A stretch of DNA of 64,000 bases, taken from positions 1,922,001-1,986,000 of the forward strand of contig NZ_CP076456.1 of NCBI RefSeq assembly GCF_018866305.1, in the 5' to 3' direction. Of the stretch, positions 1 through 64,000 are shown one piece after another; position 1 is the first letter of the stretch; each line of letters starts with the position of its first letter. Source of the DNA: Arthrobacter sunyaminii. GTDB lineage: Bacteria > Actinomycetota > Actinomycetes > Actinomycetales > Micrococcaceae. Position numbers and translations under genes: made by a program. Below the pieces are notes generated by a model. It did no database searches, had not been told where the DNA came from, and was given only the letters and a program-made list of their open reading frames with translations.

Positions 1-375
1 GCCACTCGCGGTGCTCGCCCCCACTTTGAGCTCGGAGATCACGGAAAGGTGCTTGAGGATCCCTATGCCTGACTCGTCCGAGGAACGGGCCTCCCCGTTG
101 GCGTAATGGGGGATCATGATTCCCGGCTTTCGGGCCACAACCGCATCGGGCCGCACTTCTCCCACACCCGGAGAGTGCGCGAAGTACTTTTCATTGATGG
201 TGACTTCACGGCCAACTCGATCAATGCCGAACTGGCCGATCAAATAATGGGCAAACCATGCCTGATAGCTCGCTTCATTGGCCCAGAGGTGGCCGCATGA
301 GGCCGCGAACACGTTCCAGCCAGCTTTGAATTTTTGTGCGACCGGCTCGGGGCCGGGATTCCAAGTGAGACTCAT
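1..375 (-). CDS. Partial gene with PD-(D/E)XK-like signature (C-terminus off the left edge)
   Basis: An uninterrupted frame of 125 codons reads leftward from an ATG at 375 and runs off the window edge, so the C-terminus is missing. The family is not recognised. Near the end there is GEVRPDAVV followed about 40 residues later by VISELKVG, the spacing and shape of a PD...(D/E)xK nuclease core (Asp in RPD, Glu and Lys in ELK). The N-terminal part is rich in Trp, Tyr and Phe. No clear Shine-Dalgarno precedes the ATG. It lies on the same strand as the OLD-like nuclease gene, 535 bases beyond its stop, in a stretch with lower GC than the rest of the window, so a defence or mobile-element role is possible but is inference only. 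Confidence 0.55.
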   Translation of the reverse strand, partial: MSLTWNPGPEPVAQKFKAGWNVFAASCGHLWANEASYQAWFAHYLIGQFGIDRVGREVTINEKYFAHSPGVGEVRPDAVVARKPGIMIPHYANGEARSSDESGIGILKHLSVISELKVGASTASG

Positions 376-497
376 TCAAGGGATCATGCCATGGCTCGAC
401 GGTGGAGAGGCCTAACCGGTGAGGTCTCCGCCCAAATGCCGAATGCGCGATTGCCTTAGGCAGTGGCAGTCAGGGTGTCCAGGAGCAGTAGTCCCGG

Positions 498-680
498 CTA
501 GGAAGCGACCGGTGCCAGTCCCATGTATTCCGTGTAGCCGACGACGACGGTGTCGGCCAGGTTCCCCTCCAGCAGCATGATTGCGTCCTCGTGGTGGGTG
601 ACCGTGCCGATGCCGGTGTTCATCAGCACCAGGCCGCCAAAGCGGCGGCGCAGGTTCTGGACCATCTCGTCGAAGCCTGG
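498..680 (-). pseudogene. Remnant of an Old Yellow Enzyme-type alkene reductase (C-terminal part)
   Basis: About 60 codons read leftward as GFDEMVQNLRRRFGG, then LVLMNTGIGTVTHHEDA and ADTVVVG before a stop at 498-500. This matches the C-terminal FMN phosphate-binding part of actinobacterial OYE/NADH:flavin oxidoreductases, which end with an aDaVvvGR..iaNPDLv.RW tail. Here the sequence diverges straight after VVVG, a TGA lies immediately upstream of the recognisable part, and there is no start codon, so this is a broken leftover of a longer gene. The rest of the 376-910 gap shows nothing I recognise. Confidence 0.5.
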
Positions 681-910
681 TCATCTGGGACGGACATCAA
701 GAGCATAACCCAGGTACGAAAGCTGACATATGCGCTGTTATCGGCGCTGCCAGACCATGTGACAGGCGTGTGGCCTTAGCTAGCAGTGAAGGAACCCTTC
801 CAATAGTCGCTCAGAAGCTAGCCGTCATCGCTTTCCAATGTCGGCCTCAGCCGTGACCCTTAGATCGCGTTACTCCGGGATGTTGGCCGGACGATCGCTA
901 GGCGATTATC

Positions 911-2704
911 TCATTGTGCTGCTCGAGGGGTGCTGCCTGCTAAAGCTGCTGGATGCCGTTGGCTTATCATCATCTCGACCGTGGCGGCGATTCCATGCAT
1001 AACACGCCAAGCTTCAGGTGTCAGAGACAGACGAATATCTGCAGAGGCCCAGTCTGCAAGGTCCTTTTTCAGTGGGTCCAGGTCTTCATCTTCAGCTAGG
1101 CCGGAGGTATCGCGTAAGACTCTCTTCATTCTGTCCGACCAAGTAGAGCCGTTGTCGGCAGGACTCGGAAGAGGGAGCTCGAGGCCGGTGTGTTTGGCGT
1201 ACGCTCGCTCATGCAGTTCACGGACGTAGAGGTCCTCAAGCACGCTTTGACTTCGGCCTGCGATTGAGAGTTTCCGGATTCGTCCTCGATCAAGCGACGC
1301 AATCTTCGCCAACTTTTCTATTACTCCCCTACCAGCAGAGTCATCATCAACAACGACGACGACATCGGCCATCATTTCTATCGCAAATCTTGCTCTGTTC
1401 GGAAGGTTATTGGCGCCCACCGCGTCAGTCACTGCTAGGCGCCCGTCTGTCAAAGCGGTTGCGCAATCATCGGAGAGGTGGCGGAGGGCACTGGTGATAA
1501 CTTGGCTGTCCGACGGGCCCTCAGTGAGGACCATGAATTCTGCAGATGACAGGTTGTCGAATGGCCGGACTCCGAGACAGGCTCTAATTTGGCCGATTCT
1601 GAGCACCTCTGAAACCGCGTTATTCTCCACTATTAGATTCTTGTTGAGCTGAGTTCGGTTTACCAGAACGGGGCTGTGCGTAGCCACGATAACTCTTTGT
1701 TCAGTCGCGATCTCCCTAAGGACTTGGGCCATCTTGTGCACCGCGTCGGGATGCAGATGAGCCTCCGGTTCGTCTATGGCGAGTAGTACTTGTGATGATG
1801 AACCACGGTCCGCGAGATCATGGAGAAGAGCCATGGTGAGGAGACTCTTGACCCCGTCTCCCTTCTCGAGAATCGATGTTGACACCCCATCATCGAGTTC
1901 AATTGCATCGATGGCTCGAAGGCCACCCAGCGTCATGCCTCCTGTTTGCAGCTGAATGGAGAGGTCGCTTCGCCCTTGCATATACACATCTAGCCGCCTC
2001 CCGATTGAATGAGAAAGTTCCCTTGCATGCTCATGGTGGAGTGCATCTAGCCGCGAAACTAGCTCCATGTACTCGTCGTTCTTAGCCAGTGTCTCCAGCC
2101 GGTCAGTGATGAGTTCGGATATGACCTCTACCGCTTGGTCGGCGGTCCGTATGGCTGGCACATAGAGGAAGGTGAAATTGTCCTCGATGAAAGCGCAGAT
2201 CGCCCGGCCGGCCTTACGGTAGGAGCCGGAACCGCCAGGTTTCGGAAAATCTATATGAATGTTGTCCTGTGTGAACGTGATTTCGACAGAGAGCGCCCCA
2301 TTATTCTTGGTTCGGGTTCGCTTCCAGAACTCGGCTCGTTCCTGTTCATCTAAACTAAAATTGAATCTTAGGACTGAGGTAGGCTTTACCCGACCGTTTT
2401 CTCGAAACTGTGCTGGGAAATCACGGAGCCAGTCGTAACGGGAACCAGCCTGATGCGGCGGCCGACGCCACAAGGTTGAGGTCCGACGGGGGGCGTGTGG
2501 CATCCCGGCTAGACTGGAATCAGCGTTCACATGAAGCCGAACCCGTGCCATGGCGATTGTTTCCATCCCAAGTCGTATCGCTTGAAGGATGTTTGACTTT
2601 CCTTGGTTGTTCGGCCCGATTAGGACGGTCAGCCCCTGGAGATCCACCTCAGTGGGTCCCAATATACTTCGGTACTTGTGAATCTTCAGAGAGTCGAGTT
2701 CCAT
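911..2704 (-). CDS. OLD-family ATP-dependent endonuclease (AAA ATPase + TOPRIM)
   Basis: 597 residues. The N-terminal SMC/RecF-type ATPase has Walker A at residues 30-37 (GPNNQGKS), a signature-like EKGDGVKS near 280-287, Walker B at 306-313 (VLLAIDEP) and a switch-His ATHS at 341-344. The C-terminal TOPRIM domain has the acidic residue in LTEGPSDS (Glu395) and the DDDS block (Asp453-Asp455). This is the architecture of OLD nucleases such as phage P2 Old and GajA of Gabija. No UvrD-like helicase (GajB) and no reverse transcriptase is adjacent, so it looks like a stand-alone class-1-type OLD. The gene has relaxed codon use and lower GC than the operon starting at 3.5 kb, a sign of horizontal acquisition. 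Role in phage defence is inferred from the family. Confidence 0.85.
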   Translation of the reverse strand: MELDSLKIHKYRSILGPTEVDLQGLTVLIGPNNQGKSNILQAIRLGMETIAMARVRLHVNADSSLAGMPHAPRRTSTLWRRPPHQAGSRYDWLRDFPAQFRENGRVKPTSVLRFNFSLDEQERAEFWKRTRTKNNGALSVEITFTQDNIHIDFPKPGGSGSYRKAGRAICAFIEDNFTFLYVPAIRTADQAVEVISELITDRLETLAKNDEYMELVSRLDALHHEHARELSHSIGRRLDVYMQGRSDLSIQLQTGGMTLGGLRAIDAIELDDGVSTSILEKGDGVKSLLTMALLHDLADRGSSSQVLLAIDEPEAHLHPDAVHKMAQVLREIATEQRVIVATHSPVLVNRTQLNKNLIVENNAVSEVLRIGQIRACLGVRPFDNLSSAEFMVLTEGPSDSQVITSALRHLSDDCATALTDGRLAVTDAVGANNLPNRARFAIEMMADVVVVVDDDSAGRGVIEKLAKIASLDRGRIRKLSIAGRSQSVLEDLYVRELHERAYAKHTGLELPLPSPADNGSTWSDRMKRVLRDTSGLAEDEDLDPLKKDLADWASADIRLSLTPEAWRVMHGIAATVEMMISQRHPAALAGSTPRAAQ

Positions 2705-3441
2705 AGCTACCGCCCTCCGAATTCAGCCAAAACGCTGTTAATACCCGACACTGCTCCCATTTCTCCTACAACAGGACAGTGGGGCATGGTGCATAGATGC
2801 CGTCATGATAGCTACCCCGGCAAAACGCGGGGTCCCTCTGGCCCGTGCAGCGTTTATCGATCCCGCACGTACTGCTCTGATTCTACGCAAAGCGAATGGC
2901 AGGCTTTGGCGTCGGCGATCGCCGGCGAAACACCTCATCACCTAAGGCCAGTGACGGTTAGGCGTCTCCGTCAGTTCGCGCCTGCCTATCGCAGTAAAGG
3001 AGTGTCTGTTGCGACAAGGGGCTCTCGCAGGCAGCGTGGGGAGGATGACGGTTCTTGAATGTGGGCCTTGTCTCAGCAGTATGTCTCATTTACGAGAGTC
3101 TCTGAAAACGCGAAAATGAACATCGATGTGACGGGGCAGTGTGGCAAGCCGCGGACGTGCCGGAGCTGCGACTGTCAATCGAGAGTAGTGGCTTTCACAG
3201 CTCAACTGGGCGGTTCTATGTCTTGCAAGCCACGGGTTGTGAGACATGGCGAACGAGACAACTGCAATGACGCACCCTTTCAGGTGCCTAGTGTCCTACA
3301 GTCATGTATCGGAACCTCGCAGCGAGCTTATGGCGCGATCTTTGGAAGCAAGACACTTTTGGTTCATGCGGACTGCAACGGCGAGTTTGTGTCTGGCTGC
3401 TGTTGGGGGCAACTCTGTTGGCCAAGCGAAGAATTAACACC
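2705..3441. other. Non-coding or degenerate stretch between OLD gene and hpa operon
   Basis: About 740 bases of lower-GC DNA without a convincing gene. Several short open frames of 60-130 codons exist, but none has a plausible ribosome site, codon bias or recognisable motif. It probably marks the boundary of an acquired segment next to the catabolic operon. Confidence 0.5.
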
Positions 3442-3469
3442 TTGACGTGACTACCACCACATGTAATGC
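3442..3469 (+). promoter_or_regulatory. Candidate sigma70-type promoter of the hpa operon
   Basis: TTGACG at 3442-3447, a 16-base spacer and TAATGC at 3464-3469 form a reasonable -35/-10 pair 40-60 bases upstream of the first gene. The expected transcription start falls inside the palindrome at 3469-3498. Confidence 0.45.
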
Positions 3470-3498
3470 TGATCATATACGATTTCGTACTTGATCAG
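3469..3498 (+). promoter_or_regulatory. 30-bp palindromic operator in front of the hpa operon
   Basis: Two 14-base arms (left CTGATCATATACGA, right the inverse of CTGATCAAGTACGA) flank a TT centre; 12 of 14 positions pair. The element overlaps the expected transcription start and touches the AGGAGA ribosome site at 3497-3502, so bound protein would block transcription or initiation. The GntR-type regulator encoded as second gene of the operon is the obvious candidate ligand-responsive repressor (inference). Confidence 0.6.
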
Positions 3499-3505
3499 GA
3501 GAGAC

Positions 3506-4996
3506 ATGTCCCCGAGCAACGACGCCACCAAGGACACGCTGAAGCAGGCCGGCAAGGTCATCGCCGTCCACATCAACTACCCCAGCAGGGCAGCAGAACG
3601 CGGACGCACCCCGGAACAACCCTCCTACTTCCTGAAGCCCGGCTCCTCCCTGGCCCTCACCGGCAGCACGGTTGAGCGCCCGGCCGGCTGCGAGCTGCTC
3701 GGCTTCGAAGGCGAAATCGCCCTGATCATCGGCAAGACCGCCCGCCGGGTGAGCATCGAGGACGCTTGGAATTACGTCGGGGGAGTGACCGCCAGCAATG
3801 ACCTGGGCGTCTACGACCTGCGCTGGGCAGACAAGGGCTCCAACCTCCGCTCCAAGGGCGGTGACGGCTTCACCCCGGTCGGCCCGGCTATTCTCAACGC
3901 GGCCGACGTCGACCCCGCCGCACTGCGCATCCGCACCTGGGTCAACGGCGAACTCGCCCAGGACGACACCACCGCAGACCTGCTCTTCCCCTTCGCCCAG
4001 CTGGTGGCGGACCTCTCCCAGCTGCTCACGCTGGAACCGGGCGACATGATCCTCACGGGCACTCCGGCCGGCGCCTCCGTGGCCGTCCCCGGCGACGTCC
4101 TGGAAATCGAAGTGGACGTCCCTGCCACCGGAGCAACCACCGGCCGCCTGACCACCACCGTCACCGAGGGCACGACGGCGCTGGCCGCCTTCGGCGCGCA
4201 GCCCAAGATCGACGACAAACAGCGCGAAGAGGCCTGGGGTTCCGCCGAAAAGGCCGGCCTGGCTCCGCAGGCCGAAACCGAGCAGGACCAGCCCAAAACC
4301 CTCACCCCCGAGCTGAAGGCAAAGCTGGAATCGGTCGCCACCGCCACCCTCAGCTCGCAGATGCGCGCCCGCGGCCTGAACAACGTCTCCATCGACGGCC
4401 TCACCGGCACCAAGACCGGCCGCAAGGTCGTCGGCACCGCCCGCACCCTGCGCTACGTCCCCAACCGTGAGGACCTCTTCAAGTCCCACGGCGGCGGTTA
4501 CAACGCGCAGAAACGCGCCATCGACTCCGTCCGCGAAGGCGAAATCCTGGTCATGGAAGCCCGCGGCGAGAAGGGCACCGGCACCCTGGGCGACATCCTC
4601 GCCCTGCGCGCCCAGTACAACGGCGCGGCAGCCATCATCACCGACGGCGGCGTCCGCGACTACTCCACCGTGGCTAGCTTCGACCTGCCCGTGTACTGCG
4701 CCAACCCGCACCCCGCCGTCCTCGGCCGTCGTCACATCCCCTGGGATACGGACATCACCATTGCCTGCGGCGGCGCCACCATCCAGCCCGGCGACATTAT
4801 CGTGGCCGACGACGACGGCATCCTGGTCATCCCGCCGGCCATCGCCGAAGAGCTGGTGGAAGCCTGCATCGTCCAGGAACACCAGGAAGAGTTCATCGCC
4901 GAAATGGTGAAGGCCGGCAACAGCGTGGACGGCCTCTACCCGATGAACGCTGCCTGGAAGGAAAAGTACGAAGCCTGGGCGGCGGAACAGGCATGA
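3506..4996 (+). CDS. FAH-family isomerase/decarboxylase fused to RraA-like domain (HpaG-like)
   Basis: 496 residues from ATG 3506, chosen because AGGAGA lies 4-9 bases before it; an in-frame TTG at 3491 lacks such a site. Residues ~15-240 are a fumarylacetoacetate-hydrolase fold with likely metal ligands Glu68, Glu70 (GFEGE) and Asp99 (SNDL), plus the LTGTP loop near 184-188. A linker rich in Glu/Pro/Gln follows, then residues ~265-460 are an RraA/HMG-aldolase-like domain with ITDGGVRD (Arg384-Asp385). In E. coli, HpaG has two FAH domains doing decarboxylation and isomerisation of the homoprotocatechuate ring-cleavage product. Here an RraA domain, a superfamily that includes oxaloacetate decarboxylases and pyruvate aldolases, takes the second position. 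Its TGA overlaps the ATG of the regulator gene. Confidence 0.8.
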   Translation: MSPSNDATKDTLKQAGKVIAVHINYPSRAAERGRTPEQPSYFLKPGSSLALTGSTVERPAGCELLGFEGEIALIIGKTARRVSIEDAWNYVGGVTASNDLGVYDLRWADKGSNLRSKGGDGFTPVGPAILNAADVDPAALRIRTWVNGELAQDDTTADLLFPFAQLVADLSQLLTLEPGDMILTGTPAGASVAVPGDVLEIEVDVPATGATTGRLTTTVTEGTTALAAFGAQPKIDDKQREEAWGSAEKAGLAPQAETEQDQPKTLTPELKAKLESVATATLSSQMRARGLNNVSIDGLTGTKTGRKVVGTARTLRYVPNREDLFKSHGGGYNAQKRAIDSVREGEILVMEARGEKGTGTLGDILALRAQYNGAAAIITDGGVRDYSTVASFDLPVYCANPHPAVLGRRHIPWDTDITIACGGATIQPGDIIVADDDGILVIPPAIAEELVEACIVQEHQEEFIAEMVKAGNSVDGLYPMNAAWKEKYEAWAAEQA

Positions 4997-5670
4997 GCAG
5001 CACCGGCACAGGCACCCGCTCCAAATCGGAGCAGGCCTACGAACAGCTGAAGACCCGCATCCTCGGCGGTGAAATGAGCCCCGGCTACCGCCTGGTGCTC
5101 AGCAGCATCGCCAACGACATGGGCTTCAGCGTGGTGCCGGTCAGGGAAGCCATCCGCCGGCTCGAAGCCGAAGGCCTGGTGCACTTCGAACGCAACGTCG
5201 GCGCCACCGTGGCCGGCATCGATCCGGACCTGTATCTGCACACCATGCAGACCCTCAGCATCATCGAGGGTGCCGCCACCGCGCTGGCCGCCCCGAGCAT
5301 CAGCACCGAGGATCTGGCGCAGGCCCGGGACCTGAACAACCAGATGCACGAGGTCCTGGCGAACTTCGACCCGATCCGGTTCACCCAGCTGAACACCGAG
5401 TTCCACGCCCTGTTGTACGGGCACTGCCCCAACCCGCACATTCTGGACCTCGTGCACCGTGGCTGGGCCCGGCTGGGCCGGATGCGCACTTCCACCTTCC
5501 GGTACGTGCCGGGCCGGGCCCACGCCTCGGTGGAAGAACACGAGAACCTGTTGAACCTGATCGAATCCGGCGCCCCAGCGTCCGACGTCGAACACGCCGC
5601 CCGCGCGCACCGCACCAATACGCTCAACGCCTTCCTGGCCCAAAACGGCCAGCCTCCGTCACCCATCTGA
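4993..5670 (+). CDS. GntR-family (FCD) transcriptional regulator of the hpa operon
   Basis: 225 residues, starting in the ATGA overlap with the upstream gene. Residues ~10-75 form the winged helix (AYEQLKTRILGG, then VREAIRRLEAEGLV). Residues ~85-215 form an all-helical FCD domain with His residues in EFHALLYGH, EEHENLL and ARAHR that fit the usual metal/ligand site. FCD regulators of this type commonly repress catabolic operons and are released by a pathway acid. Its place inside the operon and the palindrome at 3469-3498 support autoregulation together with the pathway genes. Confidence 0.85.
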   Translation: MSSTGTGTRSKSEQAYEQLKTRILGGEMSPGYRLVLSSIANDMGFSVVPVREAIRRLEAEGLVHFERNVGATVAGIDPDLYLHTMQTLSIIEGAATALAAPSISTEDLAQARDLNNQMHEVLANFDPIRFTQLNTEFHALLYGHCPNPHILDLVHRGWARLGRMRTSTFRYVPGRAHASVEEHENLLNLIESGAPASDVEHAARAHRTNTLNAFLAQNGQPPSPI

Positions 5671-5714
5671 TGTAGATCCACCAAGAACTTTCAACGCAGA
5701 AAGAGGACCACCCC

Positions 5715-7232
5715 ATGGCCGAACACTTTGTTCCCGAAAACCTTCCCACCCACATCCAGCACTTCATCAACGGCAAGTTCGTCGACTCCGCCAGCGGCGC
5801 CAGCTTCGATGTGCTGGACCCGGTCACCAACAAGACGTACGCCACCGCCGCCGCAGGCCAGAAGGAAGACATCGACGCCGCCGTCGCTGCCGCCCGCGAA
5901 GCCTTCGTCAACGGTCCGTGGCCGAAAATGAAGCCGCGCGAACGCGCCCGCATCCTGAACAAGATTGCCGACGCCGTCGAAGCCCAGGAAGCCCGTCTGG
6001 CCGAAATGGAAACCTTCGACACCGGCCTGCCCATCACCCAGGCCAAGGGCCAGGCCCTGCGCGCCGCGGAGAACTTCCGCTTCTTCGCGGACCTGATCGT
6101 CGCCCAGTTCGACGACGCCATGAAGGTCCCCGGCGCGCAGATCAACTACGTGAACCGCAAGCCCATCGGCGTGGCCGGTCTGATCACCCCGTGGAACACC
6201 CCGTTCATGCTCGAGTCCTGGAAGCTCGCCCCGGCCCTGGCCACCGGAAACACCGTGGTGCTCAAGCCGGCCGAATTCACCCCGCTGTCCGCCTCCCTCT
6301 GGGCCGACATCTTCACCGAAGCCGGCGTTCCCGCCGGTGTCTTCAACCTGGTCAACGGCCTGGGAGAGGAAGCCGGCGACGCGCTGGTCAAGCACCCGGA
6401 CGTGCCGCTGATCTCCTTCACCGGCGAGACCACCACCGGCAAGACGATCTTCCGCAACGCCGCGGAGAACCTCAAGGGCATGTCCATGGAACTCGGCGGC
6501 AAGAGCCCCTGCGTGATCTTCGCTGACGCAGACCTGGACGCCGCCCTCGATTCCGCCCTGTTCGGCGTCTTCTCGCTCAACGGCGAACGCTGCACCGCCG
6601 GCTCCCGCATCCTGGTGGAACGCCCCGTCTACGACCAGTTCTGCGAGCGGTTCGCCGCCCGTGCCAAGACCATCGTCGTCGGCGACCCCCACGACCCGAA
6701 GACCCAGGTGGGCGCCCTGGTGCACCCCGAGCACTTCAAGAAGGTGGCCTCCTATGTGGAGATCGGCAAGACCGAAGGCCGCCTGCTGGCCGGCGGCGGC
6801 CGCCCCGAAGGCCTGGAGGAGGGCAACTACATTGCCCCCACCGTCTTTGCCGATGTAAAGCCCGACGCGCGGATCTTCCAGGAGGAGATTTTCGGCCCCG
6901 TCGTTGCCATCACCCCGTTCGACACCGAAGACGAGGCGCTGGAGCTGGCCAATAACACCAAGTACGGCCTGGCTGCCTACGTCTGGACGCAGGACCTCAC
7001 CCGCGCGCACAACTTCGCGCAGAACACCGAGGCCGGCATGGTGTGGCTGAACAGCCACAACGTCCGCGACCTGCGCACCCCGTTTGGCGGCGTAAAGTCC
7101 TCGGGCCTGGGCCACGAGGGCGGCTACCGCTCCATCGATTTCTACACTGACCAGCAGGCCGTGCACATCACGCTCGGCAAGGTCCACACGCCCAAGTTCG
7201 GGACCGACGACGCCGCTACGGTCGCCGGCTAA
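5715..7232 (+). CDS. hpaE: 5-carboxymethyl-2-hydroxymuconate semialdehyde dehydrogenase
   Basis: 505 residues, a full-length NAD-dependent aldehyde dehydrogenase. Visible catalytic residues are Asn161 (TPWN), Glu259 (GMSMELGG) and the nucleophile Cys293 (NGERCTAGS); the Rossmann-type part has FTGETTTGK near 235-243. The ribosome site AGAGGA lies 8-13 bases before the ATG. It oxidises the semialdehyde formed by ring cleavage of homoprotocatechuate to 5-carboxymethyl-2-hydroxymuconate in the cytosol. Assignment to HpaE rather than a generic ALDH rests on sequence resemblance plus position directly in front of hpaD, hpaH and hpaI. Confidence 0.9.
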   Translation: MAEHFVPENLPTHIQHFINGKFVDSASGASFDVLDPVTNKTYATAAAGQKEDIDAAVAAAREAFVNGPWPKMKPRERARILNKIADAVEAQEARLAEMETFDTGLPITQAKGQALRAAENFRFFADLIVAQFDDAMKVPGAQINYVNRKPIGVAGLITPWNTPFMLESWKLAPALATGNTVVLKPAEFTPLSASLWADIFTEAGVPAGVFNLVNGLGEEAGDALVKHPDVPLISFTGETTTGKTIFRNAAENLKGMSMELGGKSPCVIFADADLDAALDSALFGVFSLNGERCTAGSRILVERPVYDQFCERFAARAKTIVVGDPHDPKTQVGALVHPEHFKKVASYVEIGKTEGRLLAGGGRPEGLEEGNYIAPTVFADVKPDARIFQEEIFGPVVAITPFDTEDEALELANNTKYGLAAYVWTQDLTRAHNFAQNTEAGMVWLNSHNVRDLRTPFGGVKSSGLGHEGGYRSIDFYTDQQAVHITLGKVHTPKFGTDDAATVAG

Positions 7233-7274
7233 GCCTCCCAGACACTTTTACCCCGTTTGCAAAGGAGCAGCCTC

Positions 7275-8360
7275 ATGAGCGTTTCAGCCATCAACCCCAA
7301 CCCGATCCCGACGCCGAGCATCCAGCCGCCGGACATTGTCCGCTGCGCCTACATGGAGCTCATCGTCACCGACCTGGCCAAGTCCCGCGAGTTCTACGTG
7401 GACGTCCTGGGCCTGCACGTCACCGAAGAGGATGACGAGGCCATCTATCTGCGCTCCCTCGAGGAGTTCATCCACCACAACCTGGTTTTGCGCAAGGGAC
7501 CCGTCGCCGCCGTCGCATCCTTCGCCTACCGCGTGCGCACCCCTGAAGACGTGGACGTGGCCGAGGCCTACTACAAGGAAATGGGCTGCCGCACCGAACG
7601 CCGGGCCGAGGGCTTCACCAAGGGCGTGGGCGACTCGGTCCGCGTGGAGGATCCGCTGGGCTTCCCGTACGAGTTCTTCTACACCGTGGACCATGTGGAG
7701 CGCCTGACCCAGCGCTACGACCTCTACTCCGCCGGTGAGCTGGTGCGCCTGGACCACTTCAACCAGGTCACCCCCGACGTTCCCCGCGGCCGTGCCTACC
7801 TGGAGGACCTGGGCTTCCGCGTCTCCGAGGACATCAAGGATTCCGACGGCGTCACCTACGCCGCCTGGATGCACCGCAAGGACACCGTCCATGACACCGC
7901 CCTGACCGGCGGCGACGGCCCGCGCATGCACCACGTTGCCTTCGCCACCCACGAAAAGCACAACATCATCCAGATCTGCGACAAGATGGGCGCCCTGCGC
8001 ATCTCCGACCGGATTGAGCGCGGCCCCGGCCGCCACGGCGTCTCCAACGCGTTCTACCTCTACATCCTGGATCCGGACGACCACCGCATCGAGATTTACA
8101 CGCAGGACTACTACACCGGCGACCCGGACAACCCCACCATCACCTGGGACGTGCACGACAACCAGCGCCGCGACTGGTGGGGCAACCCCGTGGTTCCGTC
8201 CTGGTACACCGAGGCCTCCCTGGTCCTGGACCTGGACGGCAACCCGCAGCCGCTGGTGGCCCGCACCGATTCCTCGGAAATGGAAGTGACAGTCGGTGCG
8301 GACGGCTTCTCCTACACCCGCGGTGACGAGACCGATTACAAGGTCGGCTCCCAGCTTTAA
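7275..8360 (+). CDS. hpaD: 3,4-dihydroxyphenylacetate (homoprotocatechuate) 2,3-dioxygenase
   Basis: 361 residues from ATG 7275, with AAAGGAG at 7261-7267; an upstream in-frame ATG at 7257 has no such site. It is a type I extradiol dioxygenase with two repeated VOC modules per half. From memory it matches Brevibacterium fuscum HPCD and Arthrobacter globiformis MndD closely over nearly its whole length. The 2-His-1-Glu metal facial triad corresponds to His161 (RLDHFNQ), His220 (RMHHVAF) and Glu273 (RIEIYTQ). HPCD uses Fe(II) and MndD Mn(II); the sequence does not settle which metal this one carries. It performs the meta-cleavage that defines the pathway. Confidence 0.95.
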   Translation: MSVSAINPNPIPTPSIQPPDIVRCAYMELIVTDLAKSREFYVDVLGLHVTEEDDEAIYLRSLEEFIHHNLVLRKGPVAAVASFAYRVRTPEDVDVAEAYYKEMGCRTERRAEGFTKGVGDSVRVEDPLGFPYEFFYTVDHVERLTQRYDLYSAGELVRLDHFNQVTPDVPRGRAYLEDLGFRVSEDIKDSDGVTYAAWMHRKDTVHDTALTGGDGPRMHHVAFATHEKHNIIQICDKMGALRISDRIERGPGRHGVSNAFYLYILDPDDHRIEIYTQDYYTGDPDNPTITWDVHDNQRRDWWGNPVVPSWYTEASLVLDLDGNPQPLVARTDSSEMEVTVGADGFSYTRGDETDYKVGSQL

Positions 8361-8402
8361 GCAGGCTCACTCCGAACAGCCATCCGAACAGAAAGCAGTG
8401 CG

Positions 8403-9188
8403 GTGCTAGATAAATCAACTCTCCAGGCGGTGGCCGATGAGCTGGTCGAAGCCAAGCGGACCCGGACCCCGGTTCCGCTGCTGACCGCCCGTTATCCCGA
8501 GATGACCATCGCGGATTCCTACGCGGTGCAGAACCTCTGGGCGGACCGGCTGTTGGCCTCCGGCCGCCGGCTCGCCGGGCACAAGATCGGCCTGACTTCC
8601 AAGGCCATGCAGGCCGCCACCGGCATCACCGAGCCGGACTACGGCGTCATCCTCGATGACATGGTGCTGGAAAACGGCTGCACCGTGCAGTGGGATGAAT
8701 ACACCCACCCGCGGATCGAGGTGGAGCTGGCTTTTGTGCTCGGCAAACCGCTGGCCGGCCCGCACTGCACCATCTTCGATGTTCTGGATGCCACCGACTA
8801 CGTGGTTCCCGCCTTGGAAATCCTGGATTCCCGGATCGAGATGGAAGGCCGGACCATTGTGGACACCATCGCGGACAACGCCGCGATGGGCGCCATGGTG
8901 GTGGGCGGGAACCCGGTGAAGGCGGCCGACGTCGACCTGCGCTGGGTTTCCGCTTTGCTCTACCGCAACCAGGGCATCGAGGAAACCGGTGTGGCGGCCG
9001 GAGTGCTGAACCACCCGGCTGCCGGCGTGTACTGGCTGGCGAACAAGCTGGCTGCGCACCAGACCTCGCTGGAAGCCGGGGAAATTATCCTCGCCGGCTC
9101 CTTCACCCGGCCCATGTGGGTCTACAAGGGCGACACCGTGTTCGCCGACTACGGACCGTTGGGAACCATCACATGCCGCTTCGAGTAG
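8403..9188 (+). CDS. hpaH: 2-oxo-hept-4-ene-1,7-dioate hydratase
   Basis: 261 residues from a GTG at 8403, placed 42 bases after hpaD with only a weak ribosome site. The protein is a FAH-superfamily hydratase related to MhpD/HpaH. Metal ligands are visible as Glu106 and Glu108 (HPRIEVELAF) and Glu139 in ALEILDSR; HKIGLTS near residues 60-66 is the family's conserved Lys loop. It adds water to 2-oxohept-4-enedioate to give 4-hydroxy-2-oxoheptanedioate, the substrate of the next enzyme, whose gene overlaps its 3' end by 16 bases. Confidence 0.92.
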   Translation: MLDKSTLQAVADELVEAKRTRTPVPLLTARYPEMTIADSYAVQNLWADRLLASGRRLAGHKIGLTSKAMQAATGITEPDYGVILDDMVLENGCTVQWDEYTHPRIEVELAFVLGKPLAGPHCTIFDVLDATDYVVPALEILDSRIEMEGRTIVDTIADNAAMGAMVVGGNPVKAADVDLRWVSALLYRNQGIEETGVAAGVLNHPAAGVYWLANKLAAHQTSLEAGEIILAGSFTRPMWVYKGDTVFADYGPLGTITCRFE

Positions 9189-9973
9189 AGGAAACCTTCG
9201 CCGCACGGCTCGCCGCCCGCGGCCGCCAGACCGGCATGTGGGTCTGCTCCGGCAGCCCGCTGGTCGCGGAAATCTGTGCCGGTTCCGGCCTGGACTGGCT
9301 GCTGATCGATGCCGAACACAGCCCCAACGGGCTGGAATCCCTGCTGGCCCAGCTGCAGGCCGTGCACGGTTATCCGGTGGCCCCGGTGGTGCGCCCGCCG
9401 TCGGGGGATCCCGTGCTGCTGAAGCAGTACCTGGATCTGGGCGCGCAGAATCTGCTGATCCCCATGGTGGACACCCCGGAACAAGCCGCCGACCTGGTCC
9501 GGGCCGTCCGCTACCCGCCGCACGGCATCCGCGGCGTGGGCAGCGCCCTGGCCCGGGCCTCGCGCTGGAACAGGATCGACGGTTACCTGCACAACGCTGA
9601 GGACACCCTCACGCTGCTGGTGCAGATCGAGACGGTTGCCGCCGTGGAGAATGTTGCTGCGATTGCCGACGTCGACGGCGTGGACGGGCTCTTCATCGGC
9701 CCCTCTGACCTGGCTGCCTCCATGGGCCTGCTGGGCCAGCAGGATCACCCCGACGTGGTGGCCGCTGTCGAGCACTGCATCCGTGAGATCAAGGCCGCCG
9801 GCAAACCTGTGGGCGTGAACGCTTTCGCCGAGGCCACCGCCCGCCGCTATATCGCGGCCGGCGTCGACTTTCTCCTGGTGGGTGCCGACGTCGCCCTCCT
9901 GGCCCGGGGGAGCGAGGCCCTGGCCGCCACCTACATTTCATCCGCGGACGACGACGCCCGCGCCAGTTACTGA
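9173..9973 (+). CDS. hpaI: 4-hydroxy-2-oxoheptane-1,7-dioate aldolase
   Basis: 266 residues from ATG 9173, inside the 3' end of hpaH, consistent with translational coupling. It is a class II HpcH/HpaI-type pyruvate aldolase. DAEHSP near residue 37 carries the catalytic His, VQIETVAAVEN and IGPSDLAASMG carry the metal-binding Glu and Asp, and the RGVGSALARAS loop carries the substrate-binding Arg. It cleaves the pathway intermediate to pyruvate and succinic semialdehyde. It ends the operon; its last bases overlap the convergent peptidase gene by 7 bases. Confidence 0.92.
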   Translation: MPLRVEETFAARLAARGRQTGMWVCSGSPLVAEICAGSGLDWLLIDAEHSPNGLESLLAQLQAVHGYPVAPVVRPPSGDPVLLKQYLDLGAQNLLIPMVDTPEQAADLVRAVRYPPHGIRGVGSALARASRWNRIDGYLHNAEDTLTLLVQIETVAAVENVAAIADVDGVDGLFIGPSDLAASMGLLGQQDHPDVVAAVEHCIREIKAAGKPVGVNAFAEATARRYIAAGVDFLLVGADVALLARGSEALAATYISSADDDARASY

Positions 9974-10668
9974 AAAGGACGTGGTGCGGGTGCCCGGACC
10001 GTTGAGGCTTCCTGCGGTAGTGCGTTTCGGCGAGGGATGAAGCCGGTGCTGCCGGCCGGTCTTTCATCGAAGGCACGGAAAACCAGCGGCAGCCCGCGGG
10101 CGGTCCACGGGTCCGCCCGGTCCATGGCCTGCACATGCACGTGCGGCTGTGTGGAATTGCCGGAGTTTCCGCAGTCCCCGATGTGCTGGCCCTCCCGGAC
10201 CTGCTCGCCGAAACTCGCCCGGAGCGAACCGGACCTCAGGTGCATCACCCCAACCACTGCGCCGCCGTCGGGCGTTTGGATCAGGACATGGTTGCCGGCA
10301 ATGGCCCCGGCTCCCTGCCGCAGCCGGGCCTGCTGCCCCAGCAGATACGGCAGCAGGGCGAGCTGGGACCGGCGGGCTTCATGGTCGCGTTCGCCGTCGT
10401 GGACTGCCACCACCTGGCCGCTGACGGGGGCCAGGATCGGGCGGCCGAAGGAAAAGAAGAGGTCCGGGGGTTCGGTGCCCAGGACCGTGTGCCAGCTGAC
10501 CGAGGGAGCCGTCCGGCCGTCGTCGTCCACGCCCACAAAATCGATGGCGTACGTTGTCGCGAGCAGATGCGTGCCGTGACTGGGCACCCGGCGCAGCGGG
10601 CTGTTCTCCACTTTCCAGGTGCCGGTGAACGGAAGCGCGACCTCCAGCGGATTCGGGGATGCCTTCAT
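9967..10668 (-). CDS. M23-family metallopeptidase (LytM/peptidase-like)
   Basis: 233 residues without a signal peptide or membrane segment. Conserved pieces of the M23 fold are ATTYAIDF (Asp43 as zinc ligand, preceded by His31/His34), GNHVLIQTPDGG, VMHLRSGS and the terminal HVHV motif. The spacing fits peptidases that act on peptidoglycan cross-bridges, but the missing export signal suggests either a cytosolic role or an unusual secretion route. It overlaps the end of hpaI in convergent orientation. Confidence 0.75.
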   Translation of the reverse strand: MKASPNPLEVALPFTGTWKVENSPLRRVPSHGTHLLATTYAIDFVGVDDDGRTAPSVSWHTVLGTEPPDLFFSFGRPILAPVSGQVVAVHDGERDHEARRSQLALLPYLLGQQARLRQGAGAIAGNHVLIQTPDGGAVVGVMHLRSGSLRASFGEQVREGQHIGDCGNSGNSTQPHVHVQAMDRADPWTARGLPLVFRAFDERPAGSTGFIPRRNALPQEASTVRAPAPRPFQ

Positions 10669-10805
10669 AGCGGTGCCTCTCTCCCTTCTAGACGCATATG
10701 ATCCCCGAGTACCGCACCCAGGCCAAGTAGCAAGATCAGTCGGTGGATGTCAGGCTCCGGCCGTCGCGCAATGGATGCGGGCACAGCTGCGCCTAGGCTG
10801 GGCGG

Positions 10806-11381
10806 ATGCGCCAAGACACGTCTCGATGGACCCCGGTCACCACCGAGCGGCTGTTGCTGCGCCGCATCATGGACACGGACCACAGTGCAGCCGTCCGCAT
10901 CCACACGGATCCCAGGACCACCAGATACAACCGGAAGCCGCCCACTATTGAGAAGGCCGAAGAGCTTCTGGAGTTCTTCCTCGGCCACTGGAACCGGGAA
11001 GGTTTTGGCTACTGGGCAGTGGCGGAGCGGGAGCAGCCGGAGACGGTCATCGGGTTCACCGGGCTGCACCGGGCCGTGGTTGCCGGCAGGGAGGTGCTGA
11101 ACCTCTACTACCGCTACGATCCGTCCGTTTGGCGCCGCGGCTATGCCACTGAAGGAGCCCGGGAAGCGGTGCGCCGGGGCAGGGAATTGCTGCCTGAACT
11201 GCCTGTGCTGGCCAGCATGTCGGACCGGAACCTTGCCTCTGTGAAAACAGCCCGGGCCGCGGGGCTGCAGCGCCGGACCTCACTGGACCGGCAGATTGGG
11301 CGCGACGTGGACATCTATTTCACCCTCGGTTGGCTGGACGGGCCCGATAGGAAGCGGCCCCGGTATGCCGGGCAGCGTTGA
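10806..11381 (+). CDS. GNAT-family N-acetyltransferase (RimJ/RimL-like)
   Basis: 191 residues. TTERLLLRRI at the N-terminus, the FGYWAVAERE strand, IGFTGLH and the acetyl-CoA-binding turn WRRGYATEGAREA followed by NLASVKTARAAGL are the standard order of RimJ/RimL-type acetyltransferases. Substrate cannot be predicted. Its stop overlaps an alternative upstream TTG start of the next gene, so the two are probably cotranscribed. Confidence 0.8.
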   Translation: MRQDTSRWTPVTTERLLLRRIMDTDHSAAVRIHTDPRTTRYNRKPPTIEKAEELLEFFLGHWNREGFGYWAVAEREQPETVIGFTGLHRAVVAGREVLNLYYRYDPSVWRRGYATEGAREAVRRGRELLPELPVLASMSDRNLASVKTARAAGLQRRTSLDRQIGRDVDIYFTLGWLDGPDRKRPRYAGQR

Positions 11382-11413
11382 CTCTCCGTCTCCCGCGGAC
11401 GGACAGTGGACGC

Positions 11414-12556
11414 ATGCCAAGAAGAGCTGCACCGTTGTGGGACGCGCTCGCCGAAACGGTCCGTTCGGGCTGGTGCCCGGGGCTGGTGGCAGGCGTCCGG
11501 ATCAACGGCGAGACTGAGGTCTTCGCTGCCGGTTCCCTCGATACCTCCGCATCCGCCCCGATGACCGAAGATGCGCCGTTCCGGATTTCGTCGCTCAGCA
11601 AGCTGATGGGCGGGGCGCTGGCCCTGTCCCTGGTGGCGGACGGAATGCTGGAACTGGACGACGACGTCGCGCGGTGGCTTCCGGCGCTGGCGGCCCCGCG
11701 CGTCCTGGCCACCCCCGATGCACCGCTGTCCCTGACCGTGCCCGCCCGCAGTCCGATCACTGTCCGCCATCTGCTCACGTTCACTGCCGGGCTTGGCATC
11801 GACTTCGGACGCACTCCTTACGCGGCGGCCACACGCGAGCTTTTATGGGGGCCGAATCCGCCGGCGGTGGCACCCGAAGAGTATCTGGCGCAGGTCGCGG
11901 CCCTGCCGCTGGCGCATCAGCCGGGGGACCGCTGGATGTACCACGCCGCGGCGGATGTTCTCTCGGTCCTGCTGCCGGCCGTTGCGCTCACGCCGTTGGG
12001 GCAACTCCTGGAGGAACGGATCGCCGTGCCGTTTGGGCTGTCCGGTACCGGATTCCCCACCGGGAACGAGCAGTTTCCCGCCGTGTATGAGGCAGTTGAG
12101 GGCGGTCTGCGGGAAGCGGAGTCCTACCGGGACGTCTTTGCGGCTCCGCCGGTGTTCGGCTCCCTCGCCGGAGGTCTGGTCTCCACGGTTCCGGACTATC
12201 TGGCTTTCCTGGCCGGATTGGCCGATGACACTGTGCTGCCGCCTGACCTCCGGGCGCAGATGACGGCTGACCAGCTGACCTCGCGGCAGCGTGCCGGCAT
12301 GATCGAGATGTCCGGGCCGGACGAATCCTGGGGCTTCATGACGGCGGTGCAGGTCGGCGCGGGCGCTCCGTGGTCCGAACCGGGCATGTGGGGCTGGTCC
12401 GGCGGCTCCGGGGTGAGCGCCGCCGTCTGTCCCAACGGGGATATTGGCGTCATTTTCACCCAGCGCTTCATGGCCGGACCGAACGATACGTTCGATTTCT
12501 TCTGGGAACCCTTCGGCCAGGTTCGGGACAAGCGTCCTCCGGGGATTAGTTGGTGA
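11414..12556 (+). CDS. Serine hydrolase of the beta-lactamase/class C family
   Basis: 380 residues from ATG 11414 (an in-frame TTG at 11378 would add 12 residues). The nucleophile motif is SLSK in FRISSLSKLMGGAL near residue 60; VRHLLTFTAGLG follows as is typical of EstB/PBP4*-like hydrolases. At the expected YxN position the sequence is YHA (WMYHAAADVLS), and WGWSGGSG stands for the third box, so some catalytic details differ from true beta-lactamases. No signal peptide is visible. Likely an esterase or D-aminopeptidase-like enzyme rather than a resistance factor. Confidence 0.75.
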   Translation: MPRRAAPLWDALAETVRSGWCPGLVAGVRINGETEVFAAGSLDTSASAPMTEDAPFRISSLSKLMGGALALSLVADGMLELDDDVARWLPALAAPRVLATPDAPLSLTVPARSPITVRHLLTFTAGLGIDFGRTPYAAATRELLWGPNPPAVAPEEYLAQVAALPLAHQPGDRWMYHAAADVLSVLLPAVALTPLGQLLEERIAVPFGLSGTGFPTGNEQFPAVYEAVEGGLREAESYRDVFAAPPVFGSLAGGLVSTVPDYLAFLAGLADDTVLPPDLRAQMTADQLTSRQRAGMIEMSGPDESWGFMTAVQVGAGAPWSEPGMWGWSGGSGVSAAVCPNGDIGVIFTQRFMAGPNDTFDFFWEPFGQVRDKRPPGISW

Positions 12557-12672
12557 GCGCGGGGGCACTTTTGGGGGTGAACCTTTTGCCGGTGCGGGAC
12601 CTTTGCTAGAACTGCCGTGGTGAGGGCAGCCGTCCGGACGCAGCATTCAAGCCAGGATTGTGAAGTGAAGCC

Positions 12673-13374
12673 ATGAGTACAGGGAAGAACACCGGAGGGG
12701 AATTGTGGGCCCTTATCCACGCGGAGCGCGCCAAACTGGCTGAGGATCTAGAGAACCTGTCCGAGGAACAGTGGCAGCACGGCACACTGTGCACCGGCTG
12801 GACGGTTGAGCAGGTCCTGGCACACCTCACCGCAGCAGCAAGCACCAACCAGCGGCAGTGGATGCGGAGCATGATCGGCGCCCGCTTCCGTCCCGACGTC
12901 CACAACCAGCGGCGGCTTGCCGAACATCTGGGCTCCACCCCGGCGCAAACACTGCAGGGGTTCCGGGCCGTCATCAACAGCACCACCGCCCCCTCCGCCC
13001 ACACCGCGGCGTACCTGGGCGAAGTGCTGGTGCACGCCCAGGACATCCGCCATCCGCTGGGATTGACGCGGACCCCGGGTCCGGAGGCGCTGGATCCGGT
13101 GGCTGGGTTTTTTGCCTCCCGCGACTTCGCCGTTCCCAGCAAAACCTACGCCGAGGGTCTTCAGCTCCGGGCCACGGACAGCGCCTTCAACGCAGGCTAC
13201 GGATTCCTCGTTACGGGGCCGGTCCTTGCCCTGGTCATGAGCTTGGCCGGCCGCACCGCGTATCTGGATCAGCTCGCCGGACCAGGGGCATCCACGCTGC
13301 GGGCCCGGGTGGAACGGAACCTTGCAACGGTTTCGGCACCGCCCGCGTCCGGGACGGGATCCGTTGCCCAGTAA
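12673..13374 (+). CDS. Maleylpyruvate isomerase-fold, mycothiol-dependent-type protein
   Basis: 233 residues. The N-terminal four-helix DinB/MDMPI region is recognisable by ELWALIHAERAKLAEDL, the CTGWTVEQVLAHLT helix with its metal-ligand His, and later VLVHAQDIRHPLG with two more His residues. This set is typical of actinobacterial mycothiol-dependent maleylpyruvate isomerase-like proteins (TIGR03083). Substrate unknown. Its last 106 bases overlap the convergent GT87 gene, a long antisense overlap. Confidence 0.75.
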   Translation: MSTGKNTGGELWALIHAERAKLAEDLENLSEEQWQHGTLCTGWTVEQVLAHLTAAASTNQRQWMRSMIGARFRPDVHNQRRLAEHLGSTPAQTLQGFRAVINSTTAPSAHTAAYLGEVLVHAQDIRHPLGLTRTPGPEALDPVAGFFASRDFAVPSKTYAEGLQLRATDSAFNAGYGFLVTGPVLALVMSLAGRTAYLDQLAGPGASTLRARVERNLATVSAPPASGTGSVAQ

Positions 13375-14570
13375 ACCAGGGCCAGGATCGGAAGGATGAC
13401 GCCCAGGCTGGTGAACAGCTCCAGCGCGGCAGGTCCCTGACCGCTGACCTCGCCGGTAAGGGTCATCGTGACGGTGATGGAAGAGAGCATAAACACCGGC
13501 ACCATGGCCACCGCCAGGGCCGTCCCCATCGCGCGCACCCCGGCCCGCCGCCGTCGTACTGTCACCCACAGTGCCGGCAGGATCAGGGCAATCCAGACCC
13601 AGTGGTGGAACCAGGAGATGGGGGAGATGGCCAGCATCACCACGGCATTGGCGCTGATCGCTGCCACTTTGTCCCCGCGCCCGTCAGCGCGGCGGATGGC
13701 CAGGAAACCCAGCACGACGACGGCGGCACAGGCCAGGAGCCACAGCGGGCGCTGCAGGAACTCGGGGGTGCCCAGATGCACCATCAGCGAGTTCAGCGAC
13801 ACGTTGTACATGTCGGTGGTGTCGCCCACGCGCGCGGGGTCGGACAACGCATCAAACCAGAACGTGCGCGACTGCGCCGGTGCCGCAAGCCAGCCCACGG
13901 CCACAGTGGCAGCAAAAGTGGCTCCCATGGTGAAGATGGAGCGCCAGTCGCGGCGCACCAGGAAAATGAGCCCGAAGGCCAGCGGAGTCAGCTTAATGCC
14001 GGCCGCCAGCCCGATCAGGACACCGCGCGGCACGCGGCCGGCGGGACGGAGTAGGTCAGCCACGATCAGCAGCATGAGCATTGGATTGATCTGGCCGAAG
14101 CCCAGGCCTTCACGCCACGGCCCGAGCAGACCGATCAACACGGTGGCCAGGACAATGACTCCTGCCGGGCCGCCAAGCACAGCCTGGAGCCGTGCGGGGA
14201 CGGCGTCATTGAGCTGCAGATAGCGGGACACCAGAACCGCTGTCACCAGCAGGCAGAGGCAGGAAGTTGCGGTCAGCAGCACCAGTCCGGCCGCTTCGGG
14301 CAGGAAGGCAAAGGGGGCCAGCAGGAGCGCGGCGAACGGCGGATACGTGAACGGCAGCCCGCGGGTGTCGGTCTCCACCAGGCTCGGGTCATACAGCTGG
14401 TGCTCGCTCTTTCCCAGGAACGCCAGCGCACCCTCGCGGTACACGGTGAAATCCAACCCATGGATCTGGGCGCCGAAAACTACGAGCGCGAGAGCGGCGG
14501 GTACGCCCAGGATCAGCCAGAGAAGCGCGGTGCGGTGCCGCGTGCCGTGAGCAGTCGTCGATAAAGCCAT
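13269..14570 (-). CDS. GT87-family mannosyltransferase (DUF2029), integral membrane
   Basis: 433 residues from ATG 14570; further upstream codons in frame overlap the divergent FNT gene and look non-coding. About ten hydrophobic segments alternate with short loops. LDFTVYREGALAFL near residue 40 carries the first-loop Asp of GT-C polyprenol-phosphate-mannose-dependent transferases, followed by FTYPPFAALLLAPF, GQINPMLMLLIVADL and the SISWFHHWVW-type motif near the end. Homologues extend mannan or lipoglycan chains at the outer face of the actinobacterial membrane. The 3' end runs 106 bases into the convergent gene. Confidence 0.8.
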   Translation of the reverse strand: MALSTTAHGTRHRTALLWLILGVPAALALVVFGAQIHGLDFTVYREGALAFLGKSEHQLYDPSLVETDTRGLPFTYPPFAALLLAPFAFLPEAAGLVLLTATSCLCLLVTAVLVSRYLQLNDAVPARLQAVLGGPAGVIVLATVLIGLLGPWREGLGFGQINPMLMLLIVADLLRPAGRVPRGVLIGLAAGIKLTPLAFGLIFLVRRDWRSIFTMGATFAATVAVGWLAAPAQSRTFWFDALSDPARVGDTTDMYNVSLNSLMVHLGTPEFLQRPLWLLACAAVVVLGFLAIRRADGRGDKVAAISANAVVMLAISPISWFHHWVWIALILPALWVTVRRRRAGVRAMGTALAVAMVPVFMLSSITVTMTLTGEVSGQGPAALELFTSLGVILPILALVYWATDPVPDAGGAETVARFRSTRARSVDAPGPAS

Positions 14571-14691
14571 GCCTGCCAGTCTAGTTTGGCCGGTGATCTC
14601 CCAACGTCCCCCCGTATATTCCTCAGCAGGCTTACTGTTGTATCCGGTGTCCCGGTGGGCAGCAGGATGCAAACGCAGCGAAAGGAACGGC

Positions 14692-15531
14692 ATGAGCGAG
14701 GAACGCCGCAGGGAAATCGGGGAGTCGGAAGCCCCCGTTGAGGACGAACTGCAGGAGTCCTTTGAAAACACCATCACCGAAGGGGCCGAACGGTTGCACC
14801 GCACATTCCGGGCCGTCCTGGTGACCGGAGTGTTCGGCGGACTCGAGGTGGGCTTGGGAGTCATGGCCTATCTGGCCGTGATGCATCAAACCGGAGACCA
14901 TCTGCTGGCCGGAATAGCCTTCAGCATGGGCCTAATTGCGTTGTTCCTCGCCCACAGTGAGCTCTTTACCGAGAATTTCCTGATGCCGGTGGCGGCCGTG
15001 GTGGCCAAAGAGGCCAGCCTGCGGCAGCTCGCCAAGCTCTGGGGAGTGACACTGCTGGGCAATCTGGCGGGCGGCTGGATCATCATGTGGATTGTCATGC
15101 AGGCCTTTCCACAGTGGGAAAGCCTCATCGAGGAATCAGCGCGGCACTTCACCGACGCCCCGTTTTCCCTGCAGACTGTTGCCCTGGCCGTTCTGGGCGG
15201 AAGCACGATTACCCTGATGAGCCGCATGCAGCAGGGCACCTCGTCGGATCCGGCCAAGATCGTAGCCACCGTGATCGGCGGGTTCCTTCTTGCCGGACTC
15301 CAAATGTTCCATTCCATTCTCGATTCCCTGCTGATCTTCGGGGCCATTCAGTCCGGTGCCGGCATCACCTACCTCGAATGGCTCACCTGGTTTGGCTACA
15401 CGCTGCTCTTCAACATGCTGGGCGGACTGGTGCTGGTCACAGCCCTGCGCCTGGTCCGGACGAAAGAGCTGCTGAAGGAACGCCGTGATGCGGCCCCCGC
15501 GGACCCCGACGCTTCCCGCGGCGGTGCCTAG
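14692..15531 (+). CDS. Formate/nitrite transporter (FNT) family protein
   Basis: 279 residues from ATG 14692, preceded by GAAAGGAAC; an earlier ATG in frame at 14569 adds an implausible leader. The N-terminal 40 residues are charged (ERRREIGESEAPVEDELQ). Six hydrophobic segments follow, including GVFGGLEVGLGVMAYL, HSELFTENFLMPVAA and GNLAGGWIIMWIVM; these carry the small-residue and F-L/N-containing re-entrant patterns of FNT channels. The closest architecture is YfdC-like, whose substrate is not settled. The downstream lipoprotein gene starts directly at the stop codon. Confidence 0.8.
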   Translation: MSEERRREIGESEAPVEDELQESFENTITEGAERLHRTFRAVLVTGVFGGLEVGLGVMAYLAVMHQTGDHLLAGIAFSMGLIALFLAHSELFTENFLMPVAAVVAKEASLRQLAKLWGVTLLGNLAGGWIIMWIVMQAFPQWESLIEESARHFTDAPFSLQTVALAVLGGSTITLMSRMQQGTSSDPAKIVATVIGGFLLAGLQMFHSILDSLLIFGAIQSGAGITYLEWLTWFGYTLLFNMLGGLVLVTALRLVRTKELLKERRDAAPADPDASRGGA

Positions 15532-16302
15532 GTGTCCCGCCTGCTGCGTTTCCGGGGTTTGTTTCCGGTCTTGTGCTGCCTTGCAGCTGCCCTGACGGGA
15601 TGCAGCGTCCAGACCAACTCCGCCGAACCGGAATCGCCTGAATTCACATCGCTGACGGACGCTTACCGTGCGGTGGACGAGGTTGCGGACTGTGATGAGA
15701 CTCCGCCGGAGCCGCCGGCTGTCTACCTGCCGGACGGCGGCGCAACCGGCGAAGCTCTGATGTGCACCGGCAGCGTTGTGCTGTTCTGGTTCGAAACTGA
15801 CCAGGAGCGCTCGGCTGTGCTCTATTTGCTGGCTTCGGCTGCAACTCCGGCAGAAGATAAGTGGGTGTATTTTGCCGAGGGCAAGAATTGGTTCCTGGCC
15901 GACATGTCCGATGTGCAGGTGGGGTCTGAACCTGATCGCAGGGTGAACGTCGCCGAGGTGGCGGAAGCGCTCGGTGCCAGGTACACAGGTGCGGATGGCA
16001 TGCATGCGGAGGTCAGGACGGGTCCGGCGGCGACCCTTCCCGGGCAGGTCCCCACCGCTGCGAATCGGCTTCCGGATGAATTTGGCAAGGGATCAAAGTT
16101 CTTCGCCGCGGTGCGGGAACATGCGCCCACGCTGACCCCGGAGCGTGTTGACGACGAGCAGCTGCTGGGAATCGGATCCCTGGCCTGCACCAATGCGGAT
16201 GACCCGCAGAAGCAGCGCAAGTATCAGGAGTTCTGGATCCAGCGCGGTTTCACGGAATCCGAAGTGCAGGTGATCTTCACGGAAGCTCGCACGATGTGCT
16301 GA
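15532..16302 (+). CDS. Putative lipoprotein of unknown function
   Basis: 256 residues beginning with a GTG immediately after the FNT stop codon, so probably translationally coupled. The N-terminus has a hydrophobic signal ending in the lipobox LTGC (Cys near residue 24), giving a predicted lipid-anchored extracytoplasmic protein. The mature part contains only a few Cys residues (VADCDET, MCTGS, SLACTN, ARTMC), which could form disulfides. The C-terminal ~50 residues resemble the DUF732-type short helical fold seen in actinobacterial exported proteins, but this is tentative. No function is recognised. Confidence 0.7.
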   Translation: MSRLLRFRGLFPVLCCLAAALTGCSVQTNSAEPESPEFTSLTDAYRAVDEVADCDETPPEPPAVYLPDGGATGEALMCTGSVVLFWFETDQERSAVLYLLASAATPAEDKWVYFAEGKNWFLADMSDVQVGSEPDRRVNVAEVAEALGARYTGADGMHAEVRTGPAATLPGQVPTAANRLPDEFGKGSKFFAAVREHAPTLTPERVDDEQLLGIGSLACTNADDPQKQRKYQEFWIQRGFTESEVQVIFTEARTMC

Positions 16303-16319
16303 CGGGCAGCTGCTGCCCG
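16303..16319 (+). terminator. Small hairpin between convergent genes
   Basis: CGGGCAG, loop CTG, CTGCCCG forms a perfect 7-bp stem directly after the lipoprotein stop and 11 bases from the convergent antiporter stop. There is no strong T-tract, so its function as terminator is tentative. Confidence 0.4.
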
Positions 16320-16329
16320 CCCCGCGCAG

Positions 16330-17943
16330 TTATTCTTCGTCAGCTGCATCGTGCGGAGCTGCGAGTCGAACTTCCTCCAGGTCCAGCCGTGCCTGGAGCT
16401 GAAGGAGCACCGTGTCATCAATCCGACGCTCGTCCCGCAGGCGGATCAGCGTGTTTCTTTTTCGGGCAATGAGTGCCAGGCCCAGTTCGCGGTACTGGCC
16501 GGCGCGGGTCAGGGCACGGGCGGCGCCGTCGTCGTCTGCGTCCGTTTCATTCGCCAGCGCTCTGAGGACACCCAGGCGTTGGTTGTATTCCGTCACCAGC
16601 TCATCAACCACCTGCTGGTCGGTGCCGAGCTCGGAGGCCAGCCGGGGCATGGCCTCAAGCGCGTCGTTGATGGCCGATGCCTGGGCGAAGCGCAGTTCCT
16701 CGGTACGGGCCTCGGTATCCTGCGGCAGCCGTGCCCAGCGCGCCACTGCCGGCAGCAGCGGAGCCTGCAGGACGAGGGTCACCACGATCACTCCCGCTGC
16801 GACAAAGATGATGAGATCCCGGTCCGGAAACGGTGTGCCGGCTGCCGTGGAACGCGGAGTCGCCAGGGCAGCCGCGAGCGAGACGGCACCGCGGAAGCCC
16901 GCCAATCCGCTGACGACACGTGCCCGGTTGCTGATTCTGCGGGCCCGTTGGCTTTCTCTGCGGTCCAGTAGCCGGATCAGATACGTGGTGCCGAACAGAT
17001 AGGCCAAACGGACGGCAACGATCACCACCGTCACCACGCCGACCAGGACCAGGCCGCGGAACAGCTCACCACGGGTCAGCTCGGATATTGCCCTGGGAAG
17101 CTCCAGTCCAACCAGGACAAACAATGCGCCGTTCAGCAGGAAGGTGGCCAAAGACCAAAACGCCGTCATTTGACGGCGGGTGCCGGCCTGCACAACCCTC
17201 GGCCCCAGCCGTCCCATCGCAAGCCCGGCCACCACGACGGCGAGAACACCCGAGGCTTCCACCGATTCGGCGAGCACAAAAGCCGTGAAGGGCGACAGGA
17301 TGGTGACCACGTTGCTCAGCAGCGGATCCTGAATCCAGCGGCGGACATGCACCCCCGCCCAAGCGGTGAGAGCCCCGGCGGCAATCCCGCCCGCATAAGC
17401 GAGCAGGAAGCGCCCGGAAACATCTGCCGCATCCAGTACCTCGGTGCGGGCAGTGGCCGCCACGGCCACGCCGTAAACTACCAGCGCGGTTCCGTCATTG
17501 ATCAGGCTCTCCGCGCGCAGGACAGTAACGTACCGGTTCGGCAGCACGCGCGCCAGAGCGCCGACGGCGGTGGCATCCGTGGGCGCAATGGCGGCGCCCA
17601 GCACCCAGGCCGGTCCCCAGGGCAGCCCCAGGGCATGGGCTGCCGCGGCCACAGCCCATGCTGTCACTATCACCAGGAGGGTGCCCATCAGCACGATGCC
17701 GCGCAGATTGCTCCGGACCTCCCGCAGCGACGTGCTGATGCTCTCCCAATAAAGCAGGACCGGCAGGAACAAAAACAGCACGGCCTCGGGCGGCAGCTCC
17801 ACCTCAGCCAGAGCCGGAATCAGGCCCAGCAGGATGCCGCACGCCAGCAGCAGCACCGGGGCCGGCAACCCCCACCTGCGCGCAGCAAGACTGCAGAGCA
17901 GCACCGCCGTGCACAGGATTACCACCAGCTCAGAGCCAAGCAC
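16330..17943 (-). CDS. Na+/H+ antiporter, CPA1/NhaP-like
   Basis: 537 residues. About twelve membrane segments occupy residues 1-400: the GAAIAPTDATAVGAL segment and the ESLINDGTALVVYG segment hold the conserved TD and ND ion-binding residues of CPA1 exchangers. The C-terminal ~130 residues are cytosolic, helical and rich in Arg/Glu, typical of the regulatory tail in actinobacterial homologues. It stands alone, convergent with the lipoprotein gene. Confidence 0.88.
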   Translation of the reverse strand: MLGSELVVILCTAVLLCSLAARRWGLPAPVLLLACGILLGLIPALAEVELPPEAVLFLFLPVLLYWESISTSLREVRSNLRGIVLMGTLLVIVTAWAVAAAAHALGLPWGPAWVLGAAIAPTDATAVGALARVLPNRYVTVLRAESLINDGTALVVYGVAVAATARTEVLDAADVSGRFLLAYAGGIAAGALTAWAGVHVRRWIQDPLLSNVVTILSPFTAFVLAESVEASGVLAVVVAGLAMGRLGPRVVQAGTRRQMTAFWSLATFLLNGALFVLVGLELPRAISELTRGELFRGLVLVGVVTVVIVAVRLAYLFGTTYLIRLLDRRESQRARRISNRARVVSGLAGFRGAVSLAAALATPRSTAAGTPFPDRDLIIFVAAGVIVVTLVLQAPLLPAVARWARLPQDTEARTEELRFAQASAINDALEAMPRLASELGTDQQVVDELVTEYNQRLGVLRALANETDADDDGAARALTRAGQYRELGLALIARKRNTLIRLRDERRIDDTVLLQLQARLDLEEVRLAAPHDAADEE

Positions 17944-18071
17944 CTTAGGTCCTCAACGGATTCGAAGCGAAAGCGATGCAGTTCTCCATTTCTCCACGGT
18001 AGAAGCGTCACAAAGCCAATGGCAGGGCGGCAAGGGGAAGCGGGCGGTTCATATGGTGTTGAATTGCTCAG

Positions 18072-19139
18072 ATGAGTGCAGTGAACCCGGACCAGGATGC
18101 CCCGTATCTCCGCTTGGATACCGCCGTCATGGAAGCGAACATCCGTGCCATGGCATCGTCCGCTCAAACCCGGGGGCTCGGCCTCTGGCCGCACGCCAAG
18201 ACGCACAAATCCGCGAAGATTGGTCGACTGCAGCTGGCCGCGGGCGCAGAGGGCCTGACCGTGGCAACAGTGGGGGAGGCGGAAGTGTTTGCCGCCGCCG
18301 GTGCCCCGGGCATCTTCATTGCCTATCCGCTCTGGATGACGACGGCACGGGCGAAGCGCCTGCGCACGGTGGCCCGCCAAACGCTGCTGCGCATCGGCGT
18401 CGACTCTCCGGCAGCGGCTGAACAGCTGGCGCGCTTCGACATTCCCGCTGAGGTGATGATCGAAGTGGACTCCGGCCACCACCGCAGCGGCTGCCAGCCC
18501 GGGAACGCGGGTGAGCTTGCCGCACATACCGGGCGTGTGGGGCTGAAGGTGGCGGGCGTTTTCACCTTCCCCGGCCACAGCTACGCTCCCGGCAACGGTC
18601 GTGCAGCGGCCGACGACGAAGGCCGGGCGGTCACCGAGGCGGTGGCCGGCCTCGAAAGTGCAGGTGTTACGGCACCGGTGGTGAGCGGCGGTTCCAGCCC
18701 GTCCGCCGCTTACTCCCGGAACATGCTGACCGACATCCGGCCCGGCGTATATGTGTTCAATGATGCCCAGCAGCTGGAACTGGGTACCTGCTCCATGGAG
18801 GACATTGCCCTGACTGTTGTGGCCACTGTGGTGTCAAAGCCTGCCGGGCGGGTGGTCCTGGACTCGGGAACCAAGACGCTGGGTGCTGATCGTCCGGTCT
18901 GGGCCACCGGGCACGGGCGCCTGCTGGAGCATCCCTCCGCGCGGATCACCGCCGCTTCGGAGCATCACGCCACGGTACAAATGCCCGGACCGCTGCCGGA
19001 CCTGGGCAGCAGGGTACTGGTGGTGCCCAACCACGCCTGCAACGCCGTGAACCTGCACGAGGAGTATGTGCTGGCTGGTGGAGCCGCCGGGTTCGCAGGG
19101 TCATCACGCTGGGCGGTGGATGCTCGGGGCATGAACTGA
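18072..19139 (+). CDS. PLP-dependent D-threonine aldolase/D-serine dehydratase-like enzyme
   Basis: 355 residues. The N-terminal alanine-racemase-like barrel carries PHAKTHKS near residues 40-47, where a Lys binds PLP, and the SGGSSPS phosphate loop near 205-211. The C-terminal beta domain has VPNHACNAVN near 325-334, whose His and Cys match the zinc ligands of eukaryotic-type D-serine dehydratase and D-threonine aldolase. It would cleave or dehydrate a beta-hydroxy D-amino acid. It is monocistronic with its own promoter region, between the antiporter and the monooxygenase fusion. Confidence 0.82.
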   Translation: MSAVNPDQDAPYLRLDTAVMEANIRAMASSAQTRGLGLWPHAKTHKSAKIGRLQLAAGAEGLTVATVGEAEVFAAAGAPGIFIAYPLWMTTARAKRLRTVARQTLLRIGVDSPAAAEQLARFDIPAEVMIEVDSGHHRSGCQPGNAGELAAHTGRVGLKVAGVFTFPGHSYAPGNGRAAADDEGRAVTEAVAGLESAGVTAPVVSGGSSPSAAYSRNMLTDIRPGVYVFNDAQQLELGTCSMEDIALTVVATVVSKPAGRVVLDSGTKTLGADRPVWATGHGRLLEHPSARITAASEHHATVQMPGPLPDLGSRVLVVPNHACNAVNLHEEYVLAGGAAGFAGSSRWAVDARGMN

Positions 19140-19254
19140 TCTTCGGCTGAACCCGATAACGTCACCCGGGTCCGCTAGTGTCGGACGCAAAGGCACAACG
19201 GCGTGCCGGCAGCGGCAGCCGAGCCGCAAAACAGGGGCAGAAAACGGGGGACTC

Positions 19255-21702
19255 ATGGAAACCGAAGCTGAACATCTGGACGTGCTGATCATCGGCGCCG
19301 GACTAAGCGGGATCGGTGCTGCCTGCAGGTTGCGGCAGGACCATCCTGGCCGGTCCATTGCACTGCTGGAATCGCGCGGCCGGGCGGGCGGGACCTGGGA
19401 CCTTTTCCGCTACCCCGGCATCCGCTCTGATTCAGACCTGTACACCTTCGGCTATGACTTTCGGCCGTGGCTCGAGGAGAAAGCCATTGCGGACGGCCCG
19501 AGCATCCTTTCTTATTTGTTGGAGACAGCCGCCGAGCATGGCGTGGACGCCCTGATCCGCTACCACCACAGGGTGATCTGCGCAGATTGGTCCAGCAGGG
19601 AAGCACGCTGGAACATCACCGTGGAGCGGACCAGGACCCCGGAACCCGTTCCGGATTCAGCACCGGACTCAGCGCCTGCCGAACCGGTGGGAACCGGAGA
19701 AACACTGCACCTGACCGCGGGTTGGATCTTCAACGCTGCCGGATACTACCGCTACGACGAGGGGTACACCCCCGAGATCCCCGGGCGCGAGCAATTCTCC
19801 GGGCGGATTGTGCATCCGCAGCACTGGCCGGAAGATCTGGATGTGTCCGGCAAACGGATTGCAGTAATCGGCAGCGGCGCCACCGCGGTGACCCTCGTGC
19901 CGGCGCTCGCAGAACTTGGTGCCCGGGTGACGATGATCCAGCGCACTCCCACCTACATCCTGCCCATCCCCGCGGAGGACCCGATCGCGCGCCGGCTGCG
20001 CGGCGTCGTCGGCCCCGAGCGCACCGGAAAGATCATGGCCGAAGTCAGTGCCCGCCGGCAGCGGGCCATCTGGGCCTTCTGCCAGCGCTGGCCCAACCTG
20101 GCCCGAAAGCTCATCCGCGGCATCCAGTCCCGTGTTCTTCCGGAGGGCTTTGACCTGGACACGCACCTGAATCCGCCCTACCGGCCGTGGGACCAACGGC
20201 TGTGCGCGGTTCCGGACGGCGATTTCTTCACCGCCCTGGGCAGCGGCAACGTCACCATGGTCACCGGGCAGACGTCCGCGTTTACCGAACACGGCGTGCG
20301 CCTGGCGTCGGGGGAAGAGGTGGAAGCCGACGTCGTCGTGACCGCCACCGGGTTGGCCCTGCGGATCCTGGGCGGCATGGAGATGCGGCTGGACGGCGTG
20401 CCCGTGAACCTTGCGGAGACCGTGGCATACCGCGGCGTCATGCTCAGCGGCATCCCGAACATGGCGTTTGCCATCGGATACACCAACGCGTCATGGACCC
20501 TGAAAGTAGGACTGCTGACCCGGTGGTTCTCCCGGCTGCTGACCCGCGTGGACCGCCTCGGCCACACTGCCGCAGTACCGGTGGCCCCCGCCGGCATGCC
20601 CACCCGGCCGCTGCTGGACTTTGGCGCCGGGTATATTCAGCGCAGCATGGCTGACTTGCCGCGGCAGGGAACGCAGGCGCCCTGGCTCATGACCATGAAC
20701 TTCCTGGCCGACCGCCGGGACCTGCAAAAGGCCGCACTGGTTGATGAGCACCTGCAGTTCACTGGTCCGCAGGGGTCCCTGCCCGGTCCGCAGGATGAAG
20801 ATCGCTTCGTGAATCTCGAGTCGGGGGTGCGGCTGTGCTATCGCGTTGACGGGCCCGATGACGGTGAGCCGGTGGTTCTCGTGGCCGGCCTCGGGCTGGA
20901 TCTGATGTCCTGGCCCGCTGCATTTGTGGACGGACTGGCAGCCGCCGGGTACCAGGTGATCCGCCTGGATAACCGTGACGCGGGGCGTTCGAGTCGAATG
21001 AATACCCCCGTGCCCAGCCTGCTGCACCAGGCCCTGGCCCGGCCCGTGCCCGGTGCCTACCGGATCGAGGATATGGCGGATGATGTCGTCGGCCTGATGG
21101 ATCACCTGCAGGTGGACCGGGCACACATGGCGGGGATGTCCATGGGCGGCATGATTGCCCAGTCCGTCGCGGCCCATTATCCGGACCGGGTCCTGACCCT
21201 GACTTCGATCATCTCCACCACCGGAGCCCGGAAAATCGGTGCCGCGGCACTGTCAACCAAACGCAGGTTTGCCGCCCGGCCGCCGCGGACACGGGAGGAG
21301 TTCATCAAGGACCGGGTGGGCATGATGCGGCATCTTTCCGGGCGGGTGAATCCTGCGGAGCCGGCGGAAGAGGCCAGGATCGGCGGACTGGCCTGGGACC
21401 GGGGCATTTATCCGGACAATGGAACTGCACGTTCCCGGCACCTCGGTGCCATCAACGCCTCTGCGGACCGGACGGCCGACCTCGCCGGAATCAAGGCGCC
21501 AACACTGGTAATCCACGGCGACCGGGACCCCATTGTGCATCCGAGCGGGGGAGCGGCAACCGCTGCGGCCATTGCCGGCTCACGCCTGGTGACGGTGCCC
21601 GGCATGGGCCACTACTTCCACCCCGCCGTGGTGCCCGAGCTGCTGCGGCTCATGATCGGGCATCTTCCGGCGGGACGGACGGCAGAGGAGTCCGCGTACT
21701 GA
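19255..21702 (+). CDS. Flavoprotein (Baeyer-Villiger-type) monooxygenase fused to alpha/beta hydrolase
   Basis: 815 residues. The N-terminal part (~1-500) is a class B flavin monooxygenase: FAD motif GAGLSGIG at 14-21, RYPGIRSDSDLY at 52-63, the complete BVMO fingerprint FSGRIVHPQHWP at 181-192 and the NADPH motif GSGATA at 207-212. The C-terminal part (~515-815) is an alpha/beta hydrolase with nucleophile Ser near residue 629 in GMSMGGM, acid in HGDRDPIV and catalytic His in GMGHYFHP. A BVMO converts a ketone to an ester or lactone, and an esterase hydrolyses it, so the fusion could channel the product. The substrate is unknown. A glycine/arginine-rich charged spacer is not seen; the domains join directly near residue 505-515. 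Confidence 0.88.
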   Translation: METEAEHLDVLIIGAGLSGIGAACRLRQDHPGRSIALLESRGRAGGTWDLFRYPGIRSDSDLYTFGYDFRPWLEEKAIADGPSILSYLLETAAEHGVDALIRYHHRVICADWSSREARWNITVERTRTPEPVPDSAPDSAPAEPVGTGETLHLTAGWIFNAAGYYRYDEGYTPEIPGREQFSGRIVHPQHWPEDLDVSGKRIAVIGSGATAVTLVPALAELGARVTMIQRTPTYILPIPAEDPIARRLRGVVGPERTGKIMAEVSARRQRAIWAFCQRWPNLARKLIRGIQSRVLPEGFDLDTHLNPPYRPWDQRLCAVPDGDFFTALGSGNVTMVTGQTSAFTEHGVRLASGEEVEADVVVTATGLALRILGGMEMRLDGVPVNLAETVAYRGVMLSGIPNMAFAIGYTNASWTLKVGLLTRWFSRLLTRVDRLGHTAAVPVAPAGMPTRPLLDFGAGYIQRSMADLPRQGTQAPWLMTMNFLADRRDLQKAALVDEHLQFTGPQGSLPGPQDEDRFVNLESGVRLCYRVDGPDDGEPVVLVAGLGLDLMSWPAAFVDGLAAAGYQVIRLDNRDAGRSSRMNTPVPSLLHQALARPVPGAYRIEDMADDVVGLMDHLQVDRAHMAGMSMGGMIAQSVAAHYPDRVLTLTSIISTTGARKIGAAALSTKRRFAARPPRTREEFIKDRVGMMRHLSGRVNPAEPAEEARIGGLAWDRGIYPDNGTARSRHLGAINASADRTADLAGIKAPTLVIHGDRDPIVHPSGGAATAAAIAGSRLVTVPGMGHYFHPAVVPELLRLMIGHLPAGRTAEESAY

Positions 21703-21708
21703 GTTGTC

Positions 21709-21975
21709 CTACTGACCCATACCGGGGGAAACCGGAACGAAATTGATCTTGTTGTTGTCCAGGACCCGCTTGTTGGCGATGCGGGTGAAACCCTTGGCGT
21801 CCAAGTGGTTCTTGGCGCGGAAATCTGCCAGGGCGTCGTCGTACGCCTTATTGATCTGTGCGCCGGTGAGTACTTCCGTGCTGCCGTCAGTGAAAACGAT
21901 GCTGACGGGGGCGGACTTGGGGAAGTGCCGGTCCATGCGAATGAAGCCGTCGTTGTCCTGCTGAAGAGTGATCAA
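21709..21975 (-). CDS. Small hypothetical protein
   Basis: 88 residues, soluble, no signal or membrane segment. It starts MITLQQDNDGFIRMDRHFPKS and contains a possible beta-strand stretch APVSIVFTDGSTEVLTGAQ followed by a helical AYDDALADFRAKN. No family is recognised. Codon use is consistent with real coding sequence and it sits between a monooxygenase and a methylase gene, convergent with the first by 6 bases. Confidence 0.55.
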   Translation of the reverse strand: MITLQQDNDGFIRMDRHFPKSAPVSIVFTDGSTEVLTGAQINKAYDDALADFRAKNHLDAKGFTRIANKRVLDNNKINFVPVSPGMGQ

Positions 21976-22014
21976 GTGGTTCCGCCTTTAGAGATGATGA
22001 GGTTCCAGTCTTCC

Positions 22015-22857
22015 CTATATTTGGGCCTGTGCCGTACCAGCCCCTGTACCTGCCGGGCCGCGGCCGACGGCGATCGTTGCCTCGGGCCCCTCACTGGTGA
22101 TGATTTCAGGCCGCAGGTCCTGCGCCGCCATGAGTTGGGCCACGGTGGCGGACTGCTCCCTGCTGCACTCCACCACCAGTGATCCGCCCGGGCGCAGCCA
22201 TGCCGGTGCTGCGCTGATGATGCGCCGGAGAACAGTCACGCCGTCGGCGCCCCCGTCGAGGGTAATTGCAGGTTCATGGTCGCGCGCTTCCGGAGGCAGG
22301 GTGTCCAGTTTCGAAGTGGGGACATAGGGGGCATTCGCAACGACGACGTCGACCCGCCCGAGCAGGGTTTGCGGCAGCGCACTGAACAGATCACCGGCCA
22401 GGACGGTTGCCCGGCCGGCCAGGTTGATGCGTGCACATTCGATCGCTGCGGGGTGGATGTCGACGGCATAGGCCTTCAGGGAATGGCCGGTGCGTGAGGC
22501 GATGGCCAGGCTGACGGCTCCGGAGCCGCAGCAAAGCTCGACGAGCACCGGGTTGGTCAGGGCGCTGATCAGCGCTATGGCGTGAGCGGCCAGCAGTTCC
22601 GTCCGCCGGCGGGGGATGAAGACGCCGGCGGAGACCGTAATCCGCAGGCCGTAAAACTCGGCCCAGCCGAGAACCTGTTCAAGCGGAAAACCGGCGCACC
22701 GCCGCAGGACCATCTGCTCCAGATTCTTGGAGCCTGCAGTTTCGGCGCTGCGCTTTACGGCTTCGGCGAGAAGGAGACTGGCCTCCTCCTCGGCGAAAAC
22801 ACAACCGGACGCTCGGAGCCGTGCGGCCAGCAGTTCTTCGGGAATGGTCCGGTGCAC
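22015..22857 (-). CDS. PrmC/HemK-like protein-glutamine N5-methyltransferase homologue
   Basis: 280 residues from a GTG at 22857, chosen because upstream codons run into the neighbouring gene. An N-terminal helical domain (ELLAARLRASGCVFAEEEASLLLAEA) is followed by a SAM-binding Rossmann fold with VELCCGSGAVSLAIA and the NAPY motif (VVVANAPYVP), where release-factor methylases have NPPY. The family is TIGR03704 PrmC-related. True PrmC modifies the GGQ glutamine of release factors; in this relative the target is unknown. It follows the GXWXG-domain gene by 63 bases on the same strand. Confidence 0.78.
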   Translation of the reverse strand: MHRTIPEELLAARLRASGCVFAEEEASLLLAEAVKRSAETAGSKNLEQMVLRRCAGFPLEQVLGWAEFYGLRITVSAGVFIPRRRTELLAAHAIALISALTNPVLVELCCGSGAVSLAIASRTGHSLKAYAVDIHPAAIECARINLAGRATVLAGDLFSALPQTLLGRVDVVVANAPYVPTSKLDTLPPEARDHEPAITLDGGADGVTVLRRIISAAPAWLRPGGSLVVECSREQSATVAQLMAAQDLRPEIITSEGPEATIAVGRGPAGTGAGTAQAQI

Positions 22858-22919
22858 AGGGATACTGTCACAGCTGCGGCAGCGTGGGGCAAGGGACAGA
22901 GGCGGGCGCGAAGCTGCCG

Positions 22920-23969
22920 CTAGCTGATCCTCACAAGCGTAAACATGAAGGAAGGATGGGGTCCGGGCATGTCCATTGCCCCCAGCAGCGTGTTCGCGTC
23001 CACTCTGCGAAAGGCATCGTTGATTGGCAGCGAATCGTAGATCATGGTGGCTGAGGCCACGCCGCGGTACTCCATCATGCGGAGTCTGGCCTTCGGCTGT
23101 GTCGTTCGGAGCAGGCGCAGCAACGGGCGGATGACGCGGCCGGCGGCCGGACGGCGCAGGATGGGGCCGAGCTTCAGGGCTGTCCGCAGCGGAACAAACC
23201 ACGGATTCACCTCGAAGAGGTTGCCGTCCCTGCCGCTGAAGACCAGCGGGTGTGCGGACTCGGTGCCCTCGAATCTCTTTCCCTGCCATCCGAAGCTGCC
23301 GAGAACGCCGTCGAGGGGATGACCGGTTGGCACTTCTGCTCCCTGCCATGAGCCGGTGAGTTCGTTGATGCCCACCGGCGGGAGGGAGTCGAAAAACGCC
23401 AGGGCTTCGCTGGAGGTGGCGCCGGCGCTGAGGCCGTTCAATCCGGCCAGTGCTTGGGTGACATCGTTGTTGGGACTGATGCCGGTGGGGTTGCCGAGGC
23501 GGGCACCGGACAGCGGTGCATAGGCTTCCCAATGTCCACCGGCACTCTCGAGCTTTTCGGCATCGGAATTTGCGTCCTCATATCCGGAGGTGAAGGCTCG
23601 CGCGGCCGCAGGATTTGTTGCAGGCGCACTGCTGCGAATTGTGCGGCTCTTTCCCTTGCCGTTCTCGAACCTCACAACAAAGTCACTCCCCAGCTCTGCT
23701 GCGATTTGAGCGGCCAACGCTCTTCCCTGCTCCCCGTGAGTTCGGTCCTTACGCCGTGGTGCTGCCTTGTCACCGTTGGCTGTCGCATCCGTAATCGAGG
23801 CGTAGTAGCGGCTTTCCCAGGCGGCCAGGTCCGCTTTGAGCTGTTCACTAAGCTGTGAGTCCCCGAAGTCGACGGGACCGCCAGGGAGCCAAACAGGAGA
23901 TTCGGCCCATCCGGGAAACAGTCGGACGAGGACGGGAACGCGATGGTGGTCCACTGGGCCTTCTTCCAT
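22920..23969 (-). CDS. GXWXG/DUF4334-domain protein with unrelated N-terminal region
   Basis: 349 residues from ATG 23969. An in-frame ATG at 24137 would add 56 residues but leaves only 11 bases to the divergent HNH gene and the extra part looks non-coding; the start is uncertain. Residues ~5-60 (VLVRLFPGWAESPVWL, then LKADLAAWESRYYAS) and a Lys/Arg-rich middle look like a separate small actinobacterial domain. Residues ~215-349 carry the GXWXG motif ELTGSWQGAEVPTGHPLDG and the DUF4334 tail (MMEYRGVASATMIYDSLPIND). The function of DUF4334 proteins is unknown; the two-part layout may be a fusion. Confidence 0.6.
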   Translation of the reverse strand: MEEGPVDHHRVPVLVRLFPGWAESPVWLPGGPVDFGDSQLSEQLKADLAAWESRYYASITDATANGDKAAPRRKDRTHGEQGRALAAQIAAELGSDFVVRFENGKGKSRTIRSSAPATNPAAARAFTSGYEDANSDAEKLESAGGHWEAYAPLSGARLGNPTGISPNNDVTQALAGLNGLSAGATSSEALAFFDSLPPVGINELTGSWQGAEVPTGHPLDGVLGSFGWQGKRFEGTESAHPLVFSGRDGNLFEVNPWFVPLRTALKLGPILRRPAAGRVIRPLLRLLRTTQPKARLRMMEYRGVASATMIYDSLPINDAFRRVDANTLLGAMDMPGPHPSFMFTLVRIS

Positions 23970-24148
23970 GCGACGGGTTTTCGACGTTAGGTGAAATGTA
24001 CGTGAAAGGTACCTCTGAGCAAACGTTATGAAACCCGCGGCACTCAGTCCGGGCGCCAGAACACCAGTACTTTTTCGAAGAAATTTGAGTAGGGCCGCCT
24101 TCCAATTGTGCCGGACCTGAAAGCTAAAATAGAACATATGTACTACTC

Positions 24149-25684
24149 GTGAAGGCTGAACGGCACGGAGGCTCCAGATTGAAAACCGCAGTCATCCCAG
24201 GTAAGCCTCCCCTTGAAGGGAGGACTTCTGACGGCAGCGCTCGCCTCTGCGGTCCCGGCGGAGAGCAGGCTGTTGACCCGGCTGTTGAGTCAGCGACGGT
24301 GGGGGTGCTGGAGGCTGCTGAGCGTGCCTGGTTGATTGATGAGATTCGGTTGTTGGAGGAGTTGAAGTCCGCGGCCGCGGCGGCGCAGGCTCGGGCTGCG
24401 GCGGCGTTTGATGCCTCGACCCGCCGGGCGCAGGTCCGGGCGGGGCTGGCGGCGGAGGAGTTGGGCCGGGGTGTGGGCGCGCAGGTGGGGTTGGCCCGCC
24501 GGGAGTCCCCGCACCGGGGCAACCGGTTGCTGGGTTTGGCGAAGATCCTGACCACGGAAATGCCGTGCACCCTGCACGCTTTGAGTGTGGGGGTGCTCAG
24601 TGAGTGGCGGGCGACATTGTTGGTGCGGGAGACGGCGTGTCTGTCCCGGGAGGACCGGGGCCGGGTGGATGCGGTGGTGGCCGGGGACCTGGCGGGGTTG
24701 GAGGCCCTGGGTGATCGGGCACTGGTAGCCCGGGTGAGGTCTTTGTCGTACGGGTTGGATCCGCAGTCGGTGGTGAATCGTGCGGCGAAGGCGGTCGAGG
24801 GCCGGTATGTGTCGTGTCGTCCGGCGCCGGACACGATGACGTATTTGACGGGGTTGTTGCCGGTGGCCCAGGGGGTGGGGGTGTTCGCGGTGTTGTCGCG
24901 GGAAGCTGACCGGTTGCGTGCTGCCGGGGATTGCCGGGGCCGGGGTCAGATTATGGCCGATACGTTGGTGGAACGGGTCACGGGGCAGGCGCGGGCGGAG
25001 GATGTGCGGGTGGAAGTGCAGTTGATCATGACGGACCGGGCGTTGCTGGCCGGGGTGCTGCCCGCAGGTGTCATGGATTCCGGTGATCCGGACGCCGGTG
25101 TTCCTGATGGTTCGGAGCCGGCGGTGTTGGCGGGGTACGGGGTGGTGCCGGCGCAGTGGGCGCGGGACCTGATCCGCGGCAGCCGGCCGGACACTGGTTC
25201 GGGTTCCGATGCTGAAGGATCATCCGCCGCGGTTGTCCTTCATGGCGTTGAAGGAACATTGTCGGGGTGGGGCAGGGTGCGGGTGCGGCCGGATCCGCGG
25301 ACCGAGGTGTGGTTGCGGCGGTTGTATGCGGTTCCCGGGTCGGGGCGGCTGGTGGCGATGGATTCGAAGGCACGGTTGGTGCCGAAGGGTTTGGCCCGGT
25401 TTATCGCAGCTAGGGACCGGGTGTGCCGGATGCCGTGGTGTGGTGCTCCGATCCGGCATTTTGACCATGTTGTGCCGGTTCGTGAGGGTGGCTTGACGTC
25501 GGCGGGGAATGTTCAGGGTTTGTGTGAGGCCTGCAACCAGGCCAAGGAAGCACCCGGCTGGACCGCCCGAACCACGCAGGACATCGCGGACCACCCGCCG
25601 GACGGCAGGCACACGGTTGTGACCACTACGCCTACAGGGCATGTCTATCGGTCCATTGCTCCTTGTCCGCCGGCTCTGGAGTAA
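24149..25684 (+). CDS. DUF222/HNH endonuclease (13E12-repeat family)
   Basis: 511 residues from a GTG at 24149; the first ~45 residues are not conserved-looking and a later start is possible. The DUF222 helical region begins near VLEAAERAWLIDEIRLLEEL. The C-terminal HNH module has the Cys pair in CRMPWC, the HFDHVVP catalytic His, the GGLTSAGNVQGLCEACNQ stretch and a final Lys. The family is common and multicopy in Actinobacteria and is often linked to mobile DNA. Codon use differs sharply from its neighbours: TTG is favoured for Leu and GGG/GTG for Gly/Val, against the CTG/GGC/GTC preference elsewhere, which points to recent transfer. Confidence 0.85.
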   Translation: MKAERHGGSRLKTAVIPGKPPLEGRTSDGSARLCGPGGEQAVDPAVESATVGVLEAAERAWLIDEIRLLEELKSAAAAAQARAAAAFDASTRRAQVRAGLAAEELGRGVGAQVGLARRESPHRGNRLLGLAKILTTEMPCTLHALSVGVLSEWRATLLVRETACLSREDRGRVDAVVAGDLAGLEALGDRALVARVRSLSYGLDPQSVVNRAAKAVEGRYVSCRPAPDTMTYLTGLLPVAQGVGVFAVLSREADRLRAAGDCRGRGQIMADTLVERVTGQARAEDVRVEVQLIMTDRALLAGVLPAGVMDSGDPDAGVPDGSEPAVLAGYGVVPAQWARDLIRGSRPDTGSGSDAEGSSAAVVLHGVEGTLSGWGRVRVRPDPRTEVWLRRLYAVPGSGRLVAMDSKARLVPKGLARFIAARDRVCRMPWCGAPIRHFDHVVPVREGGLTSAGNVQGLCEACNQAKEAPGWTARTTQDIADHPPDGRHTVVTTTPTGHVYRSIAPCPPALE

Positions 25685-25727
25685 AGGTGTTGGCAGAAGT
25701 CAGGTCCGGACACGGGAGAATGGAGCG

Positions 25728-28442
25728 GTGAGCACACAGCATTCAACCGGCAATCCGGACCGTTCAAACGTTCTGGCCAAGGCTCCCTTCAACCTGGAGC
25801 ACATCGGCGCGGGGCTGGTCTTTGCCGAGGCGCTCCCGGATCTGGCGGGGGCCCTGGACCCCGCAAACGGGAAGAACGCCGCCGTGGTGCAGGCCCCGCC
25901 GGGAACCGGCAAGACCACATTGGTTCCTCCGTTGCTCGCCAATCTCCTGGTCTCGCAGGAGAGCGCCGGCGAAGGGCGCACCGCTCCGGCGGTCACCGCC
26001 GAAATGCCTCAGCGGATTGTCGTAACACAGCCGCGCCGGGTGGCGGCGCGTTCGGCCGCGCGCCGGCTCGCTGCTTTGGACAACAGCCGTGTTGGTGCCC
26101 GGATCGGTTACACAGTGCGGGGAGAAAGCCACACCAGCCCGGAAACCATCATCGAGTTCGTGACCCCCGGCATCCTGCTGCGCCGGCTGCTCGCTGACCC
26201 GGGGCTGGAAGGAACATCCGCCGTCGTCCTTGATGAAGTGCACGAGCGCGGGTTGGAAACAGACCTGTTGCTGGGCATGCTCACCGAGGTCCGGCAACTG
26301 CGCGATGACCTGACTCTGGTCGCCATGTCGGCGACCTTGGATGCACCCCGCTTTGCTGCGCTGATTGGCAGCGGGGATGGAAGTGAGAGAGACGGGGCCA
26401 GCCCGGTTCCCGTCGTCGGCTGCGCCTCGGCACTGTATCCGCTGGACGTTCGGTGGGCGCCGGCACCGTCGCTGCGTCTGGACGAGCACGGGGTGACCCG
26501 TAGTTTCCTCCATCACGTGGCGGATACGGCGGCCGCTGCACACAGCGAACTGCTGGCCGGAAATCCGGAGGCCGATGCCCTCGTCTTCGTACCTGGCGCC
26601 TGGGAAGTCTCCCATGTGGCCGCACGTATCCGCAGTAGCGCCGGAGCCGGAACCGAGGTGCTGGAGCTGCACGGGCAGATCGACCCGCGGGAACAGGATC
26701 GGGCCGTCTCGGGGAGGTCAGCCGGTGGCAAGCCGCGAATCATCGTCTCCACCAGCCTGGCTGAATCCTCCCTAACAGTCCCGGGGGTCCGTCTGGTCAT
26801 CGATTCCGGATTGGCACGGGAACCGCGCCGGGACGCGGCACGCGGCATGTCGGGATTGGTGACTGTTTCCTGCTCCCGGGCATCCGCTGAACAGCGCGCC
26901 GGACGTGCCGCCCGCCAAGGACCGGGACGCGTTGTCCGGTGCTATGACGAACGAACCTTCGGAGCCGCGCCGGCACACCAGACACCTGAGATCTCCGTTG
27001 CAGACCTGACGGCTGCAGCTCTGGTCCTGGCCTGCTGGGGCGCGCCGGGCGGTGAAGGATTGGCACTGCCGGATGCACCGCCGCATAGGGCCATGGAAGA
27101 TGCCCAAATCGTGCTGCGGGATCTTGGTGCCGTGGACGCCTCCGGCGCCGTCACCCCGATGGGTAAAACGCTGGCAGGAATCCCCGCAGATCCCCGCTTG
27201 GCGCGGGCCCTGCTGGACGGATCCGGTGTTGTTGGCGTTCGCACGGCGGCAGAGACGGTGGCCTTGGTTTCCGGAGACCACCGCGCTCCGGGCGCCGACC
27301 TCACGCGCCTTCTCACCGCCCTGCGCTCGGGACGGGATCCCGGGGAGAGGCGCTGGTCGGAGGACGTGCGGCGCATGGAGTCCATCGCCCGGCGTGACGC
27401 CCGGCGTGAAGAAGCAGCGCGCCGTAAAGAATCGCTTGATGTGGCAGCCACCGACGCCGTTGGCTTCGTGATCGGGCTCGCGTTTCCGGACCGCATCGCC
27501 CGCCGGGTGCCCGGAGAAGGACCTGAGCGCTATCTGCTCTCCTCCGGGACACGTGCCGGCTTGCCGGCCGGAAGCCCGCTGACAGGCCACGAATGGCTGG
27601 CAGTTGCCGAAGTGACCCGCGCCCAAGGCCGGGACGCGGCGGGAACGGGAGCCGTGATCCGTTCCGCCGCCCCGTTGAGCGAGGAAGCTGCTGCCTCCGC
27701 GGCACGGCACCTGCTCACGGACACGCTGGAGGCACGCTTTGTGTCCGGCCGCGTCACGGCGCGGCGGGAACGCAGGCTGGGAGCGATCGTGTTGTCCTCA
27801 ACGCCCGTCCGGCCGTCGGCCGAGGAAGGGAAACCGGCAGTGGCACGTGCCCTGGCATCGGAGGGCCTCGGCGTCATCGGGTTTTCTCCCGCCGCGGATT
27901 CCCTCCGCCGCCGCATGGCCCTGATCCGCCGGGAGCTGGGGGAGCCGTGGCCGGATGTTTCGGAGCCGGCGCTGCTGGCCAGGCTGGAGGACTGGCTGGC
28001 ACCGGAACTGAACGCCCTGGCCGCCGGTGCCTCCGTGAACGGCATCGATCTCACCGAGCCGCTGCGCCGGCTGCTGCCCTGGCCCGAGGCCTCACAGTTG
28101 GCCGAGCTTGCACCGGAGCGGCTCGCCGTTCCCAGCGGCTCCCATGTGCGGATCACTTATCCGGACCCCGACGACGACGGCCGCCCGGTGGTGGCAGTCA
28201 AGCTGCAGGAGTGCTTCGGCTGGGCAGAAACCCCGCGGCTGGTGCATGGCAGGGTGCCGGTGCTGTTCCACCTGCTCTCACCGGCACGGCAGCCCCTTGC
28301 CGTAACGGATGACCTGGCCTCATTCTGGGCCGGGCCTTATCAGCAGGTCCGGGCACAGATGCGCGGCAGATATCCCAAACATCCCTGGCCCGAGGATCCC
28401 TGGTCGGCGAAGGCCACGGCAAAAACGAAGGCAAGGATGTAG
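25728..28442 (+). CDS. hrpB: ATP-dependent DEAH-box RNA helicase HrpB
   Basis: 904 residues from a GTG at 25728, which has GGGAGAATGGAG upstream; longer in-frame starts overlap the preceding HNH gene. Motif I is APPGTGKTT at residues ~57-65, motif II DEVHER, motif III SAT, motif VI QRAGRAARQGPGR. The HA2-like and C-terminal HrpB domains follow. HrpB is a non-essential helicase of uncertain RNA target. The protein is somewhat longer than typical proteobacterial HrpB, mostly through small insertions. Confidence 0.9.
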   Translation: MSTQHSTGNPDRSNVLAKAPFNLEHIGAGLVFAEALPDLAGALDPANGKNAAVVQAPPGTGKTTLVPPLLANLLVSQESAGEGRTAPAVTAEMPQRIVVTQPRRVAARSAARRLAALDNSRVGARIGYTVRGESHTSPETIIEFVTPGILLRRLLADPGLEGTSAVVLDEVHERGLETDLLLGMLTEVRQLRDDLTLVAMSATLDAPRFAALIGSGDGSERDGASPVPVVGCASALYPLDVRWAPAPSLRLDEHGVTRSFLHHVADTAAAAHSELLAGNPEADALVFVPGAWEVSHVAARIRSSAGAGTEVLELHGQIDPREQDRAVSGRSAGGKPRIIVSTSLAESSLTVPGVRLVIDSGLAREPRRDAARGMSGLVTVSCSRASAEQRAGRAARQGPGRVVRCYDERTFGAAPAHQTPEISVADLTAAALVLACWGAPGGEGLALPDAPPHRAMEDAQIVLRDLGAVDASGAVTPMGKTLAGIPADPRLARALLDGSGVVGVRTAAETVALVSGDHRAPGADLTRLLTALRSGRDPGERRWSEDVRRMESIARRDARREEAARRKESLDVAATDAVGFVIGLAFPDRIARRVPGEGPERYLLSSGTRAGLPAGSPLTGHEWLAVAEVTRAQGRDAAGTGAVIRSAAPLSEEAAASAARHLLTDTLEARFVSGRVTARRERRLGAIVLSSTPVRPSAEEGKPAVARALASEGLGVIGFSPAADSLRRRMALIRRELGEPWPDVSEPALLARLEDWLAPELNALAAGASVNGIDLTEPLRRLLPWPEASQLAELAPERLAVPSGSHVRITYPDPDDDGRPVVAVKLQECFGWAETPRLVHGRVPVLFHLLSPARQPLAVTDDLASFWAGPYQQVRAQMRGRYPKHPWPEDPWSAKATAKTKARM

Positions 28443-28505
28443 CTGCGACGGGTATCACGTGGGTGACTCCGCGGCCGCGGTCAAGTCCGCTCATAGGCTG
28501 GTTGG

Positions 28506-29567
28506 GTGGCAATTCGAGATTTCCTGGCGGTCCCGGCAGGCCGTGGCCACCGATTTCCGGCAGTTCGGGTAGCCGCTGGCCTTCTGGTTCCGTTGCTGGT
28601 GCTGATTCTGCTCGGCCGCACCGACCTGACCATGTGTGCCATCTTCGGTTCGCTGACCGGAGTCTTTGGCCGCAGTGAACCCCACTGGCGCCGGCTCCGG
28701 CATCAATCACAGTCCGGGGTACTCATGATCCTGACCGTGGTTGCAGGCGTCTGGATGTCCCTTGCCGGACGAGGCGACTGGGAAGTCGTTGCAGCCGCGA
28801 CAGTCATCGCCGGCATCATTTCCGTTGCCGCCGACTATCTGCGGGTCCGGCCCGCCGGGCCGTTCACCTATATTTTTGCTTTCACCGCAACTGCCGCTGC
28901 CCCGTTTACGGGAGTCGTAAGTGAAGCTGCCCTGGCCGCGGGAGGCGGCGCGGCGACGGCAGTGGTCCTGGGCATCGCCGGCCGGGCCCACGCGCGCCGC
29001 CACAGCCCGCTCCTGCACCGACCGTCCGTGCCGCCGCCGGATTGGCGGGCGATCCTGCAGCATTCGGGCAGATACGTCACCGCTGTGGCGGCGGCCGGTT
29101 CCCTTGCCGTACTGGTTGGACCCGGACACAGCTACTGGGCGATGCTGGCGGCATGCGCCCCGATTGCTGCCGTGAACGCGGCACGTGCTCCGCTGCGGGC
29201 GGCACATTTCCTCCTGGGAACCTACGCCGGAGTGCTGCTCTCGGCACTGCTGCTCCAGCCGGACTGGACCCCGGTGCAGCTGGCCGTCCTGCTGACCCTG
29301 CTGCAGTTTGCCGGTGAGATCTACGTGATCCGGCACTATGCGCTGGCCATGGTGTTCCTGACCCCTGTGGCCCTGCTGATGGGCAGCTTTGTGTCCACTC
29401 AGCCGGTCTGGGAACTGACCATTGACCGGGCGGTGGAAACCACCATCGGCGCGGTGGTCGCCGTCGTCGTCGTCCTGCTCACCACGCGCCAAAGGGGAAC
29501 GCAGGCGCCCTCCACAGCGAACGATTCTGCAGCAATCGAGGGCCACGGGTACCCAAACCCGAGCTGA
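28506..29567 (+). CDS. FUSC-family integral membrane protein (aromatic acid exporter-like)
   Basis: 353 residues from GTG 28506. Two groups of hydrophobic segments, roughly residues 20-145 and 195-320, are each built from short, closely spaced helices, the half-module pattern of FUSC/YccS/AaeB-type transporters. Relatives export aromatic carboxylates. The long cytosolic domain of larger FUSC proteins is absent, so this is a compact version. It precedes the response-regulator gene by 39 bases and may be cotranscribed with it. Confidence 0.7.
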   Translation: MAIRDFLAVPAGRGHRFPAVRVAAGLLVPLLVLILLGRTDLTMCAIFGSLTGVFGRSEPHWRRLRHQSQSGVLMILTVVAGVWMSLAGRGDWEVVAAATVIAGIISVAADYLRVRPAGPFTYIFAFTATAAAPFTGVVSEAALAAGGGAATAVVLGIAGRAHARRHSPLLHRPSVPPPDWRAILQHSGRYVTAVAAAGSLAVLVGPGHSYWAMLAACAPIAAVNAARAPLRAAHFLLGTYAGVLLSALLLQPDWTPVQLAVLLTLLQFAGEIYVIRHYALAMVFLTPVALLMGSFVSTQPVWELTIDRAVETTIGAVVAVVVVLLTTRQRGTQAPSTANDSAAIEGHGYPNPS

Positions 29568-29606
29568 CCCCGGGCCCGCCGGGCGCCCGGCCAATAGACT
29601 TTCGGC

Positions 29607-30275
29607 ATGACGGACCGACCCCGGATTCTCGTCGTGGAAGATGACCGGCAGCTGTCCCGGATGCTGGCGGACCTCCTGGAATCGGAGGGCTACGCCGTGA
29701 CCCTGGCTTTTGACGGGCAGCGCGCACTCCACGAGGGCCTGACCCACCCCTTCGACGTTCTGCTCCTGGACCGCGGGCTGCCCGCCATCGAGGGACTGGA
29801 TGTGCTGTCGCGGCTCCGCAGCCGCGGGATCCTGACACCGGCCCTGGTCCTGTCCGCCCTGGGCAACCCCGCGGACCGCGTCGAGGGGCTGGACCGCGGA
29901 GCCGAAGACTACCTGGCGAAACCCTTTGACATTGACGAGCTGCTGGCCCGCCTTCGGGCACTGCGGCGCCGGAACATCGCACGGGTTCCCGTCCTGTCCG
30001 TGCCCGGCGGAGTTTTCGACACCGCGGGCCGCACGGTAACCACCGACGAGGGGGAAGTGGTGGTGCTCTCGGACCGGGAGAGTGCGCTGCTGGAACACCT
30101 GGCCCGCCGGCCTGGTCAGGTGTTTCCGCGGGCTGACCTGCTGAGCGCAGTCTTTCCGGAAGCGGACGACGACGGGGTGGTGGACACATATGTGCATTAC
30201 CTTCGGCGCAAGCTGGGCAGGCAGGCAGTGCTGACGGTGCGGGGAATCGGTTATCGGCTCGGTGCCGGGTCATGA
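29607..30275 (+). CDS. OmpR-family response regulator
   Basis: 222 residues. The receiver domain (1-120) has the acidic pocket Glu11-Asp12, phosphoacceptor Asp55 (VLLLDRGLP) and Lys in LAKPFD. The winged-helix DNA-binding domain (~125-220) has the recognition helix region VVDTYVHYLRRKLG. It overlaps the kinase gene by 4 bases (ATGA), forming a two-component operon with it. Confidence 0.92.
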   Translation: MTDRPRILVVEDDRQLSRMLADLLESEGYAVTLAFDGQRALHEGLTHPFDVLLLDRGLPAIEGLDVLSRLRSRGILTPALVLSALGNPADRVEGLDRGAEDYLAKPFDIDELLARLRALRRRNIARVPVLSVPGGVFDTAGRTVTTDEGEVVVLSDRESALLEHLARRPGQVFPRADLLSAVFPEADDDGVVDTYVHYLRRKLGRQAVLTVRGIGYRLGAGS

Positions 30276-31540
30276 GGGTTCGGCGGCCGTTGAGCGCGAA
30301 ACCGCGCAGTTTGGAGGACACTGAACTGCGGCGGGCCGCACTGCGGCTGGCGGTACAGTTCACGGCACTGACCGTGGTGCTGCTGGGTTTGGCCGGCGTT
30401 CTCGTGTACGGACTCGTGTCCGCCCAGACCCGGAGCGCTGCGGAGCAAACCCTCATTTCGGCTGTGGAGTCCGACTCTCCGCGGGAAGCTCCGCTGGATG
30501 TGTTTTTGGCCGTGTACGACGACGGCCGGTTGGCCGTGTCCCGCAACATGCCCTCGGGTCTGCCGGACGAAGAGGCGCTGGCTGAAGTGGCAAGAACCGG
30601 GGAGTCCCGCCGGGACACGGTAACCGCCGGGGACCGCAGCTATGAAGTCCTCACTGCCCGCCGCGGCGGCGATGTGGTGCAGGCTGCCGTCGACACACGG
30701 GAGGCCACTGAACAGCTGCGCCGCCTGGCTCTGGCGCTGGTGGTGTCGGTCCTGGCGGCGGGGGTTGCCGCCGGTGCACTTTCGGCCTGGGCGGCACGGG
30801 CCGCCATGCGGCCGATGGCCGAAGCCCTGGCCCTGCAGCGGCGCTTTGTCGCCGATGCCAGCCATGAATTGAGGACACCGCTCACACTCCTGAGCATGCG
30901 CGCACAGATGCTGCGCCGTCGGCTGGCCGCGGAAACGGATGCGCCGAAGTCCATCGAGGAAGCCGTCCACGCTGCCGACGAGGTGGTGGATGACACCAAG
31001 GTGCTTAACGGAATCCTCGAAGATTTGCTGATGTCTGCTGATCCCCGCCAATCGGGACCGTTGGAGGAGGTAAACCTGGTGTCGCTGGCCCGCTCCACCG
31101 TCAACTCCCTGGAACCCGCGGCTCATCGGCGGGGATTGACACTGGAACTTGAAGCCCCCGAGCCGCAGGTGCTGGTGCGCGGCGGACAGTTCGCGCTGCA
31201 GCGGGTGTTCACTGCGCTCGGCGCCAACGCCTTGGACTATGCCCGTTCACGGGTGCGGTTCTCGGTTCGAAAAAGCGGCGGAGAAGCGGTCATTCGTGTG
31301 TCCGACGACGGACCTGGCTTTCCGCCCGGTTTCAGCCGGCACGCCTTCGAACGGTTTGCCTCGGCCCGCGACAGGGCAGAAGAAGCGCCGGGACCACGGC
31401 ATTACGGTCTGGGACTGGCCCTCGTGGCGGAAATTGCGGCACGGTACGGCGGCAGCGTCCGGGCCCTGCCGGCGGTGAATGGGTCCGGAGGTGTGCTGGA
31501 GGTGCGGCTTCCGGCAGCCCGGGAGCATTCCCCGTTCTGA
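30272..31540 (+). CDS. Membrane sensor histidine kinase
   Basis: 422 residues. Two membrane helices (about 25-50 and 155-180) bracket a ~100-residue extracytoplasmic sensor part. The HisKA box ASHELRTPLT places the phosphorylated His near residue 198; the HATPase part has an atypical N box (LGANALDYAR), DDGPGF and GLGLALVAEI. The N box keeps Asn. It is the partner of the OmpR-type regulator encoded just upstream. Stimulus unknown; the following gene for an acidic, His-rich anchored protein may be its target or accessory. Confidence 0.88.
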   Translation: MRVRRPLSAKPRSLEDTELRRAALRLAVQFTALTVVLLGLAGVLVYGLVSAQTRSAAEQTLISAVESDSPREAPLDVFLAVYDDGRLAVSRNMPSGLPDEEALAEVARTGESRRDTVTAGDRSYEVLTARRGGDVVQAAVDTREATEQLRRLALALVVSVLAAGVAAGALSAWAARAAMRPMAEALALQRRFVADASHELRTPLTLLSMRAQMLRRRLAAETDAPKSIEEAVHAADEVVDDTKVLNGILEDLLMSADPRQSGPLEEVNLVSLARSTVNSLEPAAHRRGLTLELEAPEPQVLVRGGQFALQRVFTALGANALDYARSRVRFSVRKSGGEAVIRVSDDGPGFPPGFSRHAFERFASARDRAEEAPGPRHYGLGLALVAEIAARYGGSVRALPAVNGSGGVLEVRLPAAREHSPF

Positions 31541-31640
31541 GCAGCGGAACCCAGAGAGCCGTGGAAGTCTAAGAATCCTCGAAGAATCAGCTCCGAAAAT
31601 AGTTGTGTAGGTAAACCACTATTGGAGGTGAGTAAACACA

Positions 31641-32147
31641 ATGGCTTTCCGGGACAAGGTCAGGGGCCCGCTCGGCTGGATTCTTGGTGTCGTGGGAGGT
31701 CTGGCACTGCTGGTTGGTGCCTTCTTTGCCGGACTGGCCACTGGTGACAACAGCGTTGACCAGGAACAGGCGTCAGTGACCGAACAGCAGGAAAACCAGC
31801 AGGACCCGGACACGGACCAGGACTCTGATTCCAAGCCGGAAAAGGGTATGCCTGACGGTGACCACAAGATGCGTGGCGACGACAGTGAAGCCCAGGGCGA
31901 CGGACAGGAGCCGGGGAACGGAGACAAGAAGGGTGTCGAGGAAGGCACCGACGACGGAACCACTGACGACGGCACCACAGAGGATGCACCGGAACGCGGG
32001 CACGCCGGGCGCCATCACGATGGCAAGTTCGACGATGGCGCCCCGGATGAAGACCGCCCGGCCAGGGACCGACACAGCGATGGTGACCACCATGAAGACG
32101 GCGGGAACGATGAAAACGAAAACACTGAGAACGAGCCCGCGGCCTGA
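31641..32147 (+). CDS. Membrane-anchored acidic, Asp/Glu/His-rich protein
   Basis: 168 residues, good ribosome site GGAGGTG 15-21 bases upstream-proximal to the ATG. A single hydrophobic segment (about 11-33, WILGVVGGLALLVGAFFAG) is followed by a low-complexity tail of Asp, Glu, Gly, Asn, His and Lys, with TDDGTTDDGTT and several HH/HD pairs. The topology suggests a cytoplasmic N-terminus and a long extracytoplasmic acidic tail that could bind cations. It lies 100 bases after a two-component kinase gene and could be its target. No family recognised. Confidence 0.6.
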   Translation: MAFRDKVRGPLGWILGVVGGLALLVGAFFAGLATGDNSVDQEQASVTEQQENQQDPDTDQDSDSKPEKGMPDGDHKMRGDDSEAQGDGQEPGNGDKKGVEEGTDDGTTDDGTTEDAPERGHAGRHHDGKFDDGAPDEDRPARDRHSDGDHHEDGGNDENENTENEPAA

Positions 32148-32195
32148 CTTTTCAGTCCACCGGCGCACCCCAACCGGGTGCGTGCCCTAACCAAA

Positions 32196-32231
32196 AAGAG
32201 AACGCCCGGCCACTTGGCCGGGCGTTCTCTT
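32196..32231 (+). terminator. Strong bidirectional terminator
   Basis: A perfect 16-bp stem (AAGAGAACGCCCGGCC with its inverse) closes an ACTT loop at 32212-32215; A's precede and T's follow, so it can serve the acidic-protein gene on the plus strand and the convergent NlpC/P60 gene on the minus strand. Confidence 0.85.
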
Positions 32232-32293
32232 ACCTTTATCGGGGCGCAGGTCCGTTCGCTTCCTGCGCCCCATTAGGAGCTACTGCTGCGTGA

Positions 32294-33199
32294 TTACGCT
32301 ACGCGGTAGTAGACAGCGCCGGAACCGACGTTGGCGCTCTGCTGGACAGTCTGGTTGCCGTTCCATCCGCTGTGGATGGCCTGGCCGTCACCAACGTAGA
32401 TGGCGATGTGGGCAAGGCCCATGCCGCCGTCGGCGTAGTAGATGATGTCGCCGGGCTGGGGGTCAGAAACCGGGGTTCCGTAAGCAGCCAGCTGTGCCGG
32501 TGCCAGGTCGCCCACCGAGTGGCCGGCTGCCCGGAGGGCAACCTCCACCAGGACGGTGCAGTCCTGGGCGGCGCCCATCTGGGCGTAGGCGGAGTTCAGC
32601 ATGATGGAGTTCGTGCCGGTGACAGCTGCACCCGTGGAAGCAGCCGGGGTCACGGAGGACGCCGGGGTGCTGAAGGTGCTGAAGTCGGCTGCGGCCGGGC
32701 TGGCTTCAGCCGGTGCGGTGTAGGCGGCCTCAGCCGGTGCGGCGTAGGCAGCTTCGGCGGGTGCGGCGTAGGCAGCTTCAGCTACCTCAGCAACAGCGCC
32801 TCCGGCATACGTGATGACGTCACCGGGGTAGATGATGGATTCCAGCGAAAGGCCGTTCAGTGCCAGGACGTTGTCCAGGCTGACGCCGTAGGTGGCTGAA
32901 ATTGCACTCAGGGTGTCGCCCGACTGGACAACGTGAGTTGACGCGGTGGAGACTGCGGCGGGTGCCGGAGTTTCCACGGGTGCGGCGACAGCCGCAGGAG
33001 CGCTGTAAGACTCGGTTGAGTCGTTGGCGATGACGCCTGCCGAGGCGGGGCCGGCCATGCTCAGCACCAGGCCGGAGCCTGCCGCCATGACTGCAGCGGC
33101 GCTGCCCACGGTGCGGGCCTTGCTGCTTGCGGTGTTTGCGATTGCGGCCAACAGTCCGATATTTCCGGCACGGTGGCGTCCACGAGTATTGTTCAACAT
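32294..33199 (-). CDS. Secreted LysM-NlpC/P60 peptidoglycan endopeptidase
   Basis: 301 residues from ATG 33199, which has GAGAGGTAA just upstream and leaves room for the riboswitch; longer in-frame starts fall inside it. A signal-like segment spans ~30-55 and ends ASAGV. One LysM domain spans ~88-131 (THVVQSGDTLSAISATYGVS). A linker contains near-perfect repeats of AAYAAPAE (about 142-165). The C-terminal NlpC/P60 domain has Cys214 (QDCTVLVEVALRAAG), His264 (GLAHIAIYVG) and His276 as likely catalytic and third residues; DC is followed by TVLVE rather than the common SGL. It should cleave peptide bonds in the cell wall. Confidence 0.88.
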   Translation of the reverse strand: MLNNTRGRHRAGNIGLLAAIANTASSKARTVGSAAAVMAAGSGLVLSMAGPASAGVIANDSTESYSAPAAVAAPVETPAPAAVSTASTHVVQSGDTLSAISATYGVSLDNVLALNGLSLESIIYPGDVITYAGGAVAEVAEAAYAAPAEAAYAAPAEAAYTAPAEASPAAADFSTFSTPASSVTPAASTGAAVTGTNSIMLNSAYAQMGAAQDCTVLVEVALRAAGHSVGDLAPAQLAAYGTPVSDPQPGDIIYYADGGMGLAHIAIYVGDGQAIHSGWNGNQTVQQSANVGSGAVYYRVA

Positions 33200-33210
33200 T
33201 AGAGTTACCT

Positions 33211-33370
33211 CTCCCGATACCTGCGAGGTGAGCTGTCGGATGCGGATGGGAGTCATCCGGTCCGCCGAAGAAACCTCGGCTGACTTAACCCCAAGGATTC
33301 AAGGAACCCGTAAGTGGTTCCCCCGCCTCTGCCGAAGTGTGAAATCTGTGGACCTTGACCAGCGGCAGAG
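33211..33370 (-). ncRNA. c-di-AMP riboswitch (ydaO-yuaA type)
   Basis: In the leader of the NlpC/P60 gene the minus strand reads GGCAGAGGCGGGGGAACC, then GGGGTTAAGTC, and finally CCGACAGCTCACCTCGCAGG, the conserved blocks of ydaO-yuaA riboswitches that precede cell-wall hydrolase genes (rpf, NlpC/P60, LysM) across Actinobacteria. These RNAs switch genes off when c-di-AMP is high. The last block ends about 15-20 bases before the start codon region. Exact boundaries are estimated. Confidence 0.85.
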
Positions 33371-33528
33371 CTAGGTAACAAGTCAAGGGCGCCGTTTCAG
33401 GTAACGGCTTGGCATCAACAGTACAAGCGGATTACGGGAAGATAACTATTTAGTAACGAAGGTCGCACAGGCGTGTGAGTGGCGCCGCTGTGTGGTATGG
33501 GTGGTCGGTGGCACAATAGGCCGCCGAG

Positions 33529-33545
33529 CCCCCGGAAACCGGGGG
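33529..33545 (-). terminator. GC-rich hairpin after the hexapeptide-protein gene
   Basis: CCCCCGG, AAA loop, CCGGGGG forms a perfect 7-bp stem 46 bases beyond the stop at 33591 (minus strand). No T-run follows, so it may be an inefficient terminator. Confidence 0.4.
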
Positions 33546-33590
33546 ATAGGGCGAGCGGGCGGATCCCCGCGATCAGCCCGCAGGGGAGCG

Positions 33591-34208
33591 TTAGTCGGGT
33601 GAATCCGTCTGGCGCTCGAGCGTGGCGGAGGTCAACTCCCCGAATCCGTGCACCAGGTCACCGGGTGCAAGCCGGAGCCCGCGGGCCACACCGGAACCCT
33701 TCAGCACTGAACCGCGCTTCTCGGCCGGCAGCGAGGCATGGTCCCCGCCGTCGGCCAGCACCACTGACTCTGCACGGACGGCGCCAACGATCTGCGATCC
33801 GGAGCCAAGCACTGACCTTCCCGTCACGACGGCACCGTGGGTGAGCCGGGCGCGGTCGCCCACTGCAACAGCATCCGACCGGCCCGCCGTGAGCTGGACG
33901 CCGCCCGGCCCCAGGGTGATTTCGGAGCCAAGCAGAAGCATTCCGCCGTCCTCCGCAGACAGGAAAGTGCCCGGATAGAAGATGTTCCGGTCTCCAATGA
34001 CGCAGAAACTCTGTTCGTCGACGGCAATAACGGTTCCGGGATAAAACACATTACCCTCGCCCAGCTGTGCTTTGCGGGAAATCAGTGTGGATGAAGGGTC
34101 CAGGATCTTCTGGGTGGCACAGAGCTGCAGGATTTCCGCGACGGTGAGGTAACCGAATTCTTGGCGAATACTGTCGGGATCGTTCCCTTGAAGCTCTGGC
34201 ATATTCAT
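33591..34208 (-). CDS. Left-handed beta-helix-like (hexapeptide-type) protein of unknown function
   Basis: 205 residues (an ATG two codons later is equally possible). After a helical N-terminus, successive short stretches such as ISRKAQLGEGNVFYPGTVIAV, VIGDRNIFYPGTFLS, LGSEITLGPGGVQL, VAVGDRARLTHGAVVTG and LGSGSQIVGAVRAESVVLAD give the turn spacing of bacterial-transferase hexapeptide repeats. No catalytic His or CoA-binding tail typical of the acyltransferases is obvious, so enzymatic activity is uncertain. It is monocistronic between the riboswitch-controlled gene and a two-component system. Confidence 0.6.
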   Translation of the reverse strand: MNMPELQGNDPDSIRQEFGYLTVAEILQLCATQKILDPSSTLISRKAQLGEGNVFYPGTVIAVDEQSFCVIGDRNIFYPGTFLSAEDGGMLLLGSEITLGPGGVQLTAGRSDAVAVGDRARLTHGAVVTGRSVLGSGSQIVGAVRAESVVLADGGDHASLPAEKRGSVLKGSGVARGLRLAPGDLVHGFGELTSATLERQTDSPD

Positions 34209-34414
34209 CTCTTCCTCGTCATCTTGCCGGACCGGGTATGCATCAACCGGGACCGGGGCACTCTTTAGCCTACCTGTCCTGTTAGCTGTGCAGCAGCGGA
34301 CTGGAGGGAAGGATCAGCGGAACAGTCCGATGACACGTTTGTCCAGAGTGCAGGCGGGGTGCACAGGAGAAAAAATGCTTGGGTCGGCAAATGCTTTCCG
34401 TAAATCCCAGGCAA

Positions 34415-35059
34415 TTAGGACCGAAGGTACGCCAATGTGGCCAGAACCCGGCGGTGGCCGCTGTCGGACGGAGAAAGACCGAGTTTCGCGAAGATATTGC
34501 CGATGTGCTTGCTGACGGCGGTTTCGGAAACGGAAATGGCCTGGGCAATGGCAGTGTTGCCGAGTCCTTCGGCCACCAGCCCCAGCACTTGGAACTCCCG
34601 CGGAGTCAGCGACCTCACCGGGTCCTGCGTGCCGCGGCGGCTGAAGAGCTGGGCAATGACTTCCGGGTCCATCACCGTTCCGCCGGCCAGGACACGCCTC
34701 AGGCCGTCCACGAAATCGCCCACCTTGCCCACACGTTCCTTCAGCAGGTAGCCCACGCCCTGCGCACCGGAGGCCAGGAGCCGGCTAGCATATCTGTCCT
34801 CCACATAGGAGGACAGGACCAGGACCGGAAAGTCCGGTACCCGCGAACGCATCTCCAGCGCGGCGCGCAGCCCCTCATTAGTGAACGACGGCGGCATCCG
34901 GACATCGAGGACCGCCCCGTCCGCGCTCCCCGGCTCAAAGGCAGCGAGCAGGTCCTCAGCGTTGTCGGCCGAGCCGACCACCTCGAAACCCTCGCCCTTC
35001 AGCAACAGCTCCAGTCCGGCGCGCAGAAGGGCATCATCTTCGGCGATCAGAAGGCGCAT
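34415..35059 (-). CDS. NarL/LuxR-family response regulator
   Basis: 214 residues from ATG 35059, inside the 3' end of the kinase gene. Receiver domain: acidic pair Glu7-Asp8 (AEDD) and phosphoacceptor Asp52 (GAVLDVRMP). A C-terminal LuxR-type helix-turn-helix occupies ~145-214 (LTPREFQVLGLVAEGL, then VSETAVSKHIGNIFAKL). The 13-base overlap with the kinase gene shows cotranscription and the divergent ABC exporter genes are the likely target. Confidence 0.9.
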   Translation of the reverse strand: MRLLIAEDDALLRAGLELLLKGEGFEVVGSADNAEDLLAAFEPGSADGAVLDVRMPPSFTNEGLRAALEMRSRVPDFPVLVLSSYVEDRYASRLLASGAQGVGYLLKERVGKVGDFVDGLRRVLAGGTVMDPEVIAQLFSRRGTQDPVRSLTPREFQVLGLVAEGLGNTAIAQAISVSETAVSKHIGNIFAKLGLSPSDSGHRRVLATLAYLRS

Positions 35060-36354
35060 GGCAGTTCCACCCTTAGCTCGGTTGGTCCGCCCTGCGGACT
35101 GTTGAGGATCAGCTTGCCGCCAAAAGCGGAGGCCCGGCGGGCAATTCCCGCCAGCCCGGTGCCCCTGCCGGCCCCGGGGCCGGGACCGGTGCTGGCGCCG
35201 GGCACTGCACCATACGCCGGAACTGCAGCCCCGCCGTCGCCGTCGTCGCTCACCCGGATCACCAGTACATCTTCGCGCGGTATGGCCTCCGTGCGCAGGA
35301 CCACGTCGATTCGCGACGCATTCGAATGCTTCGCCGCATTGGTTAGCGCCTCGGCCAGCACAAAGTAAGCAGCTGATTCCACAGCCGCAGGAGCGCGCAG
35401 CAGGCCGTGCACGTCCAGGGAACACGGAATGGGAGAGCGGCTGGTCAGTGCTGAAGCAGCTCCGCCCAGGCCCAGCTCATCAAGGATGGGCGGGTAGATA
35501 TCGTGCACGGCCTCGCGCAGGCCGGCCAGTGCCTCGGTGGCGGCGTCCTGGGCGCGGCTGATGAACGGCGCTGCGGCGGCGGGATCGCTCTCCGCTGCGC
35601 GCTGGGCCAGCCCGAGCATCATCACCACGCCCACCAGCCGGTTCTGGGCGCCGTCGTGCAGTTCCCTTTCGATTCGGCGCAACTCAGCGGCATGGGCGGT
35701 CAGAGCGCTGGCGCGGGCAGCGGAGAGATCCTGGATCCTGCGGGAGAGCTCGTCATACCGGCGGGGCGAAAGAATGGCCAGCGTCCCGCCGCTGAGCCGC
35801 CGCGCCAGCCACGGAGGCAGCAGCCACGCTGCATATCCGTAGATCAGGCCCAGCAGGACGGTGGCTCCTGCCGCAGGCCAGCTGGTCACCGGAAAGGCCA
35901 GCTCAAGCGGCGTCGCCGGGGGAAACAGCACCCATAACGGCGCCGCGAATACGTAGAGCACCGCGGCCAGCGGCAGCGCCACGGCCAGGCAGCCGGACAG
36001 CAGGGCGAAAGCCCCGTGGAACAACAGCCAGGACACGTCGCGCTTCGTTTCGGGCGCACTCACCAGCACCGCCAGCTCCCCGAAGGTGTATCTGTCCTCC
36101 AGCCGGCGGCGGTCAAAGGGCACGACGGCACAGCTGTAGGCGGCCGCACGGGCCTGCGCCCGGGACGCCAGCAGGTTCAGGGCTGCCAAAAGGCGGGGAA
36201 CGGGATACAAGCCCACGCCCAGGGGCAGGAACGGAAGCAGGACGACGGCGGCTACAAGGACTCCCAGTGAAGCGGGCCAGGACATCGCCTCACGCAGGAG
36301 GAAACGAACGGCGCTCAGACGGGTCTCCAGGCTGGCACGGGCAGGAAGCTTCAC
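35047..36354 (-). CDS. NarL-type sensor histidine kinase (HisKA_3)
   Basis: 435 residues. The N-terminal half has about five to six hydrophobic segments (residues ~25-60 and ~110-185) without a large external loop, as in kinases sensing membrane or cell-wall stress. The HisKA_3 box RRIERELHDGAQNRLVG holds the phosphorylated His; the ATPase part has EALTNAAKHSNAS and SDDGDGG, with a low-complexity Pro/Gly insert before GTGLAGIARRA. Paired with the LuxR-type regulator and divergent from a MacB-like exporter, an arrangement typical of antimicrobial-peptide or envelope-stress modules. Confidence 0.88.
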   Translation of the reverse strand: MKLPARASLETRLSAVRFLLREAMSWPASLGVLVAAVVLLPFLPLGVGLYPVPRLLAALNLLASRAQARAAAYSCAVVPFDRRRLEDRYTFGELAVLVSAPETKRDVSWLLFHGAFALLSGCLAVALPLAAVLYVFAAPLWVLFPPATPLELAFPVTSWPAAGATVLLGLIYGYAAWLLPPWLARRLSGGTLAILSPRRYDELSRRIQDLSAARASALTAHAAELRRIERELHDGAQNRLVGVVMMLGLAQRAAESDPAAAAPFISRAQDAATEALAGLREAVHDIYPPILDELGLGGAASALTSRSPIPCSLDVHGLLRAPAAVESAAYFVLAEALTNAAKHSNASRIDVVLRTEAIPREDVLVIRVSDDGDGGAAVPAYGAVPGASTGPGPGAGRGTGLAGIARRASAFGGKLILNSPQGGPTELRVELPCAF

Positions 36355-36390
36355 CTGCTCGATTATGCCCTGCTCCGGTTCCAGCGGGGG

Positions 36391-36428
36391 TATAGCCAGC
36401 TATACCTCCGATTGGGGTGCTGGCTGTA
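36391..36428. promoter_or_regulatory. Inverted repeat in the divergent promoter region
   Basis: TATAGCCAGC at 36391-36400 and GCTGGCTGTA at 36419-36428 are inverse copies with 9 of 10 positions matching, separated by 18 bases. They lie between the kinase operon and the ABC exporter genes, a plausible binding site for the LuxR-type regulator. Confidence 0.45.
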
Positions 36429-36517
36429 TCGGACCGGGAACACCTTCTCCGTAGCGTCGTAGACAGCGAAAACGCAGCGGCAACCGGCCGCTGGACCCCG
36501 AACGAAGGATCATTCCC

Positions 36518-37273
36518 ATGTACACCGATGCCAGTGAAGTCCCCGGACCGGTTGCTCTGCGGCTGGAGAGAGTGTCCAAGAGCTACCGCACCGGAAACGC
36601 CCGCGTTCCGGCCCTGCGTGAGGTCTCCCTGTCGGTGCCGGCCGGAACCTTTACCGCCGTCATGGGACCCTCCGGTTCCGGCAAGAGCACGCTGCTGCAG
36701 TGCGCCGCCGGACTGGACACCCCGGACAGCGGACGGGTGCTGCTGGGATCCACTGACATGTCCCGCCTGCGCAGGAGGGCCTTGCCGGCTTTCCGCCGCG
36801 ACCACGTCGGGTTTGTGTTCCAGTCCTACAACCTGCTGCCCCAGCTTTCCGTCGTCCGCAACGTGACCCTGCCGCTGCTGCTGGGCGGGCGCAGCGTGGA
36901 ACGGGATTGGCTCAAGTACGTTCTGGAAGCTGTGGGACTGGCCGGGCTCGATGAGCGGAAGCCGCAGGAACTGTCCGGCGGACAGCAGCAGAGGGCAGCA
37001 ATCGCGCGGGCCCTGATCACACGCCCGGAGGCCGTCTTCGCGGACGAGCCCACCGGTGCCCTGGATTCCGCCGCCGCCCGCCAGGTCCTGGACCTGCTGC
37101 GGCACACTGTGACCGATCTTGGCCAAACCGTGGTCATGGTGACCCATGATCCGGCGGCGGCCTGTTCGGCGGACAACGTCCTTTTCCTCGCCGACGGGCA
37201 GCTGGACGGCAGTATGGCCAATGCCAGCGTCCGGGACATCACCGAGCGTGTGGCCTACCTGGGGGAGCGGTGA
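36518..37273 (+). CDS. ABC transporter ATP-binding protein (MacB/LolD-like)
   Basis: 251 residues. Walker A GPSGSGKST, Q-loop FQSYNLLPQLSV, signature LSGGQQQRAAIARAL, Walker B AVFADEPTGALD and the switch MVTHDP are all intact. The DEPTGALD form is characteristic of MacB/FtsE-type mechanotransmission ABC proteins rather than substrate importers. It overlaps the permease gene by 4 bases. Confidence 0.92.
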   Translation: MYTDASEVPGPVALRLERVSKSYRTGNARVPALREVSLSVPAGTFTAVMGPSGSGKSTLLQCAAGLDTPDSGRVLLGSTDMSRLRRRALPAFRRDHVGFVFQSYNLLPQLSVVRNVTLPLLLGGRSVERDWLKYVLEAVGLAGLDERKPQELSGGQQQRAAIARALITRPEAVFADEPTGALDSAAARQVLDLLRHTVTDLGQTVVMVTHDPAAACSADNVLFLADGQLDGSMANASVRDITERVAYLGER

Positions 37274-39768
37274 ACATGTTTGCACTTGCTCTGTCATCCA
37301 TCCGGCACAACCGCGGCGGTTTTGCCGGTGTCTTTGTTGCCGTGTTCCTGTGCGCGGGGCTGATGACCGGCATGGGGGTCCTCATCGAATCGGGACTGCG
37401 CGGCGGTACCGCTCCGCAGCGCCTGGCCGGTGCCGACGTTGTCATCGGAGCTCCGCAGTCCATGCCCGTGCCTGAGGATATTGCCGTGCCCTTTCCCGAG
37501 CGCGTACTGCTTCCCAAAGACAAGGTGGCCGAAATTGCTTCGGTGCCCGGGGTGGAGCGGGCGGTAGGGAACGTTAGCATCCCGCTGGCTACCGGCGGCG
37601 GGCAGCGTATTGAGGCAGCCGCGTGGGATTCGGCGGCGCTGGCACCCTACACGCTGGTGTCCGGCCGGGCTCCGCAGGCAGCGGACGAGGTCGTGCTGGA
37701 CGGCTCCTTTGGGACAGGACCGGGGTCCAGCATTGAACTGTCCCACGGGGGAGAGTCCGCTCAGTACACCGTGACCGGTACCGTCGCAGCTGGTGGGAGT
37801 TCCGGGAGCAAGGGCGCCGTGTCCGGCGAACCCGCAGCTTTCCTCAGTTCCTCCGGCGCGGAAGCCCTGTGGCCGCACGGGAATGCCGTCACCACAGTTG
37901 GAGTGATCGCGGAACCCGGCGCTGACCCCCGGGAACTGGCAGCCGCCATCGAAACGGAAGTGGACGGCGTCGTCGCCTACACCGGAGAGCGCCGCGGAGA
38001 TGCGGAGGCCTTAGGCGGTGCCGCCGGCCGGTCCATGTTGCTGCTGCTCAGCGCGTCCCTGGCCGGGACGGCGGTCATGACAGCTGTCTTTGTCACGGCG
38101 GGAACCCTGTCCCTGTCCATCATGTCGCGCCGCCGGGAGTTCGCGCTCCTGCGTGCAGTCGGCGCCGGAACCCGACAGACCCTGGGGCTGATTCTGCGTG
38201 AAGTGTTGCTCGTCGCGGGAGTCGCCGCGCTCCTGGGCACACTGCCCGGATTCTGGCTTGCACAGCTGCTGGCACGGCAATTTACAACCGGCGGAATTAT
38301 TCCCGCAGGCTTTGCCCTGGCCTACAGTCCGCTCCCGGCGCTCGCGGCCATGGCGTTGAGCGTCGCTGCCGCTGCCGGAGCCTCGCTCGCGGCTGCCCGC
38401 GGAGCCGTACGGACGACACCGACCACGGCCCTGCGTGAAGCTGTCACCGAAAACCAGGCACTGGGGCGGCGGCGGACCATTACCGGACTGGTCCTGCTGG
38501 GCGCCGGTCTGGTTGCAGCACTCACGCCGCTGGCCGTTCCCGGACTGGCAGGCCTGACGGCGGCCGCGGGAAGCGCCTTGCTGCTGATCATCGCGGCGGG
38601 AGTCCTGGGCCCCCGGATTGTGGCTGGTGTCCTCCAAGCGGTACGGCCGCTGCTGCGGCGCAGCCCGTCCGCTTCCATGGTGCTGGCCGAGGCCAATACT
38701 GCTGCCTTTCCCCGGAGGCTGGCAGCCGGCATGGTTCCGCTGGCTCTGGCGGTGGCCCTGGGGTCTGTCCAGTTATTCATGGCGCCCACGGTGGAGGCCG
38801 AAGCGGCGCAGCAGTCTCGTGATTCAATCACGGCCGATTATCTGGTCTCCGCACCCGCCGGTATCTCCGCGGATCTTGCCGCACGGATTGCGGCAGTGCC
38901 GGGCGTGCAGGCCGCAACACCCGTAGCCAGGTCCGCGGTTCTCGCGCAAACCACCTTCCTGGGGATGGAAGACACCGTGGAGGCGTACATGATCTCCGGG
39001 CTGGGCGAACAGGACCTGTTTTCAACGCTGGATCTGGGCACCCGTGAGGGTTCACTGGAACGGCTGGCAGAGCCCGGCACCGTAGCGCTCAGCGAAGACC
39101 TGGCCCGGTCCTCAGGCACCAGGGTGGGCGAAGAATTTTCCTTCCACTATGGGGACGGTACCGAGGCTGCCGCCGTCGTTGTTGCAACCTATGAGCGGGG
39201 ACTGGGATTCGGTGATCTGGCCATCGACAACGGAACCCTGCGGGAACACACCACCTCGGCACTCAACGACTATGTGCTGATCACTGCGGACTCCGGTGCG
39301 GATACCGGCGGGCTGAGTGCCGCCATGGAAGACCTGGGGCTGACGATGCTGGACCGTGACGCGCTGGGTGCTGCCGGGGCTGCCGAACGAAGTTCTGAGT
39401 CCTGGATTTCCGTTGTTGGCCTGCTGGTCCTGCTGGGATATGTCGGTCTGTCCGTGGTCAACAGCTTGGTCATGGCCACCGCCCGCCGGCGCCCGGAGCT
39501 CATGCTGCTGCGTGCGCTGGGGGCCACGGACCGGCAACTGCGGCGTATGACCGGCGTGGAGGCTGCGCTGATGGTGACAACCGCGGTTTTGCTGGGAAGC
39601 CTGCTCGCCCTGCCGCCGCTGATCGGCATCGCTTTCAACGTTTCCGGGCAGCCTGTTCCCACCATTGTTCCGGGGATATTCCTCGCACTGGCAGGGACGA
39701 CGGCGGCACTTGGGCTGGGCTCCATCGCCGTGGCCACACGTGCCGCACTGCGGCAGGTGCGGGAATAA
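37270..39768 (+). CDS. FtsX/MacB-like ABC transporter permease with two FtsX domains
   Basis: 832 residues from a GTG in the GTGA overlap (an ATG two codons later is equally possible). One N-terminal membrane helix is followed by a large extracytoplasmic domain (~45-240), three helices (about 255-375), two further helices (about 395-440), a second external domain (~490-690) and a final three-helix bundle. This duplicated FtsX layout belongs to type VII ABC systems that pump antimicrobial peptides or move lipoproteins. It likely works with the ATPase encoded upstream and the adjacent two-component system. Confidence 0.88.
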   Translation: MNMFALALSSIRHNRGGFAGVFVAVFLCAGLMTGMGVLIESGLRGGTAPQRLAGADVVIGAPQSMPVPEDIAVPFPERVLLPKDKVAEIASVPGVERAVGNVSIPLATGGGQRIEAAAWDSAALAPYTLVSGRAPQAADEVVLDGSFGTGPGSSIELSHGGESAQYTVTGTVAAGGSSGSKGAVSGEPAAFLSSSGAEALWPHGNAVTTVGVIAEPGADPRELAAAIETEVDGVVAYTGERRGDAEALGGAAGRSMLLLLSASLAGTAVMTAVFVTAGTLSLSIMSRRREFALLRAVGAGTRQTLGLILREVLLVAGVAALLGTLPGFWLAQLLARQFTTGGIIPAGFALAYSPLPALAAMALSVAAAAGASLAAARGAVRTTPTTALREAVTENQALGRRRTITGLVLLGAGLVAALTPLAVPGLAGLTAAAGSALLLIIAAGVLGPRIVAGVLQAVRPLLRRSPSASMVLAEANTAAFPRRLAAGMVPLALAVALGSVQLFMAPTVEAEAAQQSRDSITADYLVSAPAGISADLAARIAAVPGVQAATPVARSAVLAQTTFLGMEDTVEAYMISGLGEQDLFSTLDLGTREGSLERLAEPGTVALSEDLARSSGTRVGEEFSFHYGDGTEAAAVVVATYERGLGFGDLAIDNGTLREHTTSALNDYVLITADSGADTGGLSAAMEDLGLTMLDRDALGAAGAAERSSESWISVVGLLVLLGYVGLSVVNSLVMATARRRPELMLLRALGATDRQLRRMTGVEAALMVTTAVLLGSLLALPPLIGIAFNVSGQPVPTIVPGIFLALAGTTAALGLGSIAVATRAALRQVRE

Positions 39769-39796
39769 TCCAGCCGAGGGGCCGGTTGCGTCCGAT

Positions 39797-39820
39797 TGCG
39801 GGTCCCCGTAGGGGCCCGCA
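39797..39820 (+). terminator. Hairpin after the ABC permease gene
   Basis: TGCGGG-t-CCCC, GTA loop, GGGG-c-CCGCA pairs over ten positions with one bulged base, 29 bases after the permease stop and 65 bases before the MFS gene. It lacks a T-run. Confidence 0.4.
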
Positions 39821-39884
39821 TAGGATTGCACCCCTGGCCAGACCCGCTTTAAACGCCCAACACCGTGAACAGGACTCCACCCTT

Positions 39885-41393
39885 TTGAGTAATAACCCGT
39901 CTTCCGTCGCCACTTCCGCGCCGCCGTCGTCCACCGCATCGAAAAGCCGTAAACCGGCCGCACCCGACGCCCTGGACCCGCGCACCAAGACCGTGATCGG
40001 GTTGTTGCTCGTCTCGTCCTTCGTGGTAATCCTGAATGAAACCATCATGAGCGTTGCGCTGCCGCGCCTGATGGCTGATCTGAATATCACCGCCGGTACG
40101 GCCCAGTGGCTAACCACCGGGTTCATGCTGACCATGGCCGTGGTCATCCCCGCCACCGGGTTCCTGCTCCAGCGGTTCTCCATGCGCGGCCTCTTCATGA
40201 CCGCCATGTCGCTCTTCAGCGCGGGAACACTGCTCGCGGCACTGGCCCCGGGGTTCGGAACGCTGCTTTGCGGCCGTATCATTCAGGCCGGCGGGACCGC
40301 CATCATGCTGCCGCTGCTGATGACCACGGTGCTAAACGCCGTCCCGGCCCACCGGCGCGGACGCATGATGGGCACCATTTCCATCGTCATCGCCGTCGCC
40401 CCCGCCATTGGCCCCACCGTTTCAGGCATCATCCTCAATGCCCTGGACTGGCGCTGGATGTTCTGGCTGGTTCTGCCGATCGCGGTGCTCTCCCTCGTGG
40501 TGGGTGCACTGAAGGTGCAAAACCTGACCGAACCCAAGAAGGTTCCCTTTGATGCGCTCTCGATCGTGCTGTCCACTCTGGCCTTCGGCGGACTGATCTT
40601 TGGCCTGAGCAGCATCGGCGAAGCCGCCCAGGGCGAGGCCCTGATGCCGCTGTGGATTCCCCTGACCATTGGGGCCCTGGCCATGGCCGGATTTGTTTTC
40701 CGCCAGCTGGTACTCCAGCGCACGGACCGGGCGCTGATGGACCTTCGCACGTTCGCCAGCAAGCCCTTTGTCGTTGCCATAGTCCTGGTTCTGGTCAGCA
40801 TGATGGCGCTGTTCGGCTGCCTGATTGTTCTTCCGCTCTATTTGCAGAATGTCCTGGGCCTCAGCACCTTGAACACCGGTCTGCTGCTCCTGCCCGGCGG
40901 TGCCGTCATGGCGATCCTTTCCCCGATTGTGGGAGGACTTTTCGACAAGTTTGGTCCCCGCCCGCTGGTGATCCCCGGTGCACTGGTGCTCAGCGGCGCG
41001 CTGTGGGGCATGACTACGCTGGACGAGTCCAGCCCCGTGCCCGTAGTAATCGTGCTCCACTGCCTGCTCAACGCCGGCCTGGGTTTCATCTTCACGCCAC
41101 TGTTCACCTCGGCCCTGGGCTCCCTGGACAAATCGCTCTACTCCCACGGCAGTGCGATCATCAATACGCTTCAGCAGCTGGCCGGTGCCGCGGGCACAGC
41201 AGTCTTCATCACCCTCATGACCACCGGAACCACGGATGCGGTCAACGACGGAATGGCGGGCATTCCGGCCGCTGCGGCCGGTGTGCACACTGCATTCTTC
41301 TGGGGTGCGGTCATCTCGCTGGTGGCCCTGGCTGCGTCCTTCTTTGTACGCCGGCCCACCAATGAACTGCCCGACGGCGTGACCATCCACTAA
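39885..41393 (+). CDS. MFS drug exporter, DHA2 (EmrB/QacA) family
   Basis: 502 residues from a TTG at 39885, with AGGAC upstream; longer starts would pass through the hairpin at 39797-39820. Fourteen hydrophobic segments are recognisable. Motif C of DHA2 proteins appears as the AVAPAIGPTVSGIIL helix, and the N-terminal VILNETIMSVALPRLMADL is the classical first helix of EmrB-type carriers. It is probably a multidrug:H+ antiporter; no regulator gene is adjacent. Confidence 0.88.
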   Translation: MSNNPSSVATSAPPSSTASKSRKPAAPDALDPRTKTVIGLLLVSSFVVILNETIMSVALPRLMADLNITAGTAQWLTTGFMLTMAVVIPATGFLLQRFSMRGLFMTAMSLFSAGTLLAALAPGFGTLLCGRIIQAGGTAIMLPLLMTTVLNAVPAHRRGRMMGTISIVIAVAPAIGPTVSGIILNALDWRWMFWLVLPIAVLSLVVGALKVQNLTEPKKVPFDALSIVLSTLAFGGLIFGLSSIGEAAQGEALMPLWIPLTIGALAMAGFVFRQLVLQRTDRALMDLRTFASKPFVVAIVLVLVSMMALFGCLIVLPLYLQNVLGLSTLNTGLLLLPGGAVMAILSPIVGGLFDKFGPRPLVIPGALVLSGALWGMTTLDESSPVPVVIVLHCLLNAGLGFIFTPLFTSALGSLDKSLYSHGSAIINTLQQLAGAAGTAVFITLMTTGTTDAVNDGMAGIPAAAAGVHTAFFWGAVISLVALAASFFVRRPTNELPDGVTIH

Positions 41394-41632
41394 ACGCCCG
41401 CGCAGTGCAGGACCCGGGCATTCCGGGCCGCGGATGCCCGTTGTGCAAAGCAAGGGGACGGAATCCGTTTTGCGCATACTCTGACCGAATCGCCCGGGGC
41501 ATTGAAACCGCCGCGAAGAATTACTTGTGCCGGCTGAAAGCAAAATGTGCCCGGCAGCCTATTCCCGGGAAGCCGATTGACTAAACTGATTGGCAGGGGT
41601 GGTCCAGAATTAGCGGAAAAGAGAGAAACCAC

Positions 41633-41965
41633 GTGGCTCAGAAAACTCAAGTTCTGTTGATTGATGACCTTACCGGTGAAGACGCTCAGGAAACGGTGAA
41701 AGTCGGCCTGGACGGGGCCCAGTATGAAGTGGACCTGACATCGGAGCATGCGGCTGAGCTTCGGGAAAAGCTGAGCCCTTATATCTCCAGCGGACGCCGT
41801 CTGCGGGGCGGTTCCAGCGGGCGCAGCTCCCGGCGCGACAGTGCGCCGCGCAGCGACAACAGCCGAATGATTCGTGAATGGGCTGTTGCAAACGGCTATA
41901 AACCAAGCGCGCGCGGCCGCATCAGCCAGGAAATCCGGGACGCGTACAACGCTGCCCAGAGCTGA
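41633..41965 (+). CDS. Lsr2-family nucleoid-associated protein
   Basis: 110 residues from GTG 41633. The N-terminal dimerisation region reads VLLIDDLTGEDAQETVKVGLDG, the middle is a Ser/Arg/Gly linker, and the C-terminus has IREWAVANGYKPSARGRISQEIRDAYNAA, with the RGR minor-groove-binding element of Lsr2. The protein is a bridging factor that silences AT-rich, often foreign DNA. Length and layout fit the family fully. Confidence 0.93.
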   Translation: MAQKTQVLLIDDLTGEDAQETVKVGLDGAQYEVDLTSEHAAELREKLSPYISSGRRLRGGSSGRSSRRDSAPRSDNSRMIREWAVANGYKPSARGRISQEIRDAYNAAQS

Positions 41966-42000
41966 ACGTTTGGGGCGGTTCCGCAGGGCTGCGCCGGAGG

Positions 42001-42031
42001 GACCTCGGATCATTGATTCAGATCCGAGGTC
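42001..42031 (+). terminator. Hairpin after lsr2-like gene
   Basis: An 11-bp perfect stem (GACCTCGGATC with its inverse at 42021-42031) and a nine-base loop lie 36 bases after the Lsr2 stop. The following bases are ATTGCTG, so there is only a weak T-tract. Confidence 0.5.
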
Positions 42032-42236
42032 ATTGCTGTGGCTTCCAGCCGTGGTCTGTCCGGACGCCAAACCAGCGCAACATTCCGCCATATGTCGGCT
42101 TCCGGGCGTCATATAACGCGCCACTGGGATTTGGCTGCCTGCACGTGCATGCTGGGACGTGAGCCCCTCCGCACGGCACCCGGCACCCGCCGGGGAGGGG
42201 GCGCCCCACGCGTTGCCAGTGGATAAAGCTTTACCC

Positions 42237-42335
42237 ACACCATCCAGAGCAGCTGAGAGACCTGCCTCCGCGACGCTGCAGCTTCCCCCGGAACTTCCTT
42301 TCCGGAAAGGTGCTAACGGCAGGAACGATGGAAGG
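42237..42335 (+). ncRNA. SAM-I (S-box)-like riboswitch
   Basis: CCATCCAGAG-CAGC-TGAGAGA near 42240-42260 matches the SAM-I start (..ATCcAGAGnGGnGGAGGGA), with TGAGAGA as kink-turn. GCAGC/GCTGC can form outer P2. CCGGAA-CTTCCT-TTCCGG forms P3, and AAAGGTGCTAAC is the conserved P3-P4 junction (AAGGTGCTAATTCC). CCATC at 42240-42244 pairs with GATGG at 42327-42331 to close P1. P1's 3' strand directly abuts the GAAGGAAG ribosome site, which suggests translational control. The gene behind it is MetE-like, the usual SAM-riboswitch target. Core P2b positions are divergent from consensus. Confidence 0.7.
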
Positions 42336-42342
42336 AAGCCCC

Positions 42343-43581
42343 ATGACGCATGATCACATTCCCACCACCCACGCCGGCTCTTTGCCCCGGACGCCGGAAC
42401 TGATTGCAGCCAACGCCGCACGCACTTTCGCAGACGACGGGTTCACCCTGGAACGAACCTCCGAATTCGACGGGTTGCTTACCGGAGCGGTAATCGATCT
42501 GGTGCAGCGGCAAAAGGATCTTGGCATAACCATTCCGGGCGACGGCGAATACGGCAAGGCGATGTCCAATGCGGTGGACTACGGGGCGTGGTGGACATAC
42601 AGCTTCCAGCGCACCGCAGGTCTGGAACTCACCGAGTTCAATCCCATCACTGCCGGCCCGCTGCGCAGTGAACCCGGAAACGTCCGGCTGACGTCGTTCG
42701 CTGACAGGAGGGACTGGACCCGATTCGCTGCAGCTTATTCGGATCCGGAAAGCGGAATTCACCTGGGCAGGAACGCCACCTCGTTTCCCACAGCCACCGG
42801 ACCCATCAGCTATACCGGCCACGCGGCCTTGGCCAGCGACATTGACAACCTCAAATCAGGATTGGAAGCCGCCGATCTTCCCACCGGATTTATCACGGCG
42901 CTGTCGCCGGGATCTGCCAGCCGCATCGGCAATGACTACTACGGCAGTGAAGAAGAATTCATCTACGCGTGGGCCGACGTCCTCCGGGAGGAATACAGGG
43001 CCATCGTCGAAGCCGGTCTTGTTGTGCAGATCGATGATCCGTCCATTGCCGAAAACTGGGACCAGATCAATCCCGAGCCAAGCGTGGAAGACTACCTTCG
43101 GTTCACCCAAATCCGCGTTGAGGCTTTGAACTATGCCCTCCGCGGGCTGCCGGAGGAGCAGATCCGATTCCATGTGTGCTGGGGATCCTGGCACGGACCG
43201 CACACCACCGACATCGAGTTCAGCGCCATCGTGGACCTGGTCCTGGGCATCAACGCCGGCGCTTATTCCTTTGAAGCAGCCAACGCCCGGCACGAGCACG
43301 AATGGACCATCTGGCGCGACAGGCAGCTGCCGGAAGGCAAGGTCCTGATTCCCGGCGTCGTTTCCCATGCCACCAACGTGGTGGAGCATCCGGAACTGGT
43401 AGCCCAGCGCATTGAACGCTTTGCCGGGCTCGTGGGCCGGGAGAACGTCATTGCCGGGACCGACTGCGGTCTGGGCGGCCGGATCCATCCGGATATTGCC
43501 GCTGCGAAACTCGAGTCACTGGGCGCAGGCGCGCAGCTTGCCGGACGCCGCCTGTTCGCCGGGGTGTCTTCCACCAGCTAG
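42343..43581 (+). CDS. Cobalamin-independent methionine synthase-like (MetE C-terminal family) protein
   Basis: 412 residues from ATG 42343 with GAAGGAAG 7-14 bases before it. It is a single TIM-barrel domain equal to the catalytic half of MetE. Zinc-ligand candidates are His and Cys in RFHVCWGSWHG and Cys in AGTDCGLGG; an acidic ligand is likely in SFEAANARHEHE. HAGSLPRTPEL is the family start. Short MetE-like proteins methylate homocysteine or transfer other alkyl groups from donors other than methyltetrahydrofolate-glutamate. The SAM-I-like riboswitch upstream ties it to methionine/SAM metabolism. Confidence 0.82.
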   Translation: MTHDHIPTTHAGSLPRTPELIAANAARTFADDGFTLERTSEFDGLLTGAVIDLVQRQKDLGITIPGDGEYGKAMSNAVDYGAWWTYSFQRTAGLELTEFNPITAGPLRSEPGNVRLTSFADRRDWTRFAAAYSDPESGIHLGRNATSFPTATGPISYTGHAALASDIDNLKSGLEAADLPTGFITALSPGSASRIGNDYYGSEEEFIYAWADVLREEYRAIVEAGLVVQIDDPSIAENWDQINPEPSVEDYLRFTQIRVEALNYALRGLPEEQIRFHVCWGSWHGPHTTDIEFSAIVDLVLGINAGAYSFEAANARHEHEWTIWRDRQLPEGKVLIPGVVSHATNVVEHPELVAQRIERFAGLVGRENVIAGTDCGLGGRIHPDIAAAKLESLGAGAQLAGRRLFAGVSSTS

Positions 43582-43626
43582 TGCGCCACCCTTGACGAGG
43601 TCCTGCACCGCGGACATACTCGGTTA

Positions 43627-43642
43627 CTAAACGATCATTTAG
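43627..43642 (+). promoter_or_regulatory. TetR-type operator upstream of the acyl-CoA dehydrogenase gene
   Basis: CTAAACGATCATTTAG, inverse arms CTAAA/TTTAG, 27 bases before the ATG at 43669. Read on the other strand it matches the site at 45842-45857 upstream of the TetR gene in 12 of 16 positions and both fit CTRAATGAKCGWTYAG. Confidence 0.6.
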
Positions 43643-43668
43643 TTGCCGAACAACAGGCCGGAGCCGAC

Positions 43669-44949
43669 ATGACCGCAGGAATTGCAAACCAACCGGAAAT
43701 TACTGAGCCGAGCGAAGCCATGGAAACTCCGGAGGCGACCGGTTTCAGCTTCGATCCGACCGCGGTGCAGGACGTTGACAGTGACCTGTACCTCTTGGAC
43801 AACCTCCTCGATGAGCAGGCGCGCGATGTCCAGCGCCGGGTGCGCGCCTTTGTGGACAATGATCTTCTGCCGGTCATCAATGACTACTGGGAGCGCGCTG
43901 AGGTTCCGTATGAATTGATCCCGAAACTGGCGGCCCTGAATATTGCCGGCGGAACCATCCAGGGTCACGGATGCCCCGGGCTGACCCGGCTTGCCGCTTC
44001 CACCGCAGCGGCTGAGCTGGCCCGCGGGGACGGATCCATCAACACGTTTTTTGGTGTGCATTCCGGCCTGGCCATGGGCAGCATCGACATGCTGGGCTCC
44101 GAGGAACAGAAGCAGCGTTGGCTGCCGCCCATGGCGAGGTTCGAAAAAATCGGTGCCTTTGCGCTGACCGAGCCGGAACACGGTTCAGATTCCGTGTCAC
44201 TGGAGACCTCTGCCCGGCGAGAAGGGGACGAATACGTCCTTAACGGCAGCAAGCGGTGGATCGGCAACGCAAGCTTCGCCGACGTCGTCATCATCTATGC
44301 CCGCGATGAAGCCGACGGTGCGGTGAAGGCGTTTGTGATGGAAAAGGACGGGGAGGGCAACCATCCGGCCGGCTATAACGCCACAGTGATTACCGGCAAG
44401 ATGGGCAAGCGCGCCGTGCTGCAGCCGAATATCACCATTGAGGACCTGCGGATTCCGGCGGAAAACCGGTTGGATCACTGCAATTCGTTCAAGGACGTCA
44501 ACAAAGTACTGGCGGCCACCCGCGGGGGAGTGGCGTGGGAGGCACTCGGGCATGCGGTTGCGGCCTACGAGATTGCCGTGGCGTACGCCAAGACGCGTGT
44601 GCAGTTCGGAAAGGAAATTGGCCGGTTCCAGCTGGTGCAGAACAAGCTGGCGAACATGCTGGCACAGCTGACCGCCATCAAATTGACGTGTTTCCGGCTC
44701 AACGAGCTGGCCGATGAAGGAAGCATGACCAGCCCCATGGCCTCCATGGCCAAGATGTTTGCCGCACGCCAGGGCAGGTGGATCTGCTCGGAGGCGCGGG
44801 ACATTATGGGCGGCAACGGACTGCTCCTGGAAAACCATGTTGCCCGGCACCTCACGGACATGGAGGTGGTCTTCACCTATGAAGGCACCGACAGCATGCA
44901 GTCCCTGATTCTGGGCAGGCATATCACGGGGTTCTCGGCGTTCGCATAA
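43669..44949 (+). CDS. Acyl-CoA dehydrogenase (glutaryl-CoA dehydrogenase-like)
   Basis: 426 residues, a full-length FAD enzyme. FALTEPEHGSDS is the FAD/substrate loop, RVQFGKEIGRFQLVQNKLANM the dimer helix, RDIMGGNGLLLENHVARHLTDMEVVFTYEGTDSMQSL contains the catalytic Glu in YEGT. The form of this C-terminal block is that of glutaryl-CoA/short-branched acyl-CoA dehydrogenases. It is monocistronic and ends at a good terminator. The 16-bp operator in its promoter suggests control by the TetR protein encoded at 45224-45805. Confidence 0.85.
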   Translation: MTAGIANQPEITEPSEAMETPEATGFSFDPTAVQDVDSDLYLLDNLLDEQARDVQRRVRAFVDNDLLPVINDYWERAEVPYELIPKLAALNIAGGTIQGHGCPGLTRLAASTAAAELARGDGSINTFFGVHSGLAMGSIDMLGSEEQKQRWLPPMARFEKIGAFALTEPEHGSDSVSLETSARREGDEYVLNGSKRWIGNASFADVVIIYARDEADGAVKAFVMEKDGEGNHPAGYNATVITGKMGKRAVLQPNITIEDLRIPAENRLDHCNSFKDVNKVLAATRGGVAWEALGHAVAAYEIAVAYAKTRVQFGKEIGRFQLVQNKLANMLAQLTAIKLTCFRLNELADEGSMTSPMASMAKMFAARQGRWICSEARDIMGGNGLLLENHVARHLTDMEVVFTYEGTDSMQSLILGRHITGFSAFA

Positions 44950-44988
44950 CCGGCGGCCCGCGAGGGGAGTAGCGGGAGCGGAGTAACG

Positions 44989-45016
44989 GGAGGGCGGCGC
45001 TGAGGCGCCGCCCTCC
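44989..45016 (+). terminator. Rho-independent terminator after the acyl-CoA dehydrogenase gene
   Basis: A 12-bp perfect stem (GGAGGGCGGCGC with its inverse), TGAG loop at 45001-45004, then T-run 45017-45022. Confidence 0.9.
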
Positions 45017-45223
45017 TTTTTTGTGGAGCACCTTTTGGGATCCGCTGCCTGGAGTTGTTGCTATCCACTAGTATCCACTCATATAAAATTTTCCAGATAT
45101 GCGCCGTAGTCCCCGCACCCAATACAAAATCACCCCCTTGCCGCACCACCAACACGTTCAAAACCCATCAAAGACGGGAAGGGTGCAACCGGGGGACAGG
45201 TTCCGGACCGAAGTTCAAATCCC

Positions 45224-45805
45224 TCAGAGGTTGTCGACTCCGAGCAGCCGCAGAGCCATGAGGCTATGGTGCTCACCAATCTCTGCCGCGCTGAGCCGCC
45301 CGTCACCGCGGTACCAGCGTGCTACATCGATGCACAGGGAAAGCAGGGTAACCACCGCCATGTTTGCGTCCGGAACGTTGAACACACCTTGCTTCAAACC
45401 GTCGTCAACAATGGAGCGGAATTCATCCTCCACCTGGTGGCGCATCTGCAGGACTTCGGCCAGATGCTCGTCGCTCAGCGCCGGCAATTCGAAGTTCACT
45501 ACACGGGAGCTGGTGTGGTTGACCGCCTGCCATTCCACCAGGTTCCGGACCAGGGCTGCCATCCGGTCCACCGGGCTGTCGTCCTTCGAGCTGCCCGCGC
45601 TGGCCCGCACCAAGTCCAAGGTCTTCTCATGCCCCACCTTGGAAATGCAGTAGAGCAGATCTTCCTTGGACTTGTGGTGCACGTAGACGGCTCCGGGGGT
45701 CACCCCGGCGCCGGAGGCGATGTCCCGCGTAGTGGTGCCGTGAAAACCTTTCGCTGCGAAGGCGGCAGTGGCGGAGGAGAGCAGCCGCTGTGCTGTGTCG
45801 GTCAT
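45224..45805 (-). CDS. TetR-family transcriptional regulator
   Basis: 193 residues. Helix-turn-helix in residues ~8-52 (AAFAAKGFHGTTTRDIASGAGVTPGAVYVHHKSKEDLL). The C-terminal helical domain ends WYRGDGRLSAAEIGEHHSLMALRLLG, resembling the ligand-binding tail of TetR proteins such as KstR2/FadR that respond to acyl-CoA thioesters. Its own promoter region contains the palindrome at 45842-45857, almost the same as that upstream of the acyl-CoA dehydrogenase gene, so autorepression and control of that gene are likely. Confidence 0.85.
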   Translation of the reverse strand: MTDTAQRLLSSATAAFAAKGFHGTTTRDIASGAGVTPGAVYVHHKSKEDLLYCISKVGHEKTLDLVRASAGSSKDDSPVDRMAALVRNLVEWQAVNHTSSRVVNFELPALSDEHLAEVLQMRHQVEDEFRSIVDDGLKQGVFNVPDANMAVVTLLSLCIDVARWYRGDGRLSAAEIGEHHSLMALRLLGVDNL

Positions 45806-45841
45806 GGCCGTTGCTCCGTATTCTGCGTGCGTGATGTGTCG

Positions 45842-45857
45842 CTGAATGAGCGATCAG
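45842..45857 (-). promoter_or_regulatory. TetR-type operator upstream of the tetR gene
   Basis: CTGAATGAGCGATCAG, arms CTGA/TCAG, 37 bases upstream of the TetR start codon and close to the site at 43627-43642. Confidence 0.6.
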
Positions 45858-45909
45858 CAACCAGCGTAACAGCGGCCCAATCCGGGCCCGGCAGTTACTT
45901 CATCCGCAG

Positions 45910-46731
45910 TTACTTCACCCGCAACCCCATGACGTGGCCGGTGCGCTTGGCGGCCGGGTCCATGGCCTGAGGCCACTGCGCCGTCATCATGAACAGCAGT
46001 CCGCCGTCTTCGCCTCCGGCGGCGCACGAGAAGCAGCCCTGGTCCAGCTGGATGGTTTCGAGCACCGAGCCGCCCTGGGCCACCCGGACACAGCGTTCCC
46101 CGGGGACCTCGGCGAACCAGATCCCGCCGGTGCCGTCCCAGCAAATACCGTCCGGAGCACCGCCGGCAAGATCAGCCCACAGTGAGCCTGCGCCGAGGCT
46201 TCCGTCTTCCCGGATAGGAAACGCGGTGAGGCGCCCGGCATTGGACTCCGCCACCACCAGCGTGCTGCCGTCCCCGCTCACCAGCATGCCGTTGGGGAAG
46301 GCCAGGCCGCCGGCAACCTGTTCCACGGAACCGTCCGGCCGGATGAGGGCAATGGCGCCGTTGTCGGCTGATTCCCCGGAATAGTCGTAGCCGATGCCGT
46401 TGACATAGATATTGCCCGCGGGATGCACCGCGATTTCATTCCACGGGTACTCGGAGATTCCGTGCAGGTCCGCCAGAGGGACCAGGCCTGCATGCGGCAC
46501 CTCCAGCAGGACGGCTGCATCGCTGCCGGAGACCACCGCCATCCGGCCGTCCGGCAGCCAGTCAAAGCAAATGGGTGTTGACGGCACGCCGGTAACCCGC
46601 CGGACGTTCCCCGCGGCGTCGAGGGCGGAGATTGTGCCGGCCAGCCAGTCGGCAAACCACAGTTCGCTGCCGTGCCAGCGTGCCGATTCGCCCATTCCCA
46701 GCCCGGACACAAGGGTTTTCGCGTCGGACAT
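45910..46731 (-). CDS. SMP-30/gluconolactonase-family protein
   Basis: 273 residues, a six-bladed beta-propeller. Metal ligands are predicted at Glu in GMGESARWH, Asn in YPWNEIAVHP, Asn in GLAFPNGML and Asp in GAPDGICWDG, matching the calcium site of SMP-30 lactonases. Substrate may be a sugar lactone or another cyclic ester. It is transcribed toward the TetR gene on the same strand and lies divergent from the ABC-F gene. Confidence 0.85.
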   Translation of the reverse strand: MSDAKTLVSGLGMGESARWHGSELWFADWLAGTISALDAAGNVRRVTGVPSTPICFDWLPDGRMAVVSGSDAAVLLEVPHAGLVPLADLHGISEYPWNEIAVHPAGNIYVNGIGYDYSGESADNGAIALIRPDGSVEQVAGGLAFPNGMLVSGDGSTLVVAESNAGRLTAFPIREDGSLGAGSLWADLAGGAPDGICWDGTGGIWFAEVPGERCVRVAQGGSVLETIQLDQGCFSCAAGGEDGGLLFMMTAQWPQAMDPAAKRTGHVMGLRVK

Positions 46732-46923
46732 CGAACACCTCTCTTAATCGGTAAAGGTGAACCTGCCATGGACTGTCCAGTATGCCGCTGCGGCCGGGCT
46801 TCGAACAGGGAGAGTCCGCAACAGATAAGATGAGTGGCTGGTCAACGGATGCAAGACCAGCAGTGCGTCCCATCCGGCCGCCGGCACCGTTCACCAGTTC
46901 CCATCCCGAGAGGAAATCCCCGA

Positions 46924-48516
46924 ATGAGCCTAATCCGGCTGCAGGACGTCAATGTTGGCTTCGACAAGACACAGATCCTGCGTGAGGCGTTCTTCCGGCT
47001 GGAACCCAAGGACCGGGTGGGACTGATCGGCAAAAACGGTTCAGGTAAATCCACCCTGCTGAAACTGATCCTGGAACAGGTGCAGCCGGACTCCGGCACG
47101 GTCAGCGTGGAGACGGGGTTGAAAATTGGCTACTTCTCCCAGTTCTCCGAGCTCAACGGTGAATCCACGATTACCGAGGTCCTGGACGCCCTGTTCGTGG
47201 AGATTAAGGCCGCTGAAGCCGAGCTTGCCTCCATTGATGAGGCCATTGCCGCAGATCCTGAGCCCAAGGCGCTGGATAAGCTGATCCGCCGGCAGTCGGA
47301 ACTGTTCGAAACCATGGACCGGCTGGACGGCTGGGACTATCCGCGCCGGATCGACGCCGCCCTGACCACGCTGGGGTTCAGCGAAGCACACCGGACCTGT
47401 CCCATCGATGCCCTGTCCGGCGGCTGGCGCAACCGTGCCGCCCTGGCCAAGATCCTGCTTCAAGCACCGGATGTGCTGCTGCTGGATGAACCCACCAACT
47501 ACCTGGACGTTGCCGGCGTGGAGTGGCTGGAAGGCTGGTTCCGCGATTTCCGGGGCGCCGCCGTCGTCGTCTCCCACGACCGGAAGTTCCTGGACGCCGT
47601 AGTGACCCGCATCATCGAGGTGGAGAATTACCACCTGCACGAATACCCCGGAAACTTCGGCGAATACGTGATCCAGAAGCAGTTCCGGCTCAAGGCGCTG
47701 CAAAGCCAGTTTGTGCATGAATCCGAGCTGCTGGCGTTTGAAGCGGAAGGTATTTCCGACCGGCGCGAGGCCGCGAAAGCCGGCAGCGACGGCCTGGGCA
47801 GCAAGCTGGCCAAGATCAAGAAAGCCCGGGCTCCGCGTCCGGTGGACCAGATCATCACGGAGATTTACGGCGGTCTGCACGTCAAGGACAACCTGTGCCG
47901 GGTGGAGTCCGTGGCCAAGTCCTACGGTGACAGGACGCTGTTTCAGGACCTGAGCTTTGAAATCCGCCGCGGCGACCGGCTGGTGGTCCTCGGTTCCAAC
48001 GGCAGCGGCAAGACCACGCTGCTGCGTGTGCTGACGGGCGAGGAAAAGGCCGACGCCGGCAAGGTTGCCTGGGCGAACGGGGCGAAGATGGTTTCCTACA
48101 ACCAGGTGCTGGCGGAGCTGGACGACGGCGACACCGTCACGCACTCGGTCAACGCCATGCCGGACAGCCTGGCCCTGACCGCCACGAAGAAATCAGTCAA
48201 CCGGTTCCTCACCATGTTCCAGTTTTCCGAAGCAGATCTGAAGCAGAAGATCGGCAACCTGTCCGGCGGACAAAAGGCACGCGTGGCCATGGCCCAGTGC
48301 CTGCTTTCCGGTGCCTCCGTGCTGCTGCTCGATGAGCCCACCAACCACCTGGACCTCTCCAGCACCCAGGTCATGGAACGGGCGCTGCTGCACTTCCCGG
48401 GAGCTGTGGTGGTGGTCAGCCACGACCGGTTCTTCACCGACAAGATCGCCAACCGGCATCTGGTGTTCGGTGCCGACGGCGCCCGGCCGGGCGAGATCGA
48501 CCTGCGGGTTGCCTAA
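46924..48516 (+). CDS. ABC-F family ATPase (ribosome-associated translation factor type)
   Basis: 530 residues from ATG 46924 with GAGAGGAAA before it; longer in-frame reading extends into the divergent promoter region. Two complete nucleotide-binding domains are visible: GKNGSGKST with LSGGWRNRAALAKILL and LLLDEPTNYLD, and GSNGSGKTT with LSGGQKARVAMAQCLL and LLLDEPTNHLD. The linker has the charged helical pattern of the P-site tRNA-interaction motif. No membrane segments. It may act as a translation factor or ribosome-protection protein; which subfamily cannot be read directly. Confidence 0.9.
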   Translation: MSLIRLQDVNVGFDKTQILREAFFRLEPKDRVGLIGKNGSGKSTLLKLILEQVQPDSGTVSVETGLKIGYFSQFSELNGESTITEVLDALFVEIKAAEAELASIDEAIAADPEPKALDKLIRRQSELFETMDRLDGWDYPRRIDAALTTLGFSEAHRTCPIDALSGGWRNRAALAKILLQAPDVLLLDEPTNYLDVAGVEWLEGWFRDFRGAAVVVSHDRKFLDAVVTRIIEVENYHLHEYPGNFGEYVIQKQFRLKALQSQFVHESELLAFEAEGISDRREAAKAGSDGLGSKLAKIKKARAPRPVDQIITEIYGGLHVKDNLCRVESVAKSYGDRTLFQDLSFEIRRGDRLVVLGSNGSGKTTLLRVLTGEEKADAGKVAWANGAKMVSYNQVLAELDDGDTVTHSVNAMPDSLALTATKKSVNRFLTMFQFSEADLKQKIGNLSGGQKARVAMAQCLLSGASVLLLDEPTNHLDLSSTQVMERALLHFPGAVVVVSHDRFFTDKIANRHLVFGADGARPGEIDLRVA

Positions 48517-48564
48517 GCCCCCGGCCAGCGCCTGTCACGGCAGCCGGCCGGAGGTGTAGGAGAG

Positions 48565-49686
48565 TTAAGCCGGGGTTCCGATCATCGGTACGGTTTCCAG
48601 CATTGATCCGAGTTCGGACATCAGGGCCGGAGCACTGCCCAGGGAATAGGCGTTCTGCCGTCCCCACAGGAAGTAGCGGTGGATCTGGTAATCGATGTCC
48701 GCGCCCATGCCGCCGTGCAGGTGCTGGGTCGCCAGCACGACGCGAAGGCCGCCGTGTGCCGCCCACCAGGACGCAACGAGCGACGCGGATTCCGCGCCGT
48801 CGTCGCCTCGGTCAACGAGCCAGGCGGCCCGGCGGGTGGTGAGCTTGATGCGCTCGGCATCAAGGTGTGCGTCGGCGGCCCGGGCCGAGACGGCCTGATT
48901 GGCCGAGAGCGGACGGTCGAACTGGATGCGCTCGGAGGTGTAGGCCGCAGTGATGGCGATGGCTTCTTCGCAGATTCCGGCCTGGACTGCCGCCAGGGCA
49001 ATGCGTCCGAGCATGCGTGCCTGCTGCACCGGCATGGATCCGCCGGTGAGCACTTCGTCGTCACCAACGTGCACCGCATCCAGAACAACACTGGCGGCCG
49101 CACCGTGACTCGTCAGGGAAACGCTCTCGCGGCTGACCCCCTCCCGGTCCACGGGCAGGATAACGGCGATCACGCCGTCGTCTGTCTTCACCGGCACCAG
49201 CAGGGCAGCTGCATTACCGGCACCCGGGACCGCCAGCAGGGTGCCGGAGATCCGCCACCCGCTGCCGTCGCGTTCGCCGCGTACAGCGTTGTCGCCGTCA
49301 ACGGCCGCGTCAATGGCACCGGTAATCAACAGCGATCCGTCAAGGAACCCGGGCAGCCAGCGGTCGCGCTGCGCGTCCGTTCCCCAGCAGGAGATGGGCA
49401 GCGCGGCCATGGCGACGGCGGCGGCGAAGGGAACCGGGGCAACCCGCCGGCCCTGCTGCTCCAGTACCGCCACCAGACCGAGGACGCCCAAACCGGAACC
49501 GCCGTGTTCTTCGGGCAGTGCCAGCCCCAGGATTCCTGTCTCCGCGAGGGCTTTCCACAGTGCGTCGTCGTGCCCGCCTTCTTCGCGCTCGACGTCCCTC
49601 ACGCGCGTGGTGGTGGCCATCTGCGTGAAGACTTCCTCCGCCAGCTGGGCTGCTTCGCGCAGATCCTCATCGAGTTCGAACTGCAT
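48565..49686 (-). CDS. Acyl-CoA dehydrogenase, non-catalytic-type subunit (FadE-like)
   Basis: 373 residues, short for the family. The N-terminus and helical core are recognisable (FELDEDLREAAQLAEEVF, LALPEEHGGSGLG, IQFDRPLSANQAVSARAADAH), but the C-terminal FAD/substrate block reads HLHGGMGADIDYQIHRYF with no YEGT-type catalytic segment. Such subunits form alpha2beta2 heterotetramers with a partner dehydrogenase, as FadE28-FadE29 do in mycobacterial steroid side-chain breakdown. Its start overlaps the end of the next dehydrogenase gene by 20 bases, which supports obligate pairing. Last gene of the seven-gene operon. Confidence 0.82.
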   Translation of the reverse strand: MQFELDEDLREAAQLAEEVFTQMATTTRVRDVEREEGGHDDALWKALAETGILGLALPEEHGGSGLGVLGLVAVLEQQGRRVAPVPFAAAVAMAALPISCWGTDAQRDRWLPGFLDGSLLITGAIDAAVDGDNAVRGERDGSGWRISGTLLAVPGAGNAAALLVPVKTDDGVIAVILPVDREGVSRESVSLTSHGAAASVVLDAVHVGDDEVLTGGSMPVQQARMLGRIALAAVQAGICEEAIAITAAYTSERIQFDRPLSANQAVSARAADAHLDAERIKLTTRRAAWLVDRGDDGAESASLVASWWAAHGGLRVVLATQHLHGGMGADIDYQIHRYFLWGRQNAYSLGSAPALMSELGSMLETVPMIGTPA

Positions 49687-50890
49687 GTGCCTCTTCCTTC
49701 TTCTCTTGGCGGCGGACCGCTACGGTCATTCCCAGTGACTTGGCGGCAACAAGATCCCGCAGGACCTCGTTGCTGCCCCCACCGAAGGTATTGTTCTGCG
49801 CGCGGCGGGCCAGTGTCTCGACCCGGCCGCTGATGGCGGCACCGCGGGATCCCGGGCGCAGCAGGCCTGCCACACCCAGCACGTCCTGCAGCTTGCCGTA
49901 AACCTCCACGACTGTTTCCGTTCCAATCACCTTCGCTGCGGCTGCGTCTCCGCCGGCCAGCGTGCCGGCGGAAACATCGGCAACGAGCCGAAGGTTCACC
50001 AGCTCCGCCGCTGAGAGCAGGGCGTAAACCTCCGCCAGTGTCGAGCGGACCCAGGGCAGGTCCAGGACGTGTCCGTCACCGTACGGTTCGGTGCGGGCCC
50101 AGTCCAGAACCTGGCTGAAGAGCTCGTTGGCGATGCCGCCGCGTGCGGCCAGGGCAACGCGTTCATGGTTGAGCTGGTTGGTGATCATCCGCCAGCCCTC
50201 GTTGAGTTCGCCGACGACATTGCTCAGCGGGACCCGGACATCCTCGTAGTAGGTGGCGGCGGTGCTGATGCCGCCCACGGTGTGGATCTCGGTGGCAGAG
50301 AATCCGGGGGCCGTGGTGGGCACCATGACCACCGAAATACCCTTGTGCCGCGGTGCATCGGGGTCCGTGCGCACTGCCAGCCAGATCCAGTCCGCAAAGA
50401 TGGCGGCGCTGGTGAAGAGCTTGTTGCCGTTGATGACCAGCTCGTCGCCTTCGATCCGCGCGGTGGTGCGCAGCGAGGCGAGGTCGGTGCCGGCACCGGG
50501 CTCCGAGTAGCCGATGGCGAACATCAGCTCTCCGGCCAGGATCGGCGGGAGGAAGAACTCCTTTTGTTCCTGGGTGCCGTGTTTCATCAGGGCGGGCGCA
50601 ACCGTGTTCAGGCTGACCAGGGACAGGGGCGCATTGGCGCGGATCACTTCGTCATAGAAGACGAACTGCGCTTCGGGGTCCTCGCCCCGCCCGCCGTATT
50701 CCTCGGGCCAGCCAAGGCCCAGCCAGCCGTCGGCGCCCATCTGTTTCAGGATCCGGGAGAACGTCGGGCCGCCCTCGGTCTGGTCCACGAGGTCGCGGGC
50801 GTCGTCGGCGTTGATGATCCTGGCGAAGTAGGCGCGCAGCTCCGCGCGCAGCTGCTTAGAGGCCGGTGAAAGATCTGGATTCATTGTCAC
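49667..50890 (-). CDS. Acyl-CoA dehydrogenase, partner subunit
   Basis: 407 residues. IGYSEPGAGTDLASLRT is the FAD loop, and the C-terminus reads NNTFGGGSNEVLRDLVAAKSLGM, where the medium-chain enzyme's catalytic Glu is replaced by Gly (FGGGSNE in place of YEGT). The active base is therefore probably elsewhere or on the paired subunit. Together with the overlapping 373-residue gene it resembles the FadE28/FadE29-type heterotetramer that dehydrogenates branched, ring-attached acyl-CoA thioesters. Same operon as the aldolase and hydratase genes. Confidence 0.85.
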   Translation of the reverse strand: MTMNPDLSPASKQLRAELRAYFARIINADDARDLVDQTEGGPTFSRILKQMGADGWLGLGWPEEYGGRGEDPEAQFVFYDEVIRANAPLSLVSLNTVAPALMKHGTQEQKEFFLPPILAGELMFAIGYSEPGAGTDLASLRTTARIEGDELVINGNKLFTSAAIFADWIWLAVRTDPDAPRHKGISVVMVPTTAPGFSATEIHTVGGISTAATYYEDVRVPLSNVVGELNEGWRMITNQLNHERVALAARGGIANELFSQVLDWARTEPYGDGHVLDLPWVRSTLAEVYALLSAAELVNLRLVADVSAGTLAGGDAAAAKVIGTETVVEVYGKLQDVLGVAGLLRPGSRGAAISGRVETLARRAQNNTFGGGSNEVLRDLVAAKSLGMTVAVRRQEKKEEAHAVRTR

Positions 50891-50899
50891 TCCTGGGAC

Positions 50900-52078
50900 T
50901 CAGTGGTCGGTAGCAAGGATGAGTGCGCTGTGCGGCACGGGCGAACCACCGGTGACCAGCACATTCGCGAGGTTTTTGGGCGGCTGGTTGACCGATGTGC
51001 CGCGGATCAGGCGCACGCCTTCGGCAATTCCGTTCACACCGTGCAGATATCCCTCGCCAAGCTGGCCGCCGTGGGTGTTGATCGGCAGCGAACCGGTGAG
51101 CTCCAGCTGGCCGTCGGCGATCATGTCCTTGGCCTCGCCGCGCTTGCAGAAACCGTATTCTTCGAGCTGCAGCAGGACCATGGGGGTGAAGGCGTCATAC
51201 AGGATGGCTGCATCGATGCCTTCCTGGCCGTGTCCGGCCTGCTGCCACAGCTGCCGGGCTACCAGTTCAACTTCGGGCATCTCATCGATGTTGTCCCGGT
51301 AGTAGCTGCTCATGGAGATCTGCTGCGGGCCCACGCCCTGCGCGGCGGCAGTGATGATCGCCGGAGGATGCGGAAGGTCACGCGCGCGTTCGGCACTGAC
51401 GATCACCAGTGCCTGCCCGCCGTCGGTCTCCTGGCAGCAGTCCAGCAAACGCAGCGGATCCGCGATCATCCGGGAGGCCTGGTGGTCCTCAAGGGTGATG
51501 GGACGGTTGTGGAACCACGCCAGCGGATTGTTCGCCGCATGTTTGCGGGACAACACAGAGATCTGCCCGAAGTCAGCGCTGGTCACGCCGAACTCCTGCA
51601 TGTAGCGCCGGGCGAGGAACGCCTCCTGCGCCGCAGGGGTGAGCAGTCCGTACGGATTGATCCAGTTGCGGTACTCCTGGTCCGTGGTGGTGGCGTAGGC
51701 AAACTGCGGGGGACCGGAGCCGAAACGGTGTCCGGAACGCTCGTTGAAGGCCCGGTAGACGACGACGACGTCCGCCACTCCGCTGGCGACCGCCATGGCT
51801 GCCTGCTGCACGGGAGCGCAGGCTCCGCCGCCGCCGTGCGGGATGCGGCTGAAGAATTTCAGCTCCGGGATCCCCAGCGCCCGGGCCACGGCAATTTCCG
51901 GATTGTTTTCCATGGAGAACAGGGAGAAGCCGTCGACTTCCTCAACCGGGATCTGCGCATCGGCGAGCGCCGCCAGTACTGCTTCACAGGCGAGGCGCCA
52001 TTCACTGCGTCCGGAGTCCTTGGAGAATTCGGTGGCGCCGATTCCGGCAATGGCTGCCTTCCCCGAGAACCCGCTCAT
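50900..52078 (-). CDS. Thiolase-fold lipid-transfer-type protein (Ltp2-like aldolase)
   Basis: 392 residues. The N-terminus AAIAGIGATEFSKDSGRSEWRLACEAVLAAL and the block RIPHGGGGACAPVQQAAMAVASG are typical of SCP2/lipid-transfer thiolase homologues, which often lack the classical thiolase nucleophile pattern. The C-terminus has NTHGGQLGEGYLHGVNGIAEGVRLIRG. Together with the DUF35 partner two genes upstream it fits the Ltp2/ChsH2-C retro-aldolase, which cleaves the last C2-C3 piece of steroid side chains as an acyl-CoA. Its start overlaps the MaoC stop by 4 bases. Confidence 0.85.
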   Translation of the reverse strand: MSGFSGKAAIAGIGATEFSKDSGRSEWRLACEAVLAALADAQIPVEEVDGFSLFSMENNPEIAVARALGIPELKFFSRIPHGGGGACAPVQQAAMAVASGVADVVVVYRAFNERSGHRFGSGPPQFAYATTTDQEYRNWINPYGLLTPAAQEAFLARRYMQEFGVTSADFGQISVLSRKHAANNPLAWFHNRPITLEDHQASRMIADPLRLLDCCQETDGGQALVIVSAERARDLPHPPAIITAAAQGVGPQQISMSSYYRDNIDEMPEVELVARQLWQQAGHGQEGIDAAILYDAFTPMVLLQLEEYGFCKRGEAKDMIADGQLELTGSLPINTHGGQLGEGYLHGVNGIAEGVRLIRGTSVNQPPKNLANVLVTGGSPVPHSALILATDH

Positions 52079-52482
52079 GCCGCGGCCTCCTGGCGGGTCA
52101 GGTTCACCGTTGCCGTGACATGGATGCCCCGGTCATGGGAGCCGGTCACCTTGACCGTGGTCCCGGCGGCATCCGCGGCGATGATTTCTCCGGTCAGGTG
52201 CAGAACGTCCCCGGGGTGCAGCGGCATACCCAGACGAAGGGAGACCGAGCGCAGCCGCGCAGCCGGTCCGGCCCAGTCGGTGACGTAGCGTCCCACGACA
52301 CCGTTGGTGGTATTGATGCTGATAAAGATGTCCGGCGTTCCCCGGTTAATGGCCGCATCCGGATCGTGGTGCACATCTTCGAAGTCCTGCGAAGCGATGG
52401 CGCCGGCAACTATGAAGGCGCGGTCGATCGGGATGTCCAGCACCGGAAGCGTTTCTCCCGGTGTGAATCCGTTGCTGCTCAT
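52075..52482 (-). CDS. MaoC-family enoyl-CoA hydratase (ChsH1-like)
   Basis: 135 residues from ATG 52482; the start lies in a 4-base overlap with the DUF35 gene. A single hot-dog domain with AGAIASQDFEDVHHDPDAA, which keeps the hydratase-2 Asp/His catalytic pair. Single-domain MaoC proteins of this type form heteromers with a MaoC-like partner lacking the pair (here the 186-residue protein). In mycobacteria ChsH1 plays this part in hydrating the unsaturated steroid side-chain thioester. Confidence 0.85.
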   Translation of the reverse strand: MSSNGFTPGETLPVLDIPIDRAFIVAGAIASQDFEDVHHDPDAAINRGTPDIFISINTTNGVVGRYVTDWAGPAARLRSVSLRLGMPLHPGDVLHLTGEIIAADAAGTTVKVTGSHDRGIHVTATVNLTRQEAAA

Positions 52483-52928
52483 GACACTCCTTGCTGAGTA
52501 ACGTCTGATTCCCCGTGTCCGGGCCGAAGCCTCAGACGGGGGAGTACCTCGCCGTGGGCGTGTTCGGCAAAGTAGACCTCCACCGGGCAGCCGACGGCGA
52601 GGGCATCGTGGTCGGTGGGCTCGAAGTCCGCCACCAGACGGGTGCCGGTATCCAGGTCCACGAGCCCTACCAGGAGCGGATAGGTGAAGGCCGGATCCTG
52701 AGGGTGGTGGACCACGGTCCAGCTGTGGAGGGTTCCCTGCCGCGAAGACTCCACCGAGTCCCAGTCGAATGATCGGCACCGGGGACAGCTTGGGGCGGGC
52801 GGATGGCGCAGGGTTTCGCAATCCGTGCACCGCTGCACGAGCAGGCGGCCCTCCGCGGCGCCGTCGAACCAAAACACGTTGTCATGTGTCCGCACCAGAT
52901 GCGGAACAGCAGTGCCCGGGATAGTCAT
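52479..52928 (-). CDS. DUF35 OB-fold protein with rubredoxin-like zinc ribbon
   Basis: 149 residues. Four Cys at 34, 37, 48 and 51 (QRCTDCETLRHPPAPSCPRC) form the zinc ribbon; residues ~65-140 form the OB fold (GTLHSWTVVHHP, PLLVGLVDLDTGTRLVADF). DUF35 proteins serve as acyl-CoA-binding partners of thiolase-fold enzymes. In Mycobacterium this domain is the C-terminal half of ChsH2 and activates Ltp2; here it is an independent gene between two MaoC genes. Confidence 0.9.
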   Translation of the reverse strand: MTIPGTAVPHLVRTHDNVFWFDGAAEGRLLVQRCTDCETLRHPPAPSCPRCRSFDWDSVESSRQGTLHSWTVVHHPQDPAFTYPLLVGLVDLDTGTRLVADFEPTDHDALAVGCPVEVYFAEHAHGEVLPRLRLRPGHGESDVTQQGVS

Positions 52929-53485
52929 GAGTCCTCCTTGGGACGAAACCGCAGCAGCGTGAACTTTTCGGTGGCGATGGTGTTCTGTTCGGCGTCCACA
53001 TACCGTTTGCCCAGAACGAGGAAGAACCCTTCGCCGAGTCCGGTCTTCTTGGGCCCGGCGACGGAATCGATGGTGATGTGGCAGCTGACCTGTGTTCCCA
53101 CCGTCAGTTCGCGTTCATACTCCTGCTCCATCTGGGTGGCCACCACCGAGGTGTACCCGGCCTGGTCCAGCAGGGACAGCAGCTCCGCGTAGGGGGTGGC
53201 CTCGACGACGCCTTCCGCCCGCGCGCGCTGCACTTCCCGCCAGCGGCGGTATCCGGACATCACCCACGTGGAAACCATGGCCGGGGGAGCGATGATGCCG
53301 CTGCGGCCGTTCTCCAGTGCCGCTGTCTCGTCGACGTAGACCGGATTCCGGTCGTCCAGGGCCTCGGCCCAGTTGCGAATCATCGCCTCCGACACCCCGT
53401 AGCGGGCCACCCGTGGAGGCTCAGCTACAGTTCCAACAAACCGCTGCAGATCCTCAGCGCGCAGTACGTGTTGGGCAGTTGTCAT
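52925..53485 (-). CDS. MaoC-like (FAS1-type) dehydratase N-terminal-domain protein (ChsH2-N-like)
   Basis: 186 residues, hot-dog fold of the MaoC_dehydrat_N type (RYGVSEAMIRNWAEALDDRNPVYVDE, then GIIAPPAMVSTWVMSGY). The Asp/His catalytic pair of hydratase-2 is absent, so it is likely the structural or substrate-binding partner of the 135-residue MaoC. It corresponds to the N-terminal half of mycobacterial ChsH2. Overlaps both neighbours by 4 bases. Confidence 0.85.
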   Translation of the reverse strand: MTTAQHVLRAEDLQRFVGTVAEPPRVARYGVSEAMIRNWAEALDDRNPVYVDETAALENGRSGIIAPPAMVSTWVMSGYRRWREVQRARAEGVVEATPYAELLSLLDQAGYTSVVATQMEQEYERELTVGTQVSCHITIDSVAGPKKTGLGEGFFLVLGKRYVDAEQNTIATEKFTLLRFRPKEDS

Positions 53486-55212
53486 CGGGTACCAGCTCCT
53501 ACAGTTTCTACGAGGGCAGCAGATGCTGCGGGGAGGGAATTGATGCGCCCCGCCGCGATGAATTCATTGCGCAGTGCTTCACGGTGTCCATCCTCCATGC
53601 GGATGTAAGCACTGCTGCGGTTCCGGGCCCACCAGACGTTCTCCGCTTCCCAGGCCACCTTGCGCAGTGGAGCCTTGTCGATTTTCGCGTTGGCTGTGGT
53701 GGGCGCTTCGTCAACTACTCGAATAAAGGTGGGACGCCATTTGGTGCCGAGGTCCGGTTGGGCATCGAGAAAGGCTGCCAGATCAACGGGATCGAATTCG
53801 GCGCCCGGATGAAGCACCAGGGTGCACATGAGCTGATCGCCCGTCAGCGGGTCCGGTACGGCATAGGCATGGACTCCGGAGACGGCCGGATGCCGCGAGA
53901 TAATGCGTTCAATGGGAGCGGTGCCGAAGTTCTCACCGTCCACCCGCAGCCAGTCCGAGGTTCGGCCGCCGAAGTAGAAGTAGCCCTCCTCATCGCGGTA
54001 CCCAAGATCCCCGGTCCAGAAGTCCTCTCCACCGAACCGCAGGCGTTCGGCCATCGCCTCGGGGTTCTTGTAATAACCCTCAAAGCGAGGACCTGCTCCC
54101 ACCACGACGATCTCCCCCGTGGCTTCCTCGGCATTGAGGAGCCGTCCGGTGTCGTCGAACTGTGCCCTGGGGCATTCCGTGCCGTCGGCGGAGCGGATCT
54201 CCACCGCCATGCCGGCAGCCGGGAGGCCGAGGGCGCCGGCGGGCGTGCCCGGTACGGGAACGATGCGGATGATGCCCTCGCTTGACCCAAAGCCTTCACG
54301 GACCTCGCAGCCGAACCGCCGCCGGAAGCTTTCCGCTTCGGCAGGAGATGCCTCGGAGCCGAAGACTGATTCAAGGCAGTTGTCGGCGTCGGCCGGATCT
54401 TCCGGCTGAGCCAGAATGTAACTCAGTACGCGTCCCACGTAGTTTACGAACGTCACCTTGTGCTCGCGGATATCGCGGGCGAAACGGCTGGCCGAGAACT
54501 TGCGGACCATGACCACTGTGGCCCCGGCCTCGGCCGCCGTGGCCAGGTTCATCATGATGCCGTGGCCGTGGAACAGCGGCAGGTGCAGGTAGCTGACGGA
54601 CCCGCGGTGCAGTGAAATGCGCTCCGTCAGGCTGGGAGTCACTGTGCCCAGGCGTCCCTGCGTGCAAATGACGGCCTTGGGGGCTCCGGTGGATCCGGAG
54701 CTGAACAGCAGCAGATAGATCGCGGACGGGGCCGGTATTTCTGCGGGCAGGGGAGCGCCGGCATGGGATTCGAGCAGCTGAGCGTAAGCCTCAGACTCCA
54801 CGTCGAAGATGCGGCCTGCCGGCACCGGCAGCTCCGGGCAGTCATCGGACGCCAGATAGAGTGGTTCGCTGATCAGGAGATCGCAGTCCGCGTGCTGCAT
54901 GTCATGCGTGAGTTCAGCACCGCGCCGTGTCGGGTTGATGCCGACAATGACGTCGCCGCTCAGTGCTGCCGCGAGAAGCCAGAAGACATAGTCGGGGGTG
55001 TTCTGCAGCAGGACTCCCACATGGACCTGGTGGCGTCCGGTGCCGGGCTCAATGGTCCCGAGGATGGCGGCGCGGGTGGATGCCTCGTCGATGACCTGGG
55101 CCCAGCTCCAACTCCGCCCCTCGAAGCGAAGGCCCTCATGCTCGTCCTGCGCGCGGCTTGTCACCACTTCTGCGTACGTTCGCACCGCATCTTCTCCTTG
55201 TTGTCCCAGCAT
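53482..55212 (-). CDS. AMP-forming acyl-CoA synthetase (FadD17-like)
   Basis: 576 residues, first gene of the operon. The P-loop motif is LLLFSSGSTGAPKAVI, the A5-type motif YKNPEA and the hinge YFYFGGRTSDWLRVDGENF are intact, and the catalytic Lys is expected in ANAKIDKAPLRK near the end. It should load a carboxylic acid onto CoA to start the pathway encoded downstream. FadD17-type enzymes have this role in mycobacterial steroid side-chain degradation. Its start is 126 bases from the divergent IclR gene. Confidence 0.87.
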   Translation of the reverse strand: MLGQQGEDAVRTYAEVVTSRAQDEHEGLRFEGRSWSWAQVIDEASTRAAILGTIEPGTGRHQVHVGVLLQNTPDYVFWLLAAALSGDVIVGINPTRRGAELTHDMQHADCDLLISEPLYLASDDCPELPVPAGRIFDVESEAYAQLLESHAGAPLPAEIPAPSAIYLLLFSSGSTGAPKAVICTQGRLGTVTPSLTERISLHRGSVSYLHLPLFHGHGIMMNLATAAEAGATVVMVRKFSASRFARDIREHKVTFVNYVGRVLSYILAQPEDPADADNCLESVFGSEASPAEAESFRRRFGCEVREGFGSSEGIIRIVPVPGTPAGALGLPAAGMAVEIRSADGTECPRAQFDDTGRLLNAEEATGEIVVVGAGPRFEGYYKNPEAMAERLRFGGEDFWTGDLGYRDEEGYFYFGGRTSDWLRVDGENFGTAPIERIISRHPAVSGVHAYAVPDPLTGDQLMCTLVLHPGAEFDPVDLAAFLDAQPDLGTKWRPTFIRVVDEAPTTANAKIDKAPLRKVAWEAENVWWARNRSSAYIRMEDGHREALRNEFIAAGRINSLPAASAALVETVGAGTR

Positions 55213-55256
55213 TTGGCTCTACGCTAGGTGAACTTCAGCCCCGCTCCGCCGCTGTC

Positions 55257-55307
55257 CCACCCAGTGGAATCCGCTGGGTGGAATCCCGCTGGGCGGAACC
55301 GCCACGG
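55257..55307. promoter_or_regulatory. Inverted and tandem repeats between acyl-CoA synthetase and IclR genes
   Basis: CCACCCAG at 55257-55264 and CTGGGTGG at 55274-55281 are perfect inverse 8-mers with a 9-base spacer, within a run of near-tandem ~15-base units of the form TGGAATCCGCTGGG. IclR proteins often bind such elements; it is placed between the divergent genes. Confidence 0.5.
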
Positions 55308-55338
55308 CACCGGGCGTACGGCGCGGCAAACTGTACCC

Positions 55339-56136
55339 ATGACTGATGCACAGCAGTTTGGTGATGCGCTGCGGGACGGCGCGGGACCGCGCAGCGGTGT
55401 TCTGGAACGCGTCACCCTGATCATGGACTGCCTCGGCGAGGCCCCCGGCCACCTCGTGCTCGAAGACGTTGCCGCCATCACCGGGCTTGCAAGGTCGACA
55501 ACCTTCCGGTTGCTCCGCAAGCTGAGCGATCTGGGCTGGGTCAGCCACGACGTTGAAGGCTATGTGCTCGGACCGCGGTTGGCGTACCGCGGAGTGTTGT
55601 CTGATTTTGACGGGCTCCGGGCGGCGGCGTCACCGGTGCTGGCTGAGCTGGCAGCCGCGACTGGCTTCGTTGCGCATCTTGGCATCATGCACCGCGGGTT
55701 CGTGGATTATGTGGACAGGACCGGCACGGGCGCTCAATCGAGCGTGCCCACGCGGATTGGAACCAGAATCTTTGCTCCGGAATCGACCTCCGGCATGGCG
55801 ATCCTCGCCTGGATGGACCCCGAGGAAGTTGACGCCGCCATTGAGCACGCCGGAGTGAACCGCACGGGCAGCCGCGAGGAACTTCACCGTGAGCTTGCCG
55901 CTGTACGGCGCCGGGGAGGCCTGGCCTACCGGGACGGCAGCCGCCATGCCAGCGGCGTCAGCTCCGTGGGTGCGGCCATCATCGGTCCCGGGGGACCGGT
56001 GGGTGCGGTGTCGGTTGCACACCGGGGAGCCATCCCCGAGCAGGTCACCGGTCCGCTGGTGCTGCGCGCCGCCGAGGCCATTGGCACCGGGTTGGGTAAC
56101 GGGACGGGTAACGGGACGCGAAGCCTGCCGCGGTGA
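55339..56136 (+). CDS. IclR-family transcriptional regulator
   Basis: 265 residues from ATG 55339; longer in-frame reading passes through the putative operator. N-terminal winged helix at ~20-80 (VLEDVAAITGLARSTTFRLLRKLSDLGWV), then the effector-binding domain with TSGMAILAWM and GGLAYRDGSRHASGVSSVGAAIIGPGG. The conserved C-terminal core is present, with a Gly/Thr/Asn-rich tail. Divergent from the acyl-CoA synthetase operon, it is the likely local regulator. Confidence 0.87.
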   Translation: MTDAQQFGDALRDGAGPRSGVLERVTLIMDCLGEAPGHLVLEDVAAITGLARSTTFRLLRKLSDLGWVSHDVEGYVLGPRLAYRGVLSDFDGLRAAASPVLAELAAATGFVAHLGIMHRGFVDYVDRTGTGAQSSVPTRIGTRIFAPESTSGMAILAWMDPEEVDAAIEHAGVNRTGSREELHRELAAVRRRGGLAYRDGSRHASGVSSVGAAIIGPGGPVGAVSVAHRGAIPEQVTGPLVLRAAEAIGTGLGNGTGNGTRSLPR

Positions 56137-56167
56137 AACCGGAAAGACAGCTCTGCTACGGTAACCA

Positions 56168-56181
56168 AACAAGTGCTTGAC
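56168..56181 (+). promoter_or_regulatory. KstR2-like motif (one mismatch) upstream of the hypothetical protein gene
   Basis: AACAAGTGCTTGAC contains the perfect core CAAGTGCTTG, immediately upstream of the AAAGGAG ribosome site at 56182-56188. Confidence 0.6.
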
Positions 56182-56193
56182 AAAGGAGTTTGC

Positions 56194-56961
56194 ATGCTCG
56201 CCGAGATGGCCTTTTTCTCATTTGTGGAACTCACGGACCCCACGACGCACGGAGCCTACAACCGTTGGCATCAACTCGACCACCGGCCGGAAAACCTAGC
56301 CCTTCCCGGCGTGGCCTGGGGGGACCGCTGGGCACGCACCGGCAAGGAAACGGAGCCTGTCCGAGGAACGGCCGTGGACGGCACTGACTACGTGGCAATG
56401 TACTGGTTCCGGCCGCCCGTGGAGGAGAGCGTCGCGGCATGGGACCGTCTCGGGGAAGCATCATTTCAATGGGGGCGGGGTCCCATCATTCCGGGAGTTC
56501 GGCGGCCGCTGCTCGGTTTCTTTCGACCGGTCAAGGGCTACGCAGCGCCGCGCGTGCTGGTCGATCCGGACGTCCTGCCCTACCGTCCGAACCGCGGGCT
56601 GCATCTGACCCTGACCCGCTATCCAGAGCCCCACAGCCGGGATGCACACGATGCCTTCGCCTGGGAAGATACCCGCCTGATTCCGGAACTGCTCGGGGTG
56701 GACGGGGTGGCCGGGGCCTGGACCTTCTCATTCAGCCATCCCCAGCAGCACGGCACGCTGCCGTTCAAAGGGTCGGTGTCCGCGCCTCCCGGTGGCCTGC
56801 GGGTCCGAATGCTCTACTTGGACGAAGATCCGGGTCCAACGGCTGAGGCCGTCACGCAGGCGGAACAGGCCGTCAACGCGGCACCGGAAGCACCGCGAAA
56901 CACGGGTGAGGTGCTGTTCGCCTCGCCGCTGCAGACCATCATTCCGTGGCAGGACTGGTAG
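56194..56961 (+). CDS. Hypothetical protein, possible dimeric alpha/beta-barrel (EthD-like) fold
   Basis: 255 residues from ATG 56194, chosen because AAAGGAG lies 6-12 bases before it; an in-frame TTG at 56173 lies within the operator. FSFVELTDPTTHGAYNRWHQLDHRPENLALPGVAWGDRWAR near the N-terminus and a second block around HLTLTRYPEP/DAFAWEDTRLIPELLGVDGVAGAWTFSF look like two half-barrel units typical of ferredoxin-like or EthD-like proteins. Catalytic residues cannot be named. Position under the CAAGnnCTTG motif suggests a role with the neighbouring MBL, SDR and thioesterase genes. Confidence 0.55.
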   Translation: MLAEMAFFSFVELTDPTTHGAYNRWHQLDHRPENLALPGVAWGDRWARTGKETEPVRGTAVDGTDYVAMYWFRPPVEESVAAWDRLGEASFQWGRGPIIPGVRRPLLGFFRPVKGYAAPRVLVDPDVLPYRPNRGLHLTLTRYPEPHSRDAHDAFAWEDTRLIPELLGVDGVAGAWTFSFSHPQQHGTLPFKGSVSAPPGGLRVRMLYLDEDPGPTAEAVTQAEQAVNAAPEAPRNTGEVLFASPLQTIIPWQDW

Positions 56962-57023
56962 CTCTCCGTCATCATCGAATCCAGCGGCCCTTGATGCGTC
57001 CCGTGACGCGGACGCCGTCGTGG

Positions 57024-57037
57024 ACAAAGCGCTTGCT
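57024..57037 (+). promoter_or_regulatory. KstR2-like motif (one mismatch) upstream of the MBL gene
   Basis: ACAAAGCGCTTGCT, 12 bases before the ATG at 57049; differs from AnCAAGnnCTTGnT in one fixed position. Confidence 0.5.
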
Positions 57038-57048
57038 AGACTCTCGCC

Positions 57049-58113
57049 ATGAGCAGCAACGGAGTGCGTACCGTCCGCCCGACGAGCGCCGGGCAGCTGG
57101 CCGCACTGCAGTCCGGAGAACTGCCGCGGCCTGAACGTGTTGCGGACAAAGTGTGGGCCATAGCCGCGCCCATCCCCGAAGGCAGCGTCACTTACACTCT
57201 CAGCTATGTCCTGGTCAGCGCCGATTCGGCGTCGTTCTCCATCCTGGACCCGGGCTGGGACTCACCCGTTAACCTTGACGCCCTTCACCGGTCCCTGGGG
57301 CTGATCGGGCTTACCCTCGAACGCCTCTCCACCATCGTCGCCACCCACCACCACCCCGACCACCTCGGTATTGCAGCCACGCTCAAAGCCATGACGGGTG
57401 CAAGGGTGGTGCTCTCCCGAGAAGAGCGGGCTGTCCTGACGCACCAGCTCAGCCCTGAGTTGCGGAGCCCGGCGTCGTACACCCCGGTCCTGGAGGCATG
57501 GGGAGTACCCGTTGCACACCGCGCCGAGCTACTCGCGGCCTTTGCACGGCCGCCGGTATTCTCCGACATTGAGCCGGATCTGATGCTGGACAACGGCGAC
57601 GTGCTGGATCTGGGCGGCCACACCTTAACGGCCGTCGCGACGCCGGGTCATACGGGAGGGCATCTCTGTTTCGCCGACGATGAGCGCGGACTGCTCTACA
57701 GCGGTGACCACGTACTGCCCCAGATCCACTCCGGGTTCGGTCTTGGCTCCCTGCCGGCAGACAAGCCGCTGCCTGATTACCTGACGTCGCTGCAGTCCCT
57801 GCAGCGGTTCGGCGGATACGAGGTGCTGCCGGGACACGAGTTCCGCTTCCGCGGACTTGACGCGCGGGCCGCTGACATTTGCTCGCACCACCTGCGGCGT
57901 ACGCAGCGCATTGCCGATCTGCTGCCCGAACTGGGGGATGCGCCAGTGTGGGACTACGCGCGGCGGACCCACGGACCGGGCTGGTCCCGTCTGTCCGGAT
58001 TCTTCCTGCACGCAGCGCTGCGCCAGACCGAAATGCACCTGGACCTGGCCCGGAGCGGGCCTGCGGTGCTCGGCGCACTCACGGAGGCTGCTTCAGCCGG
58101 TCGGGCCGGCTAG
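57049..58113 (+). CDS. Metallo-beta-lactamase-fold hydrolase
   Basis: 354 residues. The zinc motif THHHPDHLG (HxHxDH) sits near residue 100, with further ligands expected at GHTGGHLCF and the SGDHVLP Asp. The C-terminal ~90 residues are helical (EVLPGHEFRFRGLDARAADICSHHL and beyond) as in glyoxalase II- or lactonase-type proteins. Substrate unknown; a role in ring-opening or thioester/lactone hydrolysis would fit the setting. Convergent overlap of 21 bases with the thioesterase gene. Confidence 0.82.
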   Translation: MSSNGVRTVRPTSAGQLAALQSGELPRPERVADKVWAIAAPIPEGSVTYTLSYVLVSADSASFSILDPGWDSPVNLDALHRSLGLIGLTLERLSTIVATHHHPDHLGIAATLKAMTGARVVLSREERAVLTHQLSPELRSPASYTPVLEAWGVPVAHRAELLAAFARPPVFSDIEPDLMLDNGDVLDLGGHTLTAVATPGHTGGHLCFADDERGLLYSGDHVLPQIHSGFGLGSLPADKPLPDYLTSLQSLQRFGGYEVLPGHEFRFRGLDARAADICSHHLRRTQRIADLLPELGDAPVWDYARRTHGPGWSRLSGFFLHAALRQTEMHLDLARSGPAVLGALTEAASAGRAG

Positions 58114-58545
58114 GCACTCCCGCAGAATGTCCGGCAGCCGGATAGGCCGCTGATCGGGGGAGACAGTCACGAGCCAGTTCGACGCGGTGGCCACCAGCGC
58201 GTTGTCGGCGCGGCGCCACATCTCAAAGTCGAACCGTACGGAGGACGTACCGATTTCGCCCACCCTGAGTTCGATGGTGATTTCCTCAAAGAGTTTGGCC
58301 GGCAACAGGTAGTCACAGTGGGTTGCCCTGGATACGGTCCACCAGCCGAACCGGTCCAAGAGCGTGTCCTGCCGCAGGCCATTCAGGAACAGATATTCCG
58401 TCTGCAGGGCCTCCATGCGGGGAAACCATGTCGCGTAATACAGGATTCCCGCCGGATCGGTATCCGCATAGCTCAGCCGCTGCGTGTGCTCGTGCAGCAC
58501 CGGGCGCCGCTCCCTGTGCACCTGTTCCGTCCGGTTATCCGCCAT
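58093..58545 (-). CDS. 4HBT-family acyl-CoA thioesterase
   Basis: 150 residues from ATG 58545 with GGGGAGC before it; a longer start overlaps the divergent promoter. Hot-dog fold with YADTDPAGILYYATWFPRMEA, where the Asp of DTDPAG is the catalytic residue of YbgC/4HBT enzymes. It hydrolyses acyl-CoA thioesters in the cytosol. Transcribed divergently from the SDR gene, so the operator between the two could control both. Confidence 0.85.
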   Translation of the reverse strand: MADNRTEQVHRERRPVLHEHTQRLSYADTDPAGILYYATWFPRMEALQTEYLFLNGLRQDTLLDRFGWWTVSRATHCDYLLPAKLFEEITIELRVGEIGTSSVRFDFEMWRRADNALVATASNWLVTVSPDQRPIRLPDILRECLAGPTG

Positions 58546-58619
58546 CAGCTCCCCGTCATCCTCTGAATCCCGCTCCGGCCGTCCCGGTATCCGATTCCGG
58601 GCTATGCTGGCAACACTAC

Positions 58620-58636
58620 ACAAGCAAGTGCTTGTT
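58620..58636. promoter_or_regulatory. Perfect KstR2-like operator between thioesterase and SDR genes
   Basis: ACAAGCA-AG-TGCTTGT is an exact inverse repeat with 7-base arms; AGCAAGTGCTTGTT at 58623-58636 fits AnCAAGnnCTTGnT at every fixed position. Confidence 0.65.
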
Positions 58637-58663
58637 TTCTATTGCCACTGCAGGGGAGCAGCC

Positions 58664-59407
58664 ATGACAGCACCTGATTTCGGATTCCGCCGGGGCGACG
58701 CCATCCTTATCACCGGCGCCGGGAGCGGCATCGGCCGTGCCACCGCGGTGCGGGCCTCGGAGCTGGGGCTGCGGGTGAGCGCCTGGGACCTGAATGCCGA
58801 CGGCCTGTCAGAGACTGCCGCGGTTATCCGCGCCCGTGGCGGGGAAGTGCACACGGTGGTCGGAGACGTCACTTCCGAGGACGTTGTGCAGGAAGGGCTT
58901 GCAGCGGCGCGCAGCACGCTGGGCGGGCTGCGCTACCTTCACAATAATGCGGGTCCGTCATCCGGAGCTCCGCTGGCCTTCGACGACGCATTGAACATCA
59001 GCGTCGGCAGTGTTCGCCGGCTCACCGAGGCCTGGGCCGCCGGCGGACTCCCTGACGGTGCCGCGATGGTGGTCACCACCTCCGTCGCCGGCAACCTGGT
59101 GGGCACCGAGGTTGACTGGTACTCGGCGGCCAAGGCCGCGCTGATGGGTTACGTGCGCCACACGGCGGCCCACCGCGCCGGTGAGTTCCGCTCCAACGGC
59201 GTCGCACCCGGCATGACGGACACCCCCAGGCTGCAGGGATTTGCTGACAGCGAGCGCGGGAAGGCTGTCCTCAGCCGCATTCCGCTGGCCCGGATGGCCA
59301 GTCCGGACGATATTGCCTATGCAGTGCTCTTCCTCCTATCGCCGCTGGGCTCCTACATCAACGGCGTGTTCCTGCCGGTCGACGGCGGGTGGACGATTAC
59401 GCAGTAG
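58664..59407 (+). CDS. Short-chain dehydrogenase/reductase (SDR)
   Basis: 247 residues from ATG 58664 with GGGGAGC upstream. NAD(P) motif TGAGSGIG, NNAG near HNNAGPSSGAP, and the catalytic YSAAK with Ser in TTSVAG are all intact; the C-terminus PVDGGWTITQ is typical of classical SDRs. It would oxidise or reduce an alcohol/ketone. Head-to-head with the thioesterase gene under the perfect palindrome, and convergent with the BVMO gene. Confidence 0.88.
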   Translation: MTAPDFGFRRGDAILITGAGSGIGRATAVRASELGLRVSAWDLNADGLSETAAVIRARGGEVHTVVGDVTSEDVVQEGLAAARSTLGGLRYLHNNAGPSSGAPLAFDDALNISVGSVRRLTEAWAAGGLPDGAAMVVTTSVAGNLVGTEVDWYSAAKAALMGYVRHTAAHRAGEFRSNGVAPGMTDTPRLQGFADSERGKAVLSRIPLARMASPDDIAYAVLFLLSPLGSYINGVFLPVDGGWTITQ

Positions 59408-59452
59408 GCGGCCCGGCAGGCGGCAGCCCGGGGACCGGACGGACCGGGCCGC
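59408..59452. terminator. Possible hairpin between convergent SDR and BVMO genes
   Basis: GCGGCCCGG at 59408-59416 and its inverse CCGGGCCGC at 59444-59452 form a 9-bp stem enclosing a GC-rich loop; no T-run. Confidence 0.35.
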
Positions 59453-59459
59453 ACCCCCT

Positions 59460-61070
59460 TCAGTTTTCACTGAACACAAACCCGGGGTACCCGTTTCCGG
59501 CCACTTCGTCGAGGCGGGCGGTGTAGGTGTGGAAGCCGCCGAGGTAGGGCATGAAAGTGCGCGGCTTGCCGGGGATGTTCGCCCCGGCGTACCATGACGG
59601 CGCGTCGGCAAACAGCGTCTTCCCGGCAACCTCGCCCAGATGCGCCGTCCACGCGGCGGCCGCGTCGCTGCGCGCTTCGACCGACGAGTACCCGTGCTCG
59701 GCCGCGTGCAGGATGAGCCGGAGCGCATAGGATCCCTGCTGCTCGGAACCGAGCGCCATGTTGGAGAGCACGCTGGGGCTGCCTGGTCCGTTCAATGTGA
59801 GCAGGTTCGGAAAGCCGGGAACTCCGATACCCAGATAGGTCTGTGCACCGTCCTTCCAGGCGTCGCGTACGGTGCGTCCGTGCCGGCCAATGATGTCGAT
59901 GGCGGTCAGTGCGCCGGTGAGCGCATCGAAACCCGTCGCGTAGACAATCGCATCCAACGCGTGGAACCCGGACTCCGTCTGAACGCCCCCGGGCGTGATG
60001 GCGGTGATCGGGTCCCGGCGAAGATTCACCAGGTGTACATTCGGCCGGGTATAGGTCTCGAAGTACCCGGAATCCGTGCAAATGCGCTTTGTGCCGATGG
60101 GATGGTCCGTCGGCGTGAGGTCTCGGGCCAGATCCTCATCCCGCACGATGTTCCGGAGCCGGCGTTCAAAGTAGACGCGCGCCGCATCATTGATTTCCGT
60201 GTCGATTGTCTGGCGTTCAAAGGCCTTGCCGTAGAGCACGCCGCCGCGCGTCCAACTCTCGGCCAGGACCTGCTCACGTTCCTCCGGGGCCAGATTCTCG
60301 TAGGGAACCGAATAGGATCCCCAGGGGCTCCCCGCCGCACTGTTCCAGGACTCCTTCCGGCGGCGGGGGTACTCCTCGAGTACCTGCTGCCATTCCTCGT
60401 CTGCGAGGGGACGGTTGTAGGCGGGAACACTGTAATTGGCGCTGCGCTGGAACACGGTCAGCTCCGCGGCCTGATCGGCAATCAGCGGGATCGACTGCAC
60501 GCCGGAGGAGCCGGTTCCCACGACGCCGACACGGAGGCCGGTGAAGTCCACGCCTTCGGCCGGCCAGTTCGCTGTCAGGTACACGGCGCCGGCGAAGGAA
60601 TCACGGCCGGGAAGATCCGGAAGGTTCGGCTGGGACAAACTCCCGGTCGCCATGACCAGCCATCGGGCCGTGACGGTGTCACCGGCGCTGGTGGAGATGT
60701 GCCACACCTGAGCGTCCTCGTCCCAGCGTGCACCGGCAACCTTGGTGTCGAAGCGGTAGTCCCGGCGCACATCAAACCTGTCGGCAACGTGGCTGAGGTA
60801 GCGCAGGATCTCGGGCTGCGTGGCGTAACGCTCGCTCCAGCGCCACTGCTGCTGCAGGTCCTCGTCAAAGGAATACGAGTAGTCGATGCTTTCCACGTCG
60901 CAGCGTGCCCCGGGATAGCGGTTCCAGTACCAGGTTCCGCCGACGTCACTGCCGGCCTCGATGCCAAGAACGTTCAGCCCGGCCCGCCGGGCATGAATGG
61001 TTGTGTACAGGCCGGCAAAACCTGCGCCCACGACGACGACGTCGCGGCTGGCGGTGTTGTTGCTGCTCAT
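59460..61070 (-). CDS. Baeyer-Villiger monooxygenase (cyclohexanone monooxygenase-like)
   Basis: 536 residues from ATG 61070 in a 4-base overlap with the hydrolase gene upstream. FAD motif GAGFAGLY at 15-22, RYPGARCDVESIDYSYSF at 51-68 and NADPH motif GTGSSG are intact and of the CHMO class. The BVMO fingerprint reads FAGAVYLTANWP at 159-170, with Leu at the position normally held by His (165) and correct F, G, W and P. The loop region RPLADEEW and the DSGYFETYTRPNVHLV block are CHMO-like. Expected reaction: ketone to ester or lactone with NADPH and O2. Overlap with the hydrolase gene suggests one functional unit. Confidence 0.88.
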   Translation of the reverse strand: MSSNNTASRDVVVVGAGFAGLYTTIHARRAGLNVLGIEAGSDVGGTWYWNRYPGARCDVESIDYSYSFDEDLQQQWRWSERYATQPEILRYLSHVADRFDVRRDYRFDTKVAGARWDEDAQVWHISTSAGDTVTARWLVMATGSLSQPNLPDLPGRDSFAGAVYLTANWPAEGVDFTGLRVGVVGTGSSGVQSIPLIADQAAELTVFQRSANYSVPAYNRPLADEEWQQVLEEYPRRRKESWNSAAGSPWGSYSVPYENLAPEEREQVLAESWTRGGVLYGKAFERQTIDTEINDAARVYFERRLRNIVRDEDLARDLTPTDHPIGTKRICTDSGYFETYTRPNVHLVNLRRDPITAITPGGVQTESGFHALDAIVYATGFDALTGALTAIDIIGRHGRTVRDAWKDGAQTYLGIGVPGFPNLLTLNGPGSPSVLSNMALGSEQQGSYALRLILHAAEHGYSSVEARSDAAAAWTAHLGEVAGKTLFADAPSWYAGANIPGKPRTFMPYLGGFHTYTARLDEVAGNGYPGFVFSEN

Positions 61071-62011
61071 GGGGTGTGCTCCTTGGTGACGGTGTTTTGG
61101 CCGGCGAACAGCCTGGTGAAATCGGCCCACAGGATGGAGCGGGCGGATGCTCCCGGTCCGTAGCCGGGCATGGTGAGGAAGCCGTGGAACTGGTCCGGGT
61201 AGTGGCGGTGCAACGCAGTGTTTCCCGCCCCGCGCAGCAGTGCAGCATAGTCGCGTCCCTCGTCGCCAAGGGGATCGAGCCCGGCGGTGACGGTGATCGA
61301 CGGCGGCAGGGATGAGAGGTCTTCAGCCGTTTGCGGCATGAACCGCCAATCCGGAGCGGCCTCCGCGGCGGGTCCGCCAAGGTAGGTCTCCCAGTAGAAG
61401 CGCAGGGCACGGGCGGTGACGAAGTAACCCTCTGCCCTCAGCCGGTAACTTTCGGATTGCATGCGCGGATCGAGCATGGGATAGATCAGCACCTGACCGG
61501 CAATCAGGTCCGACCCGCGGTCCCGCAGGGTTAGGGCAGCTGCGGCAGCCAGATTGGCGCCCGCACTGTCCCCGGCCAGAACCAGGCCCCGGGCCGCTTC
61601 CCCCCTGTCAGCCAGCCAGTGCGCGACCGCGACGACATCAGCCACCGGGGCCGGCGCCAAATGCTCGGGCGCCAGACGGTACTCAACGGAGACAACGGAT
61701 GAACCCGTCCCCGCCGCCCACAGCCGGCAGAAGCGATCGTGCCCGGCTATCGATCCGTGCAGGAATCCGCCCCCGTGGGCGTAAACCGTGGCCGGGGCGG
61801 ACGGAGACGGTGCGTGGGGGCGGTAAATCCGCACGGGAATGCCGCCGTGCTCCGACGGAACAAGTGCATCCTCCGCTGCCGCAACATCATCGAGGTTCTG
61901 TGCGGGAGGGATCCGCGCATCGACAGCCGCGCGGGCTGCCAGTGGGTCCATGCCGGCAATATCGGGAAAGGAAGCATTCAGAGCTGCCAGCATGGTTTGT
62001 GTCTCGTCCAT
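61067..62011 (-). CDS. Alpha/beta hydrolase (HSL family)
   Basis: 314 residues. The oxyanion motif HGGGF (YAHGGGFLHGS), nucleophile GDSAG (Ser in LAGDSAGANLAAA), acid in GLDPLGDEG and His in HYPDQFHGF make a complete HSL-family esterase. It would hydrolyse the ester or lactone made by the BVMO encoded downstream in the same operon. The operon is led by this gene and is divergent from the PadR gene. Confidence 0.9.
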   Translation of the reverse strand: MDETQTMLAALNASFPDIAGMDPLAARAAVDARIPPAQNLDDVAAAEDALVPSEHGGIPVRIYRPHAPSPSAPATVYAHGGGFLHGSIAGHDRFCRLWAAGTGSSVVSVEYRLAPEHLAPAPVADVVAVAHWLADRGEAARGLVLAGDSAGANLAAAAALTLRDRGSDLIAGQVLIYPMLDPRMQSESYRLRAEGYFVTARALRFYWETYLGGPAAEAAPDWRFMPQTAEDLSSLPPSITVTAGLDPLGDEGRDYAALLRGAGNTALHRHYPDQFHGFLTMPGYGPGASARSILWADFTRLFAGQNTVTKEHTP

Positions 62012-62047
62012 TGATCTCCTTTGATCCGGGGGACAGTAATAAGGAGA

Positions 62048-62066
62048 CTATGACTAATAGTCATAG
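62048..62066. promoter_or_regulatory. Perfect 9-bp-arm palindrome between hydrolase/BVMO operon and PadR gene
   Basis: CTATGACTA-A-TAGTCATAG at 62048-62066, 37 bases upstream of the hydrolase start and 45 bases upstream of the PadR start. Position and symmetry mark it as the PadR operator. Confidence 0.75.
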
Positions 62067-62110
62067 TACGATTTGAAATATGACACAGGACCAGCAGGGG
62101 GTCAAGAGCA

Positions 62111-62728
62111 ATGAAGACTGAACCCGAATCCGACGCCCAGGCGCCGGCCGAACTTCCCGCCACCAGCCGTGCTGTGCTGGGTATCCTCTCCTTCGGCGAG
62201 GAGCTCTCCGGCTACGACGTCAAGCGGTGGGCTGAACAGAGCCTGGCGTTTTATTACTGGGCGCCGTCCCAGAGCCAGATTTACTCCGAACTCAGGCGGT
62301 TGGAGGATCAGGGTCTGGTTGAATCCCGGGTCGAGCAGACCCATGCGGCAAAAAGCCGGCGGCTCTATTCGATTACCGGTGTGGGCCGCCGCCGCATGAG
62401 GGAATGGATTGACGGGCAGGCGCCGGACCCCGTTGTGCTCAAGCAGTCCATGGTGCTCCGGCTCTGGGCCGGACACAACGGTGAAGCCGAACGGCTCGCC
62501 GAGCAGTGGGCCGACTATGCCGACCAGTCCCGGGATACTGCCGCACGCGCCGCAGCACATGCCCTTTCGGCAGAGAAAGTGCCGGCCTGGCGCTTTCCTG
62601 CACTTGCACTGGAGTGGGCGGAAAAGTACTACCGCGATGAAGCTGCCCGGGCGGAATGGGTACTCGAACGCCTGGCTGAACTGGAGGCGGCAGAACGGGA
62701 CGGCGGAGGCGCAGCGGCCGAGCGCTGA
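62111..62728 (+). CDS. PadR-family transcriptional regulator
   Basis: 205 residues. N-terminal winged helix TSRAVLGILSFGEELSGYDVKRW...SQIYSELRRLEDQGLVESRVE, followed by a helical C-terminal VirR-type dimerisation domain (~105-195). PadR proteins commonly repress detoxification or ring-cleavage genes and are released by phenolic or cyclic effectors. Divergent from the BVMO/hydrolase operon with the palindrome between them. Confidence 0.87.
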   Translation: MKTEPESDAQAPAELPATSRAVLGILSFGEELSGYDVKRWAEQSLAFYYWAPSQSQIYSELRRLEDQGLVESRVEQTHAAKSRRLYSITGVGRRRMREWIDGQAPDPVVLKQSMVLRLWAGHNGEAERLAEQWADYADQSRDTAARAAAHALSAEKVPAWRFPALALEWAEKYYRDEAARAEWVLERLAELEAAERDGGGAAAER

Positions 62729-62769
62729 CGGGCGGGGGAGCGCGGTGCCTGCTCCCGGAGTCAGCGGCG

Positions 62770-63558
62770 CTAGACGCCGTACCCGCCGTCGACGTCGAGC
62801 TTCTGCCCCGAGATGAACCCGGCGCGGTCCGACGCCAGGAAAACGACCGCTTCGGCAACGTCTCCGGCGCTGCCGAAGCGGCGAAGCGGAATATTTGCCG
62901 TGGCTGCGGCAAGCGCCCGCTCGTCGAGATCTCCGGATTCCATGAGCCGCGCCGACATTCCCTCGGTCAGCATTCCCGGGCCGACGCAGTTGACCCGGAT
63001 GCCAAACCTGCCCTCCTCGGCCGCCAGTGCCATGGCCAAGGCCTCAACTCCACCCTTGGGCGCTGCGGAGAGACCGTCCCTGACCGGATAACGCCGGGTG
63101 GCGGCGGTGGTGACAACAACAACGGAGCCGGCAGAGGCACGCAGTGCCGGCAGCGCGCCCGACACCACGTTGAAGAAGCCAACGAGGTCAGCCTCCACCT
63201 GGGATGCGAACTCCGCAGGTGAGACCCGGGAAAGATGAACCATGGGTACGTGCGGTCCTGCAGCATGCACGAGCGTGTGGATTGCGCCGTGCCTGGCCAG
63301 GAGCTGCGTGAACAGCGCATCGACGGCGGCGGTGTCGGTCACGTCAAGGCGGTGGGCCGAGGCCTCCGAACCCAGCTCTGTAAGCAGGCCATCAGGCCGA
63401 TTGCTTCGGTAGGTCAGGGCCACCGTGCTTCCCCCGGCAGCCAGCCTGCGGACAATGGCTGCACCGATGCCGCCGGAACCGCCCACCACCAGGGCAACAC
63501 CGGGCTTCGCGCTGAATTCCGGTGATGCGCACGACAGGTCCTCTGTGGAAGTTTGCAT
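62770..63558 (-). CDS. Short-chain dehydrogenase/reductase with unusual active site
   Basis: 262 residues, FabG-like. NAD(P) motif GGSGGIG at ~26-32, HAAG for NNAG near 98-101, and the usual C-terminal FISGQKLDVDGGYGV. The catalytic YxxxK is SAAPK at 164-168: Lys168 is present but Ser stands where Tyr belongs, and the preceding block is TTAATRRYPVRDGL instead of a clear Ser. It may be catalytically altered or inactive. Divergent from the substrate-binding-protein gene across a promoter with two KstR2-like motifs. Confidence 0.75.
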   Translation of the reverse strand: MQTSTEDLSCASPEFSAKPGVALVVGGSGGIGAAIVRRLAAGGSTVALTYRSNRPDGLLTELGSEASAHRLDVTDTAAVDALFTQLLARHGAIHTLVHAAGPHVPMVHLSRVSPAEFASQVEADLVGFFNVVSGALPALRASAGSVVVVTTAATRRYPVRDGLSAAPKGGVEALAMALAAEEGRFGIRVNCVGPGMLTEGMSARLMESGDLDERALAAATANIPLRRFGSAGDVAEAVVFLASDRAGFISGQKLDVDGGYGV

Positions 63559-63587
63559 TGCCGCACACTAACAGTTTCCACTGGCCA

Positions 63588-63601
63588 AGCAAGCGTTTGT
63601 T
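63588..63601. promoter_or_regulatory. KstR2-like motif (one mismatch), divergent SDR/lipoprotein promoter, copy 1
   Basis: AGCAAGCGTTTGTT; one fixed position differs from AnCAAGnnCTTGnT. The flanking bases CCAAGCAAG repeat the wider arm seen at 58620. Confidence 0.5.
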
Positions 63602-63633
63602 GACTAGCGTCGCATTGTGTTAGCGTCCAGACA

Positions 63634-63647
63634 ATCAATCGCTTGGT
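63634..63647. promoter_or_regulatory. KstR2-like motif (one mismatch), divergent SDR/lipoprotein promoter, copy 2
   Basis: ATCAATCGCTTGGT; one fixed position differs. It lies 33 bases from copy 1, so two sites flank the divergent start region. Confidence 0.45.
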
Positions 63648-63733
63648 GAACTACTGGCCGTCTCGACAGGGCCACGGCGAGAGATCATGCTCTGCACCCC
63701 CACACCCGGGATTGTCTTCAAGGGAGAAGTTCA

Positions 63734-64000
63734 ATGAATGTTTTGCCGTTCCGCGGCCGCCGCGGACTCTTGGTTGCCGCAGCAGCAACAACAACCGCAC
63801 TGATCCTCTCGGGCTGCGGCAGCGAGGCCGGAGCTGGAGAGGCAGGGGACGAACCGTTCCGCATCCTCGTCCTGGGCGCGCTGAGCGCCGAGGGTGCGCT
63901 CGGCATCAACGCCTCAACCTCGGTCCTTGCCGCTCAGGCCGGAGCTCAGGTGGCAAACGAAGACGGCGGTATTCTTGGCCGCGACATCGAAGTCGAGGTT
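63734..64000 (+). CDS. Substrate-binding lipoprotein of a branched-chain-amino-acid-type ABC importer (partial)
   Basis: 89 residues to the window edge, C-terminus missing. GGGAGAAG is the ribosome site. The Arg-rich start (RGRRG), hydrophobic stretch and lipobox LSGC place it as a lipid-anchored exported protein. The mature start FRILVLGALSAEGALG and QVANEDGGILGRDIEVEV are the signature of LivK-type periplasmic binding proteins. In catabolic gene sets such proteins often import aromatic or steroid-like acids. It probably begins a transport operon extending to the right. Confidence 0.85.
   Translation, partial: MNVLPFRGRRGLLVAAAATTTALILSGCGSEAGAGEAGDEPFRILVLGALSAEGALGINASTSVLAAQAGAQVANEDGGILGRDIEVEV

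Follow-up and report, generated by a model that had tools for sequence, protein, structure and literature searches.

A split ChsH2 and an altered Ltp2-type aldolase motif in a putative steroid side-chain operon of Arthrobacter sunyaminii

Described hydratase-aldolase modules

The closest described systems include the igr-type module ChsE1-ChsE2/ChsH1-ChsH2/Ltp2 of Mycobacterium and Thermomonospora curvata. ChsH2 is a single chain in this module, with a DUF35 domain fused to an inert MaoC domain, and the aldolase carries a YDHF motif in which His296 is the proposed oxyanion hole of the T. curvata enzyme, TcLtp2 (PMC12329534). The same source states substrate channelling in ChsH1-ChsH2-Ltp2 as an open question. 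The cas module of Rhodococcus jostii RHA1 (CasI, CasL-P), with similar loci in Streptomyces and Rhodococcus, comprises a CasI-like ligase and a C3 side-chain step; a review assigns to CasI the activation of steroid C3 side chains (PMC8399759). Its ChsH2 is fused, and the genes follow the order ACS-FadE-ChsH2-FadE-MaoC-Ltp2.

The Sal/Shy system of Proteobacteria also relies on a retro-aldolase with the same fold and an associated DUF35. Sal, whose substrates carry C5 side chains, reads YDCY and has Gln for the second Tyr, and in Shy a single chain comprises both DUF35 and MaoC (PMC11321319, PMC12329534). Separation of MaoC and DUF35 by engineering in C. testosteroni left both activities in place (PMC12502768). 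A free-standing DUF35 with a thiolase-fold partner also occurs in benzoylsuccinyl-CoA thiolase, BbsAB, but the Arthrobacter proteins described below score far under the BbsA and BbsB cut-offs (38 versus 250 and 120 versus 750, respectively).

Operon layout and the divided ChsH2

The window, that is, the whole 64,000-nucleotide stretch of A. sunyaminii DNA analysed, contains seven genes arranged as one operon on the minus strand (48565-55212). Their products are an acyl-CoA synthetase, a free DUF35 protein set between an inert MaoC half and an active MaoC, an Ltp2-type aldolase and a pair of acyl-CoA dehydrogenases. A sequence-only reading had described this operon as an igr-type set in which the dehydrogenase and hydratase pairs are encoded alongside DUF35 and the aldolase. 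All of its ORFs were recovered, and Pfam and family profiles, together with the nearest solved structures, agree with that description. For the six non-ligase proteins, these structures are 6OK1 (A and B), 4WNB/4W78 and 6WY8. Enzyme functions, the ChsH1 dyad, the inert ChsH2-type MaoC, the four DUF35 zinc-ribbon Cys and the paired Ltp2 Tyr are common to the igr-type module and the Arthrobacter operon, which differs in encoding ChsH2 as two genes, in reading YDAF for YDHF, in its leading CoA ligase and in gene order.

The genes are tightly packed. Overlaps of 4 nt (ATGA) join ACS to MaoC-N, MaoC-N to DUF35, DUF35 to MaoC and MaoC to Ltp2, where the MaoC start was set at ATG 52482 instead of the TTG of the ORF list. 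A gap of 15 nt separates Ltp2 from FadE_A, given a FadE_A start at ATG 50884, and FadE_A and FadE_B overlap by 20 nt. FadE_A (49667..50890) is ChsE2/FadE29-like (441 bits to Tcur3483) and FadE_B (48565..49686) is ChsE1/FadE28-like (259 bits to Tcur3481). The nearest structure to both is 6WY8, which we take to be a steroid side-chain enzyme.

The leading acyl-CoA synthetase (53482..55212; PF00501) resembles steroid-22-oyl-CoA synthetases of the CasI/FadD17 type. The earlier FadD17-like assignment stands; CasI (NF052587) is its best-scoring family, though its 553.8 bits lie below the cut-off of 900. The ligases of two relatives (L005 and L012) score 593 and 597 bits against the same profile and are likewise below 900, and a search for solved structures returned no close one for the ligase. 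Within the stretches fetched for the 19 clade loci, only 6 (L004, L005, L006, L012, L014 and L020) contain a ligase match, and the ligase is thus no constant part of the module.

The two halves of ChsH2 are separate genes, as the sequence-only reading had claimed. MaoC-N (52925..53485; FAS1_DH/MaoC-N, PF13452) gives 113 bits to the ChsH2 N-domain (PDB 4W78/4WNB), and the DUF35 protein (52479..52928; PF12172 and PF01796) matches the corresponding domain of ChsH2 in PDB 6OK1 at 124 bits. They occupy two frames of 186 and 149 aa, compared with 334 aa in a fused relative, and no domain is missing; the separation point is the ATGA overlap at 52925..52928. The DUF35 protein retains the cysteines of its CxxC...CxxC zinc ribbon (zf-ChsH2), followed by an OB fold (OB_ChsH2_C). 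The ChsH1-like hydratase subunit (52075..52482) scores 25.4 bits, just under the Pfam cut-off of 27, yet reaches 120 bits to ChsH1 of 4WNB. As in igr and cas modules, the D/H dyad is confined to this MaoC (DFEDVHHD), whereas MaoC-N reads DRNPVY, with the dyad His replaced by Tyr.

The split is not a sequencing slip, because it recurs in 17 further contigs and, by coordinates, in the other three aldolase-bearing genomes of the genus, one of which (G024) looks like the same genome as related locus L004. An intact fused ChsH2 in the same strain had been named as a finding that would count against a separate assembly. It was sought genome-wide and none was found; the two other OB_ChsH2_C matches also sit in free-standing genes. 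The free-standing DUF35-aldolase complex suggested by the sequence-only reading is a fair prediction.

The aldolase and the phylogeny of the split

The aldolase (50900..52078) belongs to the Ltp2 family (PRK07855, 633.6 bits; cut-off 469) and matches the T. curvata enzyme (PDB 6OK1) at 529 bits. Alignment and motifs place both catalytic Tyr of TcLtp2 in the operon protein, namely Tyr294 within the motif at 51188..51199 and the second, Tyr344, at 51047..51049. This motif reads YDAF, with Ala296 in place of the TcLtp2 His, and thus matches neither YDHF nor the YDCY of Sal; a third position that is likewise not His is shared with Sal. Among 80 related loci, 19 read YDAF and the other 61 YDHF. At position 383 (50930..50932), His is found in 19 of 20 split-clade rows and Thr in the 60 other rows. 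The changes His296 to Ala, Ala377 to Gly and Thr383 to His all set the split clade apart. The loss of the YDHF histidine in this clade, as judged from alignment, is new here and was absent from the sequence-only reading. The oxyanion Gln161 of CtSal maps by phmmer to residue 148 of the operon's aldolase, and the MAFFT alignment of the Sal-like gene elsewhere in the genome (L085) has Gln at 154, so nothing is concluded from this position.

Without the oxyanion His of TcLtp2, aldolase activity is not to be taken for granted. The enzyme could be catalytically crippled or perform another thiolase-fold reaction, considering the role described for His296 (PMC12329534), but we regard this as improbable. 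Both Tyr are kept, the aldolase frame is open in three of four genus carriers, and the Ltp2 proteins of the clade are 78-99% identical to that of the window across Micrococcaceae, Nocardiaceae, Pseudonocardiaceae, Nocardioidaceae and Propionibacteriaceae. Such identity across five families, together with the retained Tyr, favours selection. His383 or backbone amides, the latter proposed in part for CtSal, would then assume the oxyanion role. An Ltp2 clade of this kind offers a natural variant for steroid aldolase studies.

ChsH2 is split in this way in 17 of the 80 related loci, all in one clade, and the nearest relatives of that clade have it fused. Genes of the related loci were called by codon scores, and some shadow ORFs and truncated starts are among the calls. 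In the Ltp2 tree, the split clade comprises 19 rows (SH-aLRT 99) and, with its fused sisters, groups with cas-type loci (SH-aLRT 96). A second, independent split occurs in three Nocardioidaceae loci (L057, L061 and L067), whose igr-type operon resembles that of Arthrobacter in its separate MaoC-N and DUF35 genes but keeps YDHF and has a single acyl-CoA dehydrogenase ORF of 718-742 aa instead of two. Splitting therefore does not require the residue change, and because split and residue changes lie on one branch, their link amounts to one event. This second operon is probably KR76_12325-12345 of Nocardioides simplex, and by our reading of a table in the same source, KR76_12330 and KR76_12335 would be the two ChsH2 halves (PMC7807495).

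Natural operons have dropped the tie between hydratase and aldolase at least twice while keeping the genes, which provides a direct test of the role of that tie. It is tentatively proposed, at somewhat less than even odds, that the oxyanion His of Ltp2 has been replaced in a clade of steroid aldolases which act with no covalent link to the hydratase, so that hydration is pulled forward by a separately assembled DUF35-aldolase. If true, these enzymes would differ in mechanism from both Ltp2 and Sal and form a class of their own, with a separate side-chain or ring specificity.

Steroid context and the proposed route

Homology and genomic context point to an operon that takes the C3 (propionyl) side chain off a steroid C22 acid, a reading to which we assign a probability of about 0.83. 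The ligase would form the CoA ester of steroid C22 (pregnane-20-carboxylic) acid, and FadE_A/FadE_B would introduce a C17-C20 double bond. The MaoC and MaoC-N pair would hydrate it to a tertiary 17-alcohol, which the Ltp2-like aldolase with the free DUF35 would split into a 17-ketosteroid and propionyl-CoA. The ketosteroid would then pass into the ring pathways (KstD/KshAB/Hsa and Ipd), for which the genome has genes at other sites.

KshA scores over its cut-off in this genome (283.5 bits). Beside it lie HsaD- and HsaA-like genes for which these are the best families, though below cut-off, an HsaC-like gene that scores higher for biphenyl-2,3-diol dioxygenase than for HsaC, neither reaching its cut-off, and genes of HsaF/HsaG type that exceed theirs. 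KstD-like genes below cut-off are also present. To the right of the operon, at a distance of 15-20 kb, a C/D-ring-like cluster (FadD3-, IpdAB-like) begins. The FadD3-like gene scores 629 versus a cut-off of 657, a thiolase exceeds its cut-off, and IpdA-like CoA transferases are present. The IpdE2 profile gives 16 matches in the genome, none over cut-off, and these do not count as evidence here.

Among 29 genomes of the genus, the aldolase occurs in four, this one included, and the same four carry a Sal-like gene; KshA exceeds its cut-off in these four and in one other (G014). The chance probabilities of such co-occurrence are 2.1e-4 and 4.2e-5, uncorrected for kinship. Of 20 genomes with module-bearing loci, 19 have KshA, and the exception (L021) is a fused, YDHF locus. 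KshA is widespread in several of the genera concerned, which makes this figure weak outside the genus test.

The non-steroid substrate tentatively suggested by the sequence-only reading is not supported, in view of the steroid enzymes among the nearest structures, the KshA and KstD-, Hsa- and Ipd-like genes, the co-occurrence with KshA and the steroid thiolases beside the module in two split-clade relatives. A specific version would have the operon serve a non-steroid acid such as cyclohexylacetate, whose classical route in Arthrobacter likewise uses a ligase, a dehydrogenase and a hydratase before a retro-aldol step yields a cyclic ketone. A Baeyer-Villiger monooxygenase (59460-61070) and an alpha/beta hydrolase (61067-62011), which share a 4-nt overlap and lie about 4 kb from the operon, could then process the ketone as monooxygenase and esterase. 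However, the best solved match of the monooxygenase is steroid monooxygenase 4AOS (607 bits, versus at most 452 for cyclohexanone monooxygenases). Its relatives are only 34-36% identical in two of the three other module-bearing genus genomes, and G023 has none at E 1e-60. Given also the ring-steroid genes and KshA, this reading was dropped as very improbable.

The origin of the substrate may be read from a further locus. A Sal-like aldolase (L085:7740-8945) with a YDCY motif, its own free DUF35 and an adjoining aldehyde dehydrogenase lies unlinked, about 1.48 Mb from the operon; the sequence-only reading made no mention of it. It is the likely feeder, which would shorten a C24 side chain to the C22 acid, and such a supply would account for the C22 ligase at the head of the operon. 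Together, the two loci suggest a double retro-aldol, bile-acid-like route in Arthrobacter, although no CasG-type C24 ligase in the genome exceeded its cut-off.

Alternatively, the module might take a sterol-derived (cholesterol or phytosterol) C22-CoA, pre-activated as in the igr operon, instead of a free C22 acid from the bile-acid-like C24 route. In two split-clade relatives (L010 and L022), a gene next to the module exceeds the cut-off for steroid 3-ketoacyl-CoA thiolase, L022 also has an adjoining P450 that reads as CYP125-like, and phytosterol induces an igr-type operon in N. simplex (PMC7807495). In the A. sunyaminii genome, however, no close CYP125 relative was found (the best match to the L022 P450 is 34% identical), Mce/MlaD matches are absent, the ligase is related to those for free C22 acid, and the Sal-like aldolase is accompanied by an aldehyde dehydrogenase. 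We thus consider a sterol origin unlikely.

Regarding the operon's flanks, a neighbouring 255-aa protein yielded a structure model with a mean pLDDT of 57 from four sequences, too poor for fold search. A divergent IclR-type gene on the plus strand (55228..56136; PF09339/PF01614) is a candidate regulator of the operon, and a 67% identical counterpart occupies the same position in Arthrobacter APC 3897.

The operon and its proteins

The operon at 48565-55212 on the minus strand is best read as a steroid C3 side-chain module with two testable oddities, namely the missing tether between the two halves of ChsH2 and the missing oxyanion histidine of its aldolase. The sequence-only reading had proposed seven genes, and all were found, on the minus strand, with the domains that it stated. 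Gene order runs from a CoA ligase through MaoC-N, DUF35, MaoC, and an Ltp2-like aldolase to two acyl-CoA dehydrogenases (FadE_A and FadE_B). Four gene junctions share a 4-nt ATGA overlap, FadE_A and FadE_B overlap by 20 nt, and a 15-nt gap separates Ltp2 from FadE_A. An IclR-type gene lies upstream in divergent orientation.

Sequence searches against the PDB matched the aldolase to T. curvata Ltp2 (TcLtp2; 6OK1_A, 529 bits), DUF35 to the ChsH2 DUF35 domain of 6OK1 (124 bits), MaoC-N to the N-domain of M. tuberculosis ChsH2 (113 bits), and MaoC to M. tuberculosis ChsH1 (120 bits); these chain names follow 4WNB and are reversed in 4W78. In 6WY8, FadE_A matched one subunit (441 bits) and FadE_B the other (259 bits); the entry is labelled just acyl-CoA dehydrogenase, and we take it to be a steroid enzyme. 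The ligase has no close solved match in the PDB (best 119 bits), and its top named family, steroid-22-oyl-CoA synthetase CasI, scored 553.8 bits, below the cut-off of 900. The D/H motif is kept in the hydratase MaoC and four Cys in DUF35, and MaoC-N carries Tyr in place of the dyad His. Passages of PMC7807495 and PMC7593942 list N. simplex KR76_12325-12345 as an igr operon and mark phytosterol induction for four of its five genes.

Separation of the ChsH2 halves among relatives

Among the best 80 of at least 575 relatives' loci from a genome scan, MaoC-N and DUF35 share one open frame in 57, and occupy two frames in 17 of the window's type and in three others (L057, L061, and L067). The frame test gave no score for L019, L079, and L080; at L019, a Lentzea locus, a free DUF35 immediately precedes Ltp2, with no MaoC-N match next to the pair. 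A quickly built tree with 81 Ltp2 rows, among them a long one from L023, unites the window's type in one clade of 19 rows (SH-aLRT 99). This clade groups with the fused loci L021 and L023 and a Lentzea paralogue (SH-aLRT 99), and the group joins fused cas-like loci (SH-aLRT 96). A second split clade (L057, L061, and L067; SH-aLRT 100) lies within igr-type loci, and the tree requires a minimum of two changes for the split. Splitting appears later than fusion because fused rows surround both split clades; the root is unsure, given the great branch length of the Sal-like outgroup. The second split, independent of the first, occurs in igr-type operons with the aldolase motif YDHF, both in these three Nocardioidaceae loci and in six loci of one family outside the tree. 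By script, with GTG starts counted, 18 of 20 split loci have a 4-nt MaoC-N/DUF35 overlap; the bases themselves give L012 a 4-nt and L067 a 1-nt overlap.

A class-wide sample of 394 genomes contained an Ltp2-type match at E 1e-120 in 103, and at least 85% identity to the window's Ltp2 in two (its own genome and G435). Inspection of the loci around 29 of the best matches gave 24 that could be scored, comprising 17 fused with YDHF, one of the window's type with YDAF, and six split with YDHF (L136, L143, L146-L148, and L150, all one family and outside the Ltp2 tree). These counts indicate that the window's type is uncommon and that splitting itself is not confined to it. A search of open-licence PMC literature, mostly by listings, returned no report that treats a naturally split ChsH2 as such, nor one of a YDAF Ltp2.

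According to passages of PMC12502768, C. testosteroni kept both activities when ChsH2 MaoC and DUF35 were expressed separately, the aldolase required DUF35, and proper complexes were necessary for efficient removal. Excerpts of PMC11321319 state that DUF35 binds the aldolase and that hydration is possible without it; citing earlier work, they describe DUF35 as seemingly unimportant for aldolase activity, a point on which these two sources disagree. For CtShy and the aldolase CtSal, part of PMC12329534 judges their flexible link inconsistent with direct channelling.

The aldolase active site

In TcLtp2, Tyr294 is the base, His296 contributes to the oxyanion hole, and Tyr344 is the acid, as described in passages of PMC12329534. 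Alignment shows both tyrosines kept in the window's aldolase. Among the best 80 of at least 575 relatives' loci, 19 (plus the window) read YDAF and 61 read YDHF. Residue 296 is Ala in all 20 rows of the window's split clade and His in 60 of 60 other rows, and residue 383 is His in 19 of the 20 and Thr in all 60. Gly343, Gly377, Ser379, Phe154, Glu152, Tyr308, Trp27, Leu53, and Gly85 also distinguish most of the split clade, some of these residues being present in L021/L023. The second split clade retains His296. Since the residue changes all mark one clade, a causal tie to the split cannot be drawn. In a protein search, the best 120 of at least 7999 scored candidates (each at least 81% identical) had Ala in all 119 readable motifs, His383 in 119, and Ala instead of Gly at residue 343 in 13.

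The same source, in the part available, gives CtSal the motif YDCY, proposes an oxyanion hole from Gly391 (backbone) and Gln161, and reports that Cys304 to Ala abolished activity. CtSal Gly391 aligns to Gly378 of the window's aldolase, which has both tyrosines, whereas CtSal lacks the second. We infer that backbone or His383 would form the oxyanion hole of the window's aldolase.

Genomic context of the module

The 3.9-Mb, single-contig genome encodes KshA (283.5 bits). Near it, in L104, lie KstD-like (470 bits, cut-off 789), HsaD-like (282, cut-off 400), HsaA-like (379, cut-off 450), and HsaC-like genes (324, cut-off 450; biphenyl-2,3-diol dioxygenase 338, cut-off 366), HsaF/HsaG-type genes above cut-off, and a reductase that reads as KshB-like. 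Right of the operon (L084 and L100) are a PRK07851 thiolase (669 bits, cut-off 580), presumably FadA6-like, a FadD3-like ligase (629 bits, cut-off 657), and two CoA-transferase genes assigned by profile that, with their adjoining partners, may represent IpdA/IpdB. A putative branched-chain-type ABC transporter and a probable KstR2-like TetR gene are found there too. The two IpdA/IpdB-like pairs lie at most 15 kb apart (~1.996-1.998 and ~2.009-2.010 Mb). Searches of this genome found no MlaD/Mce proteins, no CasG-type ligase above cut-off, and no close CYP125 relative (best match 34% identical). Passages of PMC4810484 name Arthrobacter among 16 actinobacterial genera predicted to degrade steroids.

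Across 29 genomes of the genus, its own included, four carry the Ltp2-type aldolase, the identical four carry a Sal-like gene, and five have a full-length KshA match (the four carriers and G014); two more have a sub-cut-off KshA fragment. With kinship ignored, the chance of the aldolase falling within the KshA set is 2.1e-4, and of its set equalling the Sal-like set 4.2e-5. KshA is above cut-off in 19 of 20 genomes behind L004-L022 and L080, the sole exception being L021, with fused ChsH2 and YDHF. Both loci tested for the steroid 3-ketoacyl-CoA thiolase family (cut-off 515) have it adjoining the module (L010, 593; L022, 724). In L098, from genome G023 of the genus, residues 1-94 and 86-392 of the aldolase fall in different reading frames, either by a frameshift or by an assembly error.

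A 255-aa protein is encoded at window 56194-56961 on the plus strand. Neither Pfam nor NCBIfam gave a match for its ORF at 1e-3, and a weak model hints at a tandem arrangement of two ferredoxin-like halves. Its relatives adjoin the same operon in Arthrobacter APC 3897 (75% identical), overlap Ltp2 in Lentzea (L019:9167-9880, 44%), and lie near the module in Nocardioides (L013, 38%). A Baeyer-Villiger monooxygenase, closest to steroid monooxygenase 4AOS (607 bits), overlaps an HSL-type esterase (59460-62011, minus strand). This pair would fit progesterone-type side-chain removal; monooxygenase relatives in other module-carrying genomes of the genus are only 34-36% identical or missing. Immediately 3' of Ltp2 in L007, L008, L010, L011, L012, L014, L015, L016, L018, and L080 lies a DegT/DnrJ-type aminotransferase (family search on L010, common N-terminal sequence elsewhere), inside a steroid side-chain cluster.

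Locus L085 (3448000-3466000 of the same genome) encodes a KstD-like protein (466 bits, cut-off 789), a two-domain acyl-CoA dehydrogenase, an NDP-forming-type CoA ligase, a Sal-like YDCY aldolase, and a free-standing DUF35 protein of 130 aa, in which the OB domain alone is matched, with no zinc-ribbon match and no Cys among residues 1-70. An aldehyde dehydrogenase stands beside the aldolase and DUF35, and a two-hotdog MaoC hydratase farther along. The set is similar to the genes of the Sal/Sad step in bile-acid-degrading Proteobacteria. Sal1 and Sad are listed as absent from R. jostii RHA1 in an excerpt of PMC8399759, and a passage of PMC12329534 places YDCY homologues in cholesterol-degrading Actinobacteria. 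The L085 step would yield a free C22 acid, which would account for the ligase in the window's operon. A third DUF35-thiolase pair (L086:8506-10057, ~419.5-421.1 kb of the genome) lies next to probable genes for a P450, a ferredoxin, and a CaiB-type CoA-transferase.
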